Source: Pseudarthrobacter sp. NIBRBAC000502772
Lineage (GTDB): Bacteria > Actinomycetota > Actinomycetes > Actinomycetales > Micrococcaceae
Length of the DNA stretch: 64,000 nucleotides
Direction: 5' to 3'
Assembly: GCF_006517235.1 (NCBI RefSeq)
Contig: NZ_CP041188.1
Location: forward strand, 4,464,001 to 4,528,000
Shown: positions 1-64,000 of the stretch, piece by piece
Layout of the letters: the number at the start of each line of letters is the position of its first letter
Position numbering within the stretch: position 1 is the stretch's first letter
Notes under the pieces: generated by a model
The model's database searches: none
Told to the model about the DNA's origin: nothing
The model's input: only the letters and a program-made list of their open reading frames with translations
Translations under genes and position numbers: made by a program

Positions 1-1
1 A

Positions 2-724
2 TCCACGCTGGCCAAGCTGATCGCCCGCTTCTACGACGTCTCCTCCGGCTCCCTGACCCTGGACGGCGTGGACCTGCGCAGCCTCACCACCACGGACCTG
101 CGCCGGAACATCGTGATGGTCACCCAGGAAGCGTTCCTGTTCAGCGGTTCCGTGGCGGACAACATCGCGCTGGGCCGGCCGGAGGCTTCGCGGGCAGAGA
201 TCGAGGATGCCGCCCGGGCCGTGGGCGCCCACGAGTTCATTACCGACCTCCCCGAAGGCTATGACACGGACGTCAACAAGCGCGGCGGCAGGGTGTCCTC
301 CGGGCAACGGCAGCTGATCAGCTTCGCCCGGGCGTTCTTGGCCCGCCCGGCGGTGCTGATCCTGGACGAGGCCACCTCGTCCCTGGACATCCCCTCAGAG
401 CGGCTCGTCCAGAGCGGCCTGGCGCGCCTTCTGCGGGCAACGTCCGACGCCGGCAGTCCGGCAGGCGCCCCGGGCTCGTCTGGTGCGGGCTCGTCTGGTG
501 CGGGGTCTGCGGCGGAGGGGTCTGCGGCGGAGAGGTCAGCTGCTGCGGGCGGCGGCCGGACGGCGCTGATCATCGCGCACCGCCTCTCCACCGTTGAAAC
601 TGCCGACCGCGTCCTGGTGGTCCACGACGGGCGCGTGGTTGAGGACGGCACCCCCGCGGAACTCATCGGCGGCGGCGGACGCTTCGCAGACCTCCACGGC
701 GCCTGGAAGGACTCCCTGGTCTAA
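2..724 (+). CDS. ABC transporter ATP-binding domain (C-terminal part, cut by window start)
   Basis: This is the nucleotide-binding domain of an ABC exporter, open to the left edge. The visible 240 residues start just after the Walker A lysine ([12 protein letters not shown]). They contain the Q-loop ([10 protein letters not shown]), signature motif SSGQRQ near residue 100, Walker [10 protein letters not shown], and the H-loop IIAHRLSTV near residue 190. The sequence type is that of exporters with a fused N-terminal membrane domain, but that part lies outside the window. Between the D-loop and the H-loop sits an unusual insertion of about 38 residues made of Ser, Ala and Gly repeats. The substrate cannot be told. 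Confidence 0.93.
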
Positions 725-805
725 GGATCTGACCCGGCCTGCGCCGCCGATTTCACATCCGGGCCCGGCGTCGGCTATTCTTGTAAAGTTGCTTTTGCAG
801 CGGAT

Positions 806-882
806 CGGGATGTGGCGCAGCTTGGTAGCGCGCGTCGTTCGGGACGACGAGGTCGCAGGTTCAAATCCTGTCATCCCGACCA
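806..882 (+). tRNA. tRNA-Pro (anticodon CGG)
   Basis: The acceptor arms CGGGATG (806-812) and CATCCCG (872-878) pair, followed by discriminator A and an encoded CCA (880-882). The anticodon stem CGTCG/CGACG encloses the loop TTCGGGA, giving anticodon CGG for proline codon CCG. The T arm carries GGTTCAAATCC. A Rho-independent terminator follows at once, so it is a single-gene unit. Confidence 0.96.
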
Positions 883-886
883 ATTG

Positions 887-919
887 AAAGAGGGTCTCCC
901 CCAGGGGAGGCCCTCTTTT
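887..919 (+). terminator. Rho-independent terminator of the tRNA gene
   Basis: A GC-rich stem (AGAGGG...CCCTCT with inner CTCCCC/GGGGAG) is followed by TTTT, directly after the tRNA CCA end. Confidence 0.9.
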
Positions 920-980
920 GTGTTTCCCGGCTGTCAAGCGCCCGGGCTAGGAACGGTCAAGTGCCCGGACAAAGAAATAG

Positions 981-1009
981 CCCCGGGGCATGATGACCAT
1001 GCCCCGGGG
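981..1009 (-). terminator. Terminator hairpin downstream of the exported peptide gene
   Basis: CCCCGGGGCATG and CATGCCCCGGGG form a near-perfect 12-bp stem with a short loop. Read on the minus strand it is followed by a T-rich stretch (CTATTTCTTTG). It lies 22 nt beyond the stop codon of the repeat-peptide gene, so that gene is probably a monocistronic unit. Confidence 0.8.
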
Positions 1010-1031
1010 CCGCACCTCCTGAGAGGATTCC

Positions 1032-1244
1032 TTACATCGGGTCGGGCCAGTTGCCAACGTACGTGGTGTAGGTCGTGCCGGTCTTGTCCTTGACGGGCTT
1101 GGACATGGGATCGGGCCAGTTGCCAACGGCTACGGATACGCCGGTGGTGTCGGCGATGGAACCTGCCGACAGGACAGCCGGGGCCGCCGCAGAAAATGCC
1201 AGGGCAGCAGCGAGAACGCCAGCGGCCGCAATCTTCTTCAACAT
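1032..1244 (-). CDS. Small exported peptide with two exact VGNWPDPM repeats
   Basis: A 70-residue protein of no family I recognise. It opens with MLKK and a hydrophobic Ala/Leu core ending near AVLSA, a Sec-type signal peptide. The mature part of about 43 residues holds two identical octapeptides, VGNWPDPM, one in the middle (DNA 1104-1127) and one as the exact C-terminus (DNA 1035-1058), joined by a Lys/Thr-rich linker. The ATG is preceded by GAGG at proper distance, and a strong terminator follows. It is transcribed divergently from the XRE-TPR regulator 132 bp away. The layout (signal, spacer, repeated short peptide at the C-terminus) is that of a secreted signalling-peptide precursor; this role is inference. 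Alternatives are a small envelope protein or a bacteriocin-like peptide. Confidence 0.85.
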   Translation of the reverse strand: MLKKIAAAGVLAAALAFSAAAPAVLSAGSIADTTGVSVAVGNWPDPMSKPVKDKTGTTYTTYVGNWPDPM

Positions 1245-1302
1245 ATAAGTTCCTCAATACGAGTCGGATTCGTTACAAAGTCAGCACTGTCCTTGTTGAC
1301 AT

Positions 1303-1316
1303 ACATTGTAAAATGT
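1303..1316. promoter_or_regulatory. Dyad ACATT-GTAA-AATGT in the divergent promoter
   Basis: Perfect 5-bp inverted arms around a 4-bp spacer, placed between the repeat-peptide gene and the XRE-TPR regulator gene. It covers the predicted -10 of the peptide promoter and abuts a TTGACA (1296-1301) that could be the -35 of the regulator promoter. It is the obvious candidate operator for the regulator; binding is inferred. Confidence 0.5.
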
Positions 1317-1335
1317 TTTCCACAGGGACTGTCAA
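1305..1335 (-). promoter_or_regulatory. Predicted promoter of the repeat-peptide gene
   Basis: On the minus strand TTGACA (1335-1330) and TACAAT (1310-1305) are separated by 19 bp. Both hexamers are good sigma-70-type matches; the spacer is slightly long. The start site would be near 1298, leaving a leader of about 54 nt. Confidence 0.5.
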
Positions 1336-1376
1336 GCATTGAGTACAAAGACTGTCCAGAATCAGGAGGAAATCCC

Positions 1377-2651
1377 GTGGGCAACGGATTCGGGGAGAAG
1401 CTCCGTGCGGAGCGTCTCGAACGTGGGCTGACACAGGCTGAACTGGGCAAGGACCTGTATTCCCCCAGTTACATCTCCCTCCTCGAAACCGGCCGCCGTG
1501 AGCCGACGGCCGAAGTGATCGAGGAGCTCGCCCGCAGGCTGGAGCTGGCGCCCAAGGCGCTGGAAGCCTGGAGCCAGCCCATCACCGTCAGCGACGCCGA
1601 GTACGTCCTGGCTGGCCTCTACGCGCGCCAGGCCTGGGACCTCCGGGACTACCCGCTGGCGGCCACGCACGCAGCCAACGCAGCCCAGATAGCCCTGGAG
1701 GGCAAGAACACCAGCGCGTGGTGGAACATGACCTACATGCAGGCCGAATGCCTGATCAAACAGGGCAACTGGCAGGAATGCCAAAAGATCATGCAGCACC
1801 TCCTGGAGCACCCGATGGCCACCGAGTCTGCCGGCCTTGCCGTCCGTGCCCGCCAGATGCTCGCCGCCATCTGCCAGGGACAGGGCCAGCTGAGCACTGC
1901 CGTGGAGCATGCGCTGGCGGCCGTCCAGCTCTGCGGCCAGCTGCCCAACGGATCCACCCTGATCATCGGCGCCTACCGCGCGCTGATTGGGGCACTGGCG
2001 GAGAGCGGCCGCCTCGACGAGGCCTGGAAATACTGCCAGGCCATGAATGACCAGATGGACGAGCACTCCATGTCCCAGCTCGCCGGTGAGGTTGCCTGGG
2101 TGATCGGCAACGTGGCCTTTATGCGGCACGACTACCCCGAGGGCATCAAGTACCACGAGCGCGCCGCCCGGATGCTGTCGCCCGCTAACGACATCGATCT
2201 CTGGGCCCGTTTCAACAAGGCCTCGGCCGCCGTCCGGCTGTCCTCCGGAATCGTCGAACCGGAAACACTTTCCAGCATCGAGCGCGCCGAACTGGCGCTG
2301 TCCATTGTGGGGGGCAACAAGAGCGACCAGCTGGAAGTTGCGTTCATCCGCGCCCGCTGGCTCTATCTCACCGGCGACATCGTGGCTGCCATCAACAAGC
2401 TCCGGGAGATCCACGCGGAATCCGACGCGCTGGCCAAGCACACGGCAGGGGAAGTTTCACTCCTGCTGGGCAAGTCGCTGAAAGCCGCCGGCGAGTCCGA
2501 CGAAGCCCTGGTCTACCTCGAGGAAGCGCAGAAGGCCTTCAGCGCCGCGGGAGCCTCGGACCGCGTCCAGCAGGCACTCGATGCAGTCCTTGAGATCAGG
2601 CTGGCCCAGCAGCGGGCCGCAGCAGCAGCGAAAGACGTCAAAGCAAGCTAG
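1377..2651 (+). CDS. XRE-family regulator with C-terminal TPR-like repeats
   Basis: The start is the GTG at 1377, placed 8 nt after a clean AGGAGG; a longer reading frame upstream has no ribosome site. The product has 424 residues. Residues 5-60 form a Cro/C1-type helix-turn-helix (LRAERLERGLTQAELG, then SPSYISLLETGRREPT). The remaining 350 residues are alpha-helical with spaced A/L/W helix pairs typical of TPRs (for example ARQAWDLRDYPLAATHA and EALVYLEEAQKAF). This HTH-plus-TPR design is that of the RRNPP group (Rgg, PlcR, NprR), whose TPR groove binds short peptides. The divergent neighbour encodes a small exported repeat peptide. That it is a peptide-responsive regulator is inference; many actinobacterial XRE-TPR proteins have no known ligand. 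Confidence 0.9.
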   Translation: MGNGFGEKLRAERLERGLTQAELGKDLYSPSYISLLETGRREPTAEVIEELARRLELAPKALEAWSQPITVSDAEYVLAGLYARQAWDLRDYPLAATHAANAAQIALEGKNTSAWWNMTYMQAECLIKQGNWQECQKIMQHLLEHPMATESAGLAVRARQMLAAICQGQGQLSTAVEHALAAVQLCGQLPNGSTLIIGAYRALIGALAESGRLDEAWKYCQAMNDQMDEHSMSQLAGEVAWVIGNVAFMRHDYPEGIKYHERAARMLSPANDIDLWARFNKASAAVRLSSGIVEPETLSSIERAELALSIVGGNKSDQLEVAFIRARWLYLTGDIVAAINKLREIHAESDALAKHTAGEVSLLLGKSLKAAGESDEALVYLEEAQKAFSAAGASDRVQQALDAVLEIRLAQQRAAAAAKDVKAS

Positions 2652-2669
2652 GACCGGCCGAGCCCCAAA

Positions 2670-2696
2670 ACGGGCCCGGCGCGAAGCCGGGCCCGT
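2670..2696. terminator. Bidirectional terminator between the regulator and purC
   Basis: ACGGGCCCGGC and GCCGGGCCCGT form a perfect 11-bp stem with a 5-nt loop, preceded by CCAAA and followed by CAAA. It lies between two convergent genes and can serve both. Confidence 0.8.
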
Positions 2697-2706
2697 CAAA
2701 GGTGTT

Positions 2707-3660
2707 CTAGGCGAACGTCTTGCCCGTGATTTTCTCGTAGGCCTCGACGTAGCGGCTGCGCGTCCGGGCCACGACGTCCGCGGGCAGGGCGGGCGGCGCC
2801 ACGTCTGAGCTCTTGTCCCAGCCGGATTCGGCCGACGTGAGCCAGTCGCGCACATACTGCTTGTCATACGAAGGCTGCGCCTTGCCCGGCTCATACGTGG
2901 CCGCATCCCAGAAACGGGAGGAATCCGGCGTCAGGACCTCATCGCCCAGGGTGATGGCCCCGGACACGGCGTCGTAGCCGAACTCCACCTTGGTATCGGC
3001 CAGGATGATGCCGCGTTCGCGCGCGATCTTCTCGGCGCCGGTGTAGATCTTCAGGGTCAGTTCGCTCAGGCGTGCGGCGATGTCGTCCCCCACCATGGCC
3101 ACAACATCGTTGTAGGAGATGTTCTCGTCATGCTCGCCCACATCGGCCTTGGCGGACGGTGTGAAGATGGCCTGTTCCAGCCGGGACCCGTCCACCAGGC
3201 CCGGCGGCAGCGGAATCTCGCAGACCGTCCCCCGGGCCTTGTACTCCAGCAGCCCGGTGCCGGTGAGATAGCCGCGGGCGATGCATTCCACGGGGAACAT
3301 GTCCAGCTTCCGGCAGATCATCGCGCGGCCTTCCACGGCCGCAGGAACGCCGTCCTCCACGGTGGATGCCAGCACGTGGTGGACCACGTCAAGCTGGTCA
3401 AACCACCACAGGCTCAACTGCGTGAGGATGCGGCCCTTGTCCGGGATTTCACTGGCCAGCACGTGGTCGAAGGCGCTGATGCGGTCGCTTGCCACCACCA
3501 GGACGCAGTCCTGTCCTACCTGCTGGCGCGTGGCTTCGTCCGCCGGCTCGTAGAGGTCGCGGACCTTGCCGGAGTAAACGTGCGTCCAGCCCGGCAGGTC
3601 CAGGGTTTCGGTGCTGAAGCCGCGGGGCGGCTGTGGTTCCTGGGCGGAGTTCTCAGTCAT
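2707..3660 (-). CDS. purC: SAICAR synthase (phosphoribosylaminoimidazole-succinocarboxamide synthase)
   Basis: PurC joins aspartate to CAIR using ATP in purine synthesis. The 317-residue product shows the family start YSGKVRDLYEP after a 30-residue leader, then VVASDRISAFDHVL, the CAIR-loop region EGRAMICRKLDMFPVECIAR, and DTKVEFGYD, consistent with the longer actinobacterial form. The ATG lies 1 nt after the purD stop, so the two are one operon in the order purD-purC. A hairpin terminator follows the stop. Confidence 0.97.
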   Translation of the reverse strand: MTENSAQEPQPPRGFSTETLDLPGWTHVYSGKVRDLYEPADEATRQQVGQDCVLVVASDRISAFDHVLASEIPDKGRILTQLSLWWFDQLDVVHHVLASTVEDGVPAAVEGRAMICRKLDMFPVECIARGYLTGTGLLEYKARGTVCEIPLPPGLVDGSRLEQAIFTPSAKADVGEHDENISYNDVVAMVGDDIAARLSELTLKIYTGAEKIARERGIILADTKVEFGYDAVSGAITLGDEVLTPDSSRFWDAATYEPGKAQPSYDKQYVRDWLTSAESGWDKSSDVAPPALPADVVARTRSRYVEAYEKITGKTFA

Positions 3661-3661
3661 G

Positions 3662-4978
3662 TTATGCCTTCGCCTTCGTGACGGGGAGCGTTCCGGTGGC
3701 CAGGGCCGTTACCTTGATTTCACCGCGGGCGGCCTTGCGGCCGATGTCCGTCCGGAACTGGGAGCCTTCCAGCTGAACCAGCTCCACGCCGTCGTACGCC
3801 CGTTCCCGGGCCTCCACCAGGTCGCTGCCGAGGGCAACGACGGCGAGTACCCGGCCGCCGGCGGAGATCACCTTGCCGTCGTCGTCGAGCGCGGTGCCTG
3901 CGTGGATCACATGCACGCCGTCGAGCTCATCCACCTTCTTGAGTCCGCGGATGCGGTCACCGGTGCGCGGGGTGTCCGGGTAGTTTTCGGACGCGACGAC
4001 GACGGCGACTGCGGTCTCCTTGGACCAGCGCAGCTCGTCTGCCTTGTCCAGTTCGCCCTTGGCGGCTGCCAGCAGCAGCGCACCGAGGGGGGTTTTGAGC
4101 CGGGCCAGTACGGCCTGCGTCTCGGGGTCGCCGAAGCGGACGTTGAATTCGATGACGCGGGTGCCGCGCGTGGTCAGCGCCAGGCCAACAAACAGCACAC
4201 CCACAAACGGGGTGCCGCGGTTCGCCATTTCATTGACCGTGGGCTGCGCGACGCGGTCGATGACTTCCTGGACCAGCCCGGCGGGGGCCCATTCCAGCGG
4301 GGTGTAGGCACCCATGCCGCCGGTGTTGGGGCCTTCGTCATTGTCGAAGATGCGTTTGAAGTCCTGCGCCGGGGACAGTGCCACGGTGTTGCGGCCGTCG
4401 CAGAGGACAAAGACGGAAACCTCGGGGCCGTCGAGGAATTCCTCGATCACCACGGTGCCGCCGGCGTCGAAGCACGTCTGCGCGTGGGCCAGGGCTTCGT
4501 CGCGGTTGTTGGTGACCACCACGCCCTTGCCGGCCGCGAGGCCGTCGTCCTTCACCACGTAGGGTGCGCCGAACGTGTCCAGGGCCGCGGCGGCTTCCTC
4601 AGCGTTTGTGGCCACCATCGCCATGGCCGTGGGGACCCCCGCTTCGGCCATAACTTCCTTGGCGAACGCTTTGGAGGCTTCCAGCTGGGCTGCGGCCTTG
4701 CTGGGGCCGAAGACCGGGATGCCGGCGTCGCGGACGGCGTCGGACACACCGGCCGCCAGCGGCGCCTCGGGGCCCACCACCACGAGGTCCACGCCGAGCT
4801 TGGTGGCCAGCGCCGCGACGGCGTCGGGATCATTCCCGTCAATGTTGTGGGTGGGGACCAGCTTGCTGATGCCGGCGTTGCCGGGAGCCGCATGGACCTC
4901 GGAAACGTTGGGGTCGGCGAGCAGGGAGCGGACAATGGCGTGTTCGCGGCCTCCAGGGCCAATGACGAGTACCTTCAC
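3662..4978 (-). CDS. purD: Phosphoribosylamine-glycine ligase (GAR synthetase)
   Basis: PurD ligates glycine to phosphoribosylamine with ATP. The protein begins VKVLVIGPGGREHAIV, the usual GARS N-terminus, followed by the ATP-grasp region (DGLAAGKGVVV, EEFLDGPEVSVF) and the C-terminal GARS domain (NVRFGDPETQ). I chose the GTG at 4978, giving 438 residues, because the family starts here and GGAG lies just upstream; an in-frame GTG at 5002 with AGGAAAGGG upstream would add 8 residues. purC follows with a 1-nt gap. Confidence 0.96.
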   Translation of the reverse strand: MKVLVIGPGGREHAIVRSLLADPNVSEVHAAPGNAGISKLVPTHNIDGNDPDAVAALATKLGVDLVVVGPEAPLAAGVSDAVRDAGIPVFGPSKAAAQLEASKAFAKEVMAEAGVPTAMAMVATNAEEAAAALDTFGAPYVVKDDGLAAGKGVVVTNNRDEALAHAQTCFDAGGTVVIEEFLDGPEVSVFVLCDGRNTVALSPAQDFKRIFDNDEGPNTGGMGAYTPLEWAPAGLVQEVIDRVAQPTVNEMANRGTPFVGVLFVGLALTTRGTRVIEFNVRFGDPETQAVLARLKTPLGALLLAAAKGELDKADELRWSKETAVAVVVASENYPDTPRTGDRIRGLKKVDELDGVHVIHAGTALDDDGKVISAGGRVLAVVALGSDLVEARERAYDGVELVQLEGSQFRTDIGRKAARGEIKVTALATGTLPVTKAKA

Positions 4979-5082
4979 AGTCTCCAAGGGTACTTTGTGC
5001 ACCCTGCCCTTTCCTAAGGGGGTGCTCCTAAGCTGTGTCCTCGCCCGGCCATCCCTGCGGCCCGCCGCAACGAATCCAAGGC

Positions 5083-6660
5083 ATGAAGAAGCTTCTGAAG
5101 TGGCTCAAGGACCCCGCCGCAATGGCCGCGCTGGCAGGCGTGGCGGCTGCCGCCGTCGTACTTTCCGTTGCGGAGCTGATCGGAGCGTTCTTTACCGCCC
5201 GGGCAACTCCGGTGATTGCGTTGGGGTCCACGTTCATCGACTTCACACCGCCGTGGATGAAGGACTTTGCCATCGCCACGTTCGGCACCAATGACAAAGC
5301 CGCGCTGTTTGTGGGGATGGGCCTGACCATTTTCCTGCTGGCCTGCGTGCTGGGTGTGGTGGCCTACCGCAGGTGGGCGCTGGGCGTTGCCGGTGTGCTG
5401 CTGATGGGCGCGGTGATCGTGGCCAGCGTGGTGACGCGGGCCAGCGTGAAGCCGATTGATGCCATCCCCACCGTGCTGGGCACAGTTGCCGGGCTGGTAG
5501 TGCTGCGGCTGCTGATCGCCCCGCTCTGGCGGCTGAAATCCTGGCCCGAGGCGCCTGCCGACACGGGCGCCGCGGAACCTGACCGTCCCGCCACCAGCCG
5601 CCGACGCTTCTTCGCGGCCGCCGGAATCACCGTCATCGGCGCCGGGATCGCAGCCACGGGCGGCCGCCTGCTCAGTGCCGCGCGCAGCAACATCTCCCAG
5701 GCCCGCGAGGCCCTGCAGCTGCCCGCCCCGGCAAAGACGGCAGCCCCTGTGCCCGCCGGCGTCCAGTCACCCGCGGCCGGCGTGACACCCTGGATCACGC
5801 CCAACGGGGACTTCTACCGGATCGACACCGCCCTCAGCGTCCCCGAAATCAACGCCGATGACTGGGAGCTCCGCGTGCACGGGCTGGTGGAGGAAGAGGT
5901 CCGCCTCACCTTCCAGGACCTGCTCGACGCCGACCTCATCGAATCGCACGTGACCCTCACCTGTGTCTCCAATCCCGTGGGCGGAAACCTCGCCGGGAAC
6001 GCGCGCTGGCTCGGCCTTCCCATCCGCGAGGTCCTCAAGCGGGCGCGTCCCAAGGACGGCGCGGACATGGTGCTGTCGACGTCGATCGATGGCTTCAGCG
6101 CCTCCACCCCGTTGGAGGTCCTGCAGGATGACCGCGACGCCATGCTGGCGATCGGCATGAACGGCGAGCCCCTGCCGCTGGAGCACGGCTATCCGGTGCG
6201 CATGGTGGTGCCCGGGCTGTACGGTTTTGTCTCCGCCACCAAGTGGGTGGTGGACCTGGAAGTGACGCGGTTCGCGGACAGCAAGGCCTACTGGACCCAG
6301 CGCGGCTGGTCCGAGCGCGGCCCCATCAAGACCATGGCCCGGGTGGAAGTCCCGAAGTCCTTCGCCAAGGTGCCCGCCGGCCGGGTGGCGATCGGCGGCA
6401 CTGCGTGGGCGCAGACCCGCGGCATCACCAAGGTGGAAGTCCAGATCGACAACAACCCCTGGGCCGAGGCCGTCCTGTCCACCGAGGCGTCCCTCATCAC
6501 GTGGCGCCAGTGGTCCTTCGACTGGGAAGCCACGCCCGGGCCGCACTACATCAAGGTCCGCGCCACCGACGGAACGGGCGAGGTCCAGACCGATCAGCGA
6601 GCCGATCCGGTGCCCGACGGCGCCTCCGGCTGGCAGTCGGTCATGGTCACCGTGGAGTAG
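5083..6660 (+). CDS. Membrane-anchored molybdopterin-dependent oxidoreductase (sulfite oxidase family)
   Basis: A 525-residue protein with about four N-terminal membrane helices (residues 10-150), then an SRRRFF motif with another hydrophobic stretch that resembles a Tat signal placed inside the chain. Next comes a molybdopterin-binding domain: VTLTCVSNPVGG holds the cysteine that ligates Mo in the sulfite oxidase family. A C-terminal Mo-co dimerisation domain follows (IGGTAWAQTRGITKVEV). The catalytic part should lie outside the membrane. The start at 5083 (MKKLLKWL) is preferred to a GTG 48 nt upstream because the leader is then membrane-like from the outset. The substrate is unknown. It is divergent from purD. 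Confidence 0.88.
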   Translation: MKKLLKWLKDPAAMAALAGVAAAAVVLSVAELIGAFFTARATPVIALGSTFIDFTPPWMKDFAIATFGTNDKAALFVGMGLTIFLLACVLGVVAYRRWALGVAGVLLMGAVIVASVVTRASVKPIDAIPTVLGTVAGLVVLRLLIAPLWRLKSWPEAPADTGAAEPDRPATSRRRFFAAAGITVIGAGIAATGGRLLSAARSNISQAREALQLPAPAKTAAPVPAGVQSPAAGVTPWITPNGDFYRIDTALSVPEINADDWELRVHGLVEEEVRLTFQDLLDADLIESHVTLTCVSNPVGGNLAGNARWLGLPIREVLKRARPKDGADMVLSTSIDGFSASTPLEVLQDDRDAMLAIGMNGEPLPLEHGYPVRMVVPGLYGFVSATKWVVDLEVTRFADSKAYWTQRGWSERGPIKTMARVEVPKSFAKVPAGRVAIGGTAWAQTRGITKVEVQIDNNPWAEAVLSTEASLITWRQWSFDWEATPGPHYIKVRATDGTGEVQTDQRADPVPDGASGWQSVMVTVE

Positions 6661-6696
6661 CCCGGCATTCGTGGATTCCGCCCCTAGACTGGCAAC

Positions 6697-7713
6697 ATGC
6701 CGCACAACCCGCATGCCACATTCACCGTGGACTCCGCCGTCGAACTCGCCGTTATTGAACGAAGCGGTTTTGTGGAGTCCCGGCACATCGGCTCAGCCGT
6801 CGTACTGTCCGGCGATGGGTCCGTCGTCACAGAGCTCGGCGACATCCGGACTCCCCTGTACGCACGGTCCGCGCTTAAACCGCTGCAGGCCCTGGCGGCC
6901 ATGCAGTCCGGAGTTCCGCTGCGCGGCGCTCAGGTGGCCCTCGCCTGCGGCAGCCACGTGGGCTCCCTGGACCACATGGACGTGGTGGAGGGAATGCTCA
7001 AGGCCGCCGGCGTCCGGGAGGACCAGCTCCAGTGCCCCGCCGCCTGGCCGCAGGACGAGACGGCCCGCAACTGGCTGGTCCGGTCCGAAAAGGGCAAATC
7101 GAAGCTGGCCTTCAACTGCTCCGGCAAGCACGCCGCTTTCCTGTGGGCCTGCACCGAAAACGGCTGGGACACCCACAGCTACCTCGAACCGAACCATCCG
7201 CTGCAGCAGCGTGTCCGAAGCGTGATCGAGGAATACAGCGGCGAAAGAATCGCCCACCTGGGCATTGACGGGTGCGGGGCCCCGGTGGCCGCCATTTCGC
7301 TGACCGGGTTGGCGCGAGCGTTCTCGATGCTGGCCAAGGCCCCGGGTGACAAGAATTCCAACGCCCGCGCCGCCACCATCGCCACGTCCATGCTCGACTA
7401 CCCCTGGGCCGTTCAGGGCCGCGGCGAGGCCAACACCATCGTGATGGACGAACTGGGCATCATCGCCAAGATCGGCGCCGAGGGCGTCCTGGCCATGGCC
7501 ACACCCCAGGGTGTCTCGGTGGCCATCAAGATACTGGACGGGAATCTGCGCGCCACGTCCCTGGTGGGCCTGACCCTCCTCGCCGCGGTTGGCGCCGTGG
7601 ATATTCCGGGCGTCTCCAGCGTCCTCGAAAAAGTGGTGGCCCCGGTGATGGGCGGCAGCCACGAGGTGGGCAAGATCCGCCTGGGCCCGGCCGTGTCCGC
7701 GCTCCTGGACTGA
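6697..7713 (+). CDS. L-asparaginase, type II-like (ReAV family)
   Basis: This 338-residue protein belongs to the asparaginase family typified by Rhizobium etli ReAV, unrelated to classical AnsA/AnsB. It contains the SxxK pair in YARSALKPLQ (Ser58, Lys61), ACGSHVGS, and FNCSGKHAAFL with the conserved Cys-Ser-Gly-Lys-His segment. It should hydrolyse asparagine to aspartate and ammonia in the cytoplasm; no signal peptide is seen. The stop TGA overlaps the ATG of the next gene by one base, so the two are translated as a pair. Confidence 0.9.
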   Translation: MPHNPHATFTVDSAVELAVIERSGFVESRHIGSAVVLSGDGSVVTELGDIRTPLYARSALKPLQALAAMQSGVPLRGAQVALACGSHVGSLDHMDVVEGMLKAAGVREDQLQCPAAWPQDETARNWLVRSEKGKSKLAFNCSGKHAAFLWACTENGWDTHSYLEPNHPLQQRVRSVIEEYSGERIAHLGIDGCGAPVAAISLTGLARAFSMLAKAPGDKNSNARAATIATSMLDYPWAVQGRGEANTIVMDELGIIAKIGAEGVLAMATPQGVSVAIKILDGNLRATSLVGLTLLAAVGAVDIPGVSSVLEKVVAPVMGGSHEVGKIRLGPAVSALLD

Positions 7714-8090
7714 TGGCTGTAGCACGCCGTCGGATCGGCATTGAAGAAGGCACAGCGGCACTGGCCGCGTGGCAGGAAGCCGCCGCATCGCCGTCGGACG
7801 TTCCGCTCCCCCGCAACGTAACGGCCACGGCCGTGCGGTACACGCTGGAGGAGGTGACCGCGCGGGCACCGGGGAACTCGGTGGAGGTGCGGGTGCCGCC
7901 GTTCGGCGTCACCCAGTGCGTGGAGGGACCGCGGCACACCCGCGGAACCCCGCCCAACGTGATCGAGTGCGACGCCGCCACCTGGCTGGGAATGGTGACC
8001 GGCCAGTTGAGCTGGGCGGACGCTGTCGCGGCGCACAAGGTGTCCGCCTCCGGCCTGCGCGCTGACCTCTCAGCCCTGCTGCCCCTCTAA
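7713..8090 (+). CDS. Sterol carrier-like family protein
   Basis: A 125-residue cytoplasmic protein resembling the small sterol-carrier family proteins annotated in actinobacteria. It has a basic N-terminus (MAVARRRIGIEEG), a conserved middle (VEVRVPPFGVTQCVEGP, RGTPPNVIEC), and a helical end (WLGMVTGQLSWADAVAAHKVSASG), consistent with an SCP2-like fold. Ligand and role are unknown. It is coupled to the asparaginase gene (TGATG junction). Its stop is followed at once by a 15-bp inverted repeat. Confidence 0.78.
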   Translation: MAVARRRIGIEEGTAALAAWQEAAASPSDVPLPRNVTATAVRYTLEEVTARAPGNSVEVRVPPFGVTQCVEGPRHTRGTPPNVIECDAATWLGMVTGQLSWADAVAAHKVSASGLRADLSALLPL

Positions 8091-8151
8091 CGCGAACCGG
8101 CAGCAGATAACCGCAAATCCGGGTTTTGACGTCATGTGCTGCCGGTTCGCG
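8091..8151. terminator. Long inverted repeat between convergent genes
   Basis: CGCGAACCGGCAGCA (8091-8105) and its exact complement TGCTGCCGGTTCGCG (8137-8151) enclose a 31-nt loop. The right arm and part of the loop lie inside the last codons of the HAD gene. It probably acts as a bidirectional terminator, although no U-run follows. Confidence 0.6.
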
Positions 8152-8869
8152 CTGCGGGGTTCAATTCCAGCGTCAGCAGCCTGCCGATGGCGCTGGCCTG
8201 CAGGTTGTCCAGGAGGTCCCGGGGGCCGTTGTAGACCTCGGCCGCGCCTGCCTCGCGGAGTTCGGCGGCGCTGGTCCCGCCGCACGTGACGCCGATGGCA
8301 GGGACTCCCAGCGCGGCAGCAGCTTGCATGTCCCACACCGCATCCCCCACATAGACCGCTCCGGCCGCGGCCACACCAACAGCTTCAAGCGCGGCCACGA
8401 GGATGTCCGGAGCCGGCTTGCTTGCCTTCGCATCGTCGGCGCTGGTGGCGGCATGGATGAACGCGTCCGCACCGAGGGCTTTGCGGGTGGCCGTCAGATC
8501 CTGCGTTCGCGCCGATGATGCCAGGGCGACGGCGAGTCCCCCGGCGTGGCACTGCGCAAGCAGCTCCTTGGCGCCGTCGAACGGACGCAGCGACGGCCAG
8601 CTCTGCGCGAAGACCGCCGCATGGCTGGCCAGGATATCGGCGTCGGCCTCGCGGTCCCGGCCAGCAGGAAGAAGCGTGTCCACCAAACGGTCGCCACCCA
8701 TCCCGACGCACCGGTGAATGGCGGCCATGGGGACGTCATATTGGTGCTGGCGGAACGCCTGCCACCACGCGAGCGTGTGGATGTAGGCGGAGTCCACCAA
8801 GGTTCCATCAACGTCAAAAAGGACGCCGAACCGCCGCCCGCGGACCAAGGCGTGGCTTTGGGTGATCAC
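8132..8869 (-). CDS. HAD-superfamily hydrolase (phosphoglycolate phosphatase-like)
   Basis: The 245-residue protein has the HAD motifs in order: FDVDGTLVDS with the nucleophile Asp, ASSARTQDL (motif II Ser), KPAPD (motif III Lys) and YVGDAVWDM (motif IV Asp). A helical cap of the Gph/PGMB type lies between motifs I and II. It should be a cytoplasmic phosphatase or phosphomutase; the substrate cannot be told. The GTG start overlaps the stop of the upstream DUF1508 gene in GTGA, so they form a two-gene operon. Confidence 0.9.
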   Translation of the reverse strand: MITQSHALVRGRRFGVLFDVDGTLVDSAYIHTLAWWQAFRQHQYDVPMAAIHRCVGMGGDRLVDTLLPAGRDREADADILASHAAVFAQSWPSLRPFDGAKELLAQCHAGGLAVALASSARTQDLTATRKALGADAFIHAATSADDAKASKPAPDILVAALEAVGVAAAGAVYVGDAVWDMQAAAALGVPAIGVTCGGTSAAELREAGAAEVYNGPRDLLDNLQASAIGRLLTLELNPAARTGST

Positions 8870-9159
8870 CCGGCTACAACGCGGGCGGCCCCGGACATTT
8901 TCTTGGCGCGGGCAGCCGCATTGTCTTTCGGGGAGGACACGGGACCAACCCGGTCCCGGATGACGGCTCCGGCACCGTTGCTGCTGAAGTCCCTGATCAG
9001 GCCTGTGCCGGCAATCTCGCGGGCCATCGCAATGCCGGCCACCGCGGCCCGCTTCGTTGGGAAAGTCACCGAGATAGCCATCAGGCTTCCTGAACCATCC
9101 AACATCCGCACGCGATAGCCGCCGTCAGGCGCATCCACCAACTCAAAATGTCCGGCCAT
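8866..9159 (-). CDS. DUF1508/YegP-like small protein
   Basis: A 97-residue protein with a single YegP-type repeat: GHFELVDAPDGGYRVRM followed by SLMAISVTFPTKRAAVAGIA. The C-terminal tail is Ala/Lys-rich. The ATG at 9159 is preferred because GAGGGG lies 8 nt upstream; a GTG 9 nt earlier is too close to that site. It is co-transcribed with the HAD hydrolase (4-nt overlap). The function of the family is not established. A large nested palindrome lies upstream at 9207-9246. Confidence 0.75.
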   Translation of the reverse strand: MAGHFELVDAPDGGYRVRMLDGSGSLMAISVTFPTKRAAVAGIAMAREIAGTGLIRDFSSNGAGAVIRDRVGPVSSPKDNAAARAKKMSGAARVVAG

Positions 9160-9206
9160 TACAACCACCCCTCGTTCAGTCGCGGCGCTGTGCCTTAATA
9201 GGAGCG

Positions 9207-9246
9207 CTCCGCGGGTCTAGTAAGTATACTTACCTATCCCGCGGAG
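9207..9246. promoter_or_regulatory. Nested 40-bp palindrome upstream of the DUF1508-HAD operon
   Basis: Outer arms CTCCGCGGG (9207-9215) and CCCGCGGAG (9238-9246) and an inner perfect 14-bp palindrome GTAAGTATACTTAC (9220-9233) share the same centre at 9226.5. It lies between the stop of the GH15 gene and the start of the DUF1508 gene, both on the minus strand. It could be a dimeric regulator site or a structured RNA; no U-run follows. Confidence 0.5.
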
Positions 9247-9274
9247 GTGAAGAGCGGGCGGACCCCTCGGGCCC

Positions 9275-11092
9275 TCATTGCCCTACCCTTTCGGTCTCCG
9301 GGGGAATAGGTGTGTCACTTCGGCGAACTGTATCCTGATGCAGCTCAAGAGCGCTTGTCACAAGCGCGAAGTGGCTGAAGGCCTGGGGTGTATTGCCCAG
9401 CTGCCGCCCCGCCCTGACGCCCCACTCCTCGCTGAGCAGACCCACATCGCTGCGGAGTTCCAGCAGCCGTTCGAAGAGTTCGGTGGATTCCTCGGTTCGC
9501 CCCGCACCCAGCAGTGCCTCCACCAACCAGAAGGAGCAGGCCAGGAACACGCCTTCGTCCCCCGGGAGGCCGTCGTCGCTGTCGGCGGGACGGTACCGCA
9601 GCACAAAACCGTCTTCGGTCAGCTCCCGCTGGATCGCGTCGATGGTCCCCAGCACTCGGGGATCATCCGGGGGCAGGAAGCCCACCCGCGGGATCAGCAG
9701 CAGGCTGGCATCCAGTTCGGGCCGGCCATACGCCTGCACAAAAGTGTTGCGGACGGGGTCGAAGCCGTTGGCCATGACGTCCCGGTGGATGGTGTCGCGA
9801 AGAGCCTCCCAGCGTTCCGCGGGGCCGGGCAGGCCGAAATCGCGGACGCCCTTAACCATCCGGTCTGCGGCTACCCAGGCCATCACCTTGGAGTGCGTGA
9901 AATGGCGCCGCGGCCCGCGCATCTCCCAGAGCCCGTTGTCCGGCTGGTCCCAGATGGTCTCCAGGTGCTGCATCAGGGCCACTTGAACGTCCCAGGACTC
10001 GTCCGTATGTTTCAGCAGGGAGTTCCTGGTCAGCGCCAGGCAGTCCAGGACCTCGCCCCAAACGTCCAGCTGAAGCTGCTCGGCGGCGCCGTTGCCGGTC
10101 CGTACCGGTTTTGAATTCTCGTACCCGGCAAGCCACGGCAGCTCCATTTCCGGAAGCCTGCGTTCGCCGTGGATTCCGTACATGATCTGCAGGTCGGCCG
10201 GATCGCCCGCCACAGCGCGGAGCAGCCAGTCACGCCAGGCGGCAGCCTCGGTGGTGTAGCCGGCGGCCAGGAGCGCCTGCAGCGTCATGGTCGCGTCCCG
10301 CAGCCAGCAGAAGCGGTAATCCCAGTTGCGGGGACCGCCCAGCTGTTCCGGCAGGGACGTGGTGACCGCTGCGACGATGCCGCCCGTGGGAGCGTAGGTC
10401 AGCGCCTTCAGGGTCACCAGCGAACGGACCACGGCATCCTGGTACTTTCCTTGCACGGTGCACTGGGATGACCAGCCGCGCCAGAAGGCCAGGGTGGTGC
10501 CCAGCACTACCTCGGCGTCCACCGTGTGCGGGCGGGGAACGTGGCTGGGGGCCCACGTCAGGACAAAGGGGATGCGCTCCCCTGCCTGGACCGTGAAGTC
10601 ACTGACGGAATGCATGTCCTCGCCGTGAAGCGGCGCCTTAGTAACGAAGTAGACGGAGTCCGGGCCGGCGATGGCATGCAGGCCGTGCTTGTCGCGCCGC
10701 ACCCATGGAACGATATGCCCGTAGTCGAACCTCAGCGCCAGTTCACCGTGCATCCTGACGCTTCCGCTCACGCCCTCGACGATCCGCACGATGTCCGCCA
10801 CCTCGTCACGTGGCGGCATGAAGTCAATAACCCTGACGGCACCCTCCGGGGTTTCCCATTCTGTTTCCAGGATCAGGGTCCCCTCCCGGTAGCCGCGCCT
10901 GGTGCAGGTGCCGCCGCTCTCGGGTGCCAGTAGCCAGCGTCCGGCCTCCGGCGTATCCAGCAGCGCGTTGAAACATGCTGGCGAGTCGAAGCGCGGCAGG
11001 CAAAGCCAGTCGATGGAGCCCTCGGTGCTGACCAGGGCGCCGGTGTGGAGGTCGCCAACAACTGCATAATCTTCAATGCGCGCCATTCCCAT
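9275..11092 (-). CDS. Glycoside hydrolase family 15 (glucoamylase/trehalase-like)
   Basis: A cytoplasmic GH15 enzyme of 605 residues. An N-terminal beta-sandwich (ARIEDYAVVGDLHTGALVS, IDWLCLPRFDSPACF) is followed by an alpha-barrel with RNWDYRFCWLRDAT, LDVWGEVLDC and the glutamate-bearing GDEGVFLACSFW. Actinobacterial members of this subgroup act on trehalose or on alpha-1,4 glucans; sequence alone does not decide. The start at 11092 (MGMARIEDYAVVGD) fits the family N-terminus; the frame extends 36 codons further but that extension has no family character. It is divergent from the DUF72 gene. Confidence 0.9.
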   Translation of the reverse strand: MGMARIEDYAVVGDLHTGALVSTEGSIDWLCLPRFDSPACFNALLDTPEAGRWLLAPESGGTCTRRGYREGTLILETEWETPEGAVRVIDFMPPRDEVADIVRIVEGVSGSVRMHGELALRFDYGHIVPWVRRDKHGLHAIAGPDSVYFVTKAPLHGEDMHSVSDFTVQAGERIPFVLTWAPSHVPRPHTVDAEVVLGTTLAFWRGWSSQCTVQGKYQDAVVRSLVTLKALTYAPTGGIVAAVTTSLPEQLGGPRNWDYRFCWLRDATMTLQALLAAGYTTEAAAWRDWLLRAVAGDPADLQIMYGIHGERRLPEMELPWLAGYENSKPVRTGNGAAEQLQLDVWGEVLDCLALTRNSLLKHTDESWDVQVALMQHLETIWDQPDNGLWEMRGPRRHFTHSKVMAWVAADRMVKGVRDFGLPGPAERWEALRDTIHRDVMANGFDPVRNTFVQAYGRPELDASLLLIPRVGFLPPDDPRVLGTIDAIQRELTEDGFVLRYRPADSDDGLPGDEGVFLACSFWLVEALLGAGRTEESTELFERLLELRSDVGLLSEEWGVRAGRQLGNTPQAFSHFALVTSALELHQDTVRRSDTPIPPETERVGQ

Positions 11093-11236
11093 ACACTGCC
11101 ACACGGATGGGCCCTGCCGGAGAAAACAACCGTGGATGATAGTGGCAAAGCACAGCGGTGTAGCCTGAGTTGACGGCCGGTCCACGAACACCGGAGGCAT
11201 TATGGTTCACCCTTCTCCCCTGCGGGTCAGCTGACC

Positions 11237-11968
11237 GTGGCTGTCCATATCGGCACCTCCGGCTGGAGCTATGACCACTGGGAGAACGTGCTCTACCCGC
11301 CAGGCCTCCCGGCCCGGGACAGGCTCCAGCACTACGTTTCCCGGTTTGGCACTGTTGAGTTGAACGCCAGCTTTTACCGGTGGCCCCGGGACACGTCCTT
11401 CGCCAGCTGGCGGCGCCGGCTCCCGGACGGGTTCGTGATGTCCGTCAAAGCTCCGCGCGGCCTGACCCACGGCAAGAAACTCTACGGACCCGAAGTCTGG
11501 CTGGAGCGCATCGCCCGCTGCTGGCACGAACTGGGAGACAAACGCGCTGTCCTGCTGGTCCAACTGCCACCGCAGCTGCAGCGCGATGATGCCCGGCTGG
11601 ATCATTTCCTCGCCGCGGTCCCGCGGTGGATCCGGGTGGCCGTGGAGTTCCGGCACCCCAGCTGGGACCATCCGGACGTCTACGCCTTGCTGGAACGGCA
11701 CCAGGCCGCCTACTGCATCATGAGCGGCGCCCAGCTGCCGTGCATCCTCCGCGCCACGGCACCCTTCGTCTACATCCGGCTCCACGGGCCTGACCATCAT
11801 CACCTGTACGGCGGCTCCTACTCCGATACCGATCTGCAGTGGTGGGCTGACCGGATCCGCGAATGGTCGGCGGCCGGCAAGGACGTTTATGCCTATTTCA
11901 ACAACGACGGCGGCGGGAACGCCGTGCGGAACGCCGACACCCTCCGCTGGCTCCTCGGTGGAGGCTGA
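11237..11968 (+). CDS. DUF72 domain protein (YecE-like)
   Basis: A 243-residue protein with the DUF72 hallmarks: HIGTSGWSYDHWENVLYP at the start, FYRWPRD, FVMSVKAPRGLTHGKKL, VAVEFRHPSWD, and the C-terminal DVYAYFNNDGGGNAVRNA. The family adopts a TIM-barrel-like fold with unknown biochemical activity. The GTG start at 11237 gives the canonical N-terminus. The gene is divergent from GH15 with only about 140 bp between the chosen starts. Confidence 0.88.
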   Translation: MAVHIGTSGWSYDHWENVLYPPGLPARDRLQHYVSRFGTVELNASFYRWPRDTSFASWRRRLPDGFVMSVKAPRGLTHGKKLYGPEVWLERIARCWHELGDKRAVLLVQLPPQLQRDDARLDHFLAAVPRWIRVAVEFRHPSWDHPDVYALLERHQAAYCIMSGAQLPCILRATAPFVYIRLHGPDHHHLYGGSYSDTDLQWWADRIREWSAAGKDVYAYFNNDGGGNAVRNADTLRWLLGGG

Positions 11969-12034
11969 CGTCACGCACGACGGCGGGACCGCCAGGGTGC
12001 CCGGCGCGCGGTTGCGCTGTGGCAGAGTGGAGAC

Positions 12035-13117
12035 ATGGACAGGGCTCCTCAGAATTCACCGCAGAACACTCCGCACCCCGCACCGCTGTCCGGCACCCAG
12101 CTTTTACGCCTGGCGCACCGGATCTCCGCCGTCGTCAACGCCGTCCGCATCCAGCTCGCCAAGGGCTGGAATTTCGCGCCGCAGACCATCGCGTACCAGG
12201 GCTATGGTTCGACCGGCTGGGTACGCGTGCTCGGCCGCGTCCTGTTAACCAAGAATCCGGCCCCGGGCAGCCGGGCCGAGCAGGCTGCCCGCAACGGCAC
12301 ACAAAACGTCCGCGGCTGGCGGGCCTTCACCAGCGTCCCCCTGCAGTTCATCGAGGTGGAAATTACCATCGGCGGCGTCACCACCCGGGTCCGGGCGGAC
12401 CGTGGCGGCCTGATCGACACCGTGGTGGACGTGCAGCTCCCGCCGGGCTGGCACACGGCCATCCTGCGGGCTGACGGGACCGAACCCGTGGAGACGCTGA
12501 TCCAGGTGATCGATGCCGATGCGAAGTTCGGCATCGTGTCCGACATCGACGACACCGTGATGGTCACCGCCCTGCCCAGGCCGTTCCTGGCCCTGTGGAA
12601 CACGTTTGTCCTCAGCGAACGGGCCCGGATGGCGACGCCGGGGATGGCGGTCCTGCTGGAGAGGCTCACCATTGAACACCCGGACGCGCCCGTCATCTAC
12701 CTGTCCACGGGTCCGTGGAATGCTGCCCCCACCCTGGCGCGGTTCCTGGGCCGGAACATGTATCCATCCGGCGCCCTCCTGCTTACGGACTGGGGTCTGA
12801 CCCAGGACCGCTGGTTCCGCAGCGGGCAGGAGCACAAGCACCGCAACCTGGAGCGCCTCGCCAAGGAATTCCCGGACATGCGGTGGCTCCTGATCGGCGA
12901 CAACGGCCAGCACGACGAACAGATCTATTCAGGCTTCGCCCAGGAAAACGCCGACAAAGTGGCCGCCATCGCCATCCGGCAGCTCTCCGTCAGCGAGTCC
13001 GTCTTCGCCGGCGGGCACTCCGAGGACGGCGACCACACCACGTCGGTGGTCCCCTGGATCTATTCACCGGACGGCGCGGGGATGGCCAAACAGCTCAAGC
13101 TCCTGGACCTCCTCTAG
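12035..13117 (+). CDS. App1-type phosphatidate phosphatase domain protein (DUF2183)
   Basis: The 360-residue product carries the App1/DUF2183 catalytic domain in its second half. The HAD-like motif DIDDTV is at residues 170-175, followed by IYLSTGPWN, LLTDWGLT, KHRNLERLAKEFPDMRW and LLIGDNGQHDEQIY. The N-terminal half is a beta-rich region (VPLQFIEVEITIGG). Yeast App1 dephosphorylates phosphatidic acid; bacterial homologues are little studied. The ATG follows GGAG closely. It is in the same direction as DUF72 and the transporter downstream, with 66-bp and 39-bp gaps. Confidence 0.88.
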   Translation: MDRAPQNSPQNTPHPAPLSGTQLLRLAHRISAVVNAVRIQLAKGWNFAPQTIAYQGYGSTGWVRVLGRVLLTKNPAPGSRAEQAARNGTQNVRGWRAFTSVPLQFIEVEITIGGVTTRVRADRGGLIDTVVDVQLPPGWHTAILRADGTEPVETLIQVIDADAKFGIVSDIDDTVMVTALPRPFLALWNTFVLSERARMATPGMAVLLERLTIEHPDAPVIYLSTGPWNAAPTLARFLGRNMYPSGALLLTDWGLTQDRWFRSGQEHKHRNLERLAKEFPDMRWLLIGDNGQHDEQIYSGFAQENADKVAAIAIRQLSVSESVFAGGHSEDGDHTTSVVPWIYSPDGAGMAKQLKLLDLL

Positions 13118-13156
13118 ATCCATCACCACACACTTTCAGGCGGATAGGCGACACGC

Positions 13157-14008
13157 ATGAGCGACACCGACGGCGATGCGCGGCGGCGGGAACTTGGCGA
13201 CAATCCAGGCCCGGTTGAGGAGGAGGTGGAGGAATCCTTCGACCGCACGGTTGAGGAAGGCGCGCAGCGGCTGAACCGCTCCTTTCGGGACGTGCTCATC
13301 ACCGGCTTGTTCGGCGGGTTTGAAATAGGCGTTGGCATCATGGCCTACCTCGCCGTTCTCTATGAGACCGGGAACCACCTTCTCGCGGGACTGGCCTTCA
13401 GTGCAGGACTCATCGCCCTCCTGCTGGCCAAGAGCGAACTGTTCACGGAAGGCTTCCTGGTACCCATTGCCGCTGTCGTTGCACGGGAGGCAAGCTACGC
13501 GCAGCTCGGGAAGCTCTGGGGAGGCACACTCATTGCCAACCTGGTGGGCGGTTGGCTGTTTATGGCATTGATCATGACAGCGTTCCCGCAGTGGAGCGAG
13601 ACCATCACGAAGGAAGCCAACTACTATCTGGACGCCGGGTTTAACTGGAAGACCGTGTGTCTTGCCGTGTTGGCGGGGAGCACCATCACGTTGATGACCC
13701 GCATGCAGCACGGGACGGACAGCGTCACCGGCAAGATCGCGGCCGCCGTCGTTGGCGCTTTCCTGCTCTACGGGCTGCAGCTCTTCCACTCGATCCTGGA
13801 CTCGCTGCTGATCTTCGGTGCCATCCACACGGGTGCTGACATCAACTACCTTGAATGGCTCGGCTGGTTTTCCTATGTAGTGGTCTTCAACGTGCTTGGC
13901 GGGATCCTGCTGGTGACCGCGCTGCGGCTGGTGAGTGCCAGCAAGCTGGTGAAGGAACGGCGCGATGACTCACCCGAGGACCCGGAGGACGCACACCACT
14001 CCGGCTAG
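13157..14008 (+). CDS. Formate/nitrite transporter family protein (YfdC-like)
   Basis: A 283-residue membrane protein. A 40-residue charged, acidic N-terminus (EEEVEESFDRTVEEGAQRL) precedes about six transmembrane segments of the FNT fold, including LLAKSELFTEGFLVP and WGGTLIANLVGGW, which match the FNT central loops. FNT proteins pass formate, nitrite or related small anions; the long acidic N-terminus and overall sequence resemble the YfdC branch, whose substrate is not settled. No formate or nitrite enzyme is nearby. Confidence 0.88.
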   Translation: MSDTDGDARRRELGDNPGPVEEEVEESFDRTVEEGAQRLNRSFRDVLITGLFGGFEIGVGIMAYLAVLYETGNHLLAGLAFSAGLIALLLAKSELFTEGFLVPIAAVVAREASYAQLGKLWGGTLIANLVGGWLFMALIMTAFPQWSETITKEANYYLDAGFNWKTVCLAVLAGSTITLMTRMQHGTDSVTGKIAAAVVGAFLLYGLQLFHSILDSLLIFGAIHTGADINYLEWLGWFSYVVVFNVLGGILLVTALRLVSASKLVKERRDDSPEDPEDAHHSG

Positions 14009-14053
14009 GTTCCGGTGAACGTGCCCAAGTCCGAGCAACATATCCCCACGAGG

Positions 14054-15619
14054 CTAGGCGGTGGCGCCCGAGGTGGTCACGCCGTCGTCGGGAGATACCG
14101 CCGTTTCGGGATCAGCGGCGGTATCCGGTTCCTCACTGGCGGCCTGCGCGACGGCGGCACTCGCCGCTGCGGCAAGGTTCCGCTCTTCGATGAGCTCCTG
14201 GAGCCAGAAGTAGGACGCCTTCGGCGTGCGCTCCAGGGTCTCAAAATCAACATGGAGCAACCCGAACGGCTGGTTGTAGCCTGCCGACCATTCGAAGTTG
14301 TCCAGCAGCGACCACACATAGTAGCCGCGCAGGTCAATGCCCTCTGCTTCACCGCCGGGAGCCGTGGCCTTCAGCGCGGACTCGATGTGGTCCGAGAGGT
14401 ATTTCAGCCGCCGCTCGTCCGGGATGAAGGTGGTGTTGGTGGACTTGTCCCGCACGATGATGTCCTCGAAACTGGCCCCGCCCTCGGTGATGATCACCGG
14501 CGGCAGATGCGGGTACCGCTCCGCCATCTCTTTCAGTGCCACCCCGATGTACTCGGGTTTCACCGGCCAGCCGTAGGCGGTGATGTCCGCCTCAGGCCAA
14601 GGCTCCACGTGGAACGGTGTGGCACCGTTGCCGGCCGCACTCAGGTCGCTGCCCATGGCCTCCGCCATGGTGGCCGGCACCGCCCCGTCACCGGGGCCCA
14701 CGGCTACCTTGGTTGGCATGTAGTAGTTCAGGCCGTAGAAATCCAGCGGCTGGGAGATGATCTCCATGTCCTCGTCCGGATGGTCAAAGGAGCCGAAGAA
14801 CTTCGCGGCGCGGATGATGTCCGGATATTGGCCAGTGAGGACGGGGTCCGCGTACAGCCGGTTCTGTGCGATGTCCATCAGGCCCGCACTCATCCAGTCC
14901 AGGGGGTTGACGGAGTTCGGGACCATGGGCGAATACACGTTGGTCATCCCGATCTCGCCGGGGACCCCGGCCGCCCGCAGCGCCTGCATCGCGAGCCCGT
15001 GGCCCAGCAGCTGGTGGTGCACGGTGGGCAGTGCGTTGAGCATGAGCGTTTCGCCCGGTGAGTGCAGGCCCATGGTGTAGCCGTTAGTGCTGACCGTGGC
15101 GGGCTCGTTGATGGTGACCCAGCGGGCAACGCGGTCGCCGTAAGCAGCAGCGGCGATCGCGGCGAACTCCCCCAGGCGGTAGGCGGTATCGCGATTCACC
15201 CAGCCGCCGGCGTCGTCCAGTGCCAGCGGGGTGTCCCAGTGATAAAGCGTGACCATGGGCGAAATCCCGTTGGCCAGGAGCTCGTCCAGGAGCCGGTCGT
15301 AGAAGGCCAGCCCGGCCGGGTTCACCGGCCCGCTGCCGTTGGGCTGGATCCGGGGCCAGGACAGTGAGAACCGGTACGAGTCGACGCCCAGCTGCTTCAT
15401 GAGGGCAACGTCGTAGGGCATCCGGTGATAGTGATCGCAGGCAACGGCGGGGCTGTGGCCGTCCACGATGGCACCTTCCTTGGCCGAAAACACGTCCCAG
15501 CCCGCCGGGCCCCTGCCGTCCTCGGTGAGCGCGCCTTCGATCTGGAAGGCCGCGGTGGCCACTCCCAGGGTGAAGTCCGCAGGGATGCGGGCGGCCAGGT
15601 CCTTGGCGGAAATGTGCAT
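14054..15619 (-). CDS. Glycoside hydrolase family 1 beta-glucosidase
   Basis: A cytoplasmic GH1 enzyme of 521 residues from the start MHISAKDLAARI. The acid/base glutamate is E172 in WVTINEPATV and the nucleophile is E379 in VIITEGGASFED (TEGG replaces the more common TENG). RFSLSWPRIQPNG and YGLNYYMPTKV are further family marks. The C-terminus is an Ala/Thr-rich tail of about 50 residues beyond the barrel. An in-frame ATG 14 codons upstream lacks a ribosome site. No sugar transporter is adjacent. It is convergent with the transporter gene, 45 bp apart. Confidence 0.92.
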   Translation of the reverse strand: MHISAKDLAARIPADFTLGVATAAFQIEGALTEDGRGPAGWDVFSAKEGAIVDGHSPAVACDHYHRMPYDVALMKQLGVDSYRFSLSWPRIQPNGSGPVNPAGLAFYDRLLDELLANGISPMVTLYHWDTPLALDDAGGWVNRDTAYRLGEFAAIAAAAYGDRVARWVTINEPATVSTNGYTMGLHSPGETLMLNALPTVHHQLLGHGLAMQALRAAGVPGEIGMTNVYSPMVPNSVNPLDWMSAGLMDIAQNRLYADPVLTGQYPDIIRAAKFFGSFDHPDEDMEIISQPLDFYGLNYYMPTKVAVGPGDGAVPATMAEAMGSDLSAAGNGATPFHVEPWPEADITAYGWPVKPEYIGVALKEMAERYPHLPPVIITEGGASFEDIIVRDKSTNTTFIPDERRLKYLSDHIESALKATAPGGEAEGIDLRGYYVWSLLDNFEWSAGYNQPFGLLHVDFETLERTPKASYFWLQELIEERNLAAAASAAVAQAASEEPDTAADPETAVSPDDGVTTSGATA

Positions 15620-15715
15620 CGAGTCAGCCCTTATGAAGGAGGAAGCGTGGAACGCGTACATCCCAGAATGTCACACGGCCGGGCTGCTGACGAGCGTCGC
15701 TGCTAGGGTCTGAGC

Positions 15716-17197
15716 ATGGATGAAAAACTGGGGAAGTTCATCGACGATTTTTCCGGGCTGGTCCAGCTGGCGCAGGCCGGAAACCACCGGCAGCAGGCGG
15801 GCAAGCAGCTGCTTGAGGCGCTGACGGAGCACCTGGGTGAGCCGGCTGAAGGCCTCTCCGTGGTGGTGGAGAACATCCCGCCGCACCGGTTTGTGGATGC
15901 GGACATCCTGATGGCGGAGTTTGCCGGTCAGGATCCGGACAGCCGGCTGGTGGGCATCGGCGGCGGCGGCCAGCGGCACCACCATTCGCTCAGCGACATG
16001 GTGCAGCAGTCGCAGCTGTTTCCCCAGTTTCCGCTCTCCCAGCCCGAGTACACGAACCTTGCCGTGGGACCTGACCAGCAGCGCCAGGCGGTGGCCATTG
16101 GGCTCTGGCTCTTCAGCCGCGAAGGACACAAGCTGGCCGTGTTGCAGCGCGACGCGGCCCCGCAGACCGGGCGCCAGTCCGCCACATTGGAACTGCTGGC
16201 CGCCCGACCGGAAACAGCCACCGCGTTCCTGGCCGAGTTCCGCCTCCGGATGGACAACAACAGCGTCCTCAAGGGACAGGTCATCTCCCTGGTCATGTCC
16301 GAGTATGGGCCGAGCACCGCGGGGGTGACGTTCCACCACCGTCCCAGCCTCCCGGCGTCGGACGTCATCATGCCCGACGGCCTGCTGCAGAAGGTCGCGG
16401 ACCACACCGTGGGCATCGCCACGCACCGGGCGTCCCTCAAACAGCACGGCCAGCATCTCAAACGGGGCATCCTGCTGTACGGCCGCCCGGGGACCGGCAA
16501 GACGCACACCGTGCGCCACCTGCTGAGCCAAAGTGAAGGCTCGACGGCGATCCTCCTCTCGGGCGGATCGCTCGCCAGGATCTCCGAGGCGGCCCGCATG
16601 GCCCGGGCGCTGCAGCCCTCGATCGTAGTGCTGGAGGATTGCGATCTTATTGCCGAGGACCGGAGTTTCGGGCACGGGCCGCAGCCACTCCTCTTTGAGG
16701 TGCTGGACGCCATGGACGGCCTGGATAACGACGCCGACGTCGCGTTCGTCCTCACCACCAACCGGCCGGACATGCTGGAGCGGGCGCTGGCGCAGCGCCC
16801 GGGCCGGGTGGACCTCGCGGTGGAGATCCCGCTGCCGGCCCATGCCGAACGGGTCAGGCTGCTGGAACTGTACGGCCGCCTGGTGGCGTTCAGCCCGGCT
16901 GCACTGGATGCCGCCGCGGAACGGACGGCGGGAACCACCGCCTCCTTCGCGCGGGAACTGGTCCGGCGGGCGGTGGTGGCTGCGGCGCTGGATAACACCC
17001 CGGTGTCCGATTCGCACCTGGCGGCGGCCGTGGAGGATCTGATGGCCGACGCCGAAACCCTCACCCGCAGCCTGCTGGGCAGCGGCACGGACGCGGCCGG
17101 TTCGCCCGGTTTCCCGGGGCATGGTTTCCCCGGGCATGGGTTCCCCGGCCCAGGATTTCCTAAGCCGGGAATGCCTGGGCCGGCCGACTCATTGTGA
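15716..17197 (+). CDS. AAA-family ATPase with Gly-Phe-Pro tail
   Basis: A 493-residue AAA protein. The first 220 residues form an uncharacterised N-terminal domain. The ATPase module then shows Walker A GRPGTGKT, Walker B IVVLEDCDLI (Glu-Asp order), sensor 1 FVLTTNRPDML, the arginine-finger region QRPGRVDLAVEIP and an AAA lid. This pattern matches CDC48/FtsH-like AAA domains, but there is no protease or transmembrane domain. The last 35 residues are a collagen-like repeat of GFPGHGFPG units. The final 9 nt overlap the end of the convergent downstream gene. Substrate and partner are unknown. Confidence 0.87.
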   Translation: MDEKLGKFIDDFSGLVQLAQAGNHRQQAGKQLLEALTEHLGEPAEGLSVVVENIPPHRFVDADILMAEFAGQDPDSRLVGIGGGGQRHHHSLSDMVQQSQLFPQFPLSQPEYTNLAVGPDQQRQAVAIGLWLFSREGHKLAVLQRDAAPQTGRQSATLELLAARPETATAFLAEFRLRMDNNSVLKGQVISLVMSEYGPSTAGVTFHHRPSLPASDVIMPDGLLQKVADHTVGIATHRASLKQHGQHLKRGILLYGRPGTGKTHTVRHLLSQSEGSTAILLSGGSLARISEAARMARALQPSIVVLEDCDLIAEDRSFGHGPQPLLFEVLDAMDGLDNDADVAFVLTTNRPDMLERALAQRPGRVDLAVEIPLPAHAERVRLLELYGRLVAFSPAALDAAAERTAGTTASFARELVRRAVVAAALDNTPVSDSHLAAAVEDLMADAETLTRSLLGSGTDAAGSPGFPGHGFPGHGFPGPGFPKPGMPGPADSL

Positions 17198-17566
17198 GCC
17201 GAACAGAAATTCCTTGGCGTGGGCAACAGCCTTCCGGTAGGCATCGTTCCGCAGCGTGACGAGTTGCTCCGTGTCGCCGTCGGCCGGTTCCAGGTAGCCT
17301 GTGTATCCGGGCCGGAGCACCCAGATGTCGCCGGCCGGCGGGAGGTAGAACACCCCGAAGGACCGCTGCTGTTCGTCTTCTGCGGTCCACACCGGCACCA
17401 CTGCCAGGGCCGCGCCGGTGACGGGATTGATCCATTGGGCCCGGGGCAACGGCTCTTCGTGGGCTTCAGGGTTCAGGAACGGCGCGGTGCCCTTGCCCCA
17501 GCGTTGTTCGAAGCGTTCGTGGAATGCAGGGATCAGGTGTGAATCGTAACGGCGCCACTCGGTCAT
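17189..17566 (-). CDS. Conserved hypothetical protein, 125 residues
   Basis: I do not recognise a named family. The start at 17566 follows AGGAGG by 6 nt. The product is soluble, rich in Trp, Tyr and Pro (MTEWRRYDSHLIPAFHERF, FGVFYLPPAGDIWVLRPGY), with no signal peptide or membrane segment. It is in line with the J-protein and Hsp20 genes (39-bp gap from the J-protein gene) and may be the last gene of that stress group. Its 3' end overlaps the AAA ATPase gene by 9 nt on the opposite strand. Confidence 0.75.
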   Translation of the reverse strand: MTEWRRYDSHLIPAFHERFEQRWGKGTAPFLNPEAHEEPLPRAQWINPVTGAALAVVPVWTAEDEQQRSFGVFYLPPAGDIWVLRPGYTGYLEPADGDTEQLVTLRNDAYRKAVAHAKEFLFGSQ

Positions 17567-17605
17567 TGGTGTCCTCCTCACTGTGATGGCTGTCGTCTTA
17601 CCGGC

Positions 17606-17971
17606 CTACGCCCAAGGTCCGCTTTCCCAGCGCACGGGCGTGATTCTGATGGTGCCGCCAGCTGGCACGTCCCGGCGACCGACCTTTCGGACGGGGATCT
17701 CGATCGGATCGGCGCCCTGCATGCTGTTGCCGGTCCGGCTCCTGTCGTAGGCTGCCCGCCGCGCCGGATCCCGCAGGACAGCGAAGGCCTGCATGATCCG
17801 CAGCAGCTCGGCACGGGTTGGGTCGCCACCAGCTTTGGCGCCGTCTGTTGCACCGCCGTCGAGATCCGGATGATGGGTGCGCATCAGCACCCGGTAGGCG
17901 CGGGAGATCTCCTGCTGGCTGGCAGCAGGCTTCACGCGCAGCACATCGTAGTAGTCCGGCTGGCTGGTCAT
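17606..17971 (-). CDS. Small J-domain protein (DnaJ-like co-chaperone)
   Basis: The 121-residue protein begins with a complete J domain: DYYDVLRVKPAASQQEISRA, then the HPD motif in RTHHPDLDG and the helix DPARRAAYDRSR. There is no G/F zinc-finger or substrate domain; the remaining 45 residues are basic and end in ITPVRWESGPWA. J domains stimulate DnaK ATPase. It is downstream of an Hsp20 gene on the same strand, with a strong hairpin between them. Confidence 0.9.
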   Translation of the reverse strand: MTSQPDYYDVLRVKPAASQQEISRAYRVLMRTHHPDLDGGATDGAKAGGDPTRAELLRIMQAFAVLRDPARRAAYDRSRTGNSMQGADPIEIPVRKVGRRDVPAGGTIRITPVRWESGPWA

Positions 17972-18006
17972 GGCGGCGTCCCGGAAGAAATTCTCGTGGG
18001 CACGGC

Positions 18007-18042
18007 CCCGGGGCGCGGGCAGCGGACTGCCGGCGCCCCGGG
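18007..18042 (-). terminator. Nested hairpin between the Hsp20 and J-protein genes
   Basis: CCCGGGGCGC (18007-18016) pairs with GCGCCCCGGG (18033-18042), enclosing a second stem GGCAG/CTGCC with a CGGA loop. It starts 6 nt after the Hsp20 stop codon. Without a U-run it is more likely an attenuator or mRNA stabiliser than a full terminator. Confidence 0.55.
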
Positions 18043-18048
18043 TAACTG

Positions 18049-18474
18049 TTAGCCTCCGATTTCGTGCATCTGGCTCTTTGTCTCGATTTCGATCTTGCGC
18101 GGCTTGGCCTGCTCCGTCACCGGGATCCGTAGTGTCAGGACGCCCTGGTCGTAGCTGGCCTTGATGTGGTCAGTGTCCAGGGTGTCGCCCAGGATCAGTT
18201 GGCGGCTGAAAACGCCGCGGGGGCGTTCAGAGGCCACCAGTTCAACATTGGGCTGGGTCGGATCAAGGCGCTCCGCCCGGACCGTCAGGACATTGCGCTC
18301 GACGTTCAGGTCCACGGAGTCCACCTTGACGCCAGGGAGGTCGAAAGCGACCACGAACTCGCCGTTCTCCTGCCAGGCATCCATGGGCATCGCGGCCGGC
18401 CGGGCAACGGTCCCGAAGACCTGTTGGGTGAGCCGGTCCAGCTCACGGAACGGGTCCGTACGCATTAACATCAT
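18049..18474 (-). CDS. Hsp20/alpha-crystallin family small heat-shock protein
   Basis: A 141-residue holdase chaperone. After the leader [20 protein letters not shown] comes the alpha-crystallin domain: [32 protein letters not shown], the [15 protein letters not shown] strand region, and the closing [14 protein letters not shown]. The C-terminal PRKIEIETK stands where the IXI-type motif is expected. The ATG at 18474 is preceded by AAGGAG at 6 nt; the frame extends upstream without a better site. It is divergent from a MerR/HspR-like gene with a dyad between them. Confidence 0.92.
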
Positions 18475-18516
18475 TTCCCACTCCTTCAGCATGAAGTTGT
18501 TGACTTGATCGCATAC

Positions 18517-18543
18517 CCACCACCCGTACATCTATGGTGGTGG
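18517..18543. promoter_or_regulatory. Inverted repeat in the hsp20-merR divergent promoter
   Basis: CCACCACC (18517-18524) and GGTGGTGG (18536-18543) are perfect 8-bp arms with an 11-bp spacer, 42 bp upstream of hsp20 and 67 bp upstream of the merR-type gene. It is not the HAIR sequence bound by classical HspR, but the position suits an operator for the adjacent regulator. Confidence 0.45.
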
Positions 18544-18610
18544 ATATAGATTTTTTATAGCACTCGTGGGAAACTGAAGCAAGGCACTTTGGAGGAAATT
18601 TGAGGCAGAC

Positions 18611-18931
18611 ATGACAGGGTCCACTTCAGGGCGTGAACCGCCGCCCACGGCAGGACGGGCACTTTATGCCATCTCCGTGGCGGCCCAGCTAACAGGCACA
18701 GGCCAGCAGAACATCCGGCTTTACGAGACACGGGGTCTGCTCACGCCCGCCCGAACCTCCGGTGGCACCCGCCAGTACAGCGATGCCGATATCACCGTAC
18801 TCCTGCACATCGGGGAACTGCTGGAGCAAGGACTGAACCTGGCCGGCATCGCAAAAGTCCTGGAACTTGAGGCCGCCAACGCCAGGCTGCACCGTGCCCT
18901 CAAGCGTGCGCGGTCACTCCGCGGGCTCTAG
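18611..18931 (+). CDS. MerR-family regulator, HspR-like
   Basis: A 106-residue protein: a Pro-rich leader, then a MerR winged helix (LYAISVAAQLTGTGQQNIRL, YETRGLLTPARTSGGTRQYS), and a short helix ending in LHRALKRARSLRGL. The ISVAA and RLYETRGLL motifs and small size match HspR repressors. Divergent placement next to hsp20 suggests it represses the chaperone genes. GAGG lies 5 nt before the ATG. Its end overlaps the convergent YjbR gene by 4 nt. Confidence 0.85.
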   Translation: MTGSTSGREPPPTAGRALYAISVAAQLTGTGQQNIRLYETRGLLTPARTSGGTRQYSDADITVLLHIGELLEQGLNLAGIAKVLELEAANARLHRALKRARSLRGL

Positions 18932-19254
18932 CGTCCCTCAGCTGGTGCGGATCCCCGGCCGCCTGCCAGCCGGTAGGACTCCTCCAGCAGTTCTCCGAGT
19001 TCCTCAGTTCCGATGCGGGCCAGCCGGACCAGCACGAGCTGCGGCGAACGCTCATGGTGCGGGGTCCAGAAATACGTGTCGGGCTCCGTGCCCGCCAAGG
19101 CCTCCCGCTCGCTGGTCTTCACCGTCAGCACGCCGTCCTCCCACATGCGCGCCATCAGGGTCTTCGCGAACCACGCCGGCTGGTCCCAACTGCTGCGTTC
19201 GGTGACACCGGGCAGGGCGAGGCACATGCTGCGGACATCCGACTCGGTTGCCAT
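18928..19254 (-). CDS. MmcQ/YjbR family protein
   Basis: A 108-residue protein with the YjbR fold signature: CLALPGVTERSSWDQPAWF, MWEDGVLTVKTSE and TPHHERSPQLVLVRLARIG. The fold resembles the winged CyaY-like YjbR domain; a DNA-binding role was proposed from structure but is not proven. The start MATESDV is chosen because the upstream frame overlaps the end of the PAP2 gene. The gap to PAP2 is 5 nt, so they are likely co-transcribed. Confidence 0.8.
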   Translation of the reverse strand: MATESDVRSMCLALPGVTERSSWDQPAWFAKTLMARMWEDGVLTVKTSEREALAGTEPDTYFWTPHHERSPQLVLVRLARIGTEELGELLEESYRLAGGRGSAPAEGR

Positions 19255-19259
19255 CGCGG

Positions 19260-20039
19260 CTAATCCGCCGGCGCGTCCGCTTTGGAGAGTTCGCCCGTGA
19301 TCCGTTCGCCAGGGATCCGGGCGGTCCGCCACGTATCCAGGGCGATGACCGCACCGAGGATCAGCAGCGAGAGGGATACTGAGGCCATGGCGTCGCTGAG
19401 CCAGTGGTAGCCGAGGTACAGGCGGCTCAGCGCGGCCAGGACGACGCCGATGCCCGCACCAATGAAGCCGATGACGGCCGACCTTGGGTTTTTCCGCCGC
19501 GAGAACACCAGGAAGGTGGTCACCAGCAGGAAGTCACAGGCACCCAGCACATGGCCGGACGGAAATGAGTAGGTGTAGTCTGCGCCGAACAGCATCAGTT
19601 CCACCGGCGGCCGCGAGCGCTGGACGATCGCCAGGATGATCTGCGATGTCACGACGCCGGTGAGCATCGCGGTGGCGAGCACAATGGGCCGCCACGCGTG
19701 CTTGGCCATGAACCCCCAGACCACCGTCACCACCAGCACGATGATGGGCAGGGCAACAGGGCCAAAGATCACCGCGAGGAAGATCATCACGGCCGTGAGG
19801 GTGTCGGACCGGAGCGAGAGCAGCCAGTCGCGGATGGACTCGTCGGGACCCCAAGGGCCGGTGTTGCTCTGCAGAACGCCCACGAGGGTGGCGATGAACA
19901 GCAGCGCGCCGACGCCGATGAGCACCACAGCCGTCCGGTACAGAGCCGTCCGCGCGGCCGGTTCCATAAAGCGTTCCTCCACCACGAACTTGTTATGGAA
20001 GGTCCGCCAAAGACTGGTCTTGCCTGCCTGTTCTGCCAC
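19260..20039 (-). CDS. PAP2-family membrane phosphatase
   Basis: A 259-residue protein with about six membrane helices and the three PAP2 motifs: QRSRPP (end of motif 1), FPSGHVLGACDF (motif 2 with the SGH triad) and SRLYLGYHWLSDAMAS (motif 3 with catalytic His). It should dephosphorylate a lipid phosphate or undecaprenyl pyrophosphate at the outer face of the membrane. The N-terminus is a 30-residue basic cytoplasmic stretch. Confidence 0.9.
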   Translation of the reverse strand: MAEQAGKTSLWRTFHNKFVVEERFMEPAARTALYRTAVVLIGVGALLFIATLVGVLQSNTGPWGPDESIRDWLLSLRSDTLTAVMIFLAVIFGPVALPIIVLVVTVVWGFMAKHAWRPIVLATAMLTGVVTSQIILAIVQRSRPPVELMLFGADYTYSFPSGHVLGACDFLLVTTFLVFSRRKNPRSAVIGFIGAGIGVVLAALSRLYLGYHWLSDAMASVSLSLLILGAVIALDTWRTARIPGERITGELSKADAPAD

Positions 20040-20170
20040 TTTGTTTCCGTCCGTGCGCCGTTGAGGAGTGCTTAGGGTGAAGATTATCTCTTCTGGGCGA
20101 TGTTGGCCCTTCTCTGCACATGGTTTGCCCTGCCGCCGGGCATGTCAGCCTGCCGGGGTAGCCTGACTGA

Positions 20171-21280
20171 ATGGGTGTGATGAATGAGCTGATCAACCGG
20201 CAGGGCGTGGAAACACTGGGCCGGATTCTGGCTGAGGCCGCTCCGGGATTGGACTGGCCGCACGTCGCTGCTGCCGCCGCACAGTTGGACGAGTTGAGCC
20301 TTCGCGGCCGGACGGATGCGGTGAGCAGCGCTCTGCTGGCAGACGTGCGGCAGCTTCCGGATCCGGGATATCCGACGGCGGCGCACATCTTCCGGAGCGC
20401 CCTTTCCGGCGCCGGTTTCACAGGTTGGATCCTCTGGCCGGTATCCGAAACGGCCGTCACGCTTGCCCTCGAATCTGGCGCCGCACCTGACTTTGACGAC
20501 TGCCTGGCCCTCCTGGCCGAACTGACCCCGAGGCTCACCGGCGAGTTCGCCGTCCGCCGGCTGCTGGCCGCGGACCTGGAGCGTTCCCTCGAGATCATCC
20601 AGGGCTGGACGGGGCATCCGGACGAGCATGTCCGGCGGCTGGCCAGCGAGGGGACCCGGCCATACCTCCCCTGGGCGGTACGGGTACCCGCCGTCGTCCT
20701 TCATCCGGAGGCGTCCCTCCCGGTTCTGGACGCCCTGTACCGGGACCCTTCGGAGTACGTGCGGCGCTCGGTGGCGAACCACCTCAACGACGTGGCGCGG
20801 CACGCGCCCGCTCTGGTGGTGGCAACGGCGGCTCGCTGGCTGGCCGCCCCGGACGCCAACACCGCATGGGTGGTCAGGCATGGCCTGCGGACCCTGATCA
20901 AGAAGGCCCACCCCGGTGCACTCGCGCTGCAGGGGTTCACGCCGGCGTCGGTGGCTGTCTCGGGGCCCCGGCTGGACCGGAACTCGGTGGCCTTACCGGG
21001 TGAACTGGCTTTCGACTTCGCGATCGCCAACACCGGGAAGTACGATGCGCGGCTCGCGGTGGACTACGTGGTCCATTACGTCAAAGCCAACGGCACGCAA
21101 TCGGCCAAGGTCTTCAAGATCGCGGCGCTCACCCTCGCCGCCGGTGAGACCCGCACACTGTCGAAGCGTCATGCCTTCCGGCAGATGACCACCCGGGTGC
21201 ACCACCCCGGGGTCCACGCCCTGGAGCTGCAGATCAACGGGATCCGGCACGGGCACACGGAGTTTGAGCTGCACGTCTGA
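20171..21280 (+). CDS. AlkC-like DNA alkylation repair protein
   Basis: A 369-residue HEAT-repeat protein of the AlkC/AlkD glycosylase superfamily. It has the AlkC start (MNELINRQGVETLGRIL), the core EIIQGWTGHPDEHVRRLASE, GTRPYLPWA, DPSEYVRRSVANHLND and WVVRHGLRTLIKKAHPGAL. The last 100 residues form an Ig-like domain (GELAFDFAIANTGKYDARLA), as in AlkC proteins with a DNA-gripping C-terminal domain. It should excise 3-methyladenine-type lesions. It stands alone. A 13-bp repeat bounding an accessory segment begins 3 nt after its stop codon. Confidence 0.9.
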   Translation: MGVMNELINRQGVETLGRILAEAAPGLDWPHVAAAAAQLDELSLRGRTDAVSSALLADVRQLPDPGYPTAAHIFRSALSGAGFTGWILWPVSETAVTLALESGAAPDFDDCLALLAELTPRLTGEFAVRRLLAADLERSLEIIQGWTGHPDEHVRRLASEGTRPYLPWAVRVPAVVLHPEASLPVLDALYRDPSEYVRRSVANHLNDVARHAPALVVATAARWLAAPDANTAWVVRHGLRTLIKKAHPGALALQGFTPASVAVSGPRLDRNSVALPGELAFDFAIANTGKYDARLAVDYVVHYVKANGTQSAKVFKIAALTLAAGETRTLSKRHAFRQMTTRVHHPGVHALELQINGIRHGHTEFELHV

Positions 21281-21282
21281 GG

Positions 21283-21295
21283 TGGGAGGCACTGC
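21283..21295 (+). repeat. Left copy of a 13-bp direct repeat bounding the imm26 segment
   Basis: TGGGAGGCACTGC, identical to 22051-22063. It begins 3 nt after the AlkC stop codon. Confidence 0.7.
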
Positions 21296-21312
21296 AGCTT
21301 GGGCGATAACGC

Positions 21313-21795
21313 TCATTCGGGTAGGCGCGGAAATCCCAACTGGTCACTGATGTGGTCATCCAGCCAGCGATAGCTGGAAAGAGCCCAGTCCCCGCAGGGC
21401 TCCACTGGTGCAGGAATAGGGTGACCCTGTTCATCCCTATACTCTCCGGTCCATCGACGGAAACAGTGCTGGGCCAATAGATCTTCGTCCGACAGGGGCT
21501 GGGTGCCGACGGTTTCGAAGTAGCCTTTGGTCCAGGGTATGCGGTTTATGAATATGGGCGGGAGGAGTAGAAAGTCCGGTCTTAGCTGGTCTAATGCGGG
21601 ACTTTTCGCAGATGAAACGTGATCGTAAATGTAGATGGGATATGAGCCGGGCATGGGTGCCTTATCCGCAGGAAGATCCGCGGAAATAACCCTGCCAAAC
21701 ACGTACTGCTCGTCTGGCAGCTGTAACGCAAAGATGTCACCGGAAGCCGGCTTTTTACGACTGGGCTTGAGAATCCGTATATTTGTTTCGCTCAT
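21313..21795 (-). CDS. Imm26-like immunity protein (orphan)
   Basis: A 160-residue protein whose N-terminus (RILKPSRKKPASGDIFALQL followed by YVFGRVI) matches the Imm26 family of polymorphic-toxin immunity proteins; the rest is acidic and Trp/Tyr-rich. The start MSETNIRIL is chosen over an in-frame ATG 23 codons upstream because the domain begins here. Its GC content is clearly lower than its neighbours. No toxin gene is adjacent: the 370 bp upstream hold only short disrupted frames. Direct repeats of 13 bp flank this segment. It is probably a horizontally acquired protective immunity gene, or the residue of a toxin-immunity pair. Confidence 0.72.
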   Translation of the reverse strand: MSETNIRILKPSRKKPASGDIFALQLPDEQYVFGRVISADLPADKAPMPGSYPIYIYDHVSSAKSPALDQLRPDFLLLPPIFINRIPWTKGYFETVGTQPLSDEDLLAQHCFRRWTGEYRDEQGHPIPAPVEPCGDWALSSYRWLDDHISDQLGFPRLPE

Positions 21796-21881
21796 CAGTA
21801 CCCATACTGCCTTAGCCCCGAGCTGGTCAAAGCGACCGCCATGTTGAGCACCGCGACGTCCCAAGTCTTCGTAATCCCGGT

Positions 21882-21895
21882 GTAAACCGGTTTAC
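21882..21895. promoter_or_regulatory. Perfect 14-bp palindrome GTAAACCGGTTTAC
   Basis: A fully symmetrical site with a central CG step, in the style of LacI-family operators. It is 87 bp upstream of imm26 and about 270 bp upstream of the alcohol dehydrogenase. No LacI gene is in the window. Confidence 0.4.
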
Positions 21896-22050
21896 GCCGC
21901 GCACGCCTACATAGGCTTGCGTCTTGGCTGCAGTAGCGAGTCTTCCGATCTTTCCGACTGGGCCCAGCGGGAGGAGCGCCGCCCCCAAAACTGCACCCGC
22001 ACAGGAACCCTTGCCGGAAAACAGCTGCCTGTGAAACGCCACAACACAAC

Positions 22051-22063
22051 TGGGAGGCACTGC
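22051..22063 (+). repeat. Right copy of the 13-bp direct repeat
   Basis: TGGGAGGCACTGC, identical to 21283-21295; the bases on either side differ, so the repeat is exactly 13 bp. The two copies enclose the imm26 gene and its upstream region. Confidence 0.7.
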
Positions 22064-22166
22064 GGGTACCTGTATCAACAGCCACTCCCACACAGGCGGA
22101 ATGTGCGGTTGGCTAGTGAAGGAACACCCGGGCTCCGGCCCCTGACGAAGTGATGAGGAAACGAAA

Positions 22167-23204
22167 ATGCGAGCAACCATCATGTATGGCGCCGGTGACG
22201 TGCGCGTGGAGAACGTGCCCGATCCCGTCATCCAGAATCCGACCGACGCGATCGTGCGGATCGTCAATTCCTGTATCTGCGGCTCCGACCTGCACCCCTA
22301 CCACGGCATGCCCTCGTCCAGGCAGGGCAGCCCCATGGGCCACGAGTTCATCGGCGTCGTGGAGGAAACAGGCAAGGACGTGTCCACCCTGAAGAAGGGG
22401 GACTTCGTCATCGCCCCGTTCGCCTGGTCCGACGGTACCTGCGTCTTCTGCCGTGAAGGCCTGCAGACCTCCTGCCGCCACGGCGGATTCTGGGCCTCGA
22501 ACGGAATCGGCGGCGCCCAGGCCGAGGCCGTCCGTGTCCCGTTCGCCGACGGCACCCTGGTCAAGGCCCCTGTGGGTGAGGACAGCGAGCTGCTGCCGTC
22601 GCTGCTGACCCTCTCCGACGTCTACGGCACCGGCTACCACGCCGCCATCAAGGCAGGCGTCAACGCCCGGACCACTGTCACGGTCATCGGTGACGGCGCC
22701 GTCGGGCTGATGGCGGTGCTGTCCGCCAAGCAGCTCGGTGCCGAGCAGATCATCCTGATGGGCCGGCACAAGGCCCGCACCGACCTGGGCATCGAATACG
22801 GTGCCACCGACGTCGTCGCCGAGCGCGGTGAGGCCGGCATTGAGAAGGTGCGCGAACTCAGCGGCGGCGACGGAACGCACACCGTCCTTGAGTGCGTGGG
22901 GCACCGGCCGGCGTACGACCAGGCCCTCGGCGTGATCCGCCCGGGCGGCGTCATCAGCCGCGTGGGGGTGCCCCAGTACGAGGACGCTCCGATCGGTTTC
23001 GGCTCCATGTTCGGCCCGAACATCACGCTCACCGGCGGCCCGGCTCCCGTGCGCGCCTACATCGAGACGCTGCTGCCCGGCGTCCTTGACGGCACCGTAA
23101 ACCCCGGCAAGGTCTTCGACCGCACCATCAGCCTGAACGAGGTCCCCGACGGCTACCGCGCCATGGATTCCCGCGAAGCCCTGAAGGTCCTGGTCCGTCC
23201 GTAG
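22167..23204 (+). CDS. Zinc-dependent alcohol dehydrogenase
   Basis: A 345-residue medium-chain dehydrogenase. The catalytic zinc site is CICGSDLHPYHG with GHEFIGVVEETG; the NAD(P) site is VTVIGDGAVGLMAVL. The structural zinc lobe reads DGTCVFCREGLQTSC, with three cysteines and an Asp where the first Cys usually sits, as in a known subgroup. The substrate is an alcohol or aldehyde not defined by sequence. GAGGAAAC precedes the ATG. A degraded dehydrogenase fragment follows on the same strand. Confidence 0.92.
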   Translation: MRATIMYGAGDVRVENVPDPVIQNPTDAIVRIVNSCICGSDLHPYHGMPSSRQGSPMGHEFIGVVEETGKDVSTLKKGDFVIAPFAWSDGTCVFCREGLQTSCRHGGFWASNGIGGAQAEAVRVPFADGTLVKAPVGEDSELLPSLLTLSDVYGTGYHAAIKAGVNARTTVTVIGDGAVGLMAVLSAKQLGAEQIILMGRHKARTDLGIEYGATDVVAERGEAGIEKVRELSGGDGTHTVLECVGHRPAYDQALGVIRPGGVISRVGVPQYEDAPIGFGSMFGPNITLTGGPAPVRAYIETLLPGVLDGTVNPGKVFDRTISLNEVPDGYRAMDSREALKVLVRP

Positions 23205-23228
23205 CGCCACTCTCGAGAGGAAACGCAC

Positions 23229-23443
23229 GGGATTAACGTCACCATGCACGGCACGCAGCCGGGCGACCCGGCCAAGGCGGCGGAAGCCATCCTGGCGGTC
23301 GCCGAAAGTGCGAACCCGCCGTCCCTGCTGGTTCTCGGCAGTGACGCCATCTCGCCCTGTGGGAAGCGCCCGAGGACAGCGCGGATCCCGAAACGGTCTG
23401 GGGCAGCAAGCTCACAGCCGACGAATACCCCTCGACGAAGTAG
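23229..23443 (+). pseudogene. C-terminal remnant of a short-chain dehydrogenase, frameshifted
   Basis: Translation from 23229 gives GINVTMHGTQPGDPAKAAEA and SLLVLGSDAI, then, after a frame shift near 23351, ALWEAPEDSADPETVWGSKL and TADEYPSTK-stop. The GDPAKAA, SLLVLGSDA and ETW-like pieces are the tail of a classical SDR oxidoreductase. The N-terminal 200 or so codons are missing and the tail is out of frame, so the gene is dead. It sits convergent to the MmyB-type regulator, which may once have controlled it. Confidence 0.75.
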
Positions 23444-23482
23444 GAAGACGGCAGGGCACCCGCAGTTGGGCCGCAGGCGGCG

Positions 23483-24373
23483 TTACCACGGGTGTTTTGC
23501 AGTTGGTGCCGGTTCGGCAGAGGCCTCGTCGTGCGTGGCAGCCCAGGAGGCCAAGAGCTGCAAGGCGTCAGCCGTCGGGGAACCGGCGGGGGCGGTGTAC
23601 ACGTTCAGCACCAGGCCCGGCTCGCTGGGCAGCTCCATGGACTGGTAGTTCAAATCCAGGTCACCCACCACCGGGTGGTGCAGCCGCTTAAGCCCGCTGC
23701 GGTGGAAGACCACGTCCCGGGAAGCCCACCGGTCCCTGAACAGCTCGCTCTGCGTCGACAGCTCGCCAACGAGCCGGATCAGGTCGGGGTCGTGCGGGTG
23801 GCGGCCTGCTTCAAGCCGGAGCATCGCCGCGGCATCGTTGGCGATCTGATCATAATCTCGCCAGAACTCCCGGGCCGCCGGGTCAAGGTACGTAAACCGG
23901 GTGGTGTTCACGGGCCGGTGCGCGCTTTTGAACACAGGTGCGTAAAGTGCCCGCCCCATCCGGTTTGCAGCCAGGATGTCATGGCGGCCGTTGCGGACCC
24001 ACGCCGGCGCGTCAGCCATTGCATCGAGGACCTGCTGGACTTCAGGGCGGACAGTACCGGACGGCTTGCTCCGGCTCCTGCGCGCCGGCCCGGCGGCGCG
24101 GGCGAGGTCAAAAAGATGCTCCCGCTCGGCTTCGTCCAGCTTCAGCGTCCGTGCGAGGGCATCCAGCACGCTTTCGGACGCCCCGGCGAGGTTGCCGCGT
24201 TCCAGGCGCACGTAGTAGTCCACGGACACACCGGCCAGCATCGCCACTTCCTCACGCCTCAGGCCGGCGACCCGCCGGTTCCCGCCGTACGCAGGCAACC
24301 CGGCTTCCTCGGGCGAAATCCGTGCCCGCCTGGAACTTAGAAACTCCTTGATGTCCGCGCGCACGTCTCCCAT
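23483..24373 (-). CDS. XRE-family regulator with MmyB-like ligand-binding domain
   Basis: A 296-residue regulator. The N-terminal HTH reads FLSSRRARISPEEAG, RRVAGLRREEVAMLAGVSVD, YYVRLERGNLAG. The rest is the MmyB-like (PAS-related) domain: AWVRNGRHDILAANRMGRAL, FTYLDPAAREFWRDYD and HPVVGDLDLNYQSMEL. Such regulators are common in actinobacteria beside short-chain dehydrogenases and are thought to sense small hydrophobic molecules. Here the partner SDR survives only as a fragment downstream. Confidence 0.9.
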   Translation of the reverse strand: MGDVRADIKEFLSSRRARISPEEAGLPAYGGNRRVAGLRREEVAMLAGVSVDYYVRLERGNLAGASESVLDALARTLKLDEAEREHLFDLARAAGPARRSRSKPSGTVRPEVQQVLDAMADAPAWVRNGRHDILAANRMGRALYAPVFKSAHRPVNTTRFTYLDPAAREFWRDYDQIANDAAAMLRLEAGRHPHDPDLIRLVGELSTQSELFRDRWASRDVVFHRSGLKRLHHPVVGDLDLNYQSMELPSEPGLVLNVYTAPAGSPTADALQLLASWAATHDEASAEPAPTAKHPW

Positions 24374-24477
24374 ACCCCTACGGTAAGCGCCCGCGGTCCC
24401 GGGCGGCAGGCACTGTCAGTACCTGCCTGCCCGGCGCCCAAGGAATGGAAGCACAGGGAATGCAAGCCCAGACGCCG

Positions 24478-24502
24478 GGTTTCGACAAGGCTCAACCACC
24501 GG
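24478..24502. repeat. Actinobacterial REP-like element, copy 1
   Basis: GGTTTCGACAAGGCTCAACC followed by ACCGG, a sequence I know as a dispersed intergenic repeat in Arthrobacter-like genomes (TTCGACA..CTCAACCACC). A partial second motif, TCTCAACCACCG, follows. It lies downstream of the KDG kinase gene. A second copy is at 36524-36547. Confidence 0.65.
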
Positions 24503-24523
24503 GAGCAGTCTCAACCACCGCCG

Positions 24524-25507
24524 CTACCGCTGGGTGGTTCCGCTGGCGGTGGCGCCCAGCATGGCGAGCTCGGCCCGGCTGGGCAGGCCCTCCCAGTCGC
24601 CAGCCGTGCTGACGGCGAAAGCCCCCATAACGGCGCCGCGCTGCAGGCGGCCGGCAACGTCCTCGCCGTCGAGCAGGGCAGAGAGGTAGCCGGCCGTGAA
24701 GGCGTCCCCCGCGCCCACGGTATCGATGCTTGTCACCGCCACGGCGGGAGCCTCGAACCGTCCGGCGTCGGTATGGACCCCGGCGCCGGCTGCTCCCCGC
24801 TTGACCACGACTTCCCCAACCCCCTGCTCCAGCAACGAGGCAGCGAGCGCAGTTTCGGCGTCGTCGTACCCCATGGAATCGGAGCCGCTCAAGGCGGCGG
24901 ACGCCACGAGGTCCAGTTCGTAGTCGGACGCTATCAGGATGTCGGCGTGCCGGGCGATGGGGCCCAGCACGGCGCGGGCCTCGTCCCGGGACCAGAGCCG
25001 GCCGCGGTAATTGACGTCGAGGGAGACCACCACACCGTCGGCTGCGGCGCGCTCGGCAGCGTATTCAAACGCCTTCCGGGCTTCCGGGCTGAGCGCGGGG
25101 GTGATTCCGGTCAGGTGCAGCACGCGCGGGCCGGCACCGAGGGCACTGTCCACGTCGTCCCGGCTGACGGTGGAACCGGCCGAACCCGCGCGGTAGTAGA
25201 AGGCCCGGGTGACGTCCGCGGTCCGCTGCTCGAGGAACATCACGCCCGTGCTGCGGGACGGATCCACCCGGCACTGCGTCCCGATACCCTCGGAGCGGAG
25301 CTGCCGCAGGATGAATTCGCCGTGCGGATCGGCGCCGACTGCACCGGCCCACGCGACTGTGTGTCCCAGCCGCGCAACCCCCACGGCGACGTTCGATTCG
25401 GCGCCGGCCACGTGCATGGCCAGGCTGCCGCCGGCGGACAGCGGCCCGGCGGCCCGCAGCGACACCATGGATTCGCCGAACGTCAGGAGGTCGACGGCGG
25501 CGCTCAC
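24524..25507 (-). CDS. PfkB-family sugar kinase (2-dehydro-3-deoxygluconokinase/galactonokinase)
   Basis: A 327-residue ribokinase-fold enzyme: start LLTFGESMVSLRA, HVAGAESNVAVGVARLGHTV (substrate Asn/Gly patch), and the C-terminal anion hole DTVGAGDAFTAGYLSALL. Last gene of the galactonate operon, overlapping the aldolase gene by 4 nt. By position it phosphorylates 2-keto-3-deoxygalactonate, the product of DgoD, before aldol cleavage. It is the KdgK type of fold, not the DgoK family of E. coli. Confidence 0.88.
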   Translation of the reverse strand: MSAAVDLLTFGESMVSLRAAGPLSAGGSLAMHVAGAESNVAVGVARLGHTVAWAGAVGADPHGEFILRQLRSEGIGTQCRVDPSRSTGVMFLEQRTADVTRAFYYRAGSAGSTVSRDDVDSALGAGPRVLHLTGITPALSPEARKAFEYAAERAAADGVVVSLDVNYRGRLWSRDEARAVLGPIARHADILIASDYELDLVASAALSGSDSMGYDDAETALAASLLEQGVGEVVVKRGAAGAGVHTDAGRFEAPAVAVTSIDTVGAGDAFTAGYLSALLDGEDVAGRLQRGAVMGAFAVSTAGDWEGLPSRAELAMLGATASGTTQR

Positions 25508-26265
25508 CGCACGCCCGCGGCGGCGGTTGCTGCGGCGGTCGCTACGGTCGCCGCGGCCGTCCGGCGGGCAAAGGAGTCCGCCAGGTCCACAAACGCGCGG
25601 GCACGCCCGCGCATCGGGGCCAGGTCACCGCCGGAGCCGGCATCGCCGAACAGCGGTCCGCCAAGTCCGACGGCGATCGCGCCGGCTTCCCAGTAGCCCG
25701 CCGCTTCGTCAATGCCCACGCCGCCGACGGCGATGAACGGGATCCCGGGGAAGGGATCGCGCAGCGCCTTGAGGTAGCCGGGGCCGCCGATGGAGGCGGG
25801 GAACAGCTTGATGGCTGTGGCCCCGCGGTTCATCGCTTCGTACGCCTCGCTGGGCGTCAGGGCACCGGCCAGCACCGGGATTCCCCGCCGCGCCGATTCC
25901 TGGATGGATGCGGCCAGGGACGGCGTGACCATGAACTGGCCGCCGGCCTCGGCGACGTTGTCCACGTCCTGAACCGTCAGGACGGTTCCGCCGCCGACGT
26001 AGCAGCCCGCCGGTGCGGCGGCACGGACCTCGCGGATGGCATCCAGCGCCCCCGGCGTGGTCAGGGCGATCTCGACGAACGTGAACCCTTCCGCCATCGC
26101 GGCGAGGGCGGCCTGCGCCGCGGCCTTGCCGTCGGTGCCGCGCACGATTCCCACGAGCCGCGACTCCCGGATTCCGGCCAGCAGGCTTTCGGGCGTGATG
26201 TTCGTGCTGTTCGTGATGTTCGTGCTGTCAGAAACGTCAGTGCTGTCAGTCATGTTGTTTACCAT
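25504..26265 (-). CDS. KDPG/KDPGal-type aldolase
   Basis: A 253-residue class I aldolase of the Eda/DgoA family. Core motifs are FVEIALTTPG (catalytic Glu), CYVGGGTVLT, FMVTPSLA, TPSEAYEAMNRGATAIKLFP (Schiff-base Lys) and FIAVGGVGIDEA. It should split 2-keto-3-deoxy-6-phosphogalactonate to pyruvate and glyceraldehyde 3-phosphate. The N-terminus carries a Thr/Asn/Ser-rich repeat (STNITNSTNIT) and the C-terminus an Ala/Thr tail, both beyond the barrel. The ATG overlaps the end of dgoD by 7 nt (ATGGTAA junction). Confidence 0.9.
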   Translation of the reverse strand: MVNNMTDSTDVSDSTNITNSTNITPESLLAGIRESRLVGIVRGTDGKAAAQAALAAMAEGFTFVEIALTTPGALDAIREVRAAAPAGCYVGGGTVLTVQDVDNVAEAGGQFMVTPSLAASIQESARRGIPVLAGALTPSEAYEAMNRGATAIKLFPASIGGPGYLKALRDPFPGIPFIAVGGVGIDEAAGYWEAGAIAVGLGGPLFGDAGSGGDLAPMRGRARAFVDLADSFARRTAAATVATAAATAAAGVR

Positions 26266-27407
26266 TCTGCAAAGGATCCGTCCGAGTGGCGCCAGACCGG
26301 CCCGCGCCAGGCATGGCCGCGCTTGTCCGCCGCGCGGACCACGGCCTCGTCGATTTCAATGCCGAGGCCGGGACCGGTCAGCCGTTCAATGTGGCCGTCC
26401 ACGAACTTCAGCGGGGACTTGTCCACCACGTAGTCCAGGACTTCGGCGCCTTTGTTGTAGTGGATGCCGATGCTCTGTTCCTGGATCAGGAAGTTGGGCG
26501 TCGCGAAGCCCACCTGCAAGCACGCCGCCAGGGCCAGCGGCCCCAGCGGGCAGTGCGGGGCCAGCTGGACGTCGTAGATCTCCGCCAACGAGGCGATCTT
26601 GCGGACCTCGGTGATGCCGCCGGCGTGCGAAAGGTCCGGCTGGGCCACGGCGATGCCGGCCTGCAGGGCGGGCAGGAATTCCTGCCGGCTGTAGAGCCGC
26701 TCACCGGTGGAAACCGGCGTCGTGGTTGACGAGGTGAATTCGCGCAGCAGGTGCGTGTTTTCCGGGACGACGGGTTCCTCGAGGAAGAACGGCCGGTACG
26801 GTTCCAGCAGCGGCGCCACCCGGCGGGCGTTGGCGAGGCTGAAGCGGCCGTGGAAGTCAACCGCGACGTCACGGTGGTCCCCCAGCACCTCGCGGGCCGC
26901 GGCAACACGGCGGACGACGCCGTCGATCTCGGCCACCGAGGCGACGGGGCTCATCCGGCCGCTGGCATTCATCTTGACGGCGGTCAGGCCCACTTCCAGC
27001 TGGGCGCTGATCTGGTCCGCCACCTCGTTCGGCTCATCCCCGCCCACCCAGCCGTACATCCGGATCCTGTCGCGGACGTGGCCGCCCAGGAGCTGGTGCA
27101 CGGGGGTGTTGAAGTGCTTGCCCGCGATGTCCCACAGTGCCTGGTCCAGTCCCGAGACGGCGCTGGCCAGGATGGGTCCGCCGCGGTAGAAGGAACCTTT
27201 GGTCATGACCTGCCAGTGGTCCTCGATCCGGAGGGCGTCGTTGCCGATCAGCAGCTCCGAGAGCTGCCCGACGGCGGTGCGGACCGTTTCGCTGCGCCCC
27301 TCGCAGGTTGCCTCGCCCCAGCCGACAATCCCGCTCTCGGTCTCGATCCGAACAAACAGCCACCGCGGCGCGACGAGGAAGGTTTCAATTCTGCTGATGA
27401 GTGTCAT
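26259..27407 (-). CDS. dgoD: D-galactonate dehydratase
   Basis: A 382-residue enolase-superfamily enzyme very like E. coli DgoD along its length: FVRIETESGIVGWGEATCEG, KGSFYRGGPILASAVSGLDQ, DVAVDFHGRFSLANARRVAP, YRPFFLEEPVVPENT, QPDLSHAGGITE, VQLAPHCPLGPLALAACLQ, QSIGIHYNKGAE and the ending WRHSDGSFAEW. It dehydrates D-galactonate to 2-keto-3-deoxygalactonate. Metal ligands (Asp, Glu, Glu) and the two catalytic His stretches are present. It is centrally placed in the operon, 7 nt after the second permease. Confidence 0.95.
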   Translation of the reverse strand: MTLISRIETFLVAPRWLFVRIETESGIVGWGEATCEGRSETVRTAVGQLSELLIGNDALRIEDHWQVMTKGSFYRGGPILASAVSGLDQALWDIAGKHFNTPVHQLLGGHVRDRIRMYGWVGGDEPNEVADQISAQLEVGLTAVKMNASGRMSPVASVAEIDGVVRRVAAAREVLGDHRDVAVDFHGRFSLANARRVAPLLEPYRPFFLEEPVVPENTHLLREFTSSTTTPVSTGERLYSRQEFLPALQAGIAVAQPDLSHAGGITEVRKIASLAEIYDVQLAPHCPLGPLALAACLQVGFATPNFLIQEQSIGIHYNKGAEVLDYVVDKSPLKFVDGHIERLTGPGLGIEIDEAVVRAADKRGHAWRGPVWRHSDGSFAEW

Positions 27408-27414
27408 GCCGGAC

Positions 27415-28332
27415 CTAGCCCTTAGTAGCTCCGGCGGTCATGCCGGAGACGATGTACTTCTGCGTGAAGAGCGCAATGATCATGATGGGGATGGTCACCA
27501 CGGTGGCGGCCGCCATGAGTCCGCCCCAGTCGATGCTCGCGTAGGAGACGAAGTCGAAGATCGCCACCGGCAGCGTCTTGGTCTTGGACCCGGAGAGCAC
27601 CAGGGCGAACATGAAGTTGTTCCACGAGAAGATGAAGGACAGGATGCCGGCAGTGGCCATGCCGGCCACGGACAGCGGCAGGGTGATGCGCTGGAACGCG
27701 CCGATGGGGGTGAGTCCGTCCACCTGCGCCGATTCCTCCAGTTCCAGCGGGAGCGAATCGAAGTAGCTCATCATGATGTAGACGATCAGCGGCAGGGCAA
27801 CGAACATGTGGCTGAGGATCAGCACCTCGAACCCGCCCACCATTTTCAGGTTGGAGAACACGTAGTACCAGGGCACCAGCAACGAGACGCCCGGGATGAC
27901 GCGGGCCATCAGGACCACCAGGGCCGAGCGGTGCATGGTGAACCGGCTCATGGCGTACGCGGCCGGGACGCCCAGCACCAGCGACAGGGCCGTGGAGACA
28001 AAGGCCACCCAGAAGCTGTTGAAGATGAAAACGAAGTAGTTGTTGCGCTGCAGCACGTTTGCGTAGTTCTCGAACGTGGGGCTGAAGATGAACGATTTGG
28101 CGGTGTCGTAGATGTCAACGTTGGTCTTCAGCGAGGCCAGCAGCATCCAGAACAGCGGTGCCACCAGGAACAGCACCACGGCGATCAGGGCCGCGACGCG
28201 GAAGACCTTGTAGGCGCGGGTGCCGAGGGGCTTCTTCGGCCGGCGGACCGGCCGGGGCTGCCGGGGCTGCCGGGGCTGCCCGGCGGACGCTTGGGCTTTG
28301 GTGTTTTCTGTGTTTTCTGACAGAACGGTCAT
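27415..28332 (-). CDS. Carbohydrate ABC transporter permease (MalG type)
   Basis: A 305-residue inner-membrane protein with six helices and the EAA loop ELEESAQVDGLTPIGAFQRI facing the ATPase. The true start is the ATG at 28332, overlapping the stop of the first permease (ATGA); the open frame extends further upstream only as a shadow of that gene. The first 35 residues contain a QPRQPRQPRP repeat and are basic. It pairs with the MalF-type permease upstream. Confidence 0.93.
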   Translation of the reverse strand: MTVLSENTENTKAQASAGQPRQPRQPRPVRRPKKPLGTRAYKVFRVAALIAVVLFLVAPLFWMLLASLKTNVDIYDTAKSFIFSPTFENYANVLQRNNYFVFIFNSFWVAFVSTALSLVLGVPAAYAMSRFTMHRSALVVLMARVIPGVSLLVPWYYVFSNLKMVGGFEVLILSHMFVALPLIVYIMMSYFDSLPLELEESAQVDGLTPIGAFQRITLPLSVAGMATAGILSFIFSWNNFMFALVLSGSKTKTLPVAIFDFVSYASIDWGGLMAAATVVTIPIMIIALFTQKYIVSGMTAGATKG

Positions 28333-29279
28333 TTGCTTACCGCTTTCTTGCGCATGGTCAGCAGCCACATGGAGCCGATGATGATCATGAAGAACAGGAT
28401 CAGCACCGCGGAGGACAGCCCGTACTGGTTGTAGTCGAAGCTCAGCCCGTAGGCGTAGACGTTCAGGGTCTCCACTTCGTGGAAGGACCCGCCGCCCTTG
28501 CCCTTGGTGGCGTACAGGATGTCGAAGGTCTTCAGGGCGTCGATGCCCCGGAGCAGGATGGCCACAATCACCGTGGGCATCATCAGGGGCAGCGTGATGA
28601 AGAAAAAGCGCTGGAACGCGTTGGCTCCGTCCATGCGTGCCGCCTCGTCGGGCTCCTCGGAAAGGGAGGTCAGGCCGGCGAGCAGGATCAGGACCACCAT
28701 GGGGGTCCACTGCCACACGTCCATGAAGATGGTGGTGCCGAGCGCGGTGTCCTGGCCGGAGAGCCAGGGCTGGGCGGGGATGCCCACAGCGGCGAGCAGC
28801 TGGTTCGCGAACCCGATGTTGGGGTCGAAGATCAGCCGCCACATCATGCCGACGGCCACCGGGGTTGCCACGAGCGGCAGCAGGATGGCCACGCGGACCC
28901 ACTTTTCGCCGCGGAAGGGCCGCCAGAGCAGCAGGGCGATGCCCATGCCGAGCGCCACTTCGCAGACCAAGGCAATGCCGGTGAAGGTGAGGGTGCGGCC
29001 CACAGCGGGCCAGAAGCGTTCGACGTCGGACAGGACCGTCAGGTAGTTTTCCAGGCCGATGAATTCGGTGGCTGCGCGGACGGAGCCCTGCGAATCGGTG
29101 AGGCTCAGGTACAGCGTCCAAGCCAGCGGGAAGATGATCAGGACGCCGACGAAGGCCATCGCCGGGGCTGCGAAGAGCCATTTGCGGTGCCGGTTGGCCC
29201 AGTCAGAGAATTTTTCGCGGGCACCGGGAGCACGGCCTGCGTTCCGGGCTGCGCTGCGGGGAGGAGTCATTACAGACAT
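28329..29279 (-). CDS. Carbohydrate ABC transporter permease (MalF type)
   Basis: A 316-residue protein with six membrane helices. The EAA loop reads LSEEPDEAARMDGANAFQRF. It forms the translocation channel with the MalG-type permease, which starts inside its stop codon. It lies 122 bp downstream of the binding-protein gene, with two stem-loops between. No ATPase gene is present in the operon; a shared MsiK-type ATPase elsewhere is likely. Confidence 0.93.
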   Translation of the reverse strand: MSVMTPPRSAARNAGRAPGAREKFSDWANRHRKWLFAAPAMAFVGVLIIFPLAWTLYLSLTDSQGSVRAATEFIGLENYLTVLSDVERFWPAVGRTLTFTGIALVCEVALGMGIALLLWRPFRGEKWVRVAILLPLVATPVAVGMMWRLIFDPNIGFANQLLAAVGIPAQPWLSGQDTALGTTIFMDVWQWTPMVVLILLAGLTSLSEEPDEAARMDGANAFQRFFFITLPLMMPTVIVAILLRGIDALKTFDILYATKGKGGGSFHEVETLNVYAYGLSFDYNQYGLSSAVLILFFMIIIGSMWLLTMRKKAVSK

Positions 29280-29317
29280 GGTTCACCTAAGGAGTCGGGG
29301 GGTGAAGAATGGCCGGG

Positions 29318-29391
29318 GCGGGACGGCAGCGTCACTGCCGTCCCGCCGGGGCTGTTGCGTGCACCGGGCCTCATTGGCTGAGGCCCCGTGC
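29318..29391 (-). promoter_or_regulatory. Two stem-loops between the binding-protein and permease genes
   Basis: First stem GCGGGACGGCAG/CTGCCGTCCCGC (29318-29346, 5-nt loop); second stem GCACCGGGCCTCA/TGAGGCCCCGTGC (29361-29391, one mismatch). They begin about 10 nt after the binding-protein stop. Such structures commonly protect the upstream binding-protein mRNA and lower read-through into the permeases. Confidence 0.65.
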
Positions 29392-29401
29392 ACCGCGTGC
29401 G

Positions 29402-30697
29402 TTACTTCTTTTCGCTGTCCAGGAACTTCTGGAAGGCCACGTGGGCCGAGTCTGCTGCGGCGGACGCGTCGGCGCCGGTGATGCTGGCAACGATCGGCTC
29501 GCCCACGATTTCGCGGGCCTTGCCTACGGTGACTACCTCGGGACGGTCGTGGCCCACACCGTTTTTGGCGCTGGCGGCAATGGCTTCGGCCAGGTCCTTC
29601 GGGTACGTGGAGGTTCCCGCGGAGTCAGCCCAGACGGAGGCTCGGGGTCCGGGGACGCCGGCCTTCTGCGCGGCCAGGGTGCGTTCCTTGCTGGTGGCCC
29701 ACTGGATGAACTTCCAGCCGTTGTCCTGGTTGCCCGAGGCCTCGTTCACTGCCAGGCCCCAGGACGGGATGTTGTACGGCTTGGAACCGGCGGGACCGGC
29801 GGGCAGGGCGGCGAACCCGACTGTCTCGGCCACCTTGGACTTGGCCGGATCGGTGGCGTTCTTGTAGAGCGAGTCCGCCTCGGTGTAGAAGGCGGCCTTG
29901 CCCTGTGTGAAGATTGCCATCGCCTCGGGCCAGCTCATATCCGTGCTGACGTTGGCGGGGCCGTAGTTCCTGATCAGGCCGCCGTAGTACGCGTAGGCCT
30001 CTTTGGCAGCGTCCGAGTTGACGGTGGACTTGCCGCTGGAGTCGGTGAAGTCGCCGCCGAAGCTGTACAGGAAGCTGGAGAACTGGGTGACGGCGGCGGA
30101 CTTGCCGGTGCGGGCCACAAAGCCGGCCGTGTCCGCGTTGGCTTCCTTGATGGCCTTGGCGGCCGCCTCAAGCTCCTCCATGGTCTTGGGGACCTCAAGG
30201 CCGGCGGCCTTGAGCAGGTCCTTGCGGTAGTAGAGGACTTCGCGCTCGGTGATGATGGGGACGCCCACAACCTTGCCGTCCGCGGTGGTGGCCTTGACCG
30301 GTCCCTCCTGGTAGTCCTTCCAGTCCCAGCCGGAATCCGAGGAGACCTTGCTGGTCAGGTCCGCGAGGTAGCCGTTCTTCGCGAACGCCTTGCCTTCCTG
30401 GAGCGGGCGGTACATCATCACGTCGATCTCGTCGCTGCCTGCGTTGAGCTTGACGTTGTACTGGTCCGACAGCTGGTCTTCGCCCAGCTGGGTCAGTTCC
30501 ACCTTGAGCCCCGAGGATTTCTCGAATTCCGGGATGGCGGCCTTGATGCCTTCGGTCCAGACGTGGTTTGCGAGAGTTACCCGGACGATGCCGGATTCCT
30601 TGGCGTCGCTGCTGCCGCTGCCTCCGCCGCAGGCGGTGAGCCCCATGGAAAGTGCCGCGGCGACTGCCGCGTACTTCATTACTGAACGTCGCTTCAT
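29402..30697 (-). CDS. Extracellular sugar-acid-binding lipoprotein (ABC transporter)
   Basis: A 431-residue family 1 solute-binding protein. The N-terminus MKRRSVMKYAAVAAALSMGL ends in the lipobox LTACGG, so it is a membrane-tethered lipoprotein. Typical elements include GIVRVTLANHVWTEGIKAAI, EIDVMMYRPLQEGKAFAKNG and NIPSWGLAVNEASGNQDNGW. AAGGGAG stands 5 nt before the ATG. As first gene of the galactonate operon it should capture D-galactonate or a precursor. It is divergent from the GntR/FCD regulator. Confidence 0.94.
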   Translation of the reverse strand: MKRRSVMKYAAVAAALSMGLTACGGGSGSSDAKESGIVRVTLANHVWTEGIKAAIPEFEKSSGLKVELTQLGEDQLSDQYNVKLNAGSDEIDVMMYRPLQEGKAFAKNGYLADLTSKVSSDSGWDWKDYQEGPVKATTADGKVVGVPIITEREVLYYRKDLLKAAGLEVPKTMEELEAAAKAIKEANADTAGFVARTGKSAAVTQFSSFLYSFGGDFTDSSGKSTVNSDAAKEAYAYYGGLIRNYGPANVSTDMSWPEAMAIFTQGKAAFYTEADSLYKNATDPAKSKVAETVGFAALPAGPAGSKPYNIPSWGLAVNEASGNQDNGWKFIQWATSKERTLAAQKAGVPGPRASVWADSAGTSTYPKDLAEAIAASAKNGVGHDRPEVVTVGKAREIVGEPIVASITGADASAAADSAHVAFQKFLDSEKK

Positions 30698-30760
30698 GAC
30701 GACTCCCTTGCTTCCAGGCTGACGTCACTGTCCAGCCATCTACAAATGCATCTTTACATC

Positions 30761-30777
30761 TGCTCTGGAAGAGAGCA
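30761..30777. promoter_or_regulatory. Inverted repeat in the galactonate divergent promoter
   Basis: TGCTCT (30761-30766) and AGAGCA (30772-30777) with a 5-bp spacer lie between the binding-protein gene and the GntR gene. It is the clearest dyad in the interval and a candidate operator. A TGACGTCA palindrome lies nearer the binding-protein start. Confidence 0.35.
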
Positions 30778-30832
30778 TAGGTAAATAAGGCAGACTTAAA
30801 CAACCCCTTTTGGCAACCAGTATGATTTATCT

Positions 30833-31666
30833 ATGAAAACCCCAAAGGCGGAGTCCCCTACCGACCGGCATACTGCGTTGGTCCAGAGCCTGGGACTCGC
30901 CATTGCGGAGGGGTCCCTCGCGCCGAATTCGGTAGTGCGGCTGGACGAGCTGGAGGCGCAGCACAAGGTCTCCCGCTCCGTGGTCCGGGAAGCCGCCCGC
31001 GTTCTGTCATCCAAAGGCATGCTGGCATCCCGCAGGCGGTTCGGCACCGTGGTGCAGCCCGAAGAGGCCTGGAACCTTTACGATCCCCAGGTGATCCGGT
31101 GGCGGCTGGCCTCGTCCCGGCGTCTGGAGCAGCTTCAGGCCCTCAACGAACTCCGTGGCGCGATCGAACCACAAGCTGCCCGGCTCGCAGCCGAACGGGC
31201 GTCCTGGGATGCCGGCAGCGATCTTGTCTCACTGGCTGCGCGGTTGTGGGCCGCGGGCCAGCGCGGGGCGCAGGAGGAATTCCTCCTGCTGGACGTGGAG
31301 TTCCATGCCGCCGTCCTCAACGCATCAGGCAACGCCATGTTTGCGCAGTTCCAGTCACTTGTGACAGAGGTCCTCACCGGCCGGACGGAGCACGGCCTGA
31401 TGCCACACCTGCCCCACCACGAAGCACTGCAGCTGCACGTTGACGTGGCCAGCGCCATCCAGCGCGGTGAGGCCGGCGCCGCCCATGCCGCCATGAGCAG
31501 GATCGTGGAACAGTTCGCTGAGGAAGTGGGCTATATCTGGTCCGAGCACAACCAGGGCGAGTCGCCGGATGCTTCCCCTCAGCACACAACCCCGCAGCAC
31601 ACAACAGAGGCCGACGGCGCCCCCCAATTGCCGCCGTCGGCCTCCCTTTCCACCACCGACAGCTAG
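30833..31666 (+). CDS. GntR/FCD-family regulator of the galactonate operon
   Basis: A 277-residue regulator: winged helix (LGLAIAEGSLAPNSVVRLDE, HKVSRSVVREAARVLSSKGM), then an all-helical FCD ligand domain (LRGAIEPQAARLAAE, LDVEFHAAVLNASGN, HHEALQLHVDVASAIQRGEA) with the metal-binding Asp/His positions. The C-terminal 35 residues are a Gln/His/Thr/Pro-rich tail with a PQHTTPQHTT repeat. Divergent position implies that it is the DgoR-like repressor released by galactonate. Its end overlaps the convergent subtilase gene by 4 nt. Confidence 0.9.
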   Translation: MKTPKAESPTDRHTALVQSLGLAIAEGSLAPNSVVRLDELEAQHKVSRSVVREAARVLSSKGMLASRRRFGTVVQPEEAWNLYDPQVIRWRLASSRRLEQLQALNELRGAIEPQAARLAAERASWDAGSDLVSLAARLWAAGQRGAQEEFLLLDVEFHAAVLNASGNAMFAQFQSLVTEVLTGRTEHGLMPHLPHHEALQLHVDVASAIQRGEAGAAHAAMSRIVEQFAEEVGYIWSEHNQGESPDASPQHTTPQHTTEADGAPQLPPSASLSTTDS

Positions 31667-33513
31667 AACGAACCCGTGGTGAACTGCCACGTCTTCGTGG
31701 CCAACTGATTCCCTGCGAGGTCGCGGATGGACGTCCCGCCGCCGGTTACAGTCACCGTGTATTTCGTCTTGGCTGCCAAGGTGTTCTGCGGGTCCAGGAT
31801 CCACTGATTGGTGGTGCCGTTGCGGAAGACGACGGCCGTGACCACGGCCCCGGTGGCGGCGTTCTTCACCGTGAACGTGGCGGCGCTGACGCCCTGGACC
31901 GGCTCACTGAAGGTCACCGAAAGGTTGTTGTTCCGCCTGACGAGTTGGGAGTTGCTGCCCGGCGTGAACCCTGTGACCGTGGGCGCCGGGCCGGTGGTGA
32001 ACGTCCAGCTCGTGCCGGCCAAGGGCGTGCCTGCGGTGTCGCGGATGGCGGTGGCGCCGCCCACCAGCGTCGCCGTGAAGGTGGCATCCGCGGCCAGGTT
32101 GGCGGAGGGATCGAGGGTGGCCGTTTTGGTTGTGGCGTTGTAGCTGACCGTTGCCGGGATGGCGGTGCCGGCGGCGTTCCGGAGCACAAACGTTCCGGCA
32201 CCAACACCCTGGACGGCCTTGCTGAACGTGGCCGTCACGTTGCTGGCCACGGGCACCGCCGTCGACTGTGCTGCGGGTGATTTGGCCGTAACTGTGGGGG
32301 CAGGCGCCACAGGAGCCGGTGCGGGCGCAGGTGCCGGTGCCGGTGCGGCGGCGTACAGCAGGCGGTTCGGCGTTCCGGTGCCGATGCCCGTGATGGCGCC
32401 GGCAGTGGCGTTCGAGGCCAACGACGCAGCGACCTGGGCGGGCGTGAGCGCCGGGTTCTGGGACAGCAACACGGCCGCGGCGCCGGCCGTGTGGGGCGCT
32501 GCCATGGATGTGCCGGACATGGAAGCGGTTGCGGTGGCCGAGCTGTACGAAGCGGAGACAATACCGACGCCGGGTGCATACAGATCCACGCAGGAACCGA
32601 AGTTGGAGAAGGAGGCCTGACGGTCGGCGGAATCGCTGGCTGCCACCGTGACCGCTGCGGGGAGCCGCGCCGGCGAGCTCCCGCAGGCGTCCGCGGCAGA
32701 GTTGCCGGCGGCAACCACTGCAGTAACGCCGTCGTTAATGACACCTTGGAGCGCCGAATCCACGGCCGCGCTGGCCACTCCGCCCAGGCTCATGTTCACC
32801 ACGGCGGGGGTTCCCGCGGAGTGGTTGGCGGCGATCCAGTCCAGGCCGGCAACGACGTCGGAGTTGAAGCCGGAGCCGGAGCAGTCCAGCACCCGGACGG
32901 GGACGATCGTCGCGGCCTTGGCCACGCCGTACGTGGTTCCGGCCACCGATCCGGCCACATGGGTGCCGTGGCCGTTGCAGTCGCCGGATCCGCGGCCATC
33001 GGCTACTGCTGTCCAGCCTGCTGCCACGCGGCCGGCAAACTCTGAGTGCGACGCCAGCACGCCGGTGTCCACCACGTACGCGTTGACTCCGGCGCCGGCG
33101 GCCGTCCAGGTGTAGGAACCCGAAAGGGGCAGGGGCCGCTGGTCCACGCGGTCCAACCCCCATGGCGCGGGCTGCTGCGTTGCGGAGAGTGTGATGGGCG
33201 CATCCACTTCAACCGACGCGACGCCCGCCGCATGGGACAATGCCGCGGCTTGCGCCGGCGTCGCCGTGACCACGGCGCCACGCAGGGCGTGCGAAAAGGA
33301 GCGGCCGACGCCGAGGCCCTGGGACTTGAGGCGCGCCGCCTCCGCCGGGACGTCCGTTTCCGCGGTGAAGCGGACCAGATAGCGGACGCTTGCGTCTTTG
33401 CCGCCCGGGGCAAGGGGCGGTGCAACGGCGGCGGCGGGCAGGCCCGAGGCGGTCAGGGCCACAACAGAAATCAGCATGGCGGCAGCGGTCAGCACAAAAC
33501 GGAAGGTGCGCAT
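31663..33513 (-). CDS. Secreted S8 serine protease (subtilase) with two Ig-like domains
   Basis: A 616-residue exported protease. A signal peptide ([20 protein letters not shown]) is followed by an I9 propeptide ([20 protein letters not shown]). The catalytic domain has Asp in YVVDTGV, His in [13 protein letters not shown], Asn in [10 protein letters not shown] and Ser in [14 protein letters not shown]. An Ala-Pro linker leads to two Big_5/SbsA-like Ig domains ([40 protein letters not shown]). It probably degrades extracellular protein. There is no sortase signal. Confidence 0.94.
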
Positions 33514-33678
33514 GGCGGGGTCCTAGTGTGACGGTCTGGATCGATGCTGGCGGCAACAAATCCCCGCCTATCACCAGATTAGGAGCCCGCCACGCGCCGC
33601 GGCCGGGAATTGAGCTGATCTTGCGCCAACCCTTCGGCGCCTGCGGAATTCTTGAGGGACCGTCCCCGCTCCGCCGAC

Positions 33679-33709
33679 CCTTCCGATCAGCCTTCCGATC
33701 AGCCTTCCG
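33679..33709. repeat. 12-bp tandem repeat (2.6 units)
   Basis: CCTTCCGATCAG is repeated twice, followed by CCTTCCG, in the 200-bp gap between the subtilase and epimerase genes, just past the epimerase stop. The rest of the gap shows nothing else. Confidence 0.6.
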
Positions 33710-33713
33710 CGAT

Positions 33714-34586
33714 TCAGTCTTCCGTGGGCGTGGTCCTGTTGGAGTGGTAGGTCCGCCACGTGTGTTCAGGCTCGTAGCCCAACAGGCGCCGGGCCTTGTC
33801 GATGGACAGCAAGGTCTCGTGTTCGCCCAACTCCTTGGTCACGGTGACGTTGGGGAACACCTCCGCGGCGAGGCTGGCGCTGGAACGCGTCATGACAGTG
33901 TCCGCGTTCGCGATGATGAATGCCTGGAACCCGGGCTGGCCGTTTTCCAGCGCACGCGCCACAGCCTGTGCGCCGTCGCGCCCGTCGATGTAGCCCCAGA
34001 GGTTCCACTTCCGCGCACCGGCGTCCGAATCGAACGACGGGAACCGTTCGTAGTCCTCAGGATCCATGACGTTGGAGAACCGCAGGCCCGCAATGCTCAG
34101 CTCGGGATCCCAGCGCGTCAACTGGATCGCCATCTGCTCCTCGAGGTGCTTCACGAGTGAGTACGTGCTCTCGGGCCGGGCCGGGTATTCCTCATCCACC
34201 GGGATGTAGGGAGGGTCGACGTCGAACGGCAGTCCCAGCACCGTCTCGCTGGAGGCGTAAACCACCTTCTTGATGCCGGCCCGCCGCGCCGCCTGGAAGA
34301 CGTTGTAGGTCGAGAGCATGTTGTTCTCGAAGGTGGCGGCATCCGGGATGATGCCAGGCGCCGGAATGGCTCCCAGATGGACGATTGCGTCGAAGCCGTC
34401 ATGCCGGTCGTCGAGACCGAGGAACACGTCAAGGACCTGGCCATAGTTGCGCAGGTCCACGATTGCCAACCCGCGGTGCCGCTCCCCCGCCCGGTCCAGG
34501 TTCAGCACCTGGTGGCCGTCGTCGGTCAGCCTGCGGACCACATGCCGTCCCAGTTTTCCGCTGCCTCCGGTCACTGCAATTCTCAT
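33714..34586 (-). CDS. NAD(P)-dependent epimerase/dehydratase (extended SDR)
   Basis: A 290-residue Rossmann enzyme: nucleotide motif TGGSGKLGRHVVRRL, active-site YSLVKHLEEQ (YxxxK), and sugar-epimerase features VYASSETVLGLP and LRFSNVMDPEDYE. It resembles NAD-dependent epimerases acting on nucleotide sugars or uronates, but the substrate is not clear. The ATG overlaps the adenylate kinase stop by 4 nt, an odd pairing of a housekeeping-type kinase with an epimerase. Confidence 0.87.
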   Translation of the reverse strand: MRIAVTGGSGKLGRHVVRRLTDDGHQVLNLDRAGERHRGLAIVDLRNYGQVLDVFLGLDDRHDGFDAIVHLGAIPAPGIIPDAATFENNMLSTYNVFQAARRAGIKKVVYASSETVLGLPFDVDPPYIPVDEEYPARPESTYSLVKHLEEQMAIQLTRWDPELSIAGLRFSNVMDPEDYERFPSFDSDAGARKWNLWGYIDGRDGAQAVARALENGQPGFQAFIIANADTVMTRSSASLAAEVFPNVTVTKELGEHETLLSIDKARRLLGYEPEHTWRTYHSNRTTPTED

Positions 34587-35173
34587 GGGGACACCCGGGT
34601 GGCCAGGAACTTTTCGACGGCGGCAATGGCACGTGTGGTGATGGCACTTGGGTCACCGCTGCCATCCACCGAAACCAATATGCCCCGGCCGGCGTAGACC
34701 GCCACGACCTCGTGGGTTTCGCGGTGGTAGAGGTCCAGCCGGTGCCGGAACACTTCGATGGTGTCGTCCTTCCGGCCCTGTTCCTTGGCCCGCCGCAGCA
34801 TCCGTTGCTCCAGTTCGGAATCCGGTGCGCGGAGTTCCACCACGGCGTCGAGGCGGTGGCCCTGGGACGCCAGTATGTTGTCCAGTTCCATGATCTGGGG
34901 AGCTGTCCTGGGGTATCCGTCCAGCAGGAATCCGGGCTGCAGATCGGCGTCGAGGAGCCGGTCCTTGACCAGGGCGTTGGTGAGATGGTCCGGGACAAAA
35001 GCGCCGTCGTCGAGATACTTGGCGGCCTCTACGCCCAGCGGCGTCTCGTCGCTGACGTTGATCCGGAAGATTTCGCCCGTGGATACGGTCGGAATGCGGA
35101 AGTGCTTGGCGATCTGCACCGCTTGGGTGCCTTTTCCTGAGCCCGGCGGCCCGATGATGAGCAGTCTGGTCAT
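34583..35173 (-). CDS. adk: Adenylate kinase
   Basis: A 196-residue nucleotide kinase of the short, zinc-free LID type. It has the P-loop GPPGSGKGTQ, the AMP site STGEIFRINV, LLDGYPRTAPQ and RKDDTIEVFRHRLDLYHRET. It converts AMP and ATP to two ADP. Actinobacteria usually have adk in the secY operon; this copy, coupled to an SDR gene instead, may be a second adenylate kinase, which cannot be settled within the window. Confidence 0.9.
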   Translation of the reverse strand: MTRLLIIGPPGSGKGTQAVQIAKHFRIPTVSTGEIFRINVSDETPLGVEAAKYLDDGAFVPDHLTNALVKDRLLDADLQPGFLLDGYPRTAPQIMELDNILASQGHRLDAVVELRAPDSELEQRMLRRAKEQGRKDDTIEVFRHRLDLYHRETHEVVAVYAGRGILVSVDGSGDPSAITTRAIAAVEKFLATRVSP

Positions 35174-35269
35174 GTTCCTGTCCCTCCGCGGCGTCCCTGC
35201 CGGCTGGTCTCGGGTCCACTATCGGCTGCGCCAACGTGTGCTTCATTCTGCCCACAAGTCGCAGCACAA

Positions 35270-35304
35270 CGCCAGCCTCCGGGAAGGGAGCCGGAGGGCT
35301 GGCG
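35270..35304 (-). terminator. Hairpin downstream of the surface-protein operon
   Basis: CGCCAGCCTCCGG (35270-35282) pairs with CCGGAGGGCTGGCG (35291-35304) with one bulged G. On the minus strand it follows the last gene of the secreted-protein operon and leads into TTGTGCTG. It separates that operon from adk. Confidence 0.6.
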
Positions 35305-35317
35305 CTGGATTGGAGGG

Positions 35318-36574
35318 CTAGAACTTGGAGTTCGTCCCGGCAATTTGCGCGGCGGACAATGGATTGCCAGCGATGTCCGCGATCCCGGCGTCGGGGGTGA
35401 AGTTGGGTCTCACGTTGCCATTCACGTCCAGGGGCGAGCCGGTACCGGTACCGAGCGTAATAGTGAGTTGATTCGTTGTTACGTTCCATGAAAGGGATGA
35501 TCCGGCGAAGGTCAGCCCGCCTGTCCCCGCATAGTTGCCGACAAGCCCAACTTTCCCGACCCTCATAGTTGTACAGCCGTCCGCTGTTAGGCGGAGGACG
35601 TCATCGGAACCCACGGTAACAAGCACTTGGTTCACCGTCTGGCTGCCGCCGGCCGCGGACCAGCCGCTGCAGATTGTTGACGGGTCAAGCGCCTCGTTGA
35701 ATTTGAGGAAAATCTTGTCCCCCAGATCCATGATGCCGCTCGTTCCGCCGTTTTCGAGGCTAACTGTGGAAGCAATTGGCACGGAGACGTCCTTGGTGCG
35801 CGTCACTATTCGGGGATCACTCACATTACCTGCCGCATCCTTGGCGGTGGCAGTGTAGGTAACGGCTCCTGGGCTGAAGGCCGTGAGGTCGAAATCGGCT
35901 GTGGTCCAGTCTCCGCTCTCGGTGGCAGCGACCGTCTTAGAGACAGGAAGCGAACCGGACCCCGAAACAGTAACTGTCACCGATGAACTTGGCTCGGCGG
36001 TGCCACGGACTGGGACGCCTGAAACGTTGAGACTATTGACGTAGGCGGGTGCGATGATCAACGGCGGGTCCGGCTTCGTCGTGTCGGCGACGAAGACTCC
36101 CACGCTGCGGGCAGACTCCGGCCCCGCCCACGAGCCGAGCACAGGTGTAACCGTGTAATACCAGGTGCCGGAAGGCAAGGCAGGTTCGCTGCAGCTCAGC
36201 GTGGTGACTGTTCCAGCGCAGGTTCCTCCAGCGGCAACCTTGGTACCGCCGGTGACGGATGAGTAGCGGGCAACGGTGTATCCGGAGACAGGCCGGCCCG
36301 CCGCCGTCGTGCTTGCCGCCCAACTGACGGAGGTAGCACCTGCCGAAGCGGACGCCGTCGGCGCGGCCACGGCAACGATGGCATCGGCCCCGGCGCCGCC
36401 GTTGTTGCTGCTGAGGGTCTGCCAGTAGGCGCTGGCCGCCGGGGCGCCCCAGGAAATGACGAGGGCTGCAGCCATAACGCCGGCAATGCGGGCCTGGCGA
36501 TTCGGGCGGAGCAGTCGTGGCCTGGTTTCGACAGGCTCAACCACCGGCCGCCTGGGAGGGATAGGGCGGCTCAT
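35318..36574 (-). CDS. Secreted Ig/fibronectin-like surface protein, SipW-type leader
   Basis: A 418-residue exported protein, last of four in a row. After a 27-residue basic N-terminus comes a hydrophobic segment ending PAASAYWQT, the same AYW end of leader as in two sister genes. Then follow a fibronectin-III-like domain (PVSGYTVARYSS, GTWYYTVTPVLG), an Ig-like domain (PVRGTAEPSSSVTVTVSGSG), and a C-terminal beta domain (GTSGIMDLGDKIFLKFNEAL). The ATG follows GGAGG by 7 nt and overlaps the previous stop. Codons 11-19 (VVEPVETRP) are translated from a REP element. Confidence 0.82.
   Translation of the reverse strand: MSRPIPPRRPVVEPVETRPRLLRPNRQARIAGVMAAALVISWGAPAASAYWQTLSSNNGGAGADAIVAVAAPTASASAGATSVSWAASTTAAGRPVSGYTVARYSSVTGGTKVAAGGTCAGTVTTLSCSEPALPSGTWYYTVTPVLGSWAGPESARSVGVFVADTTKPDPPLIIAPAYVNSLNVSGVPVRGTAEPSSSVTVTVSGSGSLPVSKTVAATESGDWTTADFDLTAFSPGAVTYTATAKDAAGNVSDPRIVTRTKDVSVPIASTVSLENGGTSGIMDLGDKIFLKFNEALDPSTICSGWSAAGGSQTVNQVLVTVGSDDVLRLTADGCTTMRVGKVGLVGNYAGTGGLTFAGSSLSWNVTTNQLTITLGTGTGSPLDVNGNVRPNFTPDAGIADIAGNPLSAAQIAGTNSKF
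36524..36547. repeat. Actinobacterial REP-like element, copy 2, inside a coding region
   Basis: GGTTTCGACAGGCTCAACCA followed by CCGG, matching the copy at 24478-24502. It lies within the 5' end of the surface-protein gene and is translated on the minus strand as PVVEPVET. Because the ATG 27 nt upstream has a strong GGAGG, the repeat has been taken into the protein. Confidence 0.7.
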
Positions 36575-37083
36575 TTCCGTGCCTCCAAAGTGACGGGCAG
36601 ATTGAACGTGGCGCCCTGGCAGCCTGACAGCGATGCCGTGGACATGGCGGCGGCGCCCTGCAGGGTGATCAGCACAGACGAGTTCGCCGGAATACTCACT
36701 GTCGGGGCCAGCGGAGCGGCAGGTTCAACGAACGTCACTCCGGTTCCGGTGGCGGGGCAGCCCGCGGGGTTGCCGACCGCCGTCACAGCCCCGTTGCCGC
36801 GGATGGCGTAGACCTGCACGGCGTGGCCGTTGGGGTTGTGTGCCCGGACGGCAACATCGGCGGTGCCGCCCGGGACAAGGGTGTTCTGCGGGCTGTCGCC
36901 CGCCACGAGGGCCTCGACGGTGACGGTGGCCATGGTGCCGTTGGTGGCGGCGCCGGATCCGGCACCCACCGTGGCCCAGTAGGCGTACGCTCCGCCCACT
37001 CCCGTGGCGAGGCAGAGGGTGACGGTTGCTGCCGCAGTCCTGGCAGCCAGTCGTCGGGGGGTCTTTTCCGGTGTGGCGGTCAT
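36571..37083 (-). CDS. Secreted beta-rich protein with two-cysteine CxGA domain (170 aa)
   Basis: A 170-residue exported protein. The leader (RRLAARTAAATVTLCLATGV) ends GGAYAYWATVGAGSG, close to SipW-type leaders. The mature part has LVPGGTADVAVRAHNPNGHA, a first Cys in PAGCPATG, SIPANSSVLITLQG, and a second Cys 46 positions later in SGCQGATFNLPV near the C-terminus. The same layout occurs in the two genes upstream. The ATG lies 1 nt after the preceding stop, and its own stop overlaps the next start. A surface fibre or adhesion subunit is plausible but unproven. Confidence 0.83.
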   Translation of the reverse strand: MTATPEKTPRRLAARTAAATVTLCLATGVGGAYAYWATVGAGSGAATNGTMATVTVEALVAGDSPQNTLVPGGTADVAVRAHNPNGHAVQVYAIRGNGAVTAVGNPAGCPATGTGVTFVEPAAPLAPTVSIPANSSVLITLQGAAAMSTASLSGCQGATFNLPVTLEARK

Positions 37084-37084
37084 G

Positions 37085-37927
37085 TCAGTTCCCCTCCCCT
37101 GCTCCGGAGTACGAGAACTGCAGGGTGGCACCCTTACAGCCGTCCTGGTTCAGCGCCGTGTCCAGCATGGCGATTTTAGGCCACAGTGCCGGAGCGATGC
37201 CGAGTGATTGGAGCGAGCTGGAGCCCACAGGGACCGTGAACGGATAGGAGCCGGTGTAGTTGGTCACCACGTAGTCCGACGCCGTGCAGGGAAGCGCTGC
37301 TGCCGCTGCCGCCTGCGTCCGGGTGATGCTGGTGATGGCGACGGACAGGCTGGTCAGCGCCAGGCTCTTGTTGTTGGGATTGGCAAAAGAAAGATTCAGC
37401 GGCAGCGTGGCACCCGGCGTGAGCTGCGTGCCCAGATTCCCGGAAATGCTGAAGGTCTTTTTGGACGACTGGACAAAGAGTTGGACCACGACGGCGGCGG
37501 CCTGGCTTGCGCCGGCGGCCGTGGCGATGGTCAGGTCCGCTTTGCCGTCCGGAGTGGTTGCCGACGTCGTTACGGTGAGCACCACTGTGGCGGTTTTACC
37601 GGAACCCAGCGTGACCGACGCCGGTGCGAAGGCCGCCGTCGTACTGGCCGGCAGGCCCGAAACAGTGGGGGTGACGCTGCCGCTGAACCCGTTGGTGGAG
37701 GTCAGGGACACCGAATAGTTGACCGGGTCGCCCCGGTCAACCGTCCGACTGGAGGGATTCACCTGGATGGTGACGCCCTTTGTGGTGTTGCCCTGGCTCC
37801 CGCCCTGGCTGGCCGCGAAGATAGTGCCCGCCGAAACGAGCATCACCACAAGACCCACCAACAGCACCTTCGCTGCGGTGGTGGTTCTTCGCATGACTGT
37901 GCGGAAGTACCCAGAATCATTCTGCAC
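37085..37927 (-). CDS. Secreted protein with Ig-like and two-cysteine CxGA domains (280 aa)
   Basis: A 280-residue protein with an N-terminal signal or anchor segment (KVLLVGLVVMLVSAGTIFAA). A first beta domain resembles bacterial Ig/NEAT-like repeats (IQVNPSSRTVDRGDPVNYSV, SGLPASTTAAFAPASVTL). The C-terminal 115 residues carry the domain shared with its neighbours: LTPGATLPLNLSFANPNNKS, Cys in LPCTASDYVV, FTVPVGSSSLQ, and Cys in QDGCKGATLQFSY. The GTG start has GAAGG upstream. It lies 90 bp after the 152-aa gene and 1 nt before the 170-aa gene. Confidence 0.83.
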   Translation of the reverse strand: MQNDSGYFRTVMRRTTTAAKVLLVGLVVMLVSAGTIFAASQGGSQGNTTKGVTIQVNPSSRTVDRGDPVNYSVSLTSTNGFSGSVTPTVSGLPASTTAAFAPASVTLGSGKTATVVLTVTTSATTPDGKADLTIATAAGASQAAAVVVQLFVQSSKKTFSISGNLGTQLTPGATLPLNLSFANPNNKSLALTSLSVAITSITRTQAAAAAALPCTASDYVVTNYTGSYPFTVPVGSSSLQSLGIAPALWPKIAMLDTALNQDGCKGATLQFSYSGAGEGN

Positions 37928-37973
37928 GTTCAGCCCTTCTGGCCTGTTCTGAATTGAGGGGGAGGCGGTGGAA

Positions 37974-38012
37974 TTCGCCGGCAGGAAGGCCCCTGCTCCT
38001 CCCGCCGGCGAA
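37974..38012 (-). promoter_or_regulatory. Stem-loop between the first and second surface-protein genes
   Basis: TTCGCCGGC (37974-37982) and GCCGGCGAA (38004-38012) form a perfect 9-bp stem with a 21-nt loop, 5 nt after the stop of the 152-aa gene. It probably gives partial termination or mRNA protection, so the first gene may be expressed most. Confidence 0.55.
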
Positions 38013-38017
38013 GACTT

Positions 38018-38476
38018 TTAGACGCTGCCGACAGTGATCGTGACGACGGCGCCCTTGCAGGCGTCTTGGTCCACCGTTGCGCTGTCATTGAACGTCAGGG
38101 TTCCGCTGCCGACAATTGTGTCGGTCGAGTTCTTCGCGACCGTGGTGTTGCTGGTGTCCGCAGTGACGTCGAACCAGGCCTGAAGGCAGCCCGCGACGTC
38201 CGTGCTCACACTGGCGGTCAGGACCCCCACCTGGGTGCTGGTGTTCGGGTCGGCGTTGTCCGCCGTGTAGGTCACCGTGCGGGAGTCTCCGGGCGTCAGT
38301 CCGCCCTCGAACGCAGCGTGCAGGGTGACCGTGCCGCCGCCTTCCGAGTTGGTCGCTTCGCCTGAGCCGTCGCCGGTGGTGGTCCAGTAGGCGTAGGCAG
38401 CGCCGCCGCCGCCGGCCACCAGTGCCAGGGCACCGACTGCTGCCAGGACCTTGTTCTTCTTGGTCATTTTGCGCAT
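38018..38476 (-). CDS. Secreted protein with SipW-type leader and two-cysteine CxGA domain (152 aa)
   Basis: A 152-residue exported protein, first gene of the operon. The leader MRKMTKKNKVLAAVGALALV ends GGGGAAYAYWTTTGDGSGEA, the pattern called SipW-dependent-type in TasA-like proteins. The mature part is acidic and Thr-rich: LTPGDSRTVTYTADNADPNT, Cys in VAGCLQAWFDV, AKNSTDTIV, then Cys in QDACKGAVVTITV at the end. AAAGGAG precedes the ATG at about 10 nt. Being short, first and followed by a hairpin, it looks like the major subunit of a surface structure; this is inference. Confidence 0.84.
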   Translation of the reverse strand: MRKMTKKNKVLAAVGALALVAGGGGAAYAYWTTTGDGSGEATNSEGGGTVTLHAAFEGGLTPGDSRTVTYTADNADPNTSTQVGVLTASVSTDVAGCLQAWFDVTADTSNTTVAKNSTDTIVGSGTLTFNDSATVDQDACKGAVVTITVGSV

Positions 38477-39000
38477 GAGAGAGACTCCTTTGGGCTGGGG
38501 GTAAAGACAGATGCTGAGACGCACAGCCATCGGGAACCACTAAGGGACCTTGCTTCCGGCTGATCGATGACGCCCATACTTCCCGGCGCTGGTGATCCCA
38601 ACAACGCGTAGCAGTACTGGACTTTTGCAGACCTCCTCGGCCACGACCTCTTGGATGAGGGGCAGGGTACTCAGACTTCGTCGACGAGGGGTGAGGTGTC
38701 CGATGCGCCGGGAATCTTCGCACAAGCGTTCAGGAACCATCCGCACTCCTTGTAGTTTCAAGCCCAGAGGCCTCACTGCCGGATCCTCCGGCGGTGCCCC
38801 CGCACGGTAAGCAGGTAGTCCTTGAGTCCCCCTGGCCTGGCCGCCTTGTGGCGCTTTCCAAGGCTCTGGCCTGTATATACTTCTGGATATCGGTTTAGCA
38901 GCAGGCCGTTGGACAGTTCGTCGATCCAGCGACCGTCGCCACCCTTTTGCCACTACGGCAGGGTTGTGCGGAGGGTTACCGGCTCCTTTGACCTGAGCGA
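38477..39000. other. 524-bp intergenic region between divergent genes
   Basis: It lies between the surface-protein operon (minus) and the GAF-ANTAR gene (plus). Open frames here lack family character and a ribosome site. GC is lower and several short stem-loops are possible (for example CCTC...GAGG around 38635-38665), so a long structured leader for one side is likely. I cannot name a riboswitch class. Confidence 0.4.
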
Positions 39001-39759
39001 ATGGCACTAAGAACCGTGGCCAGCGAGTCAACACCAAAAACAGCTACATCAATCACCGAGCACCTCCACGAAGAACTCCTCAACAGCTCCGACGTGGAGG
39101 AGTTCCTGGATGAGCTTGCCCGGGTGTCGGCCAGCACCCTTTCCGAACCCGGCGACGAAGTGCTGTGCGGCATCACTCTCCTGCGTCAGCGCAAGGCGGC
39201 CACCATTGCCAGCAGCGGCGCCGCTGCCCGCGCTGTCAGCCAGATTGAATACCAGTCCGAGCAAAGCCCGGGCATGGCTGCCTCGCTGGAGCAGGTGACG
39301 GTCCATGTTGCTGACGTGAAAGACGAAGCGCGCTGGCCCGGATACTGCGAAGCCGTCCTGGACCAAGGCATCCGGTCAGTCCTGGCCATCCCATTCCGGC
39401 TGGAGGGGGAAACCAAAGCCACCCTGCTCCTCTACTCCCACCGGACCTCCCGCTTCGAAGGCCGCGTCCTGAAGGCTGCCGAGGATTTCGTCCGCCAGAC
39501 CTCGCTGGCCCTGCGGCTTGCGGTGCGTTTCGCGCATTACAGCGAGACTGCGGCGCATCTGCGTGCCACCCTCGAATCACGCACGGTGATCGACATGGCG
39601 GTGGGCATCATCATGGCCCAGAACCGGTGCAGCCAGCAGGACGCATTCGAGCTCCTCAAAGCGGCGTCCAGCACCCGTAATTCCAAGCTGCATATCGTCG
39701 CCGCGGCCGTGGTGAATGCGCTGGGCCAGGGGCCGGCCCGGACCCAATACGACGGCTGA
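39001..39759 (+). CDS. GAF and ANTAR domain protein (RNA-binding antiterminator)
   Basis: A 252-residue regulator. A GAF domain (residues 20-165: LLNSSDVEEFLDELARV, SVLAIPFRLEGETKATLLLY) is followed by an ANTAR domain (SRTVIDMAVGIIMAQNRCSQ, QDAFELLKAASSTRN, IVAAAVV). ANTAR binds paired RNA hairpins with A/G hexaloops and prevents termination; the GAF part should sense a signal. A single-domain response regulator follows 135 bp downstream. The target RNAs are not evident, though the long leader upstream is one place to look. Confidence 0.92.
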   Translation: MALRTVASESTPKTATSITEHLHEELLNSSDVEEFLDELARVSASTLSEPGDEVLCGITLLRQRKAATIASSGAAARAVSQIEYQSEQSPGMAASLEQVTVHVADVKDEARWPGYCEAVLDQGIRSVLAIPFRLEGETKATLLLYSHRTSRFEGRVLKAAEDFVRQTSLALRLAVRFAHYSETAAHLRATLESRTVIDMAVGIIMAQNRCSQQDAFELLKAASSTRNSKLHIVAAAVVNALGQGPARTQYDG

Positions 39760-39894
39760 ACCCGGCCCCGCCGGCGGCGGCCATCGAGGTGTCCGCTGAG
39801 ATCAACGACGGGCGGGTTGCGGAATACGTCGCTTTGACGGTTTACCCACCCCACCAGCCCGTACACTGGTGGCAAAGCTGGCTGAGGGGCTTTC

Positions 39895-40302
39895 ATGGAA
39901 ACAAAACGCATCTGTCTTGTCATCGAGGACAACGACGACATCCGCGGTCTGATCACGGTGGTCCTGACCCGCGCAGGCTTTTCCGTACGTTCGGTCGCCA
40001 ACGGCGCCGATGGAATTGCCGCGGCCGCTGAACCATCGGTTGCGCTGATCACACTGGACCTTGGCCTGCCGGACATGGACGGGCACGTCGTAGCCCGGGC
40101 AATCCGTGCCTTAAGCACCGCTCCCATGCTGTTCCTCACGGCCAGGTCCGAGGAGGACGACATCCTGGCCGGAATGGCCTCCGGCGCTGCTGCCTACCTG
40201 ACCAAGCCATTCCACCCCAAGGAACTGCAGGAGCTCGCACTGCGGCTCTGCCCGGCGGATGCCCCCGCCCGCCAGCATTCGACGCCGCAACGGCAGCAGT
40301 AA
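39895..40302 (+). CDS. Single-domain response regulator
   Basis: A 135-residue CheY-like receiver with no output domain. The acidic pocket is E11-D12, the phosphoacceptor D55 in LITLDLGLPDMDG, and the switch residues are in LTARSEEDD and K104 in YLTKPFHPKEL. The C-terminus is a short Gln/Pro tail. The ATG lies after GGGGC at about 6 nt. No histidine kinase is adjacent. It may act with the GAF-ANTAR protein upstream, which is inference from position only. Confidence 0.92.
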   Translation: METKRICLVIEDNDDIRGLITVVLTRAGFSVRSVANGADGIAAAAEPSVALITLDLGLPDMDGHVVARAIRALSTAPMLFLTARSEEDDILAGMASGAAAYLTKPFHPKELQELALRLCPADAPARQHSTPQRQQ

Positions 40303-40350
40303 GCCGCATCCTGGCGCCTGCCCGCTCGCTTGCCCACCAGTTGACGTAAC

Positions 40351-40850
40351 CTATTCAGCCTCAGGCGGCCGGCCGGCGTCGGACCCTGCGACTACCGCGA
40401 TGGCTCCCAGGAGCAGCGCGGCGTTGGCCCAGAATATCCCCAGCACGCCAAGGGGTGCGGCGAAAGAGCCGACGGCGATGGGCAGTGTAATCTGCGCCAG
40501 CCGGTTGACCGTCATGCGCAGGCCCAGGACCGCTCCGTGGCTTGAGGACGCAGTCAGGGACACCACCCAGGCCATGGTTAGCGGTTGCGGAATGCCGAGC
40601 CCAAGTCCCAGCCCGATCATCACCGCAATGGCACCAAAGGGACCCACGAGCGGAAGGGCGGCCAGGGATAGGACTGCGGCGCCAATGGACACGATCAGCA
40701 TCGCCTTGCGTCCGAAGCGCCCGATCAGCCGGGTAAGGCCCACCCTGCTGGCGACTGACACTGCAGCCCGGAGGGCCAGCAACAGTCCGACGACGGCGGC
40801 GCTCACGTTTTGTTCGGTGGCCCAGACCGGGACGAACGCATACATCGGAA
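40351..40850 (-). pseudogene. MFS transporter, C-terminal fragment
   Basis: From PMYAFVPVWATEQ (about 40848) to the stop the sequence is the C-terminal half of an MFS transporter: NVSAAVVGLLLALRAAVSVA, SRVGLTRLIGRFGRKAMLIV and four or five further helices. Upstream of 40848 the frame no longer looks like MFS but is the reverse strand of a GtrA fragment. The N-terminal half and promoter are gone, so the gene is not functional. Confidence 0.82.
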
Positions 40851-41114
40851 CTGTTCCTCGTCGCCCTGCGCTATTTCGGCCTGGTTCTTGTTCTCCTCGC
40901 CGCCAACTATGGCCTGATCTCGGCCCTGGACGCGCTCTCCGTTGCAGCACTGCCGGCCAAGATCCTTGCCGAAATCGCCCTCCTGTCCGTCAGCTGCGTG
41001 GTGCAGCAGCGCTTTCTATTCGCCCGGCGAACGCCCAGGAGCGCGGCACGGGAGGCTGAGGACCAGGCTCTGGACCCGAGCCGCGGCCACCATCCCGGGA
41101 CGTTGCGCCGGTAG
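40848..41114 (+). pseudogene. GtrA-family protein, C-terminal fragment
   Basis: Translation gives ELFLVALRYFGLVLVLLAAN, YGLISALDALSVAALPAKIL, AEIALLSVSCVVQQRFLF and a basic tail to the TAG at 41112. This is the last two membrane helices of a GtrA-like protein, whose VSFLVQRRFVF-type end is recognisable. There is no start codon or N-terminal half. It abuts the MFS fragment head to head within 3 bp. Confidence 0.75.
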
Positions 41115-41153
41115 CCGAGGTACTGCGGGCGGGACGGCAGCAGCCGCGCTGCC

Positions 41154-41905
41154 TTATCCGGTGGTGCCCGTCTTCTCGGCGTAGGAGGTGGCCTGGCGGC
41201 GCACCTGGTCCACGTAGGAATCGGACTGGTTGTAGGAGTAGATGGCATCAGTCCATCCGTTCGCGGCGGTGAGGTCGCGGCCATGGGCGCATAAGTACCC
41301 GGCCGCGCTGAGGGCGGCGTCGTCGATGTTGAAGGGATCCGCTTCTCCGTCACCGTTCCCGTCAAGTCCCGCAAGCTCCCAGGTGGAGGGGATGAACTGC
41401 ATGGGTCCAACGGCGCGGTCCCAGCGGGCGTCGCCATCCAGGACGCCGTCGTCGGTATCAGCGATGGCGGCAAATCCGTTGCCGTCCAGGCTCGGGCCGA
41501 CCAGTGGCCCGCTCGCCTGCCCCGCGGCAGTCAGGCTTCCACCACCGTAAGCTCCGTGGGCGGATTCGATGAAGCCGATCGCCGCCACCGTATTCCAGCC
41601 GATTCCACACGCCGGAGCGGAATGATTGGCCGCGCCGGCCGCACCCACGTAGGCCCGAAGCGCGCGGGCGGGAATACCGGTTTGCGCGGCAGCCAGGATG
41701 AGCCACTCAGCGTCCGCGTTCCGGGTGATATTCACCGCAGTGGTAATGCCGGTGGAGGACGTTTCGAATTTCGCCTCCGACCGTGGCGGAGGAGGAAGAG
41801 CCCGCGGGCGGGCGCGCCGGTCTGCCCGAGCGCCCAGAATGACACCGCGGTGATGACGCAGATCGCGAACACGCAGAAAACCGCAAGGCGTTTGAGTCGG
41901 AGCAC
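41154..41905 (-). CDS. Lytic murein transglycosylase, apparently frameshifted after its signal segment
   Basis: The catalytic part is open from 41735 to 41154: AEWLILAAAQTGIPARALRA, VAAIGFIESAHGAYGG (catalytic Glu), VGPMQFIPSTWELAGLDGNG, ADPFNIDDAALSAAGYLCAH. This is an SLT-type transglycosylase. As it stands this frame has no signal peptide. Reading further back in the same frame gives LPPPPRSEAKFETSSTGI; a hydrophobic start (GTG at 41905, MLRLKRLAVFCVFAICVITA) lies in another frame and joins near 41790-41800, at a CTCTTCCTCCTCC run. Either a real frameshift, slippage, or a sequence error. Confidence 0.7.
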
Positions 41906-42083
41906 GGGTTTGATCCTATCGATCGAAATCCGCCAGTCAGAACGGCGGCTGCATGGCGCCCGGGAAACAGCAGCCGGACGCCCGGCCGGCACTCATATTC
42001 GGACTTAGGTTCCGTCACAGCACCTGCACAGTATCGCCCGGGATGGTAGAGAACAGCCCACCAACAGATTCCGGAGAATCCCG

Positions 42084-42812
42084 ATGACTTCCATCATTTT
42101 CATCGCCGCAGACCTCGCGGCCATCAGCATCCTCACGTTCGTCCTCTACCTCCGCCGCCACCGCCGCCGCGACCTGGTGGTCTCGTACCTGGGCATGAAC
42201 GTGGGCGTCCTGGCCGTGGCCACCGCCCTGTCCGGCTCCGCTGCCGGACTCGGCCTGGGACTTGGCCTCTTCGGCGTCCTGTCCATCATCCGGCTCCGCT
42301 CCACCGAGCTGGCCCAGCACGAGGTGGCCTACTACTTCTCGGCCCTGGCGCTGGGACTCATCGCCGGCCTCGGCATCGAGCCTGTGTGGCTCACCGCCTC
42401 CCTGATGGGCCTGATCCTGCTGGTGATGTTCGTCGGCGACCACCCCCGCGTGCTGCCCGCGCACAGGTACCAGATGGTCATCCTGGACCGGGCCCTGGCG
42501 GCGGACGGCGAACTGTACGCCCGGCTCGAGGAAGTCCTGCACGGCAAGGTCCACTCCGCCACTGTCCAGGAGCTTGACCTGGTCAACGACAAAACCATCG
42601 TGGACGTCCGCTACGCCTACAGCCCCCGCGTCGTCCAGCCCGCCGCCCACGCCACCATCTCAGCCATCACGACGGCGGCACCCCGGCATGCAGTACCGGT
42701 ACCTTCCGTGATGCTCCCGACAGAGGAAACAGCGCCGGCTGTGCCTGCCGACTTCGCGGCCGACCCCGTTCGTGCGGCTGACCCCGTCCACGCCTCGGCA
42801 GGTGCGGCATGA
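42084..42812 (+). CDS. DUF4956 membrane protein
   Basis: A 242-residue protein with about four N-terminal membrane helices (ISILTFVLYLRRHRRRDLVV, LGLGLGLFGVLSIIRLRS, LALGLIAGLGIEPVWLT) and a soluble C-terminal part with an Ala/Pro tail. DUF4956 genes usually precede a VTC-domain polyphosphate polymerase and a CotH-like protein. Here the ATGA junction leads into a VTC gene that is cut off after 35 codons, so DUF4956 has lost its partners. Confidence 0.85.
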   Translation: MTSIIFIAADLAAISILTFVLYLRRHRRRDLVVSYLGMNVGVLAVATALSGSAAGLGLGLGLFGVLSIIRLRSTELAQHEVAYYFSALALGLIAGLGIEPVWLTASLMGLILLVMFVGDHPRVLPAHRYQMVILDRALAADGELYARLEEVLHGKVHSATVQELDLVNDKTIVDVRYAYSPRVVQPAAHATISAITTAAPRHAVPVPSVMLPTEETAPAVPADFAADPVRAADPVHASAGAA

Positions 42813-42945
42813 ACGCCCCCGCAGGCGTCGGCGTCGTCAGCAGCCTCAGCGGGCTGCCGGCCGTGGGGCTGGACGAACTGAACGCCGAAGCCGCGCTGCA
42901 GACCCGGGTGGACCCACCTTCACCGGCAGCTCGTCCACCACCTAA
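42809..42945 (+). pseudogene. VTC-domain polyphosphate polymerase, N-terminal stub fused to another gene's tail
   Basis: From the ATG at 42809 the frame reads GLPAVGLDELNAEAALQTRV followed by Asp, the start of a VTC domain (LxELNxxAxLxTRVDRKY). At 42911-42916 this stops being VTC. In another frame the next bases read PTFTGSSSTT-stop (TAA 42943), which looks like the C-terminal end of a downstream surface or CotH-like protein. An internal deletion has joined the two. Confidence 0.7.
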
Positions 42946-43006
42946 GACGATCGCCCCGTGAGACGCCGATGTCGGGGGCGGGAGGTCGCTCTGGCAGGCT
43001 AGGAAC

Positions 43007-43903
43007 GTGATTGCAATCCTGTCTGCACCAAGTAACCTCGGCCTGCGGCCTCCAAGACGCGGCAGTGTGCCCGGCACAGCCAAAGCACCCGAGGCCCTAA
43101 GAGAAGCCGGTCTATTCAAGCGGCTCGCACAGGTGGGGGCGATTGACGCTGGCGTAGTCCTTCCAGGGCGGTACGTCGATGACGACACCACTCGCTCGGC
43201 TGGCCATGTTCGCAACGAGGCTGCGATGGCCGAGCACGCCCATCGACTTGCCGATCGTCTGGCGGGTGTTATCGAAGCAGGAAATACTCCGTTGGTGGTC
43301 GGCGGAGATTGCAGCGTCCTACTCGGAATCGGCCTCGCTCTCTCGCGGCGCGGCCGGACTGGCCTGGTTCATGTAGATGGCCACACTGACTTTCGGCACC
43401 CTGGCAACAGCGAGGAGTGCGCTAGCGTCGCCGGTGAAGACCTTGCCGCTGCCGTTGGCCTGCACTGGCCAGCAATCGCGAATATGGACGGATTCGGGCC
43501 GTACTTCCCCCCAGCTCGTACCGTCCACATAGGGCACCGAGACGATGATGCAGAGGCTTCCGAAGCGCGTCGGAAACTGGGCCTCGTCGTCTCCGCCCAA
43601 GAAGCCCTTGCTCAGGCGCCGGACGCCATCGCCGCTGCAGCTCTTGCAGTTGCGGGCGTTGGCTACTGGCTGCAGATCGACGTCGACGTACTCGATCCCA
43701 GCGTGATGCCAGCCGTAGACAGTCCCGACCCAGGAGGATTCGCCGCGAATGAACTGACGGAACTTCTGGCTCAGCTCGCCCCATGGGCCATCGGGGCGTC
43801 AGTGACCGTGTTCGACCCTGACCTCGACCCCGACGGACGGTACTCCCGCGTGGTTACCGACGTCATTTCGGACGGTCTCGCGCGACTAGGTGTGGCTGCC
43901 TGA
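43007..43903 (+). CDS. Arginase/ureohydrolase-family protein with Cys at a metal-ligand position
   Basis: A 298-residue protein with the three ureohydrolase motifs: VVGGDCSVLLG (usual GGDHS), VHVDGHTDFR (usual DAHxD) and QIDVDVLDPSVMP (usual SxDxDxxDP). The first motif has Cys102 where the Mn-binding His normally stands, as in the hydroxyarginase DcsB of D-cycloserine synthesis. So it may act on an arginine analogue or other guanidine. Base composition is slightly unlike its neighbours. It stands alone between a deletion scar and a repeat region. The GTG at 43007 starts the family N-terminus. Confidence 0.85.
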   Translation: MIAILSAPSNLGLRPPRRGSVPGTAKAPEALREAGLFKRLAQVGAIDAGVVLPGRYVDDDTTRSAGHVRNEAAMAEHAHRLADRLAGVIEAGNTPLVVGGDCSVLLGIGLALSRRGRTGLVHVDGHTDFRHPGNSEECASVAGEDLAAAVGLHWPAIANMDGFGPYFPPARTVHIGHRDDDAEASEARRKLGLVVSAQEALAQAPDAIAAAALAVAGVGYWLQIDVDVLDPSVMPAVDSPDPGGFAANELTELLAQLAPWAIGASVTVFDPDLDPDGRYSRVVTDVISDGLARLGVAA

Positions 43904-43996
43904 CCTCCCCACCCCAGTAAGGGATCCCCCTACCGGCCAACCGGGCGTGTCATTTACCGCTGCAGAAACGCCGCCATTTAGCGCTGCGATTCATAA

Positions 43997-44042
43997 AAGT
44001 GAGAGAGCGTTGCGAATTAAGTCGCATCAAGTGAGAGAGCGT
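43997..44042. repeat. Direct repeat AAGTGAGAGAGCGT, two copies 32 bp apart
   Basis: Exact 14-bp copies at 43997-44010 and 44029-44042 in the 233-bp gap after the arginase gene. Upstream, the words CCGCC-ATTTA and GCGCTGC also recur loosely. The spacing of three helical turns would suit tandem binding by one protein, or this is a fragment of a dispersed repeat. Confidence 0.6.
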
Positions 44043-44136
44043 CCGGGGGTGTAGAGGGGGCAGCGTTTTTGGTCCTGTGAGCTTTCCGGATATCGGCGCA
44101 TACTTGAACGCACAGGCCACGCCATGGGAGGACACC

Positions 44137-44334
44137 ATGAAGTTTCTCGGAGCACTTATTGTCATCTGGCTGATCATCGGAGGAATCGCCGCCTGGCAGC
44201 GCGGCTATTTCGGCGGGGCTCCAGGGTCCTGCGCCGCGGCGGGAACGGTGGCCGTGACCATCGTCGCCGGGCCCTTGAACTACCTGGGCGTCAACCCGCA
44301 GGTCGGCTGCGAGCTGCCCCAACCCTCCCAGTAG
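44137..44334 (+). CDS. Small membrane protein, 65 residues
   Basis: The ATG at 44137 follows GGAGG by 5 nt. The product has two hydrophobic segments (FLGALIVIWLIIGGIAA and AAAGTVAVTIVAGPLNYLG) separated by a basic loop WQRGYFGG, and a short Pro-rich end with Cys residues. No family recognised; small proteins of this form occur in other Arthrobacter-like genomes. An in-frame ATG 20 codons upstream lacks a ribosome site. Confidence 0.7.
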   Translation: MKFLGALIVIWLIIGGIAAWQRGYFGGAPGSCAAAGTVAVTIVAGPLNYLGVNPQVGCELPQPSQ

Positions 44335-44414
44335 CCAGATCCTTGGTGCCCCGGCGTGTGGTCCCTAGAGTAGGGAATGCCGGGCGCTGGCTTTTGCTTG
44401 GCGCCCGAAACTGA

Positions 44415-45287
<873 letters not shown>

Positions 45288-45291
45288 CAAA

Positions 45292-45336
45292 AAAGAGTGG
45301 AAGGGCCAGGCGTTTCGCCTGGCCCTTCCACTCTTT
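45292..45336. terminator. Bidirectional Rho-independent terminator
   Basis: A perfect 21-bp stem (AAAGAGTGGAAGGGCCAGGC continuing to G, and its complement) with a TTT loop, flanked by A-runs on one side and T-runs on the other, between convergent hydrolase and desaturase genes. Confidence 0.95.
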
Positions 45337-45350
45337 AAGGCTTAGTCAGC

Positions 45351-46538
45351 TCAAGCCCTGGCGGCCTTGCCCGGCAGCGCCAGCTTGAAGACCTTCGCCC
45401 AGGAAGATCCCACCTGCTTCAGCAGCGGACCAGTGGTGTACTTCAGGCCATAGCGCTGGCAGATCTCGCGGACCCGCGGAGCAACCTCGGCGTACCGGTT
45501 GGACGGCAGGTCCGGGAAGAGGTGGTGCTCGATCTGGTGCGACAGGTTGCCGGTCATCAGGTGCATGAACTTGGAACCGGAGATGTTGGCCGAGCCGATC
45601 ATCTGGCGGACGTACCAGTCACCGCGGGTTTCGCCTTCCACCATTTCCTCGGTGAAGGTGTCCGCGCCTTCGGGGAAGTGGCCGCAGAAGATCACGGCGT
45701 GCGCCCACACGTTGCGGACGGCGTTGGCGGTCAGCGTGCCGTAGAGGGCCTGCTTGCCGGAACCGGTGAGCATGGCGACGGCGGGCGTGGCCGCGTAGTC
45801 CTTGGTGAACTGGGTGACCACCTTGCGGCCCAGCGCCTTGAGGTCCTTGAGCAGTGCTTCCTTGGACTTCTTGCCTGCCTGGTACTCAGCAAGCTCCAGG
45901 TCGTAAATGGCGATGCCCCATTCGAAGACAGGAGCCAGGATGGCGTTGTACAGCGGGTTGCCCAGGTTATGAGGCTTCCACGGCTGGCTCTCGTCCATCC
46001 GCAGGAGGTTGTATCCGACGTCGTTGTCCTTGCCCACCACGTTGGTCCAGCGGTGGTGGAGGTCATTGTGGCTGTGCTGCCAGGAGCGCGCCGGGGTAAC
46101 GAAGTCCCATTCCCAGGTGGTGGAGTGGATGTCCGGGTCACGCATCCAGTCCCACTGCCCGTGCAGGATGTTGTGGCCGAGTTCCATGTTTTCCAGGATC
46201 TTGGCGAAGCTCAGCAGCGTGGTGCCGGTGACCCAGGCTGCCTTGTTCTTGCTGACCAGCAGTGCCGCGCGGCCGGAGATCTCGAGTCCGCGCTGGATCT
46301 TGATCATGCGGCGGATGTAGGCGGCGTCGGATGCGCCGCGCTTGGCGAGGATTTCGTCGCGGATCGCGTCGAGTTCCCGGCCCAGCTCAGCTACCTGTTC
46401 GTCGGAAAGGTGCGCGGCAGCGGGCGGGCGGACAGAGGGGCCGCCGGACTCGGCGAGCGCTCCGGGGCGCGTCTTTGCCGCTCCGGTCGGGGCGGCCTTG
46501 CTTTCTGAAACTGATTTGTTTTCTGAAACTACTGACAT
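45351..46538 (-). CDS. Membrane fatty acid desaturase (DesA3-like acyl-CoA delta-9 type)
   Basis: A 395-residue di-iron desaturase with the three histidine boxes: GHNILHGQW, HNDLHHRW and HQIEHHLFPDLP. The N-terminal 55 residues are a soluble Ser/Ala-rich leader. It introduces a double bond in membrane acyl chains. The gene follows, 13 nt downstream, a 2Fe-2S flavoprotein reductase that would supply electrons, as in the mycobacterial DesA3-Rv3230c pair. A terminator is 15 nt beyond the stop. Confidence 0.93.
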   Translation of the reverse strand: MSVVSENKSVSESKAAPTGAAKTRPGALAESGGPSVRPPAAAHLSDEQVAELGRELDAIRDEILAKRGASDAAYIRRMIKIQRGLEISGRAALLVSKNKAAWVTGTTLLSFAKILENMELGHNILHGQWDWMRDPDIHSTTWEWDFVTPARSWQHSHNDLHHRWTNVVGKDNDVGYNLLRMDESQPWKPHNLGNPLYNAILAPVFEWGIAIYDLELAEYQAGKKSKEALLKDLKALGRKVVTQFTKDYAATPAVAMLTGSGKQALYGTLTANAVRNVWAHAVIFCGHFPEGADTFTEEMVEGETRGDWYVRQMIGSANISGSKFMHLMTGNLSHQIEHHLFPDLPSNRYAEVAPRVREICQRYGLKYTTGPLLKQVGSSWAKVFKLALPGKAARA

Positions 46539-46551
46539 GCGTTAATGCTCC

Positions 46552-47649
46552 TCAGAGTTCGAGGTTGACGGGTCCGGCGGCTGCCGAGACACACGTTTGG
46601 ATTAGTTGGCCGGGTTCGCCGTGGACTTCGTTGGTGCGAAGGTCACGGACCTGTCCGGCCAGGAGCGGAGTCAGGCAACTGTGGCAGATCCCCATCCGGC
46701 AGCCGCTGGGCATCAGCACCCCGGCGTCCTCGCCGACGTCGAGCAGCGGAGTATCGCCGTCGGCGTCAATTTCCCGGTCCGACGCCTCAAAGGTGACCAG
46801 GCCGCCGTCGTGCCCTACACCCCCGGCGAAGGTGGTGTTGAACCGTTCAATCATCAGGTTGCCGGGATCGCCGGCGAGCGCAACATCGGAACCGGGGGCA
46901 CCGGCGGTGAGGGACGCCTGCTTCCACAGGGCCTCGGCGTCGTCCAGGAAACTGTCCGGACCGCAGGCGTAGGCGGCGCGTTCCTTCCAGTCCGGGCAGA
47001 TGTCATCGAGCTCGGCCGTGTTGGTCAGGTCCATGCGGCCCTGCTCGCCGGTGTACCAGTGGGCCAGCCGGAAGTTGGGGAACTGGTCAGCCAGTTCGGC
47101 GAGTTCCTCGCGGAAGAGGCTGTCGCCGGGCGTGCGGGCTGAGTGGACCAGGACGACGTCGGCATCCGGGCGGCGGGGAACAAGCGTGCGGATCATGGAC
47201 ATCACCGGAGTGATGCCGCTGCCGGCGGTGACCATCAGGAGCGGCCTGGGGTGCTCGGGCAGGACGAAGTCGCCTTGCGGGGGTGCCAGGAAAAGGACGT
47301 CGCCCGGTTTGGTGGTCCGGACCAGGGTTCCGGAAACAGCGCCGACGTCGGTGACGGTGATGGCCGGGTCCTTGCCGGCGGGGGCGCTCAGCGAATACGA
47401 GCGCCAGTGGCGGACGCCGTCCAGCTCAACGCCTATGCGCGCCCACTGGCCAGCCAGGTGGGAATGCCAGCCGCGGCCGGGACGGAAGAAGATGGTGGCC
47501 GACTGTGCCGTTTCCTGGACCACACGGGTCACCACTCCACGCAGCTGGCGCGCGGAGAAAACAGGGTTAAAGAGCGCCAGAATATCTTCCGGTGCCAATG
47601 GCGTTGTCAGTACGGAAGCCGCCTGTGCCAGCTGACGTAGCCGGATCAT
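46552..47649 (-). CDS. Ferredoxin reductase with C-terminal 2Fe-2S domain (desaturase electron donor)
   Basis: A 365-residue flavo-iron-sulfur protein. The order is an FAD domain (HWRSYSLSAP), an NAD(P) domain (LLMVTAGSGITPVMSMIRTL, AYACGPDSFLDD) and a plant-type [2Fe-2S] domain with SGCRMGICHSCLTPLL and a distal Cys in LIQTCVS. It should pass electrons from NADPH to the adjacent desaturase. The start MIRLRQLAQAASVL is chosen; the frame runs 29 codons further but that part is Arg/Cys-rich without family match. Confidence 0.92.
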   Translation of the reverse strand: MIRLRQLAQAASVLTTPLAPEDILALFNPVFSARQLRGVVTRVVQETAQSATIFFRPGRGWHSHLAGQWARIGVELDGVRHWRSYSLSAPAGKDPAITVTDVGAVSGTLVRTTKPGDVLFLAPPQGDFVLPEHPRPLLMVTAGSGITPVMSMIRTLVPRRPDADVVLVHSARTPGDSLFREELAELADQFPNFRLAHWYTGEQGRMDLTNTAELDDICPDWKERAAYACGPDSFLDDAEALWKQASLTAGAPGSDVALAGDPGNLMIERFNTTFAGGVGHDGGLVTFEASDREIDADGDTPLLDVGEDAGVLMPSGCRMGICHSCLTPLLAGQVRDLRTNEVHGEPGQLIQTCVSAAAGPVNLEL

Positions 47650-47782
47650 GCAGTCAAACCTAAAGCGGCGCGAGCCATATGTCTCTCTCCTGACCGTTCC
47701 GCAGTCACGCAGTAATGTTGGGGCCTCAGCCCCCAATGCCCGCTACAAGCCTAACGGCTGTGGCTTGCTGATGGTTCCCGGG

Positions 47783-47986
47783 TCAGCGGCTGTCCCGGTC
47801 TTCGAATTCCTCATCGAGGTCGTGGTGCCTGAACTCCGTCTCCGGGTTCGGCTCCCCCTCGGCCACGTACTCGTAGTCCAATTGGCGTTGCACCTGGCTG
47901 TCCAGAACCTGCAGTTCCCGGTCCGGAACGGTGGAAAGATCTTCCGGGAACTCATCTTCCGGTGTCAGGTGGAGCTTTTCGGACAT
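47783..47986 (-). CDS. Small acidic hypothetical protein, 67 residues
   Basis: GAGAGG precedes the ATG by 6 nt. The product is strongly acidic and soluble (LHLTPEDEFPEDLSTVPDRE, ETEFRHHDLDEEFEDRDSR) with a helical centre VLDSQVQRQLDYEYVAEGEP. No family recognised. It is isolated between the reductase and the flavin oxidoreductase genes. Confidence 0.65.
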   Translation of the reverse strand: MSEKLHLTPEDEFPEDLSTVPDRELQVLDSQVQRQLDYEYVAEGEPNPETEFRHHDLDEEFEDRDSR

Positions 47987-48088
47987 GTTGAGCCTCTCTG
48001 GGCCGTGACAGAAAGCCGGGCCACCGTGGCCCGTACCTTCTCAGGATATTCCCTTCCGGGCGGATCGCCCAGCGGAAATTACGCCGGA

Positions 48089-49123
48089 TCAGGAACGGGC
48101 CGGGGTCCAGCCGACGGCGGGCGCAATGTACCGGGCGATGTTTCCCAGCATTTTGGCATTGAAGTCAACGCCCAGCTGGTTGGGCACTGTCACCAGCAGC
48201 GTGTCCGCGGCCTGGACCGCTGCGTCGGCCGCCAACTGCTCGGCCAGGACATCCGGAGCACCCGCATAGGTCTTGCCAAAGCGTGCCGTCAGTCCGTCGA
48301 TGACGCCCACCTGGTCCCGGCTGTCCCGCAGCGCGCTGCCCGCAAAATACCTGCTGTCCTCGTCGTCCACGATTGGCAGGATGCTCCGGCTGACAGAGAC
48401 CCGCGGCTGGTGGCTGTGTCCTGCCACGGTCCAGGCCTCCCGGAAGAGTTGGATTTGCTCCGCCTGAAGCTGGTCGAAGGGGACGCCGGTGTCCTCGGTG
48501 AGAAGGGTGGAGCTCATAAGGTTCATGCCCAGGCCGGCCGCCCACACGGCGGTGTTGCGGCTACCGGCGCCCCACCAGATCCGCTCTGTCAGGCCCGGTG
48601 ACTGCGGCTGGACCGGCAACAGGCCAATGGCTCCGCCGGCGTAGCGCGGGTCCGCCTCGGCCACGCCGGCGCCGCTGATGGCGTGCCGGAACTCGGCTGT
48701 GTGCCGGCGGGCCATGTCTGCGGCGGTCTCCCCTTCGGCCGGTTGGTGGCCGAAGGCGGCAGCCCCGTTCCGGGCGGGCTCTGGTGAACCACGGCTGATG
48801 CCCAGCTGCAGCCTGCCGCCGCTGATCAGATCCGTGGCGGCGGCTTCCTCGGCCATGTACAGCGGATTTTCGTACCGCATGTCGATCACGCCCGTGCCCA
48901 TCTCTATCCGGCTGGTCCGGGCCGCGATGGCTGCCAGCAGCGGGAAGGGGGACGCCTGCTGACGGGCGAAGTGGTGCACCCGGAAGAAGGCGCCGTCGAT
49001 ACCGAGTTCCTCGGCGGCCACCGCCAGCTCAATGCCCTGGCGGAGGGCCTCGCCGGCGGTTCGGGTGCGGGAGCCCTGGCCGGGGCCCCAGTGGCCGAAG
49101 GAAAGGAATCCGATGCGTTGCAT
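48089..49123 (-). CDS. LLM-class flavin-dependent oxidoreductase
   Basis: A 344-residue bacterial-luciferase-like TIM barrel: [74 protein letters not shown] or F420 use cannot be told. It is closest to monooxygenase-like LLM proteins without known substrate. The start at 49123 gives the family N-terminus; an earlier in-frame start would run toward the divergent ynfA-type gene, 54 bp away. Confidence 0.9.
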
Positions 49124-49177
49124 GTAAGGCCCAACCTCACGCCGGGTGGCCGCATTCCCGGCTGGCATGATGAGCCT

Positions 49178-49531
49178 GTGAGTATTCCTGCTGAAACCGT
49201 GGCGATCGCCAAAACGACTGTGCTGTTCGTCCTGGCCGCTGCTGCCGAGATCGGCGGCGCGTGGCTCGTGTGGCAGTCAGTCCGTGAGGGCAAGGACTGG
49301 TGGTGGGCAGGGCTGGGCGTGATTGCCCTGGGCCTCTACGGTTTTGCGGCCACCCTCCAGCCGGATGCCCATTTCGGCCGGATTCTGGCCGCCTACGGCG
49401 GCGTGTTTGTGGCTGGTTCGCTGGCGTGGGGAATGATCTTCGACGGTTTCCGCCCGGACCGGTGGGACATCGCGGGATCCGTCATTTGCCTGGTCGGGGT
49501 GGCTGTGATCATGTTTGCCCCGCGGAGGTAG
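49178..49531 (+). CDS. YnfA/UPF0060-family membrane protein
   Basis: A 117-residue protein with four helices, the SMR-like YnfA fold: [59 protein letters not shown] and [20 protein letters not shown]. YnfA proteins resemble small multidrug exporters. The GTG at 49178 ([11 protein letters not shown]) gives the normal length. Confidence 0.9.
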
Positions 49532-49591
49532 CCCGTACCCGCGGTTGGGAGCACAATTGATCCATCCTTTGGATGTGGATGGTGATCAGCG

Positions 49592-50485
49592 ATGGCCACA
49601 ATAATTGTGGTGGGGTCCGCCCTTTTTCTGCTCCTTGGCCTGCTGGTGGTGGTGCTGTGGGGAGGCCGCAGCATCCGTGAGCCATCCGCCTCACGACCCC
49701 ACCCCTCCACGGGCACCGGCGGGCAAGAGTTCCGGACTGACGAGAAACTGAGCGCGCTGCGCCGGTTCTTCTGGTGGGCCAACGTCGTGTCCTTTTCCGC
49801 ACTGGTCTCTGCGTTGCTTGCCGCCTGGCCCGGCGGGCGGCTGGTCATGCGCATTTTGGCGGACACTTCCCCCGCTTCCGCACAAGGCCGGCTAACGGAG
49901 GCCCAGGCATTCGTGGGAATTCCCAGCGTTGGGGGGACCATGGCCCTGCTGTTCTTCGGTGGCCTGCCGGCCGGCTTCCTTGCCGCGATCCTGTTCCCCC
50001 TCGTGCGCCGCTGGCTTCCACGCGGACGTCTCGCCGGACCGCTGTTCGGTTTGCTCCTCCTCGTGTGGGTAGGGTCCTTGATGGATCCCCTGCGCGCGGA
50101 CAACATCGATTTCAACATCGTTGGACCCGGCTGGCTGTCGGTGGCACTGTATGCCGGACTTGCCCTCCTTCACGGCGCCGTCGTCGCTGCCGCGGCGGGG
50201 TGGTGGAGTGAGCGCCTTCCGCTGTGGGGCTCCGGAGCGGCTAAATTCTATGTTCCGTTGCTCGCTGGTGCCATCTTGTTTCCACCGTTCGCAGTCCTCG
50301 TCGTCATTGGAATCCTCCTCTTGTTCCTCTGGCTGAGCGTCGTTCCGGTTTCCTTGCTGAGATCCGCGCGGCCCCGCCGGACAGTGCCAGTTTGGGTGGG
50401 TGCCGGGGCGATAGTGCTGATCAGTGCCGCCGCGCTTCCTGTTTTCATCAGCGCCGTGGTTTCCATCTCGTCCAGGACCGGCTGA
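49592..50485 (+). CDS. Uncharacterised polytopic membrane protein
   Basis: A 297-residue protein with about seven hydrophobic segments and a Ser/Pro-rich cytoplasmic loop after the first. I recognise no domain. It is in line with ynfA (60-bp gap) and the DUF202-like gene. Representative helices are IIVVGSALFLLLGLLVVVLW, FVGIPSVGGTMALLFFGGLP and LFLWLSVVPVSLL. Confidence 0.72.
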   Translation: MATIIVVGSALFLLLGLLVVVLWGGRSIREPSASRPHPSTGTGGQEFRTDEKLSALRRFFWWANVVSFSALVSALLAAWPGGRLVMRILADTSPASAQGRLTEAQAFVGIPSVGGTMALLFFGGLPAGFLAAILFPLVRRWLPRGRLAGPLFGLLLLVWVGSLMDPLRADNIDFNIVGPGWLSVALYAGLALLHGAVVAAAAGWWSERLPLWGSGAAKFYVPLLAGAILFPPFAVLVVIGILLLFLWLSVVPVSLLRSARPRRTVPVWVGAGAIVLISAAALPVFISAVVSISSRTG

Positions 50486-50507
50486 CGCCAGCGGCCAAAC
50501 TGGCCCC

Positions 50508-50825
50508 GTGCCCAGCGACCAGACGCCGCCCAACGACCCCGTGCCGCCGTCGCGCGGAAAGATCGCCGAACGGCTGCTGGCCGGCGGCATCGCCATCGAG
50601 GCCTTCACCTCGGACCTGTTCCTGGAACCGGTCCGCAAGAGCCTGGCGGTACTGCTCCTGCTCCTGGGCATGCTGCTCAGCGCCGGCGCCGCAGGGCGCT
50701 GGATCCGCGTCGAACGGAGCATGCGCAACAAAACTCCCCTCCCGCTGCCGCTCATTGTGCCGCTGCTGGCCGGCGCAGGGGCACTGGCTGCCGCCGTCGT
50801 CCTGGATTTTATCCTCTGGCGTTAG
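50508..50825 (+). CDS. DUF202-type membrane protein with shortened N-terminus
   Basis: A 105-residue protein from the GTG at 50508. The segment LLAGGIAIEAFTSDLFLEPV and GRWIRVERSMRNKTPLPLPL match the second half of DUF202/YidH proteins. The usual first half, with ERTFLAWIRTSL, is absent: KIAE is followed at once by RLLAGG, as if about a dozen codons were deleted. The frame remains open, so a shortened protein may be made, but function is doubtful. Confidence 0.6.
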   Translation: MPSDQTPPNDPVPPSRGKIAERLLAGGIAIEAFTSDLFLEPVRKSLAVLLLLLGMLLSAGAAGRWIRVERSMRNKTPLPLPLIVPLLAGAGALAAAVVLDFILWR

Positions 50826-50837
50826 CCCGGTGGTCCG

Positions 50838-50935
50838 CACCAGGCTTCCGGACCGATACGTCAGCGGTGCTCTGGACCGCCTTTGCGGGTGTTGCGCTGG
50901 GCGCGCTCGGCATCGGCGTGGTGCTGGCCGGCTGA
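50838..50935 (+). pseudogene. Possible tail of a second small membrane protein
   Basis: In one frame the sequence reads GFRTDTSAVLWTAFAGVALG then ALGIGVVLAG and stop (50933-50935). It looks like the last membrane helix of a small protein; DUF202 genes often come in pairs. There is no start codon or upstream part, so it is probably a fragment. Confidence 0.35.
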
Positions 50936-50950
50936 TTCAGCCGCTGAACG

Positions 50951-51349
50951 TCAGAACATCGGCAGCAGGAAGCCCGCGATGAGCGCCGCGGCACCGATCC
51001 CGGTGAGCACGCGGCCAAGCACGACGGCGGTCCGCCCCACCGGTTCGGGCGCTGCGGTCTGCCACTGTGTGGGGCGCTTGGGGTGGTAGTAGATCGGCAG
51101 CGTGTCGCCCACGGCCAGGTCCTTGATGTCGTAGGGCGACATCGGCGCGTGGTGGACCTGGAACTTGCGGTCAAACCAGCGGAAGCCCGTTCCGGTAGCG
51201 TCCGCGTAGACCACTGCTTCCGCAACGTTCCACGGGTGCACAAACCGCCGAAGGATGCCCGAGTAGAACAGCAGGGCAACCCCCGGCGGAAGGCACAGCC
51301 AGGTCATCATTTCCAGGATGGGACCTGCCATTTCAAGCGCAGTGGGCAT
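50951..51349 (-). CDS. DUF3592 membrane protein
   Basis: A 132-residue protein with helices at both ends (MMTWLCLPPGVALLFYSGIL and VVLGRVLTGIGAAALIAGFL) around a soluble beta region: FDRKFQVHHAPMSPYDIKDL and VGDTLPIYYHPKRPTQWQ, the DUF3592 signature. Function unknown. Single gene. Confidence 0.82.
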   Translation of the reverse strand: MPTALEMAGPILEMMTWLCLPPGVALLFYSGILRRFVHPWNVAEAVVYADATGTGFRWFDRKFQVHHAPMSPYDIKDLAVGDTLPIYYHPKRPTQWQTAAPEPVGRTAVVLGRVLTGIGAAALIAGFLLPMF

Positions 51350-51402
51350 AGCAATGATGCTACCGGGAGTTGCGACCCCCAGCGTGCCCCCGCCCGGCGG
51401 AA

Positions 51403-52089
51403 TCAGCCGATGGGCTCGGCCATCTGCTCCACCACGTACTGGGCATCCACGGTGGCTCCTGTCACGGGGTCTGTCATCTCCACTTTCCAGCTGCGGGCGA
51501 ACTGGTTCACGCCGCTGGTCATGGCCACCGTGCCGGAAATGAGGACCGTCCCCGGCTCGTTCAGGCTGCGCTCGGCCAGCACCTCCAGCCAGTAGTCCGG
51601 GGTCAGCAGGGCTTCCAGCGAGCTGTCCTGGATCAGCGTGTCCGGAGTATCACCCTGCCCCACCCAGGCCTTCAGCGTGATCTGGTCCAGGTGGTCGCGC
51701 ACGTCGTCCAGCCGCCACGCCTTGCGGCCCAGGACGTCCGGGCTGGCGTTCTTGCTCCAGGCCACCCCATGGACCTCAAGCTCTCGGTCCGTGTGGTCGC
51801 ATGCGACCGTCAGCAGCACGCCGTCGTCCGTGACTACCAGCGCCCATTCGGCTTCCCCGGAGGTCCGGGCATGCTGCACGCGGACTTCTGAAACCTGCTG
51901 CGCCAGGTACGGCGAGACCGGGTAGAGCGCAGGAGTGGTGGCGGGGCCGGGGACGCCCAGTTCAGCCAGTTCGGCAATGTGGGCCTGCACTTCCTCCTGC
52001 TCCCGCCCCGCATATCCGGCGTTCAGGAGGTGCTTGACCTGGACTGTCCGGGTGCTGCCGTCGGGAAGTTCGAAGCTCAGAGTCGTCAT
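51403..52089 (-). CDS. DUF2848 family protein (putative hydrolase)
   Basis: A 228-residue protein: FELPDGSTRTVQVKHLLNAG, YPVSPYLAQQVSEVRV, SGEAEWALVVTDDG, VACDHTDRELE, PGTVLISGTVAM and SWKVEMTDPVTG. DUF2848 has a fold related to fumarylacetoacetase-type hydrolases; no activity is established. The ATG at 52089 begins the family N-terminus (MTTLSFELPDG). It is divergent from an MHS transporter, with an AATGTATACATT palindrome between, and is probably part of one catabolic unit with the transporter and the amidase at 54.4 kb. Confidence 0.85.
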   Translation of the reverse strand: MTTLSFELPDGSTRTVQVKHLLNAGYAGREQEEVQAHIAELAELGVPGPATTPALYPVSPYLAQQVSEVRVQHARTSGEAEWALVVTDDGVLLTVACDHTDRELEVHGVAWSKNASPDVLGRKAWRLDDVRDHLDQITLKAWVGQGDTPDTLIQDSSLEALLTPDYWLEVLAERSLNEPGTVLISGTVAMTSGVNQFARSWKVEMTDPVTGATVDAQYVVEQMAEPIG

Positions 52090-52175
52090 GTTCTGTCCAT
52101 CCTTTTGCGTGTCCTGCTGGAGAAATTTACAAACTGGAAACCGGAAACGGTGGCCAATGTACATCCAGTATGCGT

Positions 52176-52187
52176 AATGTATACATT
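52176..52187. promoter_or_regulatory. Palindrome AATGTATACATT in the DUF2848/MHS divergent promoter
   Basis: A perfect 12-bp palindrome; ATGTACAT (52157-52164) nearby is a related 8-bp palindrome. The same core TGTATACA recurs at 54383-54390 beside the GntR gene. This is the style of sites bound by FCD-type GntR regulators. Confidence 0.6.
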
Positions 52188-52240
52188 TAACGCCAGCGTG
52201 ACAGGCGTCACCCGTAAACATCTCGTGGAGGACAACACCC

Positions 52241-53632
52241 ATGGCTAACGTCCCAGTTCCGGCTTCCGGCACAGCGCCGCATCCGGACAAGCCGATTCAC
52301 CCCAAGGGCCTGTACAAGGCCTTCGCCGCCAGCCTGACCGGCACCGCCCTAGAGTGGTACGACTTCGCCGTCTACTCGGCCGCGGCCGCCGTCGTATTTC
52401 CCCTCGTGTTCTTCCCTTCATCCGATCCACTGACGGGCACCATCCTGGCCTTCTCCACATATGCGGTGGGCTACGTGTCCCGGCCTGTTGGTGGCATCAT
52501 CTTCGGCCGTCTGGGTGACCGGATCGGACGCAAGAAGGTGCTGGTGACCACCCTGATGATCATCGGCGTGGCCACCGTCCTGATCGGCGTGCTGCCAGGC
52601 TACGCAACCATCGGCATCGCTGCCCCAATCATCCTGGTGCTGCTGCGGTTCGCCCAGGGCGTGGGAGTCGGCGGCGAATGGGGCGGCGCCGTGCTGCTTT
52701 CCAGCGAATACGGCGACCCCCACCGGCGCGGCTTCTGGGCGTCTGCAGCCCAGGTGGGCCCTCCCGCCGGCAACCTTATGGCCAACGGCGCCCTGGCTGT
52801 CCTGACCCTCGCCCTGACCGAGGAACAGTTCATCGGTTTCGGCTGGCGCATCGCGTTCCTGGTCTCGGCCGTGCTGGTCGGTTTCGGCCTCTGGATCCGC
52901 CTGAAGCTGGAAGACACCCCCATCTTCAAGGCCATCGAGGCCCACGGCGAACAGCCCCACGCCCCTGTCCGTGAGGTCTTCAGCACGGAGCTCCGGCCCC
53001 TCATTGCCGCCACGCTATGCCGGGTGGGCCCGGACGTGCTCTACGCCCTGTTCACCGTTTTCACCCTTACCTACGGCATCCAGACACTCGGCTACGAACG
53101 CAGCCAGGTGCTCACGGCAGTCCTGATCGGCTCCGCGTTCCAGCTCTTTATGATTCCGCTGGCCGGCGCTGTGTCCGACCGCTTCAACCGACGCCTGGTC
53201 TACGGCACCGCCGCTGTGGTGGGCGCCGTGTGGACGTTTATCTTCTTCGGCGTCCTGGGCGGCAACAACGAGCCGGTGCTCATTGCCGGCATTGTGCTGG
53301 GCCTCATGGCGCACTCGTTTATGTACGGCCCGCAGGCTGCCTTCATCGTGGAGCAGTTCTCACCCAGGCTCCGGTCCACGGGCAGTTCCCTGGCCTACAC
53401 GTTCGCCGGCGTGATCGGTGGCGCCATCGCCCCGCTGATGTTCACATTGCTGCTGGCGCAGTTCGGCACGTGGATTCCGGTGGCCATCTACGTGGCCGTC
53501 GCTGCAGGCGTCACCGCCGTGGGCCTGGCCCTCGGCCGCGATTCCAACACCGTGGAGGACGAGGACTACCGCCTGCTGCTGGAAGGATCCGCACTGGAGC
53601 GCCAGCAGTCGGCCCACGGCAAAGTCAACTGA
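52241..53632 (+). CDS. MFS transporter, metabolite:H+ symporter (MHS) family
   Basis: A 463-residue 12-helix transporter. MHS marks: LTGTALEWYDFAVYSAAAAV in helix 1, YAVGYVSRPVGGIIFGRLGD then RIGRKKVL in loop 2-3, and LRFAQGVGVGGEWGGAVLLS. The family imports organic acids, betaines and similar compounds. GGAGG lies 9 nt before the ATG. By context it imports the compound processed by DUF2848 and the nitrilase-family amidase. Confidence 0.93.
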   Translation: MANVPVPASGTAPHPDKPIHPKGLYKAFAASLTGTALEWYDFAVYSAAAAVVFPLVFFPSSDPLTGTILAFSTYAVGYVSRPVGGIIFGRLGDRIGRKKVLVTTLMIIGVATVLIGVLPGYATIGIAAPIILVLLRFAQGVGVGGEWGGAVLLSSEYGDPHRRGFWASAAQVGPPAGNLMANGALAVLTLALTEEQFIGFGWRIAFLVSAVLVGFGLWIRLKLEDTPIFKAIEAHGEQPHAPVREVFSTELRPLIAATLCRVGPDVLYALFTVFTLTYGIQTLGYERSQVLTAVLIGSAFQLFMIPLAGAVSDRFNRRLVYGTAAVVGAVWTFIFFGVLGGNNEPVLIAGIVLGLMAHSFMYGPQAAFIVEQFSPRLRSTGSSLAYTFAGVIGGAIAPLMFTLLLAQFGTWIPVAIYVAVAAGVTAVGLALGRDSNTVEDEDYRLLLEGSALERQQSAHGKVN

Positions 53633-53653
53633 CGATTCCCCACTCACCAGACC

Positions 53654-53718
53654 GGAGTTTTTGTCCACATAATGCACCCAAAACGACTCTCAACCCGCGT
53701 TATGTGGACAAAAACTCC
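53654..53718. repeat. Perfect 19-bp inverted repeat between convergent genes
   Basis: GGAGTTTTTGTCCACATAA (53654-53672) and its exact complement (53700-53718) flank a 27-nt loop. It fills the gap between the MHS and GntR stop codons and likely terminates both transcripts; TTTTTG lies inside the arm. The size and symmetry also fit a palindromic repeat element or MITE-like unit. Confidence 0.75.
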
Positions 53719-53719
53719 C

Positions 53720-54376
53720 TTAGGTGCGGAGCAGGATATCTCGGGTGATGGCCAGGTGATGGTCAATGGCCTCCTGCGCCTTCGCGGCGTCGCCGGACAC
53801 CAGGGCATCGAGGATGTCCTGGTGTTCGGCGCACACCTGTCCGCGCCGGTCTCCGGTGCGGAACAAGGCAGAGACGCCCACCAGGATCTGCCGGACATGG
53901 AGCTTGCTGTAGGTTCGGGAGATGAGCTCATTGCCGGCAGCGTCGATCAGAAGCTGATGGAAAAGGGTGTCCAGCCGGATGAACTCCTGCGCAGCCTCCG
54001 CATTCAGCTGCTCGGGAAGCTGGGCCTGCAGGTCGAGGGTGTCCTGCATCGTTTTCGCAGGAACGCGGTTCCGTTCGATAACCAGGCGGGCGGCATGGCT
54101 TTCCAGCACACCCCGGAGTTCCATCAGTTCCGACATTTCACGGCCCGTCACCGGCGGAACATAGGCCCCGCGCTGCGGAATCAGTTCCACCAGGCCGTCG
54201 GAGACGAGCAGCAGGAGCGCCTCCCGGACCGGAGTTCGCGAGACGCCGATCTCGGCGGCCAGCTCCTGCTCATTCAGGAACTTCCCCTGCACCGCCGGGT
54301 CAACCAGGATGTTTTCGCGCAGGTACGCGTACGCCTTCTCGCGGCCGGACGCCGCCGTCCCCGAACTTTTTCGCAT
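53720..54376 (-). CDS. GntR/FCD-family regulator
   Basis: A 218-residue regulator: winged helix (AYAYLRENILVDPAVQGKFL, ELAAEIGVSRTPVREALLLL), then the FCD domain (ELMELRGVLESHAARLVIER, FIRLDTLFHQLLIDAAGNEL, HQDILDALVSGDAAKAQEAI). It is divergent from the amidase gene, 32 bp between starts. A TGTATACA palindrome lies 6 bp from its own start codon and TATACAT could be its -10, so its mRNA may be nearly leaderless and autoregulated. Confidence 0.92.
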   Translation of the reverse strand: MRKSSGTAASGREKAYAYLRENILVDPAVQGKFLNEQELAAEIGVSRTPVREALLLLVSDGLVELIPQRGAYVPPVTGREMSELMELRGVLESHAARLVIERNRVPAKTMQDTLDLQAQLPEQLNAEAAQEFIRLDTLFHQLLIDAAGNELISRTYSKLHVRQILVGVSALFRTGDRRGQVCAEHQDILDALVSGDAAKAQEAIDHHLAITRDILLRT

Positions 54377-54382
54377 ACTTTA

Positions 54383-54390
54383 TGTATACA
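54383..54390. promoter_or_regulatory. TGTATACA operator between the GntR and amidase genes
   Basis: In context TATGTATACAAC, matching nine positions of the AATGTATACATT palindrome at 52176-52187. It overlaps the probable -10 of the GntR gene and is 18 bp before the amidase start. Confidence 0.55.
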
Positions 54391-54408
54391 ACAGACTGGA
54401 GTAATTTC

Positions 54409-55203
54409 ATGCGTTTAGCAGTGGCCCAAATCATCACCGGAGCCGATCTGGCCGCCAACCTGGAGCTCATCCGAGACTACGCCACGCGGGCCAAAGCCGC
54501 CGGAGCGGAGCTCGTGGTGTTCCCGGAAGCAGCCATGCGCGCCTTCGGCAACAGCCTGAAGGACATTGCCGAGCCGCTGGACGGGCCATGGGCGGCCGCC
54601 GTCCGAGGCATTGCCCACGAGCTGGACATCACCGTCGTGGCGGGCATGTTCACCCCGGGCGACGGCGGCCGCGTGCGGAACACCCTGCTGGTCACCGGCC
54701 CCGGCGTCGAGACCTCCTACGACAAGATCCACCTCTTTGATGCATTCGGATTCGCCGAGTCCGATACCGTGGACGCCGGAACAGCCCCCGTGACCTTCGA
54801 AGTGAACGGCACCACGTTCGGTCTGGCGACCTGCTACGACGTGCGGTTCCCGGCACTGTTTACGGCCAATGCCAAAGCCGGCGCCCAGGTCAACATTGTC
54901 TGCGCCTCGTGGGGCGCCGGCGAGGGCAAGGCAGAGCAGTGGGACCTCCTGGTCCGGGCCCGCGCGCTGGACAGCACCACCTTCGTGGTGGCCTGCGGAC
55001 AGGGCGACCCGGCAAGCGTCGGCATCGCCTCCGCCGGCAAGGCTCCCACCGGCGTTGGCCACAGTGCCGTCATCTCTCCCCTGGGAGCTGCACTGGTGGC
55101 CCTCGGCGGCGAACCGGAACTCGCCGTCGTCGACATTGACCCGGCCGTCATTGCAGAGGTCCGCGGCCAACTGCCCGTCTTGGTCAACGCCCGGACGTTC
55201 TGA
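54409..55203 (+). CDS. Carbon-nitrogen hydrolase (nitrilase superfamily amidase)
   Basis: A 264-residue cytoplasmic amidase. The catalytic triad is E40 in VVFPEAAM, K106 in YDKIHLFDAFGF and C142 in LATCYDVRFP. The close relatives are omega-amidase and deaminated-glutathione amidase types. TGGAG lies 7 nt before the ATG at 54409; an in-frame start 9 codons earlier would overlap the operator. Together with DUF2848 and the MHS importer it probably degrades an amide taken up from outside. Confidence 0.92.
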   Translation: MRLAVAQIITGADLAANLELIRDYATRAKAAGAELVVFPEAAMRAFGNSLKDIAEPLDGPWAAAVRGIAHELDITVVAGMFTPGDGGRVRNTLLVTGPGVETSYDKIHLFDAFGFAESDTVDAGTAPVTFEVNGTTFGLATCYDVRFPALFTANAKAGAQVNIVCASWGAGEGKAEQWDLLVRARALDSTTFVVACGQGDPASVGIASAGKAPTGVGHSAVISPLGAALVALGGEPELAVVDIDPAVIAEVRGQLPVLVNARTF

Positions 55204-55713
55204 CCCGGCGGGGCCATTCCCGCGGATTCTCCCCGCGGGGGCTGGCTGCGCTCGGGAAACCACGAGCGTGTGGGCGGACACCCGCTCCCACTCGGTCCAC
55301 CGCGGCACACGCACCGGGCTGATGGCCGCCACCATCACGCCGGCGTCGAACCGTGGCCAAAACCCATCATCGCGCTCCTCCAAGTCCGCCCGGCGGTGAG
55401 CCGCCGTTCATGTTCAGGAAACGTTGCCCATTCAGCGTCCGACGGCGGCTTCTCACCACGTGCGCGGACCGGCGCCCGCCGTCGCTGGCATCGGAGTCCC
55501 AGGGCTTCCTGTCCCGGCGCCGTTCAACAGGTCCCGTTTACACGCCGGAAACATCACCGTCATGCGATCTTCACGTAAGCCGCCGGGCCGTAACCTATCC
55601 GCAACTTAGCGAAGCGCAAACGGAAACACACGGCGACAAATATTGATCGGGGGGAATTGCGCGGGCCAGGTAGGAAAGTCCCCGTATTCAGGATCAATGG
55701 AAGGGACCCACCG
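55204..55713. other. 510-bp intergenic region upstream of the ammonium transporter
   Basis: Right after the amidase stop is a terminator-like hairpin (CCCGCGG/CCGCGGG, 55219-55238). A weaker long stem (GGTGAG-CCGCCGT with ACGGCGGC-CTCACC) spans about 55396-55460. Near the transporter, GTAAC-n6-GCAAC (55590-55605) and GGAAAC (55622-55627) resemble a GlnR box. I see no credible gene here. Confidence 0.45.
55590..55627 (+). promoter_or_regulatory. GlnR-box-like sequence upstream of amt
   Basis: GTAAC, six bases, GCAAC, then GGAAAC further on; the actinobacterial GlnR consensus is GTNAC-n6-GAAAC. The match is imperfect, but the position, about 90-120 bp before an ammonium transporter, is where such a box is expected. 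Confidence 0.3.
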
Positions 55714-57015
55714 GTGGAGATCACTGCGCAACACGTCTGGATGATGATCGCGGCGGCAATGGTGCTGCTTATGACACCCGGGCTCGGTCTCTTCTATGGC
55801 GGCATGACGCGCGCCAAGGCAGCGCTGAACATGATCATGATGAGCTTCATCTCCGCCGGCATCGTGGGAGTTGTGTGGGTCCTTTGGGGATACTCGATGA
55901 CCACCGGCGAGGGAATCCTGGGCATCTTCGGCAACCCCTTCGCCAACTTCGGGCTGCAGAACCTCATGGGCTCCCCTGACCTCATCAAGGCCGGCTTCAG
56001 CGCCACCTTCGCCATCATCACGGTGGCCCTCATCAGCGGGGCAATCGCGGACCGCGCCAAGTTCAGCGCCTGGGCAGTGTTCGTGCCGCTGTGGGTCACA
56101 CTTGTTTATTGCCCCTTGGCCTACATGATCTGGGGCGGCGGGCTTATGAGCGCCGGCGGAGCCATCACCGAGACCTTCGGCCAGGTCATCGACTTCGCCG
56201 GCGGGGCAGTGGTGGAAATCAGCTCCGGGACGGCCGCCCTCGTCCTGGCCCTGGTGGTTGGCCAGCGCCACGGCTTCGCCAAGGATCCCAGCCACCGCCC
56301 GCACAATGTCCCCTTCATCATGCTCGGCGCGGCCATCCTGTGGTTCGGCTGGTTCGGGTTCAATGGCGGCGCCGCCACCACCGCGGAGCAGGCCGGCCTG
56401 ATCTGGATCAACACCCTGGTCACCCCGGCCGCGGCCATGCTCAGCTGGCTGCTGGCGGAGAAGATCCGGCACGGCCATCCCACGTCCCTGGGCGCAGCCT
56501 CCGGTGTTGTTGCCGGCCTGGTGGCCATCACACCGTCCTGCGCCAACATCAGCCCAGTGGCCGCCATCGGCCTGGGCCTGGTAGCCGGTGCCGCCTGCTG
56601 CGTGTTTGTTGACCTGAAGTACCGGTTCGGGCTGGACGACTCCCTGGACGTGGTGGGAGTTCACCTCGGCGCCGGGCTCATCGGCACACTGGCCCTGGGC
56701 TTCGTCGCCCTCCCCGTGGACGGCCAGGGCGGCGGCCTCTTCTACGGCGGCGGTCTCCAGCAACTGACGGCGCAGGCCGTGGCGGTAGCAGTCACCGTAG
56801 TTCTCTCCGGCGGTGTGACCCTGGTGATCGGCCGGGCCATCAACAGGACCATCGGGTTCCGGGTGAGCCACGAGGCCGAGATGGCGGGGGTGGATCTCTC
56901 CGAGCATGCCGAGACCGCCTACGCCTTCGGCGGGCTGGGCAGCCACTTCAACCCGCTGGGCCGCGGCGTCACGGCACCTGCTGCCACTTCCGCCAAAGAA
57001 GACACGTTCGCCTGA
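55714..57015 (+). CDS. amt: Ammonium transporter (Amt family) with Glu at the first twin-His position
   Basis: A 433-residue, 11-helix channel-like transporter: LLMTPGLGLFYGGMTRAKAA, LWGYSMTTGEG, LGAAILWFGWFGFNGGAATT, VGVHLGAGLIGTLALGF. The second pore histidine is H317. At the first twin-His site the sequence is FAGGAVVEISSGTAALVLAL, with E168 in place of His. The GTG at 55714 is chosen (VEITAQHVW) with GGAAGG upstream. No glnK follows; the next gene is on the other strand. Confidence 0.93.
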   Translation: MEITAQHVWMMIAAAMVLLMTPGLGLFYGGMTRAKAALNMIMMSFISAGIVGVVWVLWGYSMTTGEGILGIFGNPFANFGLQNLMGSPDLIKAGFSATFAIITVALISGAIADRAKFSAWAVFVPLWVTLVYCPLAYMIWGGGLMSAGGAITETFGQVIDFAGGAVVEISSGTAALVLALVVGQRHGFAKDPSHRPHNVPFIMLGAAILWFGWFGFNGGAATTAEQAGLIWINTLVTPAAAMLSWLLAEKIRHGHPTSLGAASGVVAGLVAITPSCANISPVAAIGLGLVAGAACCVFVDLKYRFGLDDSLDVVGVHLGAGLIGTLALGFVALPVDGQGGGLFYGGGLQQLTAQAVAVAVTVVLSGGVTLVIGRAINRTIGFRVSHEAEMAGVDLSEHAETAYAFGGLGSHFNPLGRGVTAPAATSAKEDTFA

Positions 57016-57036
57016 GGCCACAGGGTTCAAAAGCGC

Positions 57037-57678
57037 TCAGTCGGCCAGGATCCGGTAGAGCGCGCGGCGGGTTTCGTCGAGCTTTTCCACCGCAGCGTTG
57101 CGCTGTTCTTCCGTAGCTGCCGTGCGGAACTGATGAATGACCCCCATCAGCTTGCCCACACTCTGGTGGAAGGCGGGTCCGGATCCTTCCGCATCGCTGT
57201 TCCACGCGTTCTCCAGTTCCTCCGCATGCTCGGCCACGTAGGCCTTGCCGGCGTCGGTGAGGGTGAAGTCGGTCCGCCGGCCCTCGCTGAGGGGCGCAAT
57301 GAGGTCCTCGTCCACCAGTTGCTGGAGTGTGGGGTAGATCGACCCGGGGCTGGGCCGCCATGCGCCGGATGTTTTCTCCGCGATGGTCTTGATCAGGCCA
57401 TAACCATTGGACGGGGCCTCGGCCAGCAGTGACAGGATGGCCCACCGGACGTCCCCCCTGCTTGCGCGCCGGGGACCGGGCCCAAAGCCGGGACCGAACC
57501 CTCCACCAGGTCCAAAACCGGGACCAAATCCGCCCCGCGGGCCAAAGCCCGGGCCAAACCCTCCCCCGCGGTGCCCGTGCGGTCCGCGGCGGCCCCTGCC
57601 GCGCTCAAACCGTCCCCGCCCGAACTGTCCCCGCCCGAACGGCGGTTCCAAAAACTTGTCGTCGTGAATGCCTTTCAT
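57037..57678 (-). CDS. PadR-family regulator with Gly/Arg/Phe-rich N-terminus
   Basis: A 213-residue protein. The first 75 residues are low-complexity (repeats of GRGQFGRGRF and GFGPGFGPGG). Then comes the PadR winged helix: DVRWAILSLLAEAPSNGYGL, WRPSPGSIYPTLQQLVDEDL, FTLTDAGKAYV, and a C-terminal helical dimerisation part. PadR proteins repress nearby or own promoters in response to small molecules. A CGATATATCG palindrome lies upstream. Confidence 0.9.
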   Translation of the reverse strand: MKGIHDDKFLEPPFGRGQFGRGRFERGRGRRGPHGHRGGGFGPGFGPRGGFGPGFGPGGGFGPGFGPGPRRASRGDVRWAILSLLAEAPSNGYGLIKTIAEKTSGAWRPSPGSIYPTLQQLVDEDLIAPLSEGRRTDFTLTDAGKAYVAEHAEELENAWNSDAEGSGPAFHQSVGKLMGVIHQFRTAATEEQRNAAVEKLDETRRALYRILAD

Positions 57679-57761
57679 GGTGGCATCGTCCCTTCCCTGT
57701 CTGTTGAATGCTTTTTGGCCCTTGTTGAATGGTTATCGGTCGACTACTCACCGACACTTAA

Positions 57762-57771
57762 CGATATATCG
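57762..57771. promoter_or_regulatory. CGATATATCG palindrome upstream of the PadR gene
   Basis: A perfect 10-bp palindrome followed by GTATGTATCGCG, between the PadR gene and the divergent PBP gene. It resembles sites bound by PadR-type autoregulators. The AT-rich core could also be the -10 region. Confidence 0.45.
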
Positions 57772-57906
57772 GTATGTATCGCGAAACAAGACCCGGAACG
57801 GACTTGGGGACGTAAAATACCGGCTTGGCATCAGTTCCTCCAGCATCTGGATGCTGCAGGTGCAGCGGCGTATTCTGATCACACGTCGCGAGCTTGGGGC
57901 TGAACA

Positions 57907-60258
57907 ATGGCGCAGCAAAAGAAACGCAGGCACGGGTTGGCCGCCACCCTGGGAAGGGTCATCGGGTTCTTTGCTGCGAGCGCCATGTGCGGCGTCCTGG
58001 CCGCAAGCCTCGTGGTCCCGGCTGTGGCGACGGTCGGCTACGGAGTCAGCACCTCCATCAGCTACTTTGAAAATCTGCCCTCGGAACTGATCGTCGGGCC
58101 GCCGTCGCAATCCACCAAGGTCCTCACCTCCGACGGCCAGCCGATCGCGACGTTCTATACCGAGAACCGGATCAGGATCCCCCTGGACCGGATATCGCCT
58201 TTTGTCCGGGATGCCATCGTGGCCATCGAGGACAGCCGCTTTTATGAGCACCCGGGCATCGACCCGCAGGGGATCGTCCGGGCTGCGATCTTCAACCTGA
58301 CGAATGAGGGCAGGCAGGGCGCCTCCACTATTACCCAGCAGTACGTCACCAACGTGATCAACGAGTCCTTCGTGTCCCAGGACAAAACCGACGCGGTGAT
58401 CCTCAGCGGCCAGAAGAGCATCGGGGACAAGCTCCGGGAGATGAAGCTGGCCATCGCGCTGGAGAAGAAGTTCAGCAAGGACCAGATCCTCGAGGGCTAC
58501 CTGAACATCGTGTTCTTCAACCGCGAGGCGTACGGGATCGAGGCCGCGGCACGGTATTTCTTCAGCACCACGGCCGCCGATCTCAACCTGCCGCAGGCGG
58601 CCCTCTTGGCCGGGCTGGTCAACAGCCCCAGCTACTACAACCCCGCGGTCAATCCGGAGCAGGCCACAGGCCGCCGGAACCAGGTTCTTGCGGAGATGCT
58701 GGCCACGGGCAAGATCACCCAGGCGGACCATGACGCCGCCGCGGCCGCGCCCATCGAACTCAAGCTCAGTCCGGGGAAGCAGGGCTGCGCCCACGCCCAG
58801 ATGGCGCCGTACTTCTGCGACTACATTTCGCACCTGATCCTGAACAACCCGGCCTACGGCACCACCCTGATCGAGCGCGAGCGGAAGCTGTACCGGGGCG
58901 GGCTCACCATCGTCACGACGCTGGACAGCCGGCTCCAGGCTGCGGCCCAGACGCAGGTGGACGCCACCGCCGGGGCGAATCCTGACCGCTGGGGCGCCTC
59001 CCTCGTGACGGTGCAGCCGGGCACCGGAAAAATACTGGCCATGGCGCAGAATACGGTGTTCCTGCCGGCCGAGGGCAGGTTCGATACCCAGCTGAACTTC
59101 AACGTGGACTCCCGCGATCCGCAAGGCAATGACCTTAACGGGGCGGGCGGTTTCCAGCCCGGCTCCACCATGAAGCCCTTCACGTTCGCAGAGTGGCTGA
59201 ATGAGGGCAAGCCGCTGACCGGGGTGGTGGACGCCTCCCGCCGGGTGTATCCGCTGGGCTTCCCGTGGCGTTCCAGCTGCGGAAGGGTGCTGGGCGCCTA
59301 CAGCACGGCCCAGAACAACCCTGAGCTGGGCGCCGCCGATGACCTGCAGAATGCCGATCAGGGCTACTACCGCCCCATGCCCGTGAACTACGGGCTGTAC
59401 AACTCGATCAACACGGCCACCTTCGCCTCGGCCGCCCAGCTTGATTTCTGCGGCATCCAGAAGATGGTGGACAGCGTGGGGCTGCACAGCGGACTCGATG
59501 GCGCGCAGATCAACATGCATCAACTGGGCAATCTCCTCGGCGCCATCGGCGTCGCCCCGCTCCACCTGGCCAATGCCTTCGCCACCTTTGCCAACGACGG
59601 CCGGTACTGCGCCCCCATTGCCGTGCTTGAGGTAACGGACATGTCCGGCGGGAAACTCCCGGGCCAGACCAGCGAGTGCCGCGACGCCGTCAAACCTGAG
59701 GTTGCCCGAGGCGTCAACGCAGTGCTCCAGGACGTGCTGAAGGTCGGCTCCGGCGTGTGGATCAACCCCAAAATCCACACGCTGATGCCGGTTGCCGCCA
59801 AGACCGGCACGTCCAACAACAACGGCTCCACCTGGGTGGTGGGCTATACGTCGGGGCTGGCCACAGCATCCTTCTTCGGCGACGCATTGGAGGGCCAAAA
59901 CCGCCCCGGCCAGAACGTCACCATCAACGGCCAGTTCTACCCCCGCCTTGACGGCTACATGATCGCCGGGCCGCAGTGGGTCAACTACATGCTCCAGGCC
60001 GCCCCGCTCTACCCGGCAAACCCGTTCCCGGCCCCGCCGGCATCCATGATTGCCCCGCCGAAACCGACTCCCGCACCGGCCGCGCCGAGGCCAGCACCCG
60101 CCCCGGCGCCCGCACCAGCACCCGCTCCAGCGCCCGCACCAGAACCAGCACCCGCGCCGGAGCCACCTCCTGCTCCCGCTCCCGCGCCTGTCCCGCCGCC
60201 TGTGCCCGAGATTCCGGGCGTTCCGCCGCAAAACGGCTTCCCGGGCGGGAGACGCTAG
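57907..60258 (+). CDS. Class A penicillin-binding protein (bifunctional transglycosylase/transpeptidase)
   Basis: A 783-residue peptidoglycan synthase. One N-terminal membrane helix is followed by a GT51 domain (AIVAIEDSRFYEHPGIDPQG with catalytic Glu, GASTITQQYVTN, KKFSKDQILEGYLNIVFFNR). The transpeptidase domain has the active Ser in GSTMKPFTF, SxN in YNSINTATF and KTG in AAKTGTSNNNG. The C-terminal 70 residues are a Pro/Ala repeat that may cross the wall. It acts outside the membrane. It is divergent from the PadR gene. Confidence 0.95.
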   Translation: MAQQKKRRHGLAATLGRVIGFFAASAMCGVLAASLVVPAVATVGYGVSTSISYFENLPSELIVGPPSQSTKVLTSDGQPIATFYTENRIRIPLDRISPFVRDAIVAIEDSRFYEHPGIDPQGIVRAAIFNLTNEGRQGASTITQQYVTNVINESFVSQDKTDAVILSGQKSIGDKLREMKLAIALEKKFSKDQILEGYLNIVFFNREAYGIEAAARYFFSTTAADLNLPQAALLAGLVNSPSYYNPAVNPEQATGRRNQVLAEMLATGKITQADHDAAAAAPIELKLSPGKQGCAHAQMAPYFCDYISHLILNNPAYGTTLIERERKLYRGGLTIVTTLDSRLQAAAQTQVDATAGANPDRWGASLVTVQPGTGKILAMAQNTVFLPAEGRFDTQLNFNVDSRDPQGNDLNGAGGFQPGSTMKPFTFAEWLNEGKPLTGVVDASRRVYPLGFPWRSSCGRVLGAYSTAQNNPELGAADDLQNADQGYYRPMPVNYGLYNSINTATFASAAQLDFCGIQKMVDSVGLHSGLDGAQINMHQLGNLLGAIGVAPLHLANAFATFANDGRYCAPIAVLEVTDMSGGKLPGQTSECRDAVKPEVARGVNAVLQDVLKVGSGVWINPKIHTLMPVAAKTGTSNNNGSTWVVGYTSGLATASFFGDALEGQNRPGQNVTINGQFYPRLDGYMIAGPQWVNYMLQAAPLYPANPFPAPPASMIAPPKPTPAPAAPRPAPAPAPAPAPAPAPAPEPAPAPEPPPAPAPAPVPPPVPEIPGVPPQNGFPGGRR

Positions 60259-60333
60259 GAGCCGAAGACCCTGACAGCCGACGACGGCGGGAGGCGCCGC
60301 CGTCGACCGTTCCCTCCGTTGTGCATTCCCCTC

Positions 60334-60371
60334 GCCCGCTCAGCTAGGTGGTGCCCGCTCAGCTAAGTGGT
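60334..60371. repeat. 19-bp tandem duplication at the end of the DUF1992 gene
   Basis: GCCCGCTCAGCTAGGTGGT (60334-60352) is followed directly by a copy with one change (60353-60371). The second copy contains the DUF1992 stop codon. Confidence 0.7.
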
Positions 60372-60953
60372 GCCGCGCCATAGCCGCTGCCACCAGGAGC
60401 GCTGCGACTCCGGTTCAGGTAGGGGGTCCTGTGCGCGGGCGGCGCGGCGTTCGTGCCAGCGCGCCACCTCGGCGTCGACGTTCCGCGTTTTGGTGACGAC
60501 GGGCGGGCCGCCCTGGAGCTGGCGGCGGGCGTCGACCACCCGGGCATTGAAGTCGGCGAGGATGTCCCGGACCTGTTTTTCGGTGAACTGCGCATCAAGG
60601 CGGCCGTCCAGTTCGGCGTCTTCGGTGCGGAGCAGGATGGCTTTGGGCCCCAGTCCGCTGATGTTTTCGCGCTGGATCAGGCCCTTGACCCACCAGTCGG
60701 GATCGTAGGCCTCCCCCAGCCCGGGGATGGGCTTGCCGGCGTATTTGAGGTTGTCGAATTTGCCCTGTGCCATGGCGTCCCGGATCAGGTACTCCGCCCT
60801 TTTGGCGTCGTCCACCTTCTTGCGCTTCTGCCGCTCACTCTCCTCGGCGGCGTCGAGCTCGGCCTCCTCTTCGGCACTGATCCCCGCTCCCCGGTAGGAG
60901 CGGAGTTCCGCCGCCCGCTCGAGGCGCCGCTTGAAGTCGCCCGTCCCGCTCAT
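60363..60953 (-). CDS. DUF1992 (DNAJC28-like) protein
   Basis: A 196-residue protein with a charged coiled-coil start (ISAEEEAELDAAEESERQKR) and the DUF1992 core: YLIRDAMAQGKFDNLKYAGK, PIPGLGEAYDPDWWVKGLIQ, RENISGLGPKAI. The same domain occurs in the human J-protein DNAJC28; its function is unknown. The start MSGTGDFKRRLE is chosen; upstream codons in the frame are Arg-rich without family character. Confidence 0.85.
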   Translation of the reverse strand: MSGTGDFKRRLERAAELRSYRGAGISAEEEAELDAAEESERQKRKKVDDAKRAEYLIRDAMAQGKFDNLKYAGKPIPGLGEAYDPDWWVKGLIQRENISGLGPKAILLRTEDAELDGRLDAQFTEKQVRDILADFNARVVDARRQLQGGPPVVTKTRNVDAEVARWHERRAARAQDPLPEPESQRSWWQRLWRGTT

Positions 60954-61051
60954 GGCTAAACACCGCCTCCGCTTCTGAAATCGAGCATGTCTTCCAGTAT
61001 TCAGAACGCCGGCCGGGGTTTCAACGGGGGCACCGCAGCGTGCCGGAGTGC

Positions 61052-62089
61052 TCAGCCAAGCACCAGGGGCGGGACCCCGGTGTCCGCGACCACCACCGCG
61101 CCGCTCGCCGTCGAATCCGGGTTCAGCATCCAGCCCATCCGTTTGGCGGTGTTCAGGATCACAACGCTCTCCACCAGCTCGATCTGCGGGATGCGTTGCT
61201 GGAGGGCCAATTCGGCGTTCATCACATCGGCCAGCGTATTCAGCCACATGAGGATCACAAAATTTGTGCCTCCGGTAGTGGATGCGCTGAACCGGACGGT
61301 GCGGAGGCTGCGGAGTTCGGCGGCCGCGGCCTCGTGTTGGCCAGGCGGCACGTTGGCGAACCACTGGCAGCTCACCGGGTAGCCGGAGAGCTTCTGGGCA
61401 ATTTCACAACGGAAGGTCAGCAGCCCGCTGGACATCACCCTGTTGAGCTGCCGCTGGACCGTAGCCTGGCTCCGGCCCAGGCTCCGTGCTATCTCCGCGG
61501 CACCTGCGCGCCCGTCCCGGGCCAGGAACGGGACGAGGTCCAGATGGCTCGGCGGCAGCGGGGCTCCGAGCCGTGGTGCTGCCGAACCGGTGGCCGCAGG
61601 GCCGGCAACGGCCTGGAGCGCCTGTTGCTTGGCCTTGTCCAGGGTATTGAGCCGCCACGAATGGCCAGCGGTATGCAGGCGGGTACCCAGCGAGGTCCGG
61701 TACTTCAACAATCCGTGGATCTCCTTGAACCGCGGCAGCACATGGTCCGTGAACTGGGCCAGGGTGGGCGCAATGACCGTCAGCATGAGGTCCCTGTTGC
61801 TGGCAGCTTCCTCCACCGTGACCACTTCGGGGATGGCGGCGAGTGCCGCGGTCACCTCGGCCCGCAACCGCATTTCGCAATCCACGCTCACCAGTGCCAA
61901 GCACGTCTGTTTGGGATCGCCGATCAGATGGGCCGTCGTCCAGGCTGCGCCCGACAATCGCAGCCTGTCCCAGCGCGCGGCCAGCGTTGTGGCGTGCACA
62001 CCCAGTACATCGGCTGCATCCGACCAGCTGATCCGCGGGGCAATCTGCAGCACGTTGATCAGGGCAAGGTCTTCCTCGCTGAGTACCAC
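61052..62089 (-). CDS. Lrp/AsnC-family regulator with duplicated domains
   Basis: A 345-residue protein built of two AsnC units. The first HTH is LSEEDLALINVLQIAPRISW with DAADVLGVHATTLAARWDRL; the second is HLDLVPFLARDGRAGAAEIA with SLGRSQATVQRQLNRVMSSG, each followed by an alpha/beta RAM-like effector region. The GTG at 62089 has GGAGG 7 nt upstream, better than the TTG earlier. It is divergent from the M20 amidohydrolase and MHS transporter, its probable targets. Confidence 0.9.
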   Translation of the reverse strand: MVLSEEDLALINVLQIAPRISWSDAADVLGVHATTLAARWDRLRLSGAAWTTAHLIGDPKQTCLALVSVDCEMRLRAEVTAALAAIPEVVTVEEAASNRDLMLTVIAPTLAQFTDHVLPRFKEIHGLLKYRTSLGTRLHTAGHSWRLNTLDKAKQQALQAVAGPAATGSAAPRLGAPLPPSHLDLVPFLARDGRAGAAEIARSLGRSQATVQRQLNRVMSSGLLTFRCEIAQKLSGYPVSCQWFANVPPGQHEAAAAELRSLRTVRFSASTTGGTNFVILMWLNTLADVMNAELALQQRIPQIELVESVVILNTAKRMGWMLNPDSTASGAVVVADTGVPPLVLG

Positions 62090-62236
62090 TTCGCAGCCTC
62101 CTATCGTTCGCGTGGATAAATCCTGCCGTTTCAATCATACTTTTGATTTTTTCCTGCCATTTCGCGGCTTGTGAACCACATCACCACACAATGGACAGCA
62201 GGCCGTCACCGGACGGGTTGCTGAAAGGGAGAGCAG

Positions 62237-63457
62237 ATGTCAATCACCACCGACGCGAAAGAGCTTCAGGCGGACATTGTCCAGTTGCGCCATGCTCTTC
62301 ACCAGGAGCCGGAGATCGGACTCGAACTGCCCCGCACCCAGGAAAAGGTCCTCAAAGCGCTCGACGGCCTGCCGTTCGAAATCACCCTGGGCAAGAGCAC
62401 GACGTCGGTCACTGCGGTGCTGCGCGGCACCGCGCCGCACGCATCGGCAACAAAGCCGGCGGTCCTCCTGCGTGCCGACATGGACGGCCTCCCTGTCCAG
62501 GAGCGGACCGGTGCCCATTTCTCCTCGAAGATCGACGGCGCCATGCACGCCTGCGGCCACGACCTCCACACCGCCATGCTCGCGGGGGCAGCCACCCTTT
62601 TGGCGGAGCGCCGGGACCAGTTGGCCGGCGACGTTGTGCTGATGTTCCAGCCGGGCGAGGAAGGCTTTGACGGGGCAGGCCGCATGATCCGCGAGGGCGT
62701 GCTGGAGGCGGCCGGGCGCCGGGTTGATGCCGCCTATGGGATGCACGTCTTTTCCGCCTTGGAGCCGCACGGCCGGTTCTGCACCAAACCCGGGGTGATG
62801 CTCAGCGCTTCGGATGCCCTGACGGTCACGGTTCTTGGCGCCGGCGGCCACGGCTCGGCTCCGCACGCGGCCAAGGACCCGGTCACGGCGGCCGCAGAAA
62901 TGGTGACTGCCCTGCAGGTCATGATCACCCGCCAGTTCAATATGTTCGATCCAGTGGTCCTGACCGTGGGCGTCCTCCAGGCGGGTACGAAGCGCAACAT
63001 CATTCCGGAAACGGCGCGCATTGAAGCCACCATCCGGACCTTCTCGGACGCCGCCAGGGAACGGATGATGTCCGCCGTTCCCACGCTGCTGAAGGGCATC
63101 GCCTCTGCCCACGGCCTCGAGGTGGACGTCGATTACCGTCACGAGTACCCCCTCACCGTCAACGACGACGACGAAACACACACCGCGGAGAAGACCATTG
63201 AGGACCTCTTTGGAACGTCGCGGCTCACCCGCTGGGCCACCCCGCTCAGTGGCTCTGAAGATTTCTCGAGGGTGCTGGCGGAAGTACCCGGGACGTTTAT
63301 CGGGCTCAGCGCCGTCGCCCCCGGCGCCGACCACACCGAAACCTCCTTCAACCACTCCCCCTACGCAGTCTTTGACGACGGCGTCCTCTCCGACGGCGCC
63401 GCGCTCTACGCAGAGCTGGCCGTCTCCCGCATCGCGGCCCTGGCCTCGGCCAACTAA
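62237..63457 (+). CDS. M20D amidohydrolase (N-acyl-amino acid/hippurate hydrolase type)
   Basis: A 406-residue zinc peptidase-like enzyme: LRHALHQEPEIGLELP, LLRADMDGLPVQE, HACGHDLHTAMLAGAA, FQPGEEGFDGAGRMI and the C-terminal GSEDFSRVL supply the M20 metal ligands and catalytic Glu. It should release an acyl group from an amino acid in the cytoplasm. GGGAG precedes the ATG. An MHS transporter starts 26 bp downstream, so uptake and hydrolysis are linked. Confidence 0.94.
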   Translation: MSITTDAKELQADIVQLRHALHQEPEIGLELPRTQEKVLKALDGLPFEITLGKSTTSVTAVLRGTAPHASATKPAVLLRADMDGLPVQERTGAHFSSKIDGAMHACGHDLHTAMLAGAATLLAERRDQLAGDVVLMFQPGEEGFDGAGRMIREGVLEAAGRRVDAAYGMHVFSALEPHGRFCTKPGVMLSASDALTVTVLGAGGHGSAPHAAKDPVTAAAEMVTALQVMITRQFNMFDPVVLTVGVLQAGTKRNIIPETARIEATIRTFSDAARERMMSAVPTLLKGIASAHGLEVDVDYRHEYPLTVNDDDETHTAEKTIEDLFGTSRLTRWATPLSGSEDFSRVLAEVPGTFIGLSAVAPGADHTETSFNHSPYAVFDDGVLSDGAALYAELAVSRIAALASAN

Positions 63458-63483
63458 CCTTCCCTCTCTCCCTGGAGCACACG

Positions 63484-64000
63484 ATGACCACCACTGCAGG
63501 CGTCCCAGCCGACGTCCAGGTTCACAAGTCCCACCTGCGCACCCTCGTCGGCACCGGCATCGGCAACGCCGTTGAATGGTACGACTGGGCCATCTATGCC
63601 ACGTTCTCGCCGTTCATCGCGAGCGCGCTGTTCAGCAAGGCGGACCCGACGTCGGCCTTCCTCGCCACCCTGGCGATCTTCGCCGTCGGCTTTGTCGCCC
63701 GTCCGTTCGGCGGCTTCGTATTCGGCTGGATCGGTGACCGGATCGGCCGCAAGACGTCAATGACGTTCGCGGTGGGCCTCGCCGCCCTGGGGAGCCTGAT
63801 CATCGGCGTCGCCCCCACTTTCGAAGCCGTGGGGGCCTTCGCCTCGGTCCTGCTGTTGGTGGCCCGGCTTATCCAGGGCCTTGCCCACGGCGGAGAGCTG
63901 CCGTCGTCGCAGACCTACCTCTCGGAAATGGCGCCCAAGGAACAGCGCGGCTTCTGGGCAACCCTCATTTATACGTCCGGCACGGTCGGTATCCTGGCCG
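63484..64000 (+). CDS. MFS transporter, MHS family (cut by window end)
   Basis: The first 172 residues of an MHS-type importer: LVGTGIGNAVEWYDWAIYAT in helix 1, FAVGFVARPFGGFVFGWIGD then RIGRKTSM, and ARLIQGLAHGGELPSSQTYL. GGAG lies 6 nt before the ATG. It follows the M20 hydrolase in one operon and probably imports its N-acyl amino acid substrate. Confidence 0.92.
   Translation, partial: MTTTAGVPADVQVHKSHLRTLVGTGIGNAVEWYDWAIYATFSPFIASALFSKADPTSAFLATLAIFAVGFVARPFGGFVFGWIGDRIGRKTSMTFAVGLAALGSLIIGVAPTFEAVGAFASVLLLVARLIQGLAHGGELPSSQTYLSEMAPKEQRGFWATLIYTSGTVGILA

Follow-up and report, generated by a model that had tools for sequence, protein, structure and literature searches.

Two genes that share one intergenic region raise the question of whether a peptide-pheromone system operates in a high-GC Gram-positive. 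One encodes a small exported-type protein carrying two copies of an octapeptide, the other a divergently oriented HTH-TPR protein (referred to below as precursor and receptor, respectively). Both lie in the window, that is, the whole 64,000-nt stretch of Pseudarthrobacter DNA analysed here (coordinates in Table 1). TPR-receptor peptide pheromones are known from Bacillota; the present pair comes from Actinomycetota and is a candidate for a system so far undescribed. In our assessment, the two genes very probably form a pheromone-receptor module working like the RRNPP systems, with the mechanism outlined further below.

In the transcription-factor branches of the RRNPPA family, the receptor has an N-terminal HTH, and an adjacent small gene encodes the exported propeptide. 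The signal comprises 5 to 8 residues, usually C-terminal, is imported by an oligopeptide permease and binds the TPR groove. The window's pair displays TPRs, an HTH, an adjacent exported-type precursor and an eight-residue putative signal unit, one copy of which is C-terminal. RRNPPA receptors have TPR domains of 5 to 9 repeats according to extracts of PMC9765709; TPRs of the receptor studied here are assigned from Pfam matches and a structure model. Extracts of PMC12700828 and PMC9765709 present RRNPPA as a family of Bacillota or Firmicutes and make no mention of Actinobacteria, and those of PMC10075063 place oligopeptide signals in Bacillota, the signals of Actinomycetota being typically small molecules. 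No TPR peptide receptor from Actinomycetota is mentioned in the extracts of PMC9765709, PMC10075063, PMC4748050, PMC12700828 and PMC13220807, nor did the open-access literature matches listed include a comparable system from actinobacteria or the motif NWPDP.

Table 1. Features of the precursor-receptor locus (window coordinates).
Feature	Position	Strand	Basis
Terminator-like hairpin, 15 pairs, 3' of precursor	979..1011	-	pattern scan only
Precursor gene (P0001), 70 aa, ATG start, stop 1032-1034	1032..1244	-	ORF reading, related proteins, neighbourhood
Octapeptide copy 2, VGNWPDPM, residues 63-70, C-terminal	1035..1058	-	sequence and selection boundary
Octapeptide copy 1, VGNWPDPM, residues 40-47	1104..1127	-	sequence and selection boundary
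Signal-peptide-like N-terminus (residues 1-27) with MLKK, a hydrophobic core and an Ala-rich end	1164..1244	-	sequence and hydrophobicity filter
Shine-Dalgarno-like TGAGGA of precursor	1251..1256	-	by eye (complement strand)
Conserved element TTGACATACATTGTAAA, putative operator/promoter	1296..1312	+	aligned intergenic regions
Palindrome ACATTGTAAAATGT, overlapping the TTGACATACATTGTAAA element	1303..1316	+	inner CATTGTAAAATG invariant in alignment
Shine-Dalgarno-like AGGAGGA of receptor	1364..1370	+	by eye
Receptor/regulator gene (P0002), 424 aa, GTG start	1377..2651	+	ORF reading, Pfam
HTH domain, residues 5-64	1389..1568	+	PF13560, E 1.4e-11; structure model of low confidence here
TPR superhelix, residues 71-412	1587..2612	+	Pfam TPR matches, structure model, structure matches
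Residue 127, Ile in the window and Met in I-type receptors; candidate specificity residue for peptide position 1	1755..1757	+	covariation
Residue 132, Trp in the window and Leu in I-type receptors; candidate specificity residue	1770..1772	+	covariation
Residue 167, Gln in the window and His in I-type receptors; candidate specificity residue	1875..1877	+	covariation

The translated precursor, MLKKIAAAGVLAAALAFSAAAPAVLSAGSIADTTGVSVAVGNWPDPMSKPVKDKTGTTYTTYVGNWPDPM, starts with a basic and then hydrophobic segment, and the second copy of the octapeptide forms its last residues. Both copies of VGNWPDPM that had been reported in this exported-type protein were found, one of them C-terminal. Seven small ATG ORFs in the window (40-140 aa) have an N-terminus of this type; only the precursor contains an exact internal repeat of at least 6 aa. 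When its 42 C-terminal residues were shuffled 200,000 times, a repeat of even 5 aa arose in 282 shuffles. A search for homologues returned 319 proteins at E ≤ 1 (best 120 of 319 listed). One record, a 352-base contig labelled Streptococcus pneumoniae (P0087), encodes a precursor 77% identical to that of the window and is most likely a contamination.

Receptor relatives were detected in 167 of 295 genomes in a family-wide search at E 0.001, the weakest matches, near 1e-4, being perhaps to the HTH only. A separate scan of named genomes covered 80 loci from Arthrobacter, Pseudarthrobacter and Paenarthrobacter. A small NWPDP ORF adjoins the receptor gene in all 110 orthologous loci (L001-L110, which include the window's own and come from two pooled sets overlapping in some genomes). 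The adjacency of precursor and receptor is therefore not due to chance. With five later loci added, the precursor lies upstream of the receptor on the opposite strand in 115 of 115 cases, and each time its N-terminus conforms to M[LFI]K[KN][ILMY], which leads into a hydrophobic stretch. Scanning the genomes of the genus for the pattern GNWPDP gave matches in 58 of 61, compared to none with a backward control pattern. The three pattern-negative genomes retain the receptor next to an altered precursor with two copies of TGIWPDPM, two of SGNWPNPM or one of SGNWPYPV; the TGIWPDPM and SGNWPNPM precursors carry the same change in both copies.

The number of copies varies between one and six: among 106 distinct precursors, drawn from 123 collected, 4 have a single copy, 52 have two, 25 three, 22 four, 2 five and 1 six. 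The conserved small gene that the preliminary description anticipated beside the regulator occurs at every one of the 110 loci, and 102 of the 106 distinct precursors contain the repeat at least twice. All copies are identical in 96 of these 102, and a copy coincides with the protein end in 97 of the 106. In this count positions 2 and 4-7 were fixed and position 3 was N or I, so the lack of differences at these sites is by construction. The repeats were also compared with Trp as the sole anchor (110 distinct precursors from 128 loci, 321 copy pairs). The fraction of differing pairs at positions 1 to 8 was then 6, 0, 1, 0, 7, 0, 7 and 12%, as opposed to 62-87% at the four positions preceding the octapeptide and 53-68% (of 151 pairs) at the four positions following it. 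A decayed copy, GNWADQL, present in 8 precursors, makes up part of the residual difference. Synonymous differences are common within the octapeptide codons (for example, in 155 of 321 pairs at position 5); hence, the unit under selection is the octapeptide and not the DNA repeat, in agreement with the original proposal.

The receptor had been described as a 424-aa HTH protein with a TPR-like C-terminus, and the Pfam matches to HTH and TPRs, along with a superhelical structure model, bear this out. The model (mean pLDDT 81.3) consists entirely of helical repeats, with helical pairs running from residue 71 to the end and pLDDT values of 73-97 across residues 71-412 (ten-residue blocks). At E 0.001, the protein matched only itself in its genome (a single contig of 4.8 Mb). 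Pfam and NCBIfam searches matched no peptide-pheromone family. Searching PDB sequences yielded PlcR and ComR as weak matches through the HTH (PlcR: E 0.078, residues 5-57), and in a structure search Rap and NprR ranked below eukaryotic TPR proteins. Given the many TPR structures matched, the fold by itself neither proves nor excludes an RRNPP relationship. The earlier assignment to the RRNPP receptors thus stands as regards the build (HTH, TPRs, adjacent precursor) and not as regards homology, the fold match being nonspecific and the PlcR sequence match confined to the HTH. The best reading is that the pair is a pheromone and its cytoplasmic receptor, RRNPP-type by build.

Comparison with individual systems refines this reading. 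PlcR-PapR and NprR-NprX of Bacillus, a genus of another phylum, also rely on HTH-TPR transcription factors; the window's precursor differs from theirs in being divergent, in having several identical copies and in its W-P core. In the Rap-Phr pairs of Bacillus and its phages the receptor lacks an HTH, unlike the window's receptor, which is not known to have a target resembling Spo0F or ComA. In the Rgg-SHP systems of streptococci, receptor and precursor can be divergent, as they are here; the peptides of Rgg-SHP and of streptococcal ComR-ComS differ from the octapeptide, and peptide and receptor are reported to coevolve in ComRS (PMC8605241). The arbitrium pair AimR-AimP combines an HTH-TPR receptor with a short imported peptide and is phage-borne, whereas the locus studied here sits between a tRNA-Pro gene and purC. 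According to extracts of PMC9765709, the precursor is immediately downstream of the receptor in PlcR-PapR and NprR-NprX, and Rgg and ComR have TPR-like folds with degenerate repeats.

If the octapeptide is the ligand of the receptor, changes in one might be mirrored in the other. Of 106 distinct receptor-precursor pairs, 64 have I at peptide position 1, 35 have V, 5 T and 2 S. Covariation was measured in the 99 pairs with V or I against 105 sufficiently variable receptor columns. Receptor residues 127, 132 and 167 explain the V/I label completely, and no other column does: I, W and Q at these positions accompany the V-type peptide, M, L and H the I-type. The covariation between precursor and regulator that had been suggested as a check is thus observed in 99 of 99 pairs. 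The next-best column, 165, scores 0.81, and residues 1-126 all score 0.28 or less. When well-varying receptor columns were compared with each other (1,770 pairs), values of at least 0.95 occurred only in the three pairs within the 127/132/167 trio. At the nucleotide level (506 informative sites), a score of 1.00 is reached at just one site in each of the three codons. Synonymous-only sites of the receptor (210 in total) score 0.47 at best, with values of 0.03-0.09 in codons 128-130 and of no more than 0.24 with peptide type throughout codons 118-176. Since these synonymous sites are unlinked to the peptide type, proximity linkage does not explain the match at 127, 132 and 167.

A purC tree of 102 taxa implies 17 changes at position 1 of the peptide; 13 of these branches also carry a change at residue 132, 11 at residue 167 and 13 at residue 127. 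Other receptor columns share up to 12 such branches, indicating that parts of the cassette recombine too. The V/I label changes 16 times on a tree of receptor codons 1-115, 15 times on one of codons 190-412 and 9 times on the whole-gene tree. Rarer variants show similar associations: 6 of the 7 strains with T or S at position 1, all related, have H129 and R168 in the receptor, and where position 8 is A, V195 and I202 each occur in 5 of 7 cases. A size rule for residue 132 was borne out only in part. In the receptor model, residues 127-132 are located at the turn between two helices and residues 165-168 at the end of a following helix, an arrangement compatible with a single pocket at the rim of the TPR groove. 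We regard the covariation as the sequence signature of direct receptor-ligand matching. It strongly suggests that residues 127, 132 and 167 contact peptide position 1, and their role as predicted determinants of the pherotype is strongly supported. The check for a peptide groove named in the preliminary description is answered indirectly, by the TPR superhelix of the model together with this covariation. The pattern constitutes an unusually clean natural case of ligand-receptor specificity switching.

The intergenic region separating the two genes contains the conserved element TTGACATACATTGTAAA, which is near-invariant in 23 aligned intergenic regions and encloses a segment, CATTGTAAAATG, invariant in all 23. 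With up to two mismatches, TTGACANNMATTGTAAA occurs at a single site in the genome, the intergenic element; the palindrome ACATTGTAAAATGT, with two mismatches, has one further genome site, beside what we read as an ArsR-like gene. The 250 nt upstream of the receptor contain the core ATTGTAAA at 104 of 110 orthologous loci and at 11 of the 40 distant ones. Each of these 11 distant receptors has an HTH and a W-P precursor; L146 has both, yet is devoid of the core. These arrangements suggest that the receptor acts at the intergenic element, a putative site. On the precursor side of the locus lie the tRNA-Pro gene (806-882) and, beyond it, an ABC-transporter ATPase gene (PF00005) ending at 724, 308 nt from the precursor end. 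Beyond the receptor are purC (SAICAR synthetase) and purD (phosphoribosylglycinamide synthetase).

The window's genome encodes VGNWPDPM a second time, 2.7 Mb away in contig coordinates. This copy is part of a 28-residue leaderless ORF, MSINTAVINRSHVISTVGNWPDPMRNLG, which is preceded by CAGGAGAAA and lies 89 nt downstream of a secreted-protein gene. The genus contains at least 26 extra motif sites, and the satellites described here, drawn from 26 of them (this one included), represent a sample. Eight of the 26 were discarded as unrelated frames (L216, L222, L225, L227, L230, L232, L235 and L237). At the remaining 18 sites, from 15 genomes, the octapeptide is mostly found in small ORFs without a signal sequence (L220, which was kept, has masked bases in its frame and an unclear start), and all 18 are separated from the main locus by 120 kb or more or belong to a different contig. 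Position 1 is the same as in the main precursor of the respective genome in 16 of 18 satellites; L226 differs and L233 is mixed. These counts do not represent independent events since the satellite-bearing genomes are related. In 11 of 15 wider regions, the satellite ORF follows the gene for a secreted-type Pro/Ala-rich protein of 278-455 residues; all 11 proteins end in an invariant DPGSSPD (L256:7290-8237, minus strand; L257-L264, L269 and L271). This protein has no Pfam match, and the core ATTGTAAA was not found upstream of the 11 DPGSSPD genes. Possibly, the DPGSSPD end has a signalling or sorting function of its own. Leaderless communication peptides (LCPs), as described in extracts of PMC10518010, may be encoded by as few as 24 base pairs and lie beside their receptor. 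The satellites resemble the LCPs of RopB-SIP in having no signal sequence and differ from them in being longer, far from the receptor and often placed after a secreted-protein gene. Two satellite ORFs each contain two W-P peptides (GWWPH and VGNWPDPL in L226, IGWWPDLM and IGNWPDPM in L221) and perhaps feed two receptors.

Altogether, the conserved pair, the selection on the octapeptide and the receptor-peptide covariation support the peptide-signalling module envisaged at the outset. The N-terminus of the precursor suggests that it would be exported by the Sec route, and the sharp eight-residue boundary of selection that proteases would then release VGNWPDPM. The octapeptide would be taken up by an oligopeptide permease, a type of transporter for which the genome encodes 12 candidate binding proteins (SBP_bac_5). 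Inside the cell, it would bind the TPR groove of the HTH-TPR protein, its first residue close to receptor residues 127, 132 and 167, and binding would alter the action of the HTH on the intergenic element, resulting in autoregulation. We favour a scheme in which the peptide lifts repression because the element lies in the shared promoter region. The 28-residue leaderless ORF downstream of the secreted-protein gene would be a second source of octapeptide. With a defined peptide and receptor, predicted specificity residues and pherotype pairs, linear-peptide signalling in high-GC Gram-positives becomes directly testable. Speculatively, the module could set the timing of a change that depends on density, for instance the rod-coccus cycle of Arthrobacter.

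The leaderless ORFs also lend themselves to a reading in which no second cell is involved: the receptor would gauge the cell's own peptide supply, as set by export, proteolysis, recycling or translation state, with an internal supply coming from the leaderless ORFs. The occurrence of the same octapeptide in such ORFs elsewhere, the conserved secreted-protein gene just upstream in 11 of 15 wide regions and the existence of three distant receptors with a leaderless candidate only (L137, L138 and L142) are all in line with this idea. However, the main precursor has an export-type N-terminus in 115 of 115 loci, and the repeated V/I/T changes resemble a diversification of pherotypes, for which a private sensor would have no need. 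We consider a single-cell sensor unlikely, though by no means negligible.

The small protein could instead have a structural or antimicrobial role outside the cell, with the HTH-TPR protein as its local transcriptional regulator that senses something else. Small exported repeat proteins can indeed be structural or bacteriocin-like, and divergent regulators are common; moreover, some of the relatives listed bear the source name "low-complexity protein", and the ABC-transporter ATPase gene is nearby. Such a role is difficult to reconcile with conservation confined to eight residues per copy while spacers and copy number change, with distant leaderless ORFs that share only the octapeptide with the precursor, or with the perfect covariation of residues 127, 132 and 167 with position 1 amid unlinked synonymous sites; we consider it very improbable. 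The covariation itself could reflect hitchhiking in a linked, recombining cassette, with no functional match between receptor and peptide. The genes are adjacent, and the many columns sharing peptide change branches on the purC tree show that cassette exchange occurs. But the nucleotide positions that lie between the three codons or surround them fail to follow the peptide type, association with precursor residues 1-28 does not exceed 0.44, and the distant satellites match as well (16 of 18), making this explanation extremely unlikely. We retain the pheromone-receptor module as the preferred reading.

A wider set of receptors, 69 rows corresponding to 66 distinct loci (8 rows being orthologues), was inspected for adjacent precursors, with a filter defining the exported type. 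It includes L111-L150, which were hand-picked from the receptor matches to spread over genera; their share with precursors is therefore no random estimate. An exported-type precursor accompanies 42 of the 69 rows and a leaderless candidate the three named above; by the filter, an adjacent precursor was not found in the other 24 (24 of the 66 distinct sampled loci). Many relatives at 26-65% identity have other exported-type precursors, most with a W-P core, and individual clades use codes of their own: VGIWPNS (L112), FVGNWPDAV (L113), PGIWPD (L116) and VGNWPDRF (L162). The precursor of L130 contains VGDWPH in many copies, and a protein search with it found one relative. In L171, from another family of the order, the peptide is VGGSWPT and the receptor is 29% identical to the nearest query.

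Some relatives were classified as HTH-less, meaning that the match begins at query residue 41-77 and the protein measures about 330-370 aa; the pattern-based HTH label misses some HTH domains. In 12 of 12 distinct HTH-less loci (L140, L141, L143, L144, L145, L147, L150, L164, L169, L170, L179 and L277), the precursor is divergent and exported-type, and in 11 it ends in a W-P peptide, for example the hexapeptides IGWWPN, IDDWPH and VNNWPG. Phr precursors likewise end in their signal, and by analogy we view these receptors and precursors as a Rap-Phr-like branch in Micrococcaceae. At the level of the order, 26 of 347 genomes match the receptor at E 1e-20, and the window's own family accounts for 20 of these; at the level of the phylum, 4 of 346 match, two from the window's genus. 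The family thus centres on Micrococcaceae. One common genus of soil bacteria has the module conserved throughout, and versions with altered codes occur in genera related to it. It is possible, and we propose it tentatively, that Actinomycetota harbour an independently diversified family of W-P pheromones, with PlcR-like and Rap-like receptors, exchangeable V/I/T pherotypes and two kinds of source, exported tandem precursors and DPGSSPD-linked leaderless ORFs. If so, the receptor would combine the neighbours' signal with the expression state of its own cell.

Two groups of distant receptors deserve mention. A clade of HTH-TPR proteins next to the precursor-bearing L118 in the tree (L119, L121, L124, L125, L128, L129, L133, L135 and L167) has no adjacent precursor by the filter and no ATTGTAAA core in the eight members tested; these are possibly orphan receptors. 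In L174, L175 and L176, whose receptors (26% identity) come from another family of the order, an upstream exported-type ORF ends in YGPGPACCTT, FGPGPMCCAG or FGPGPVCCAG, and these GPGP..CC ends possibly represent a different peptide code.
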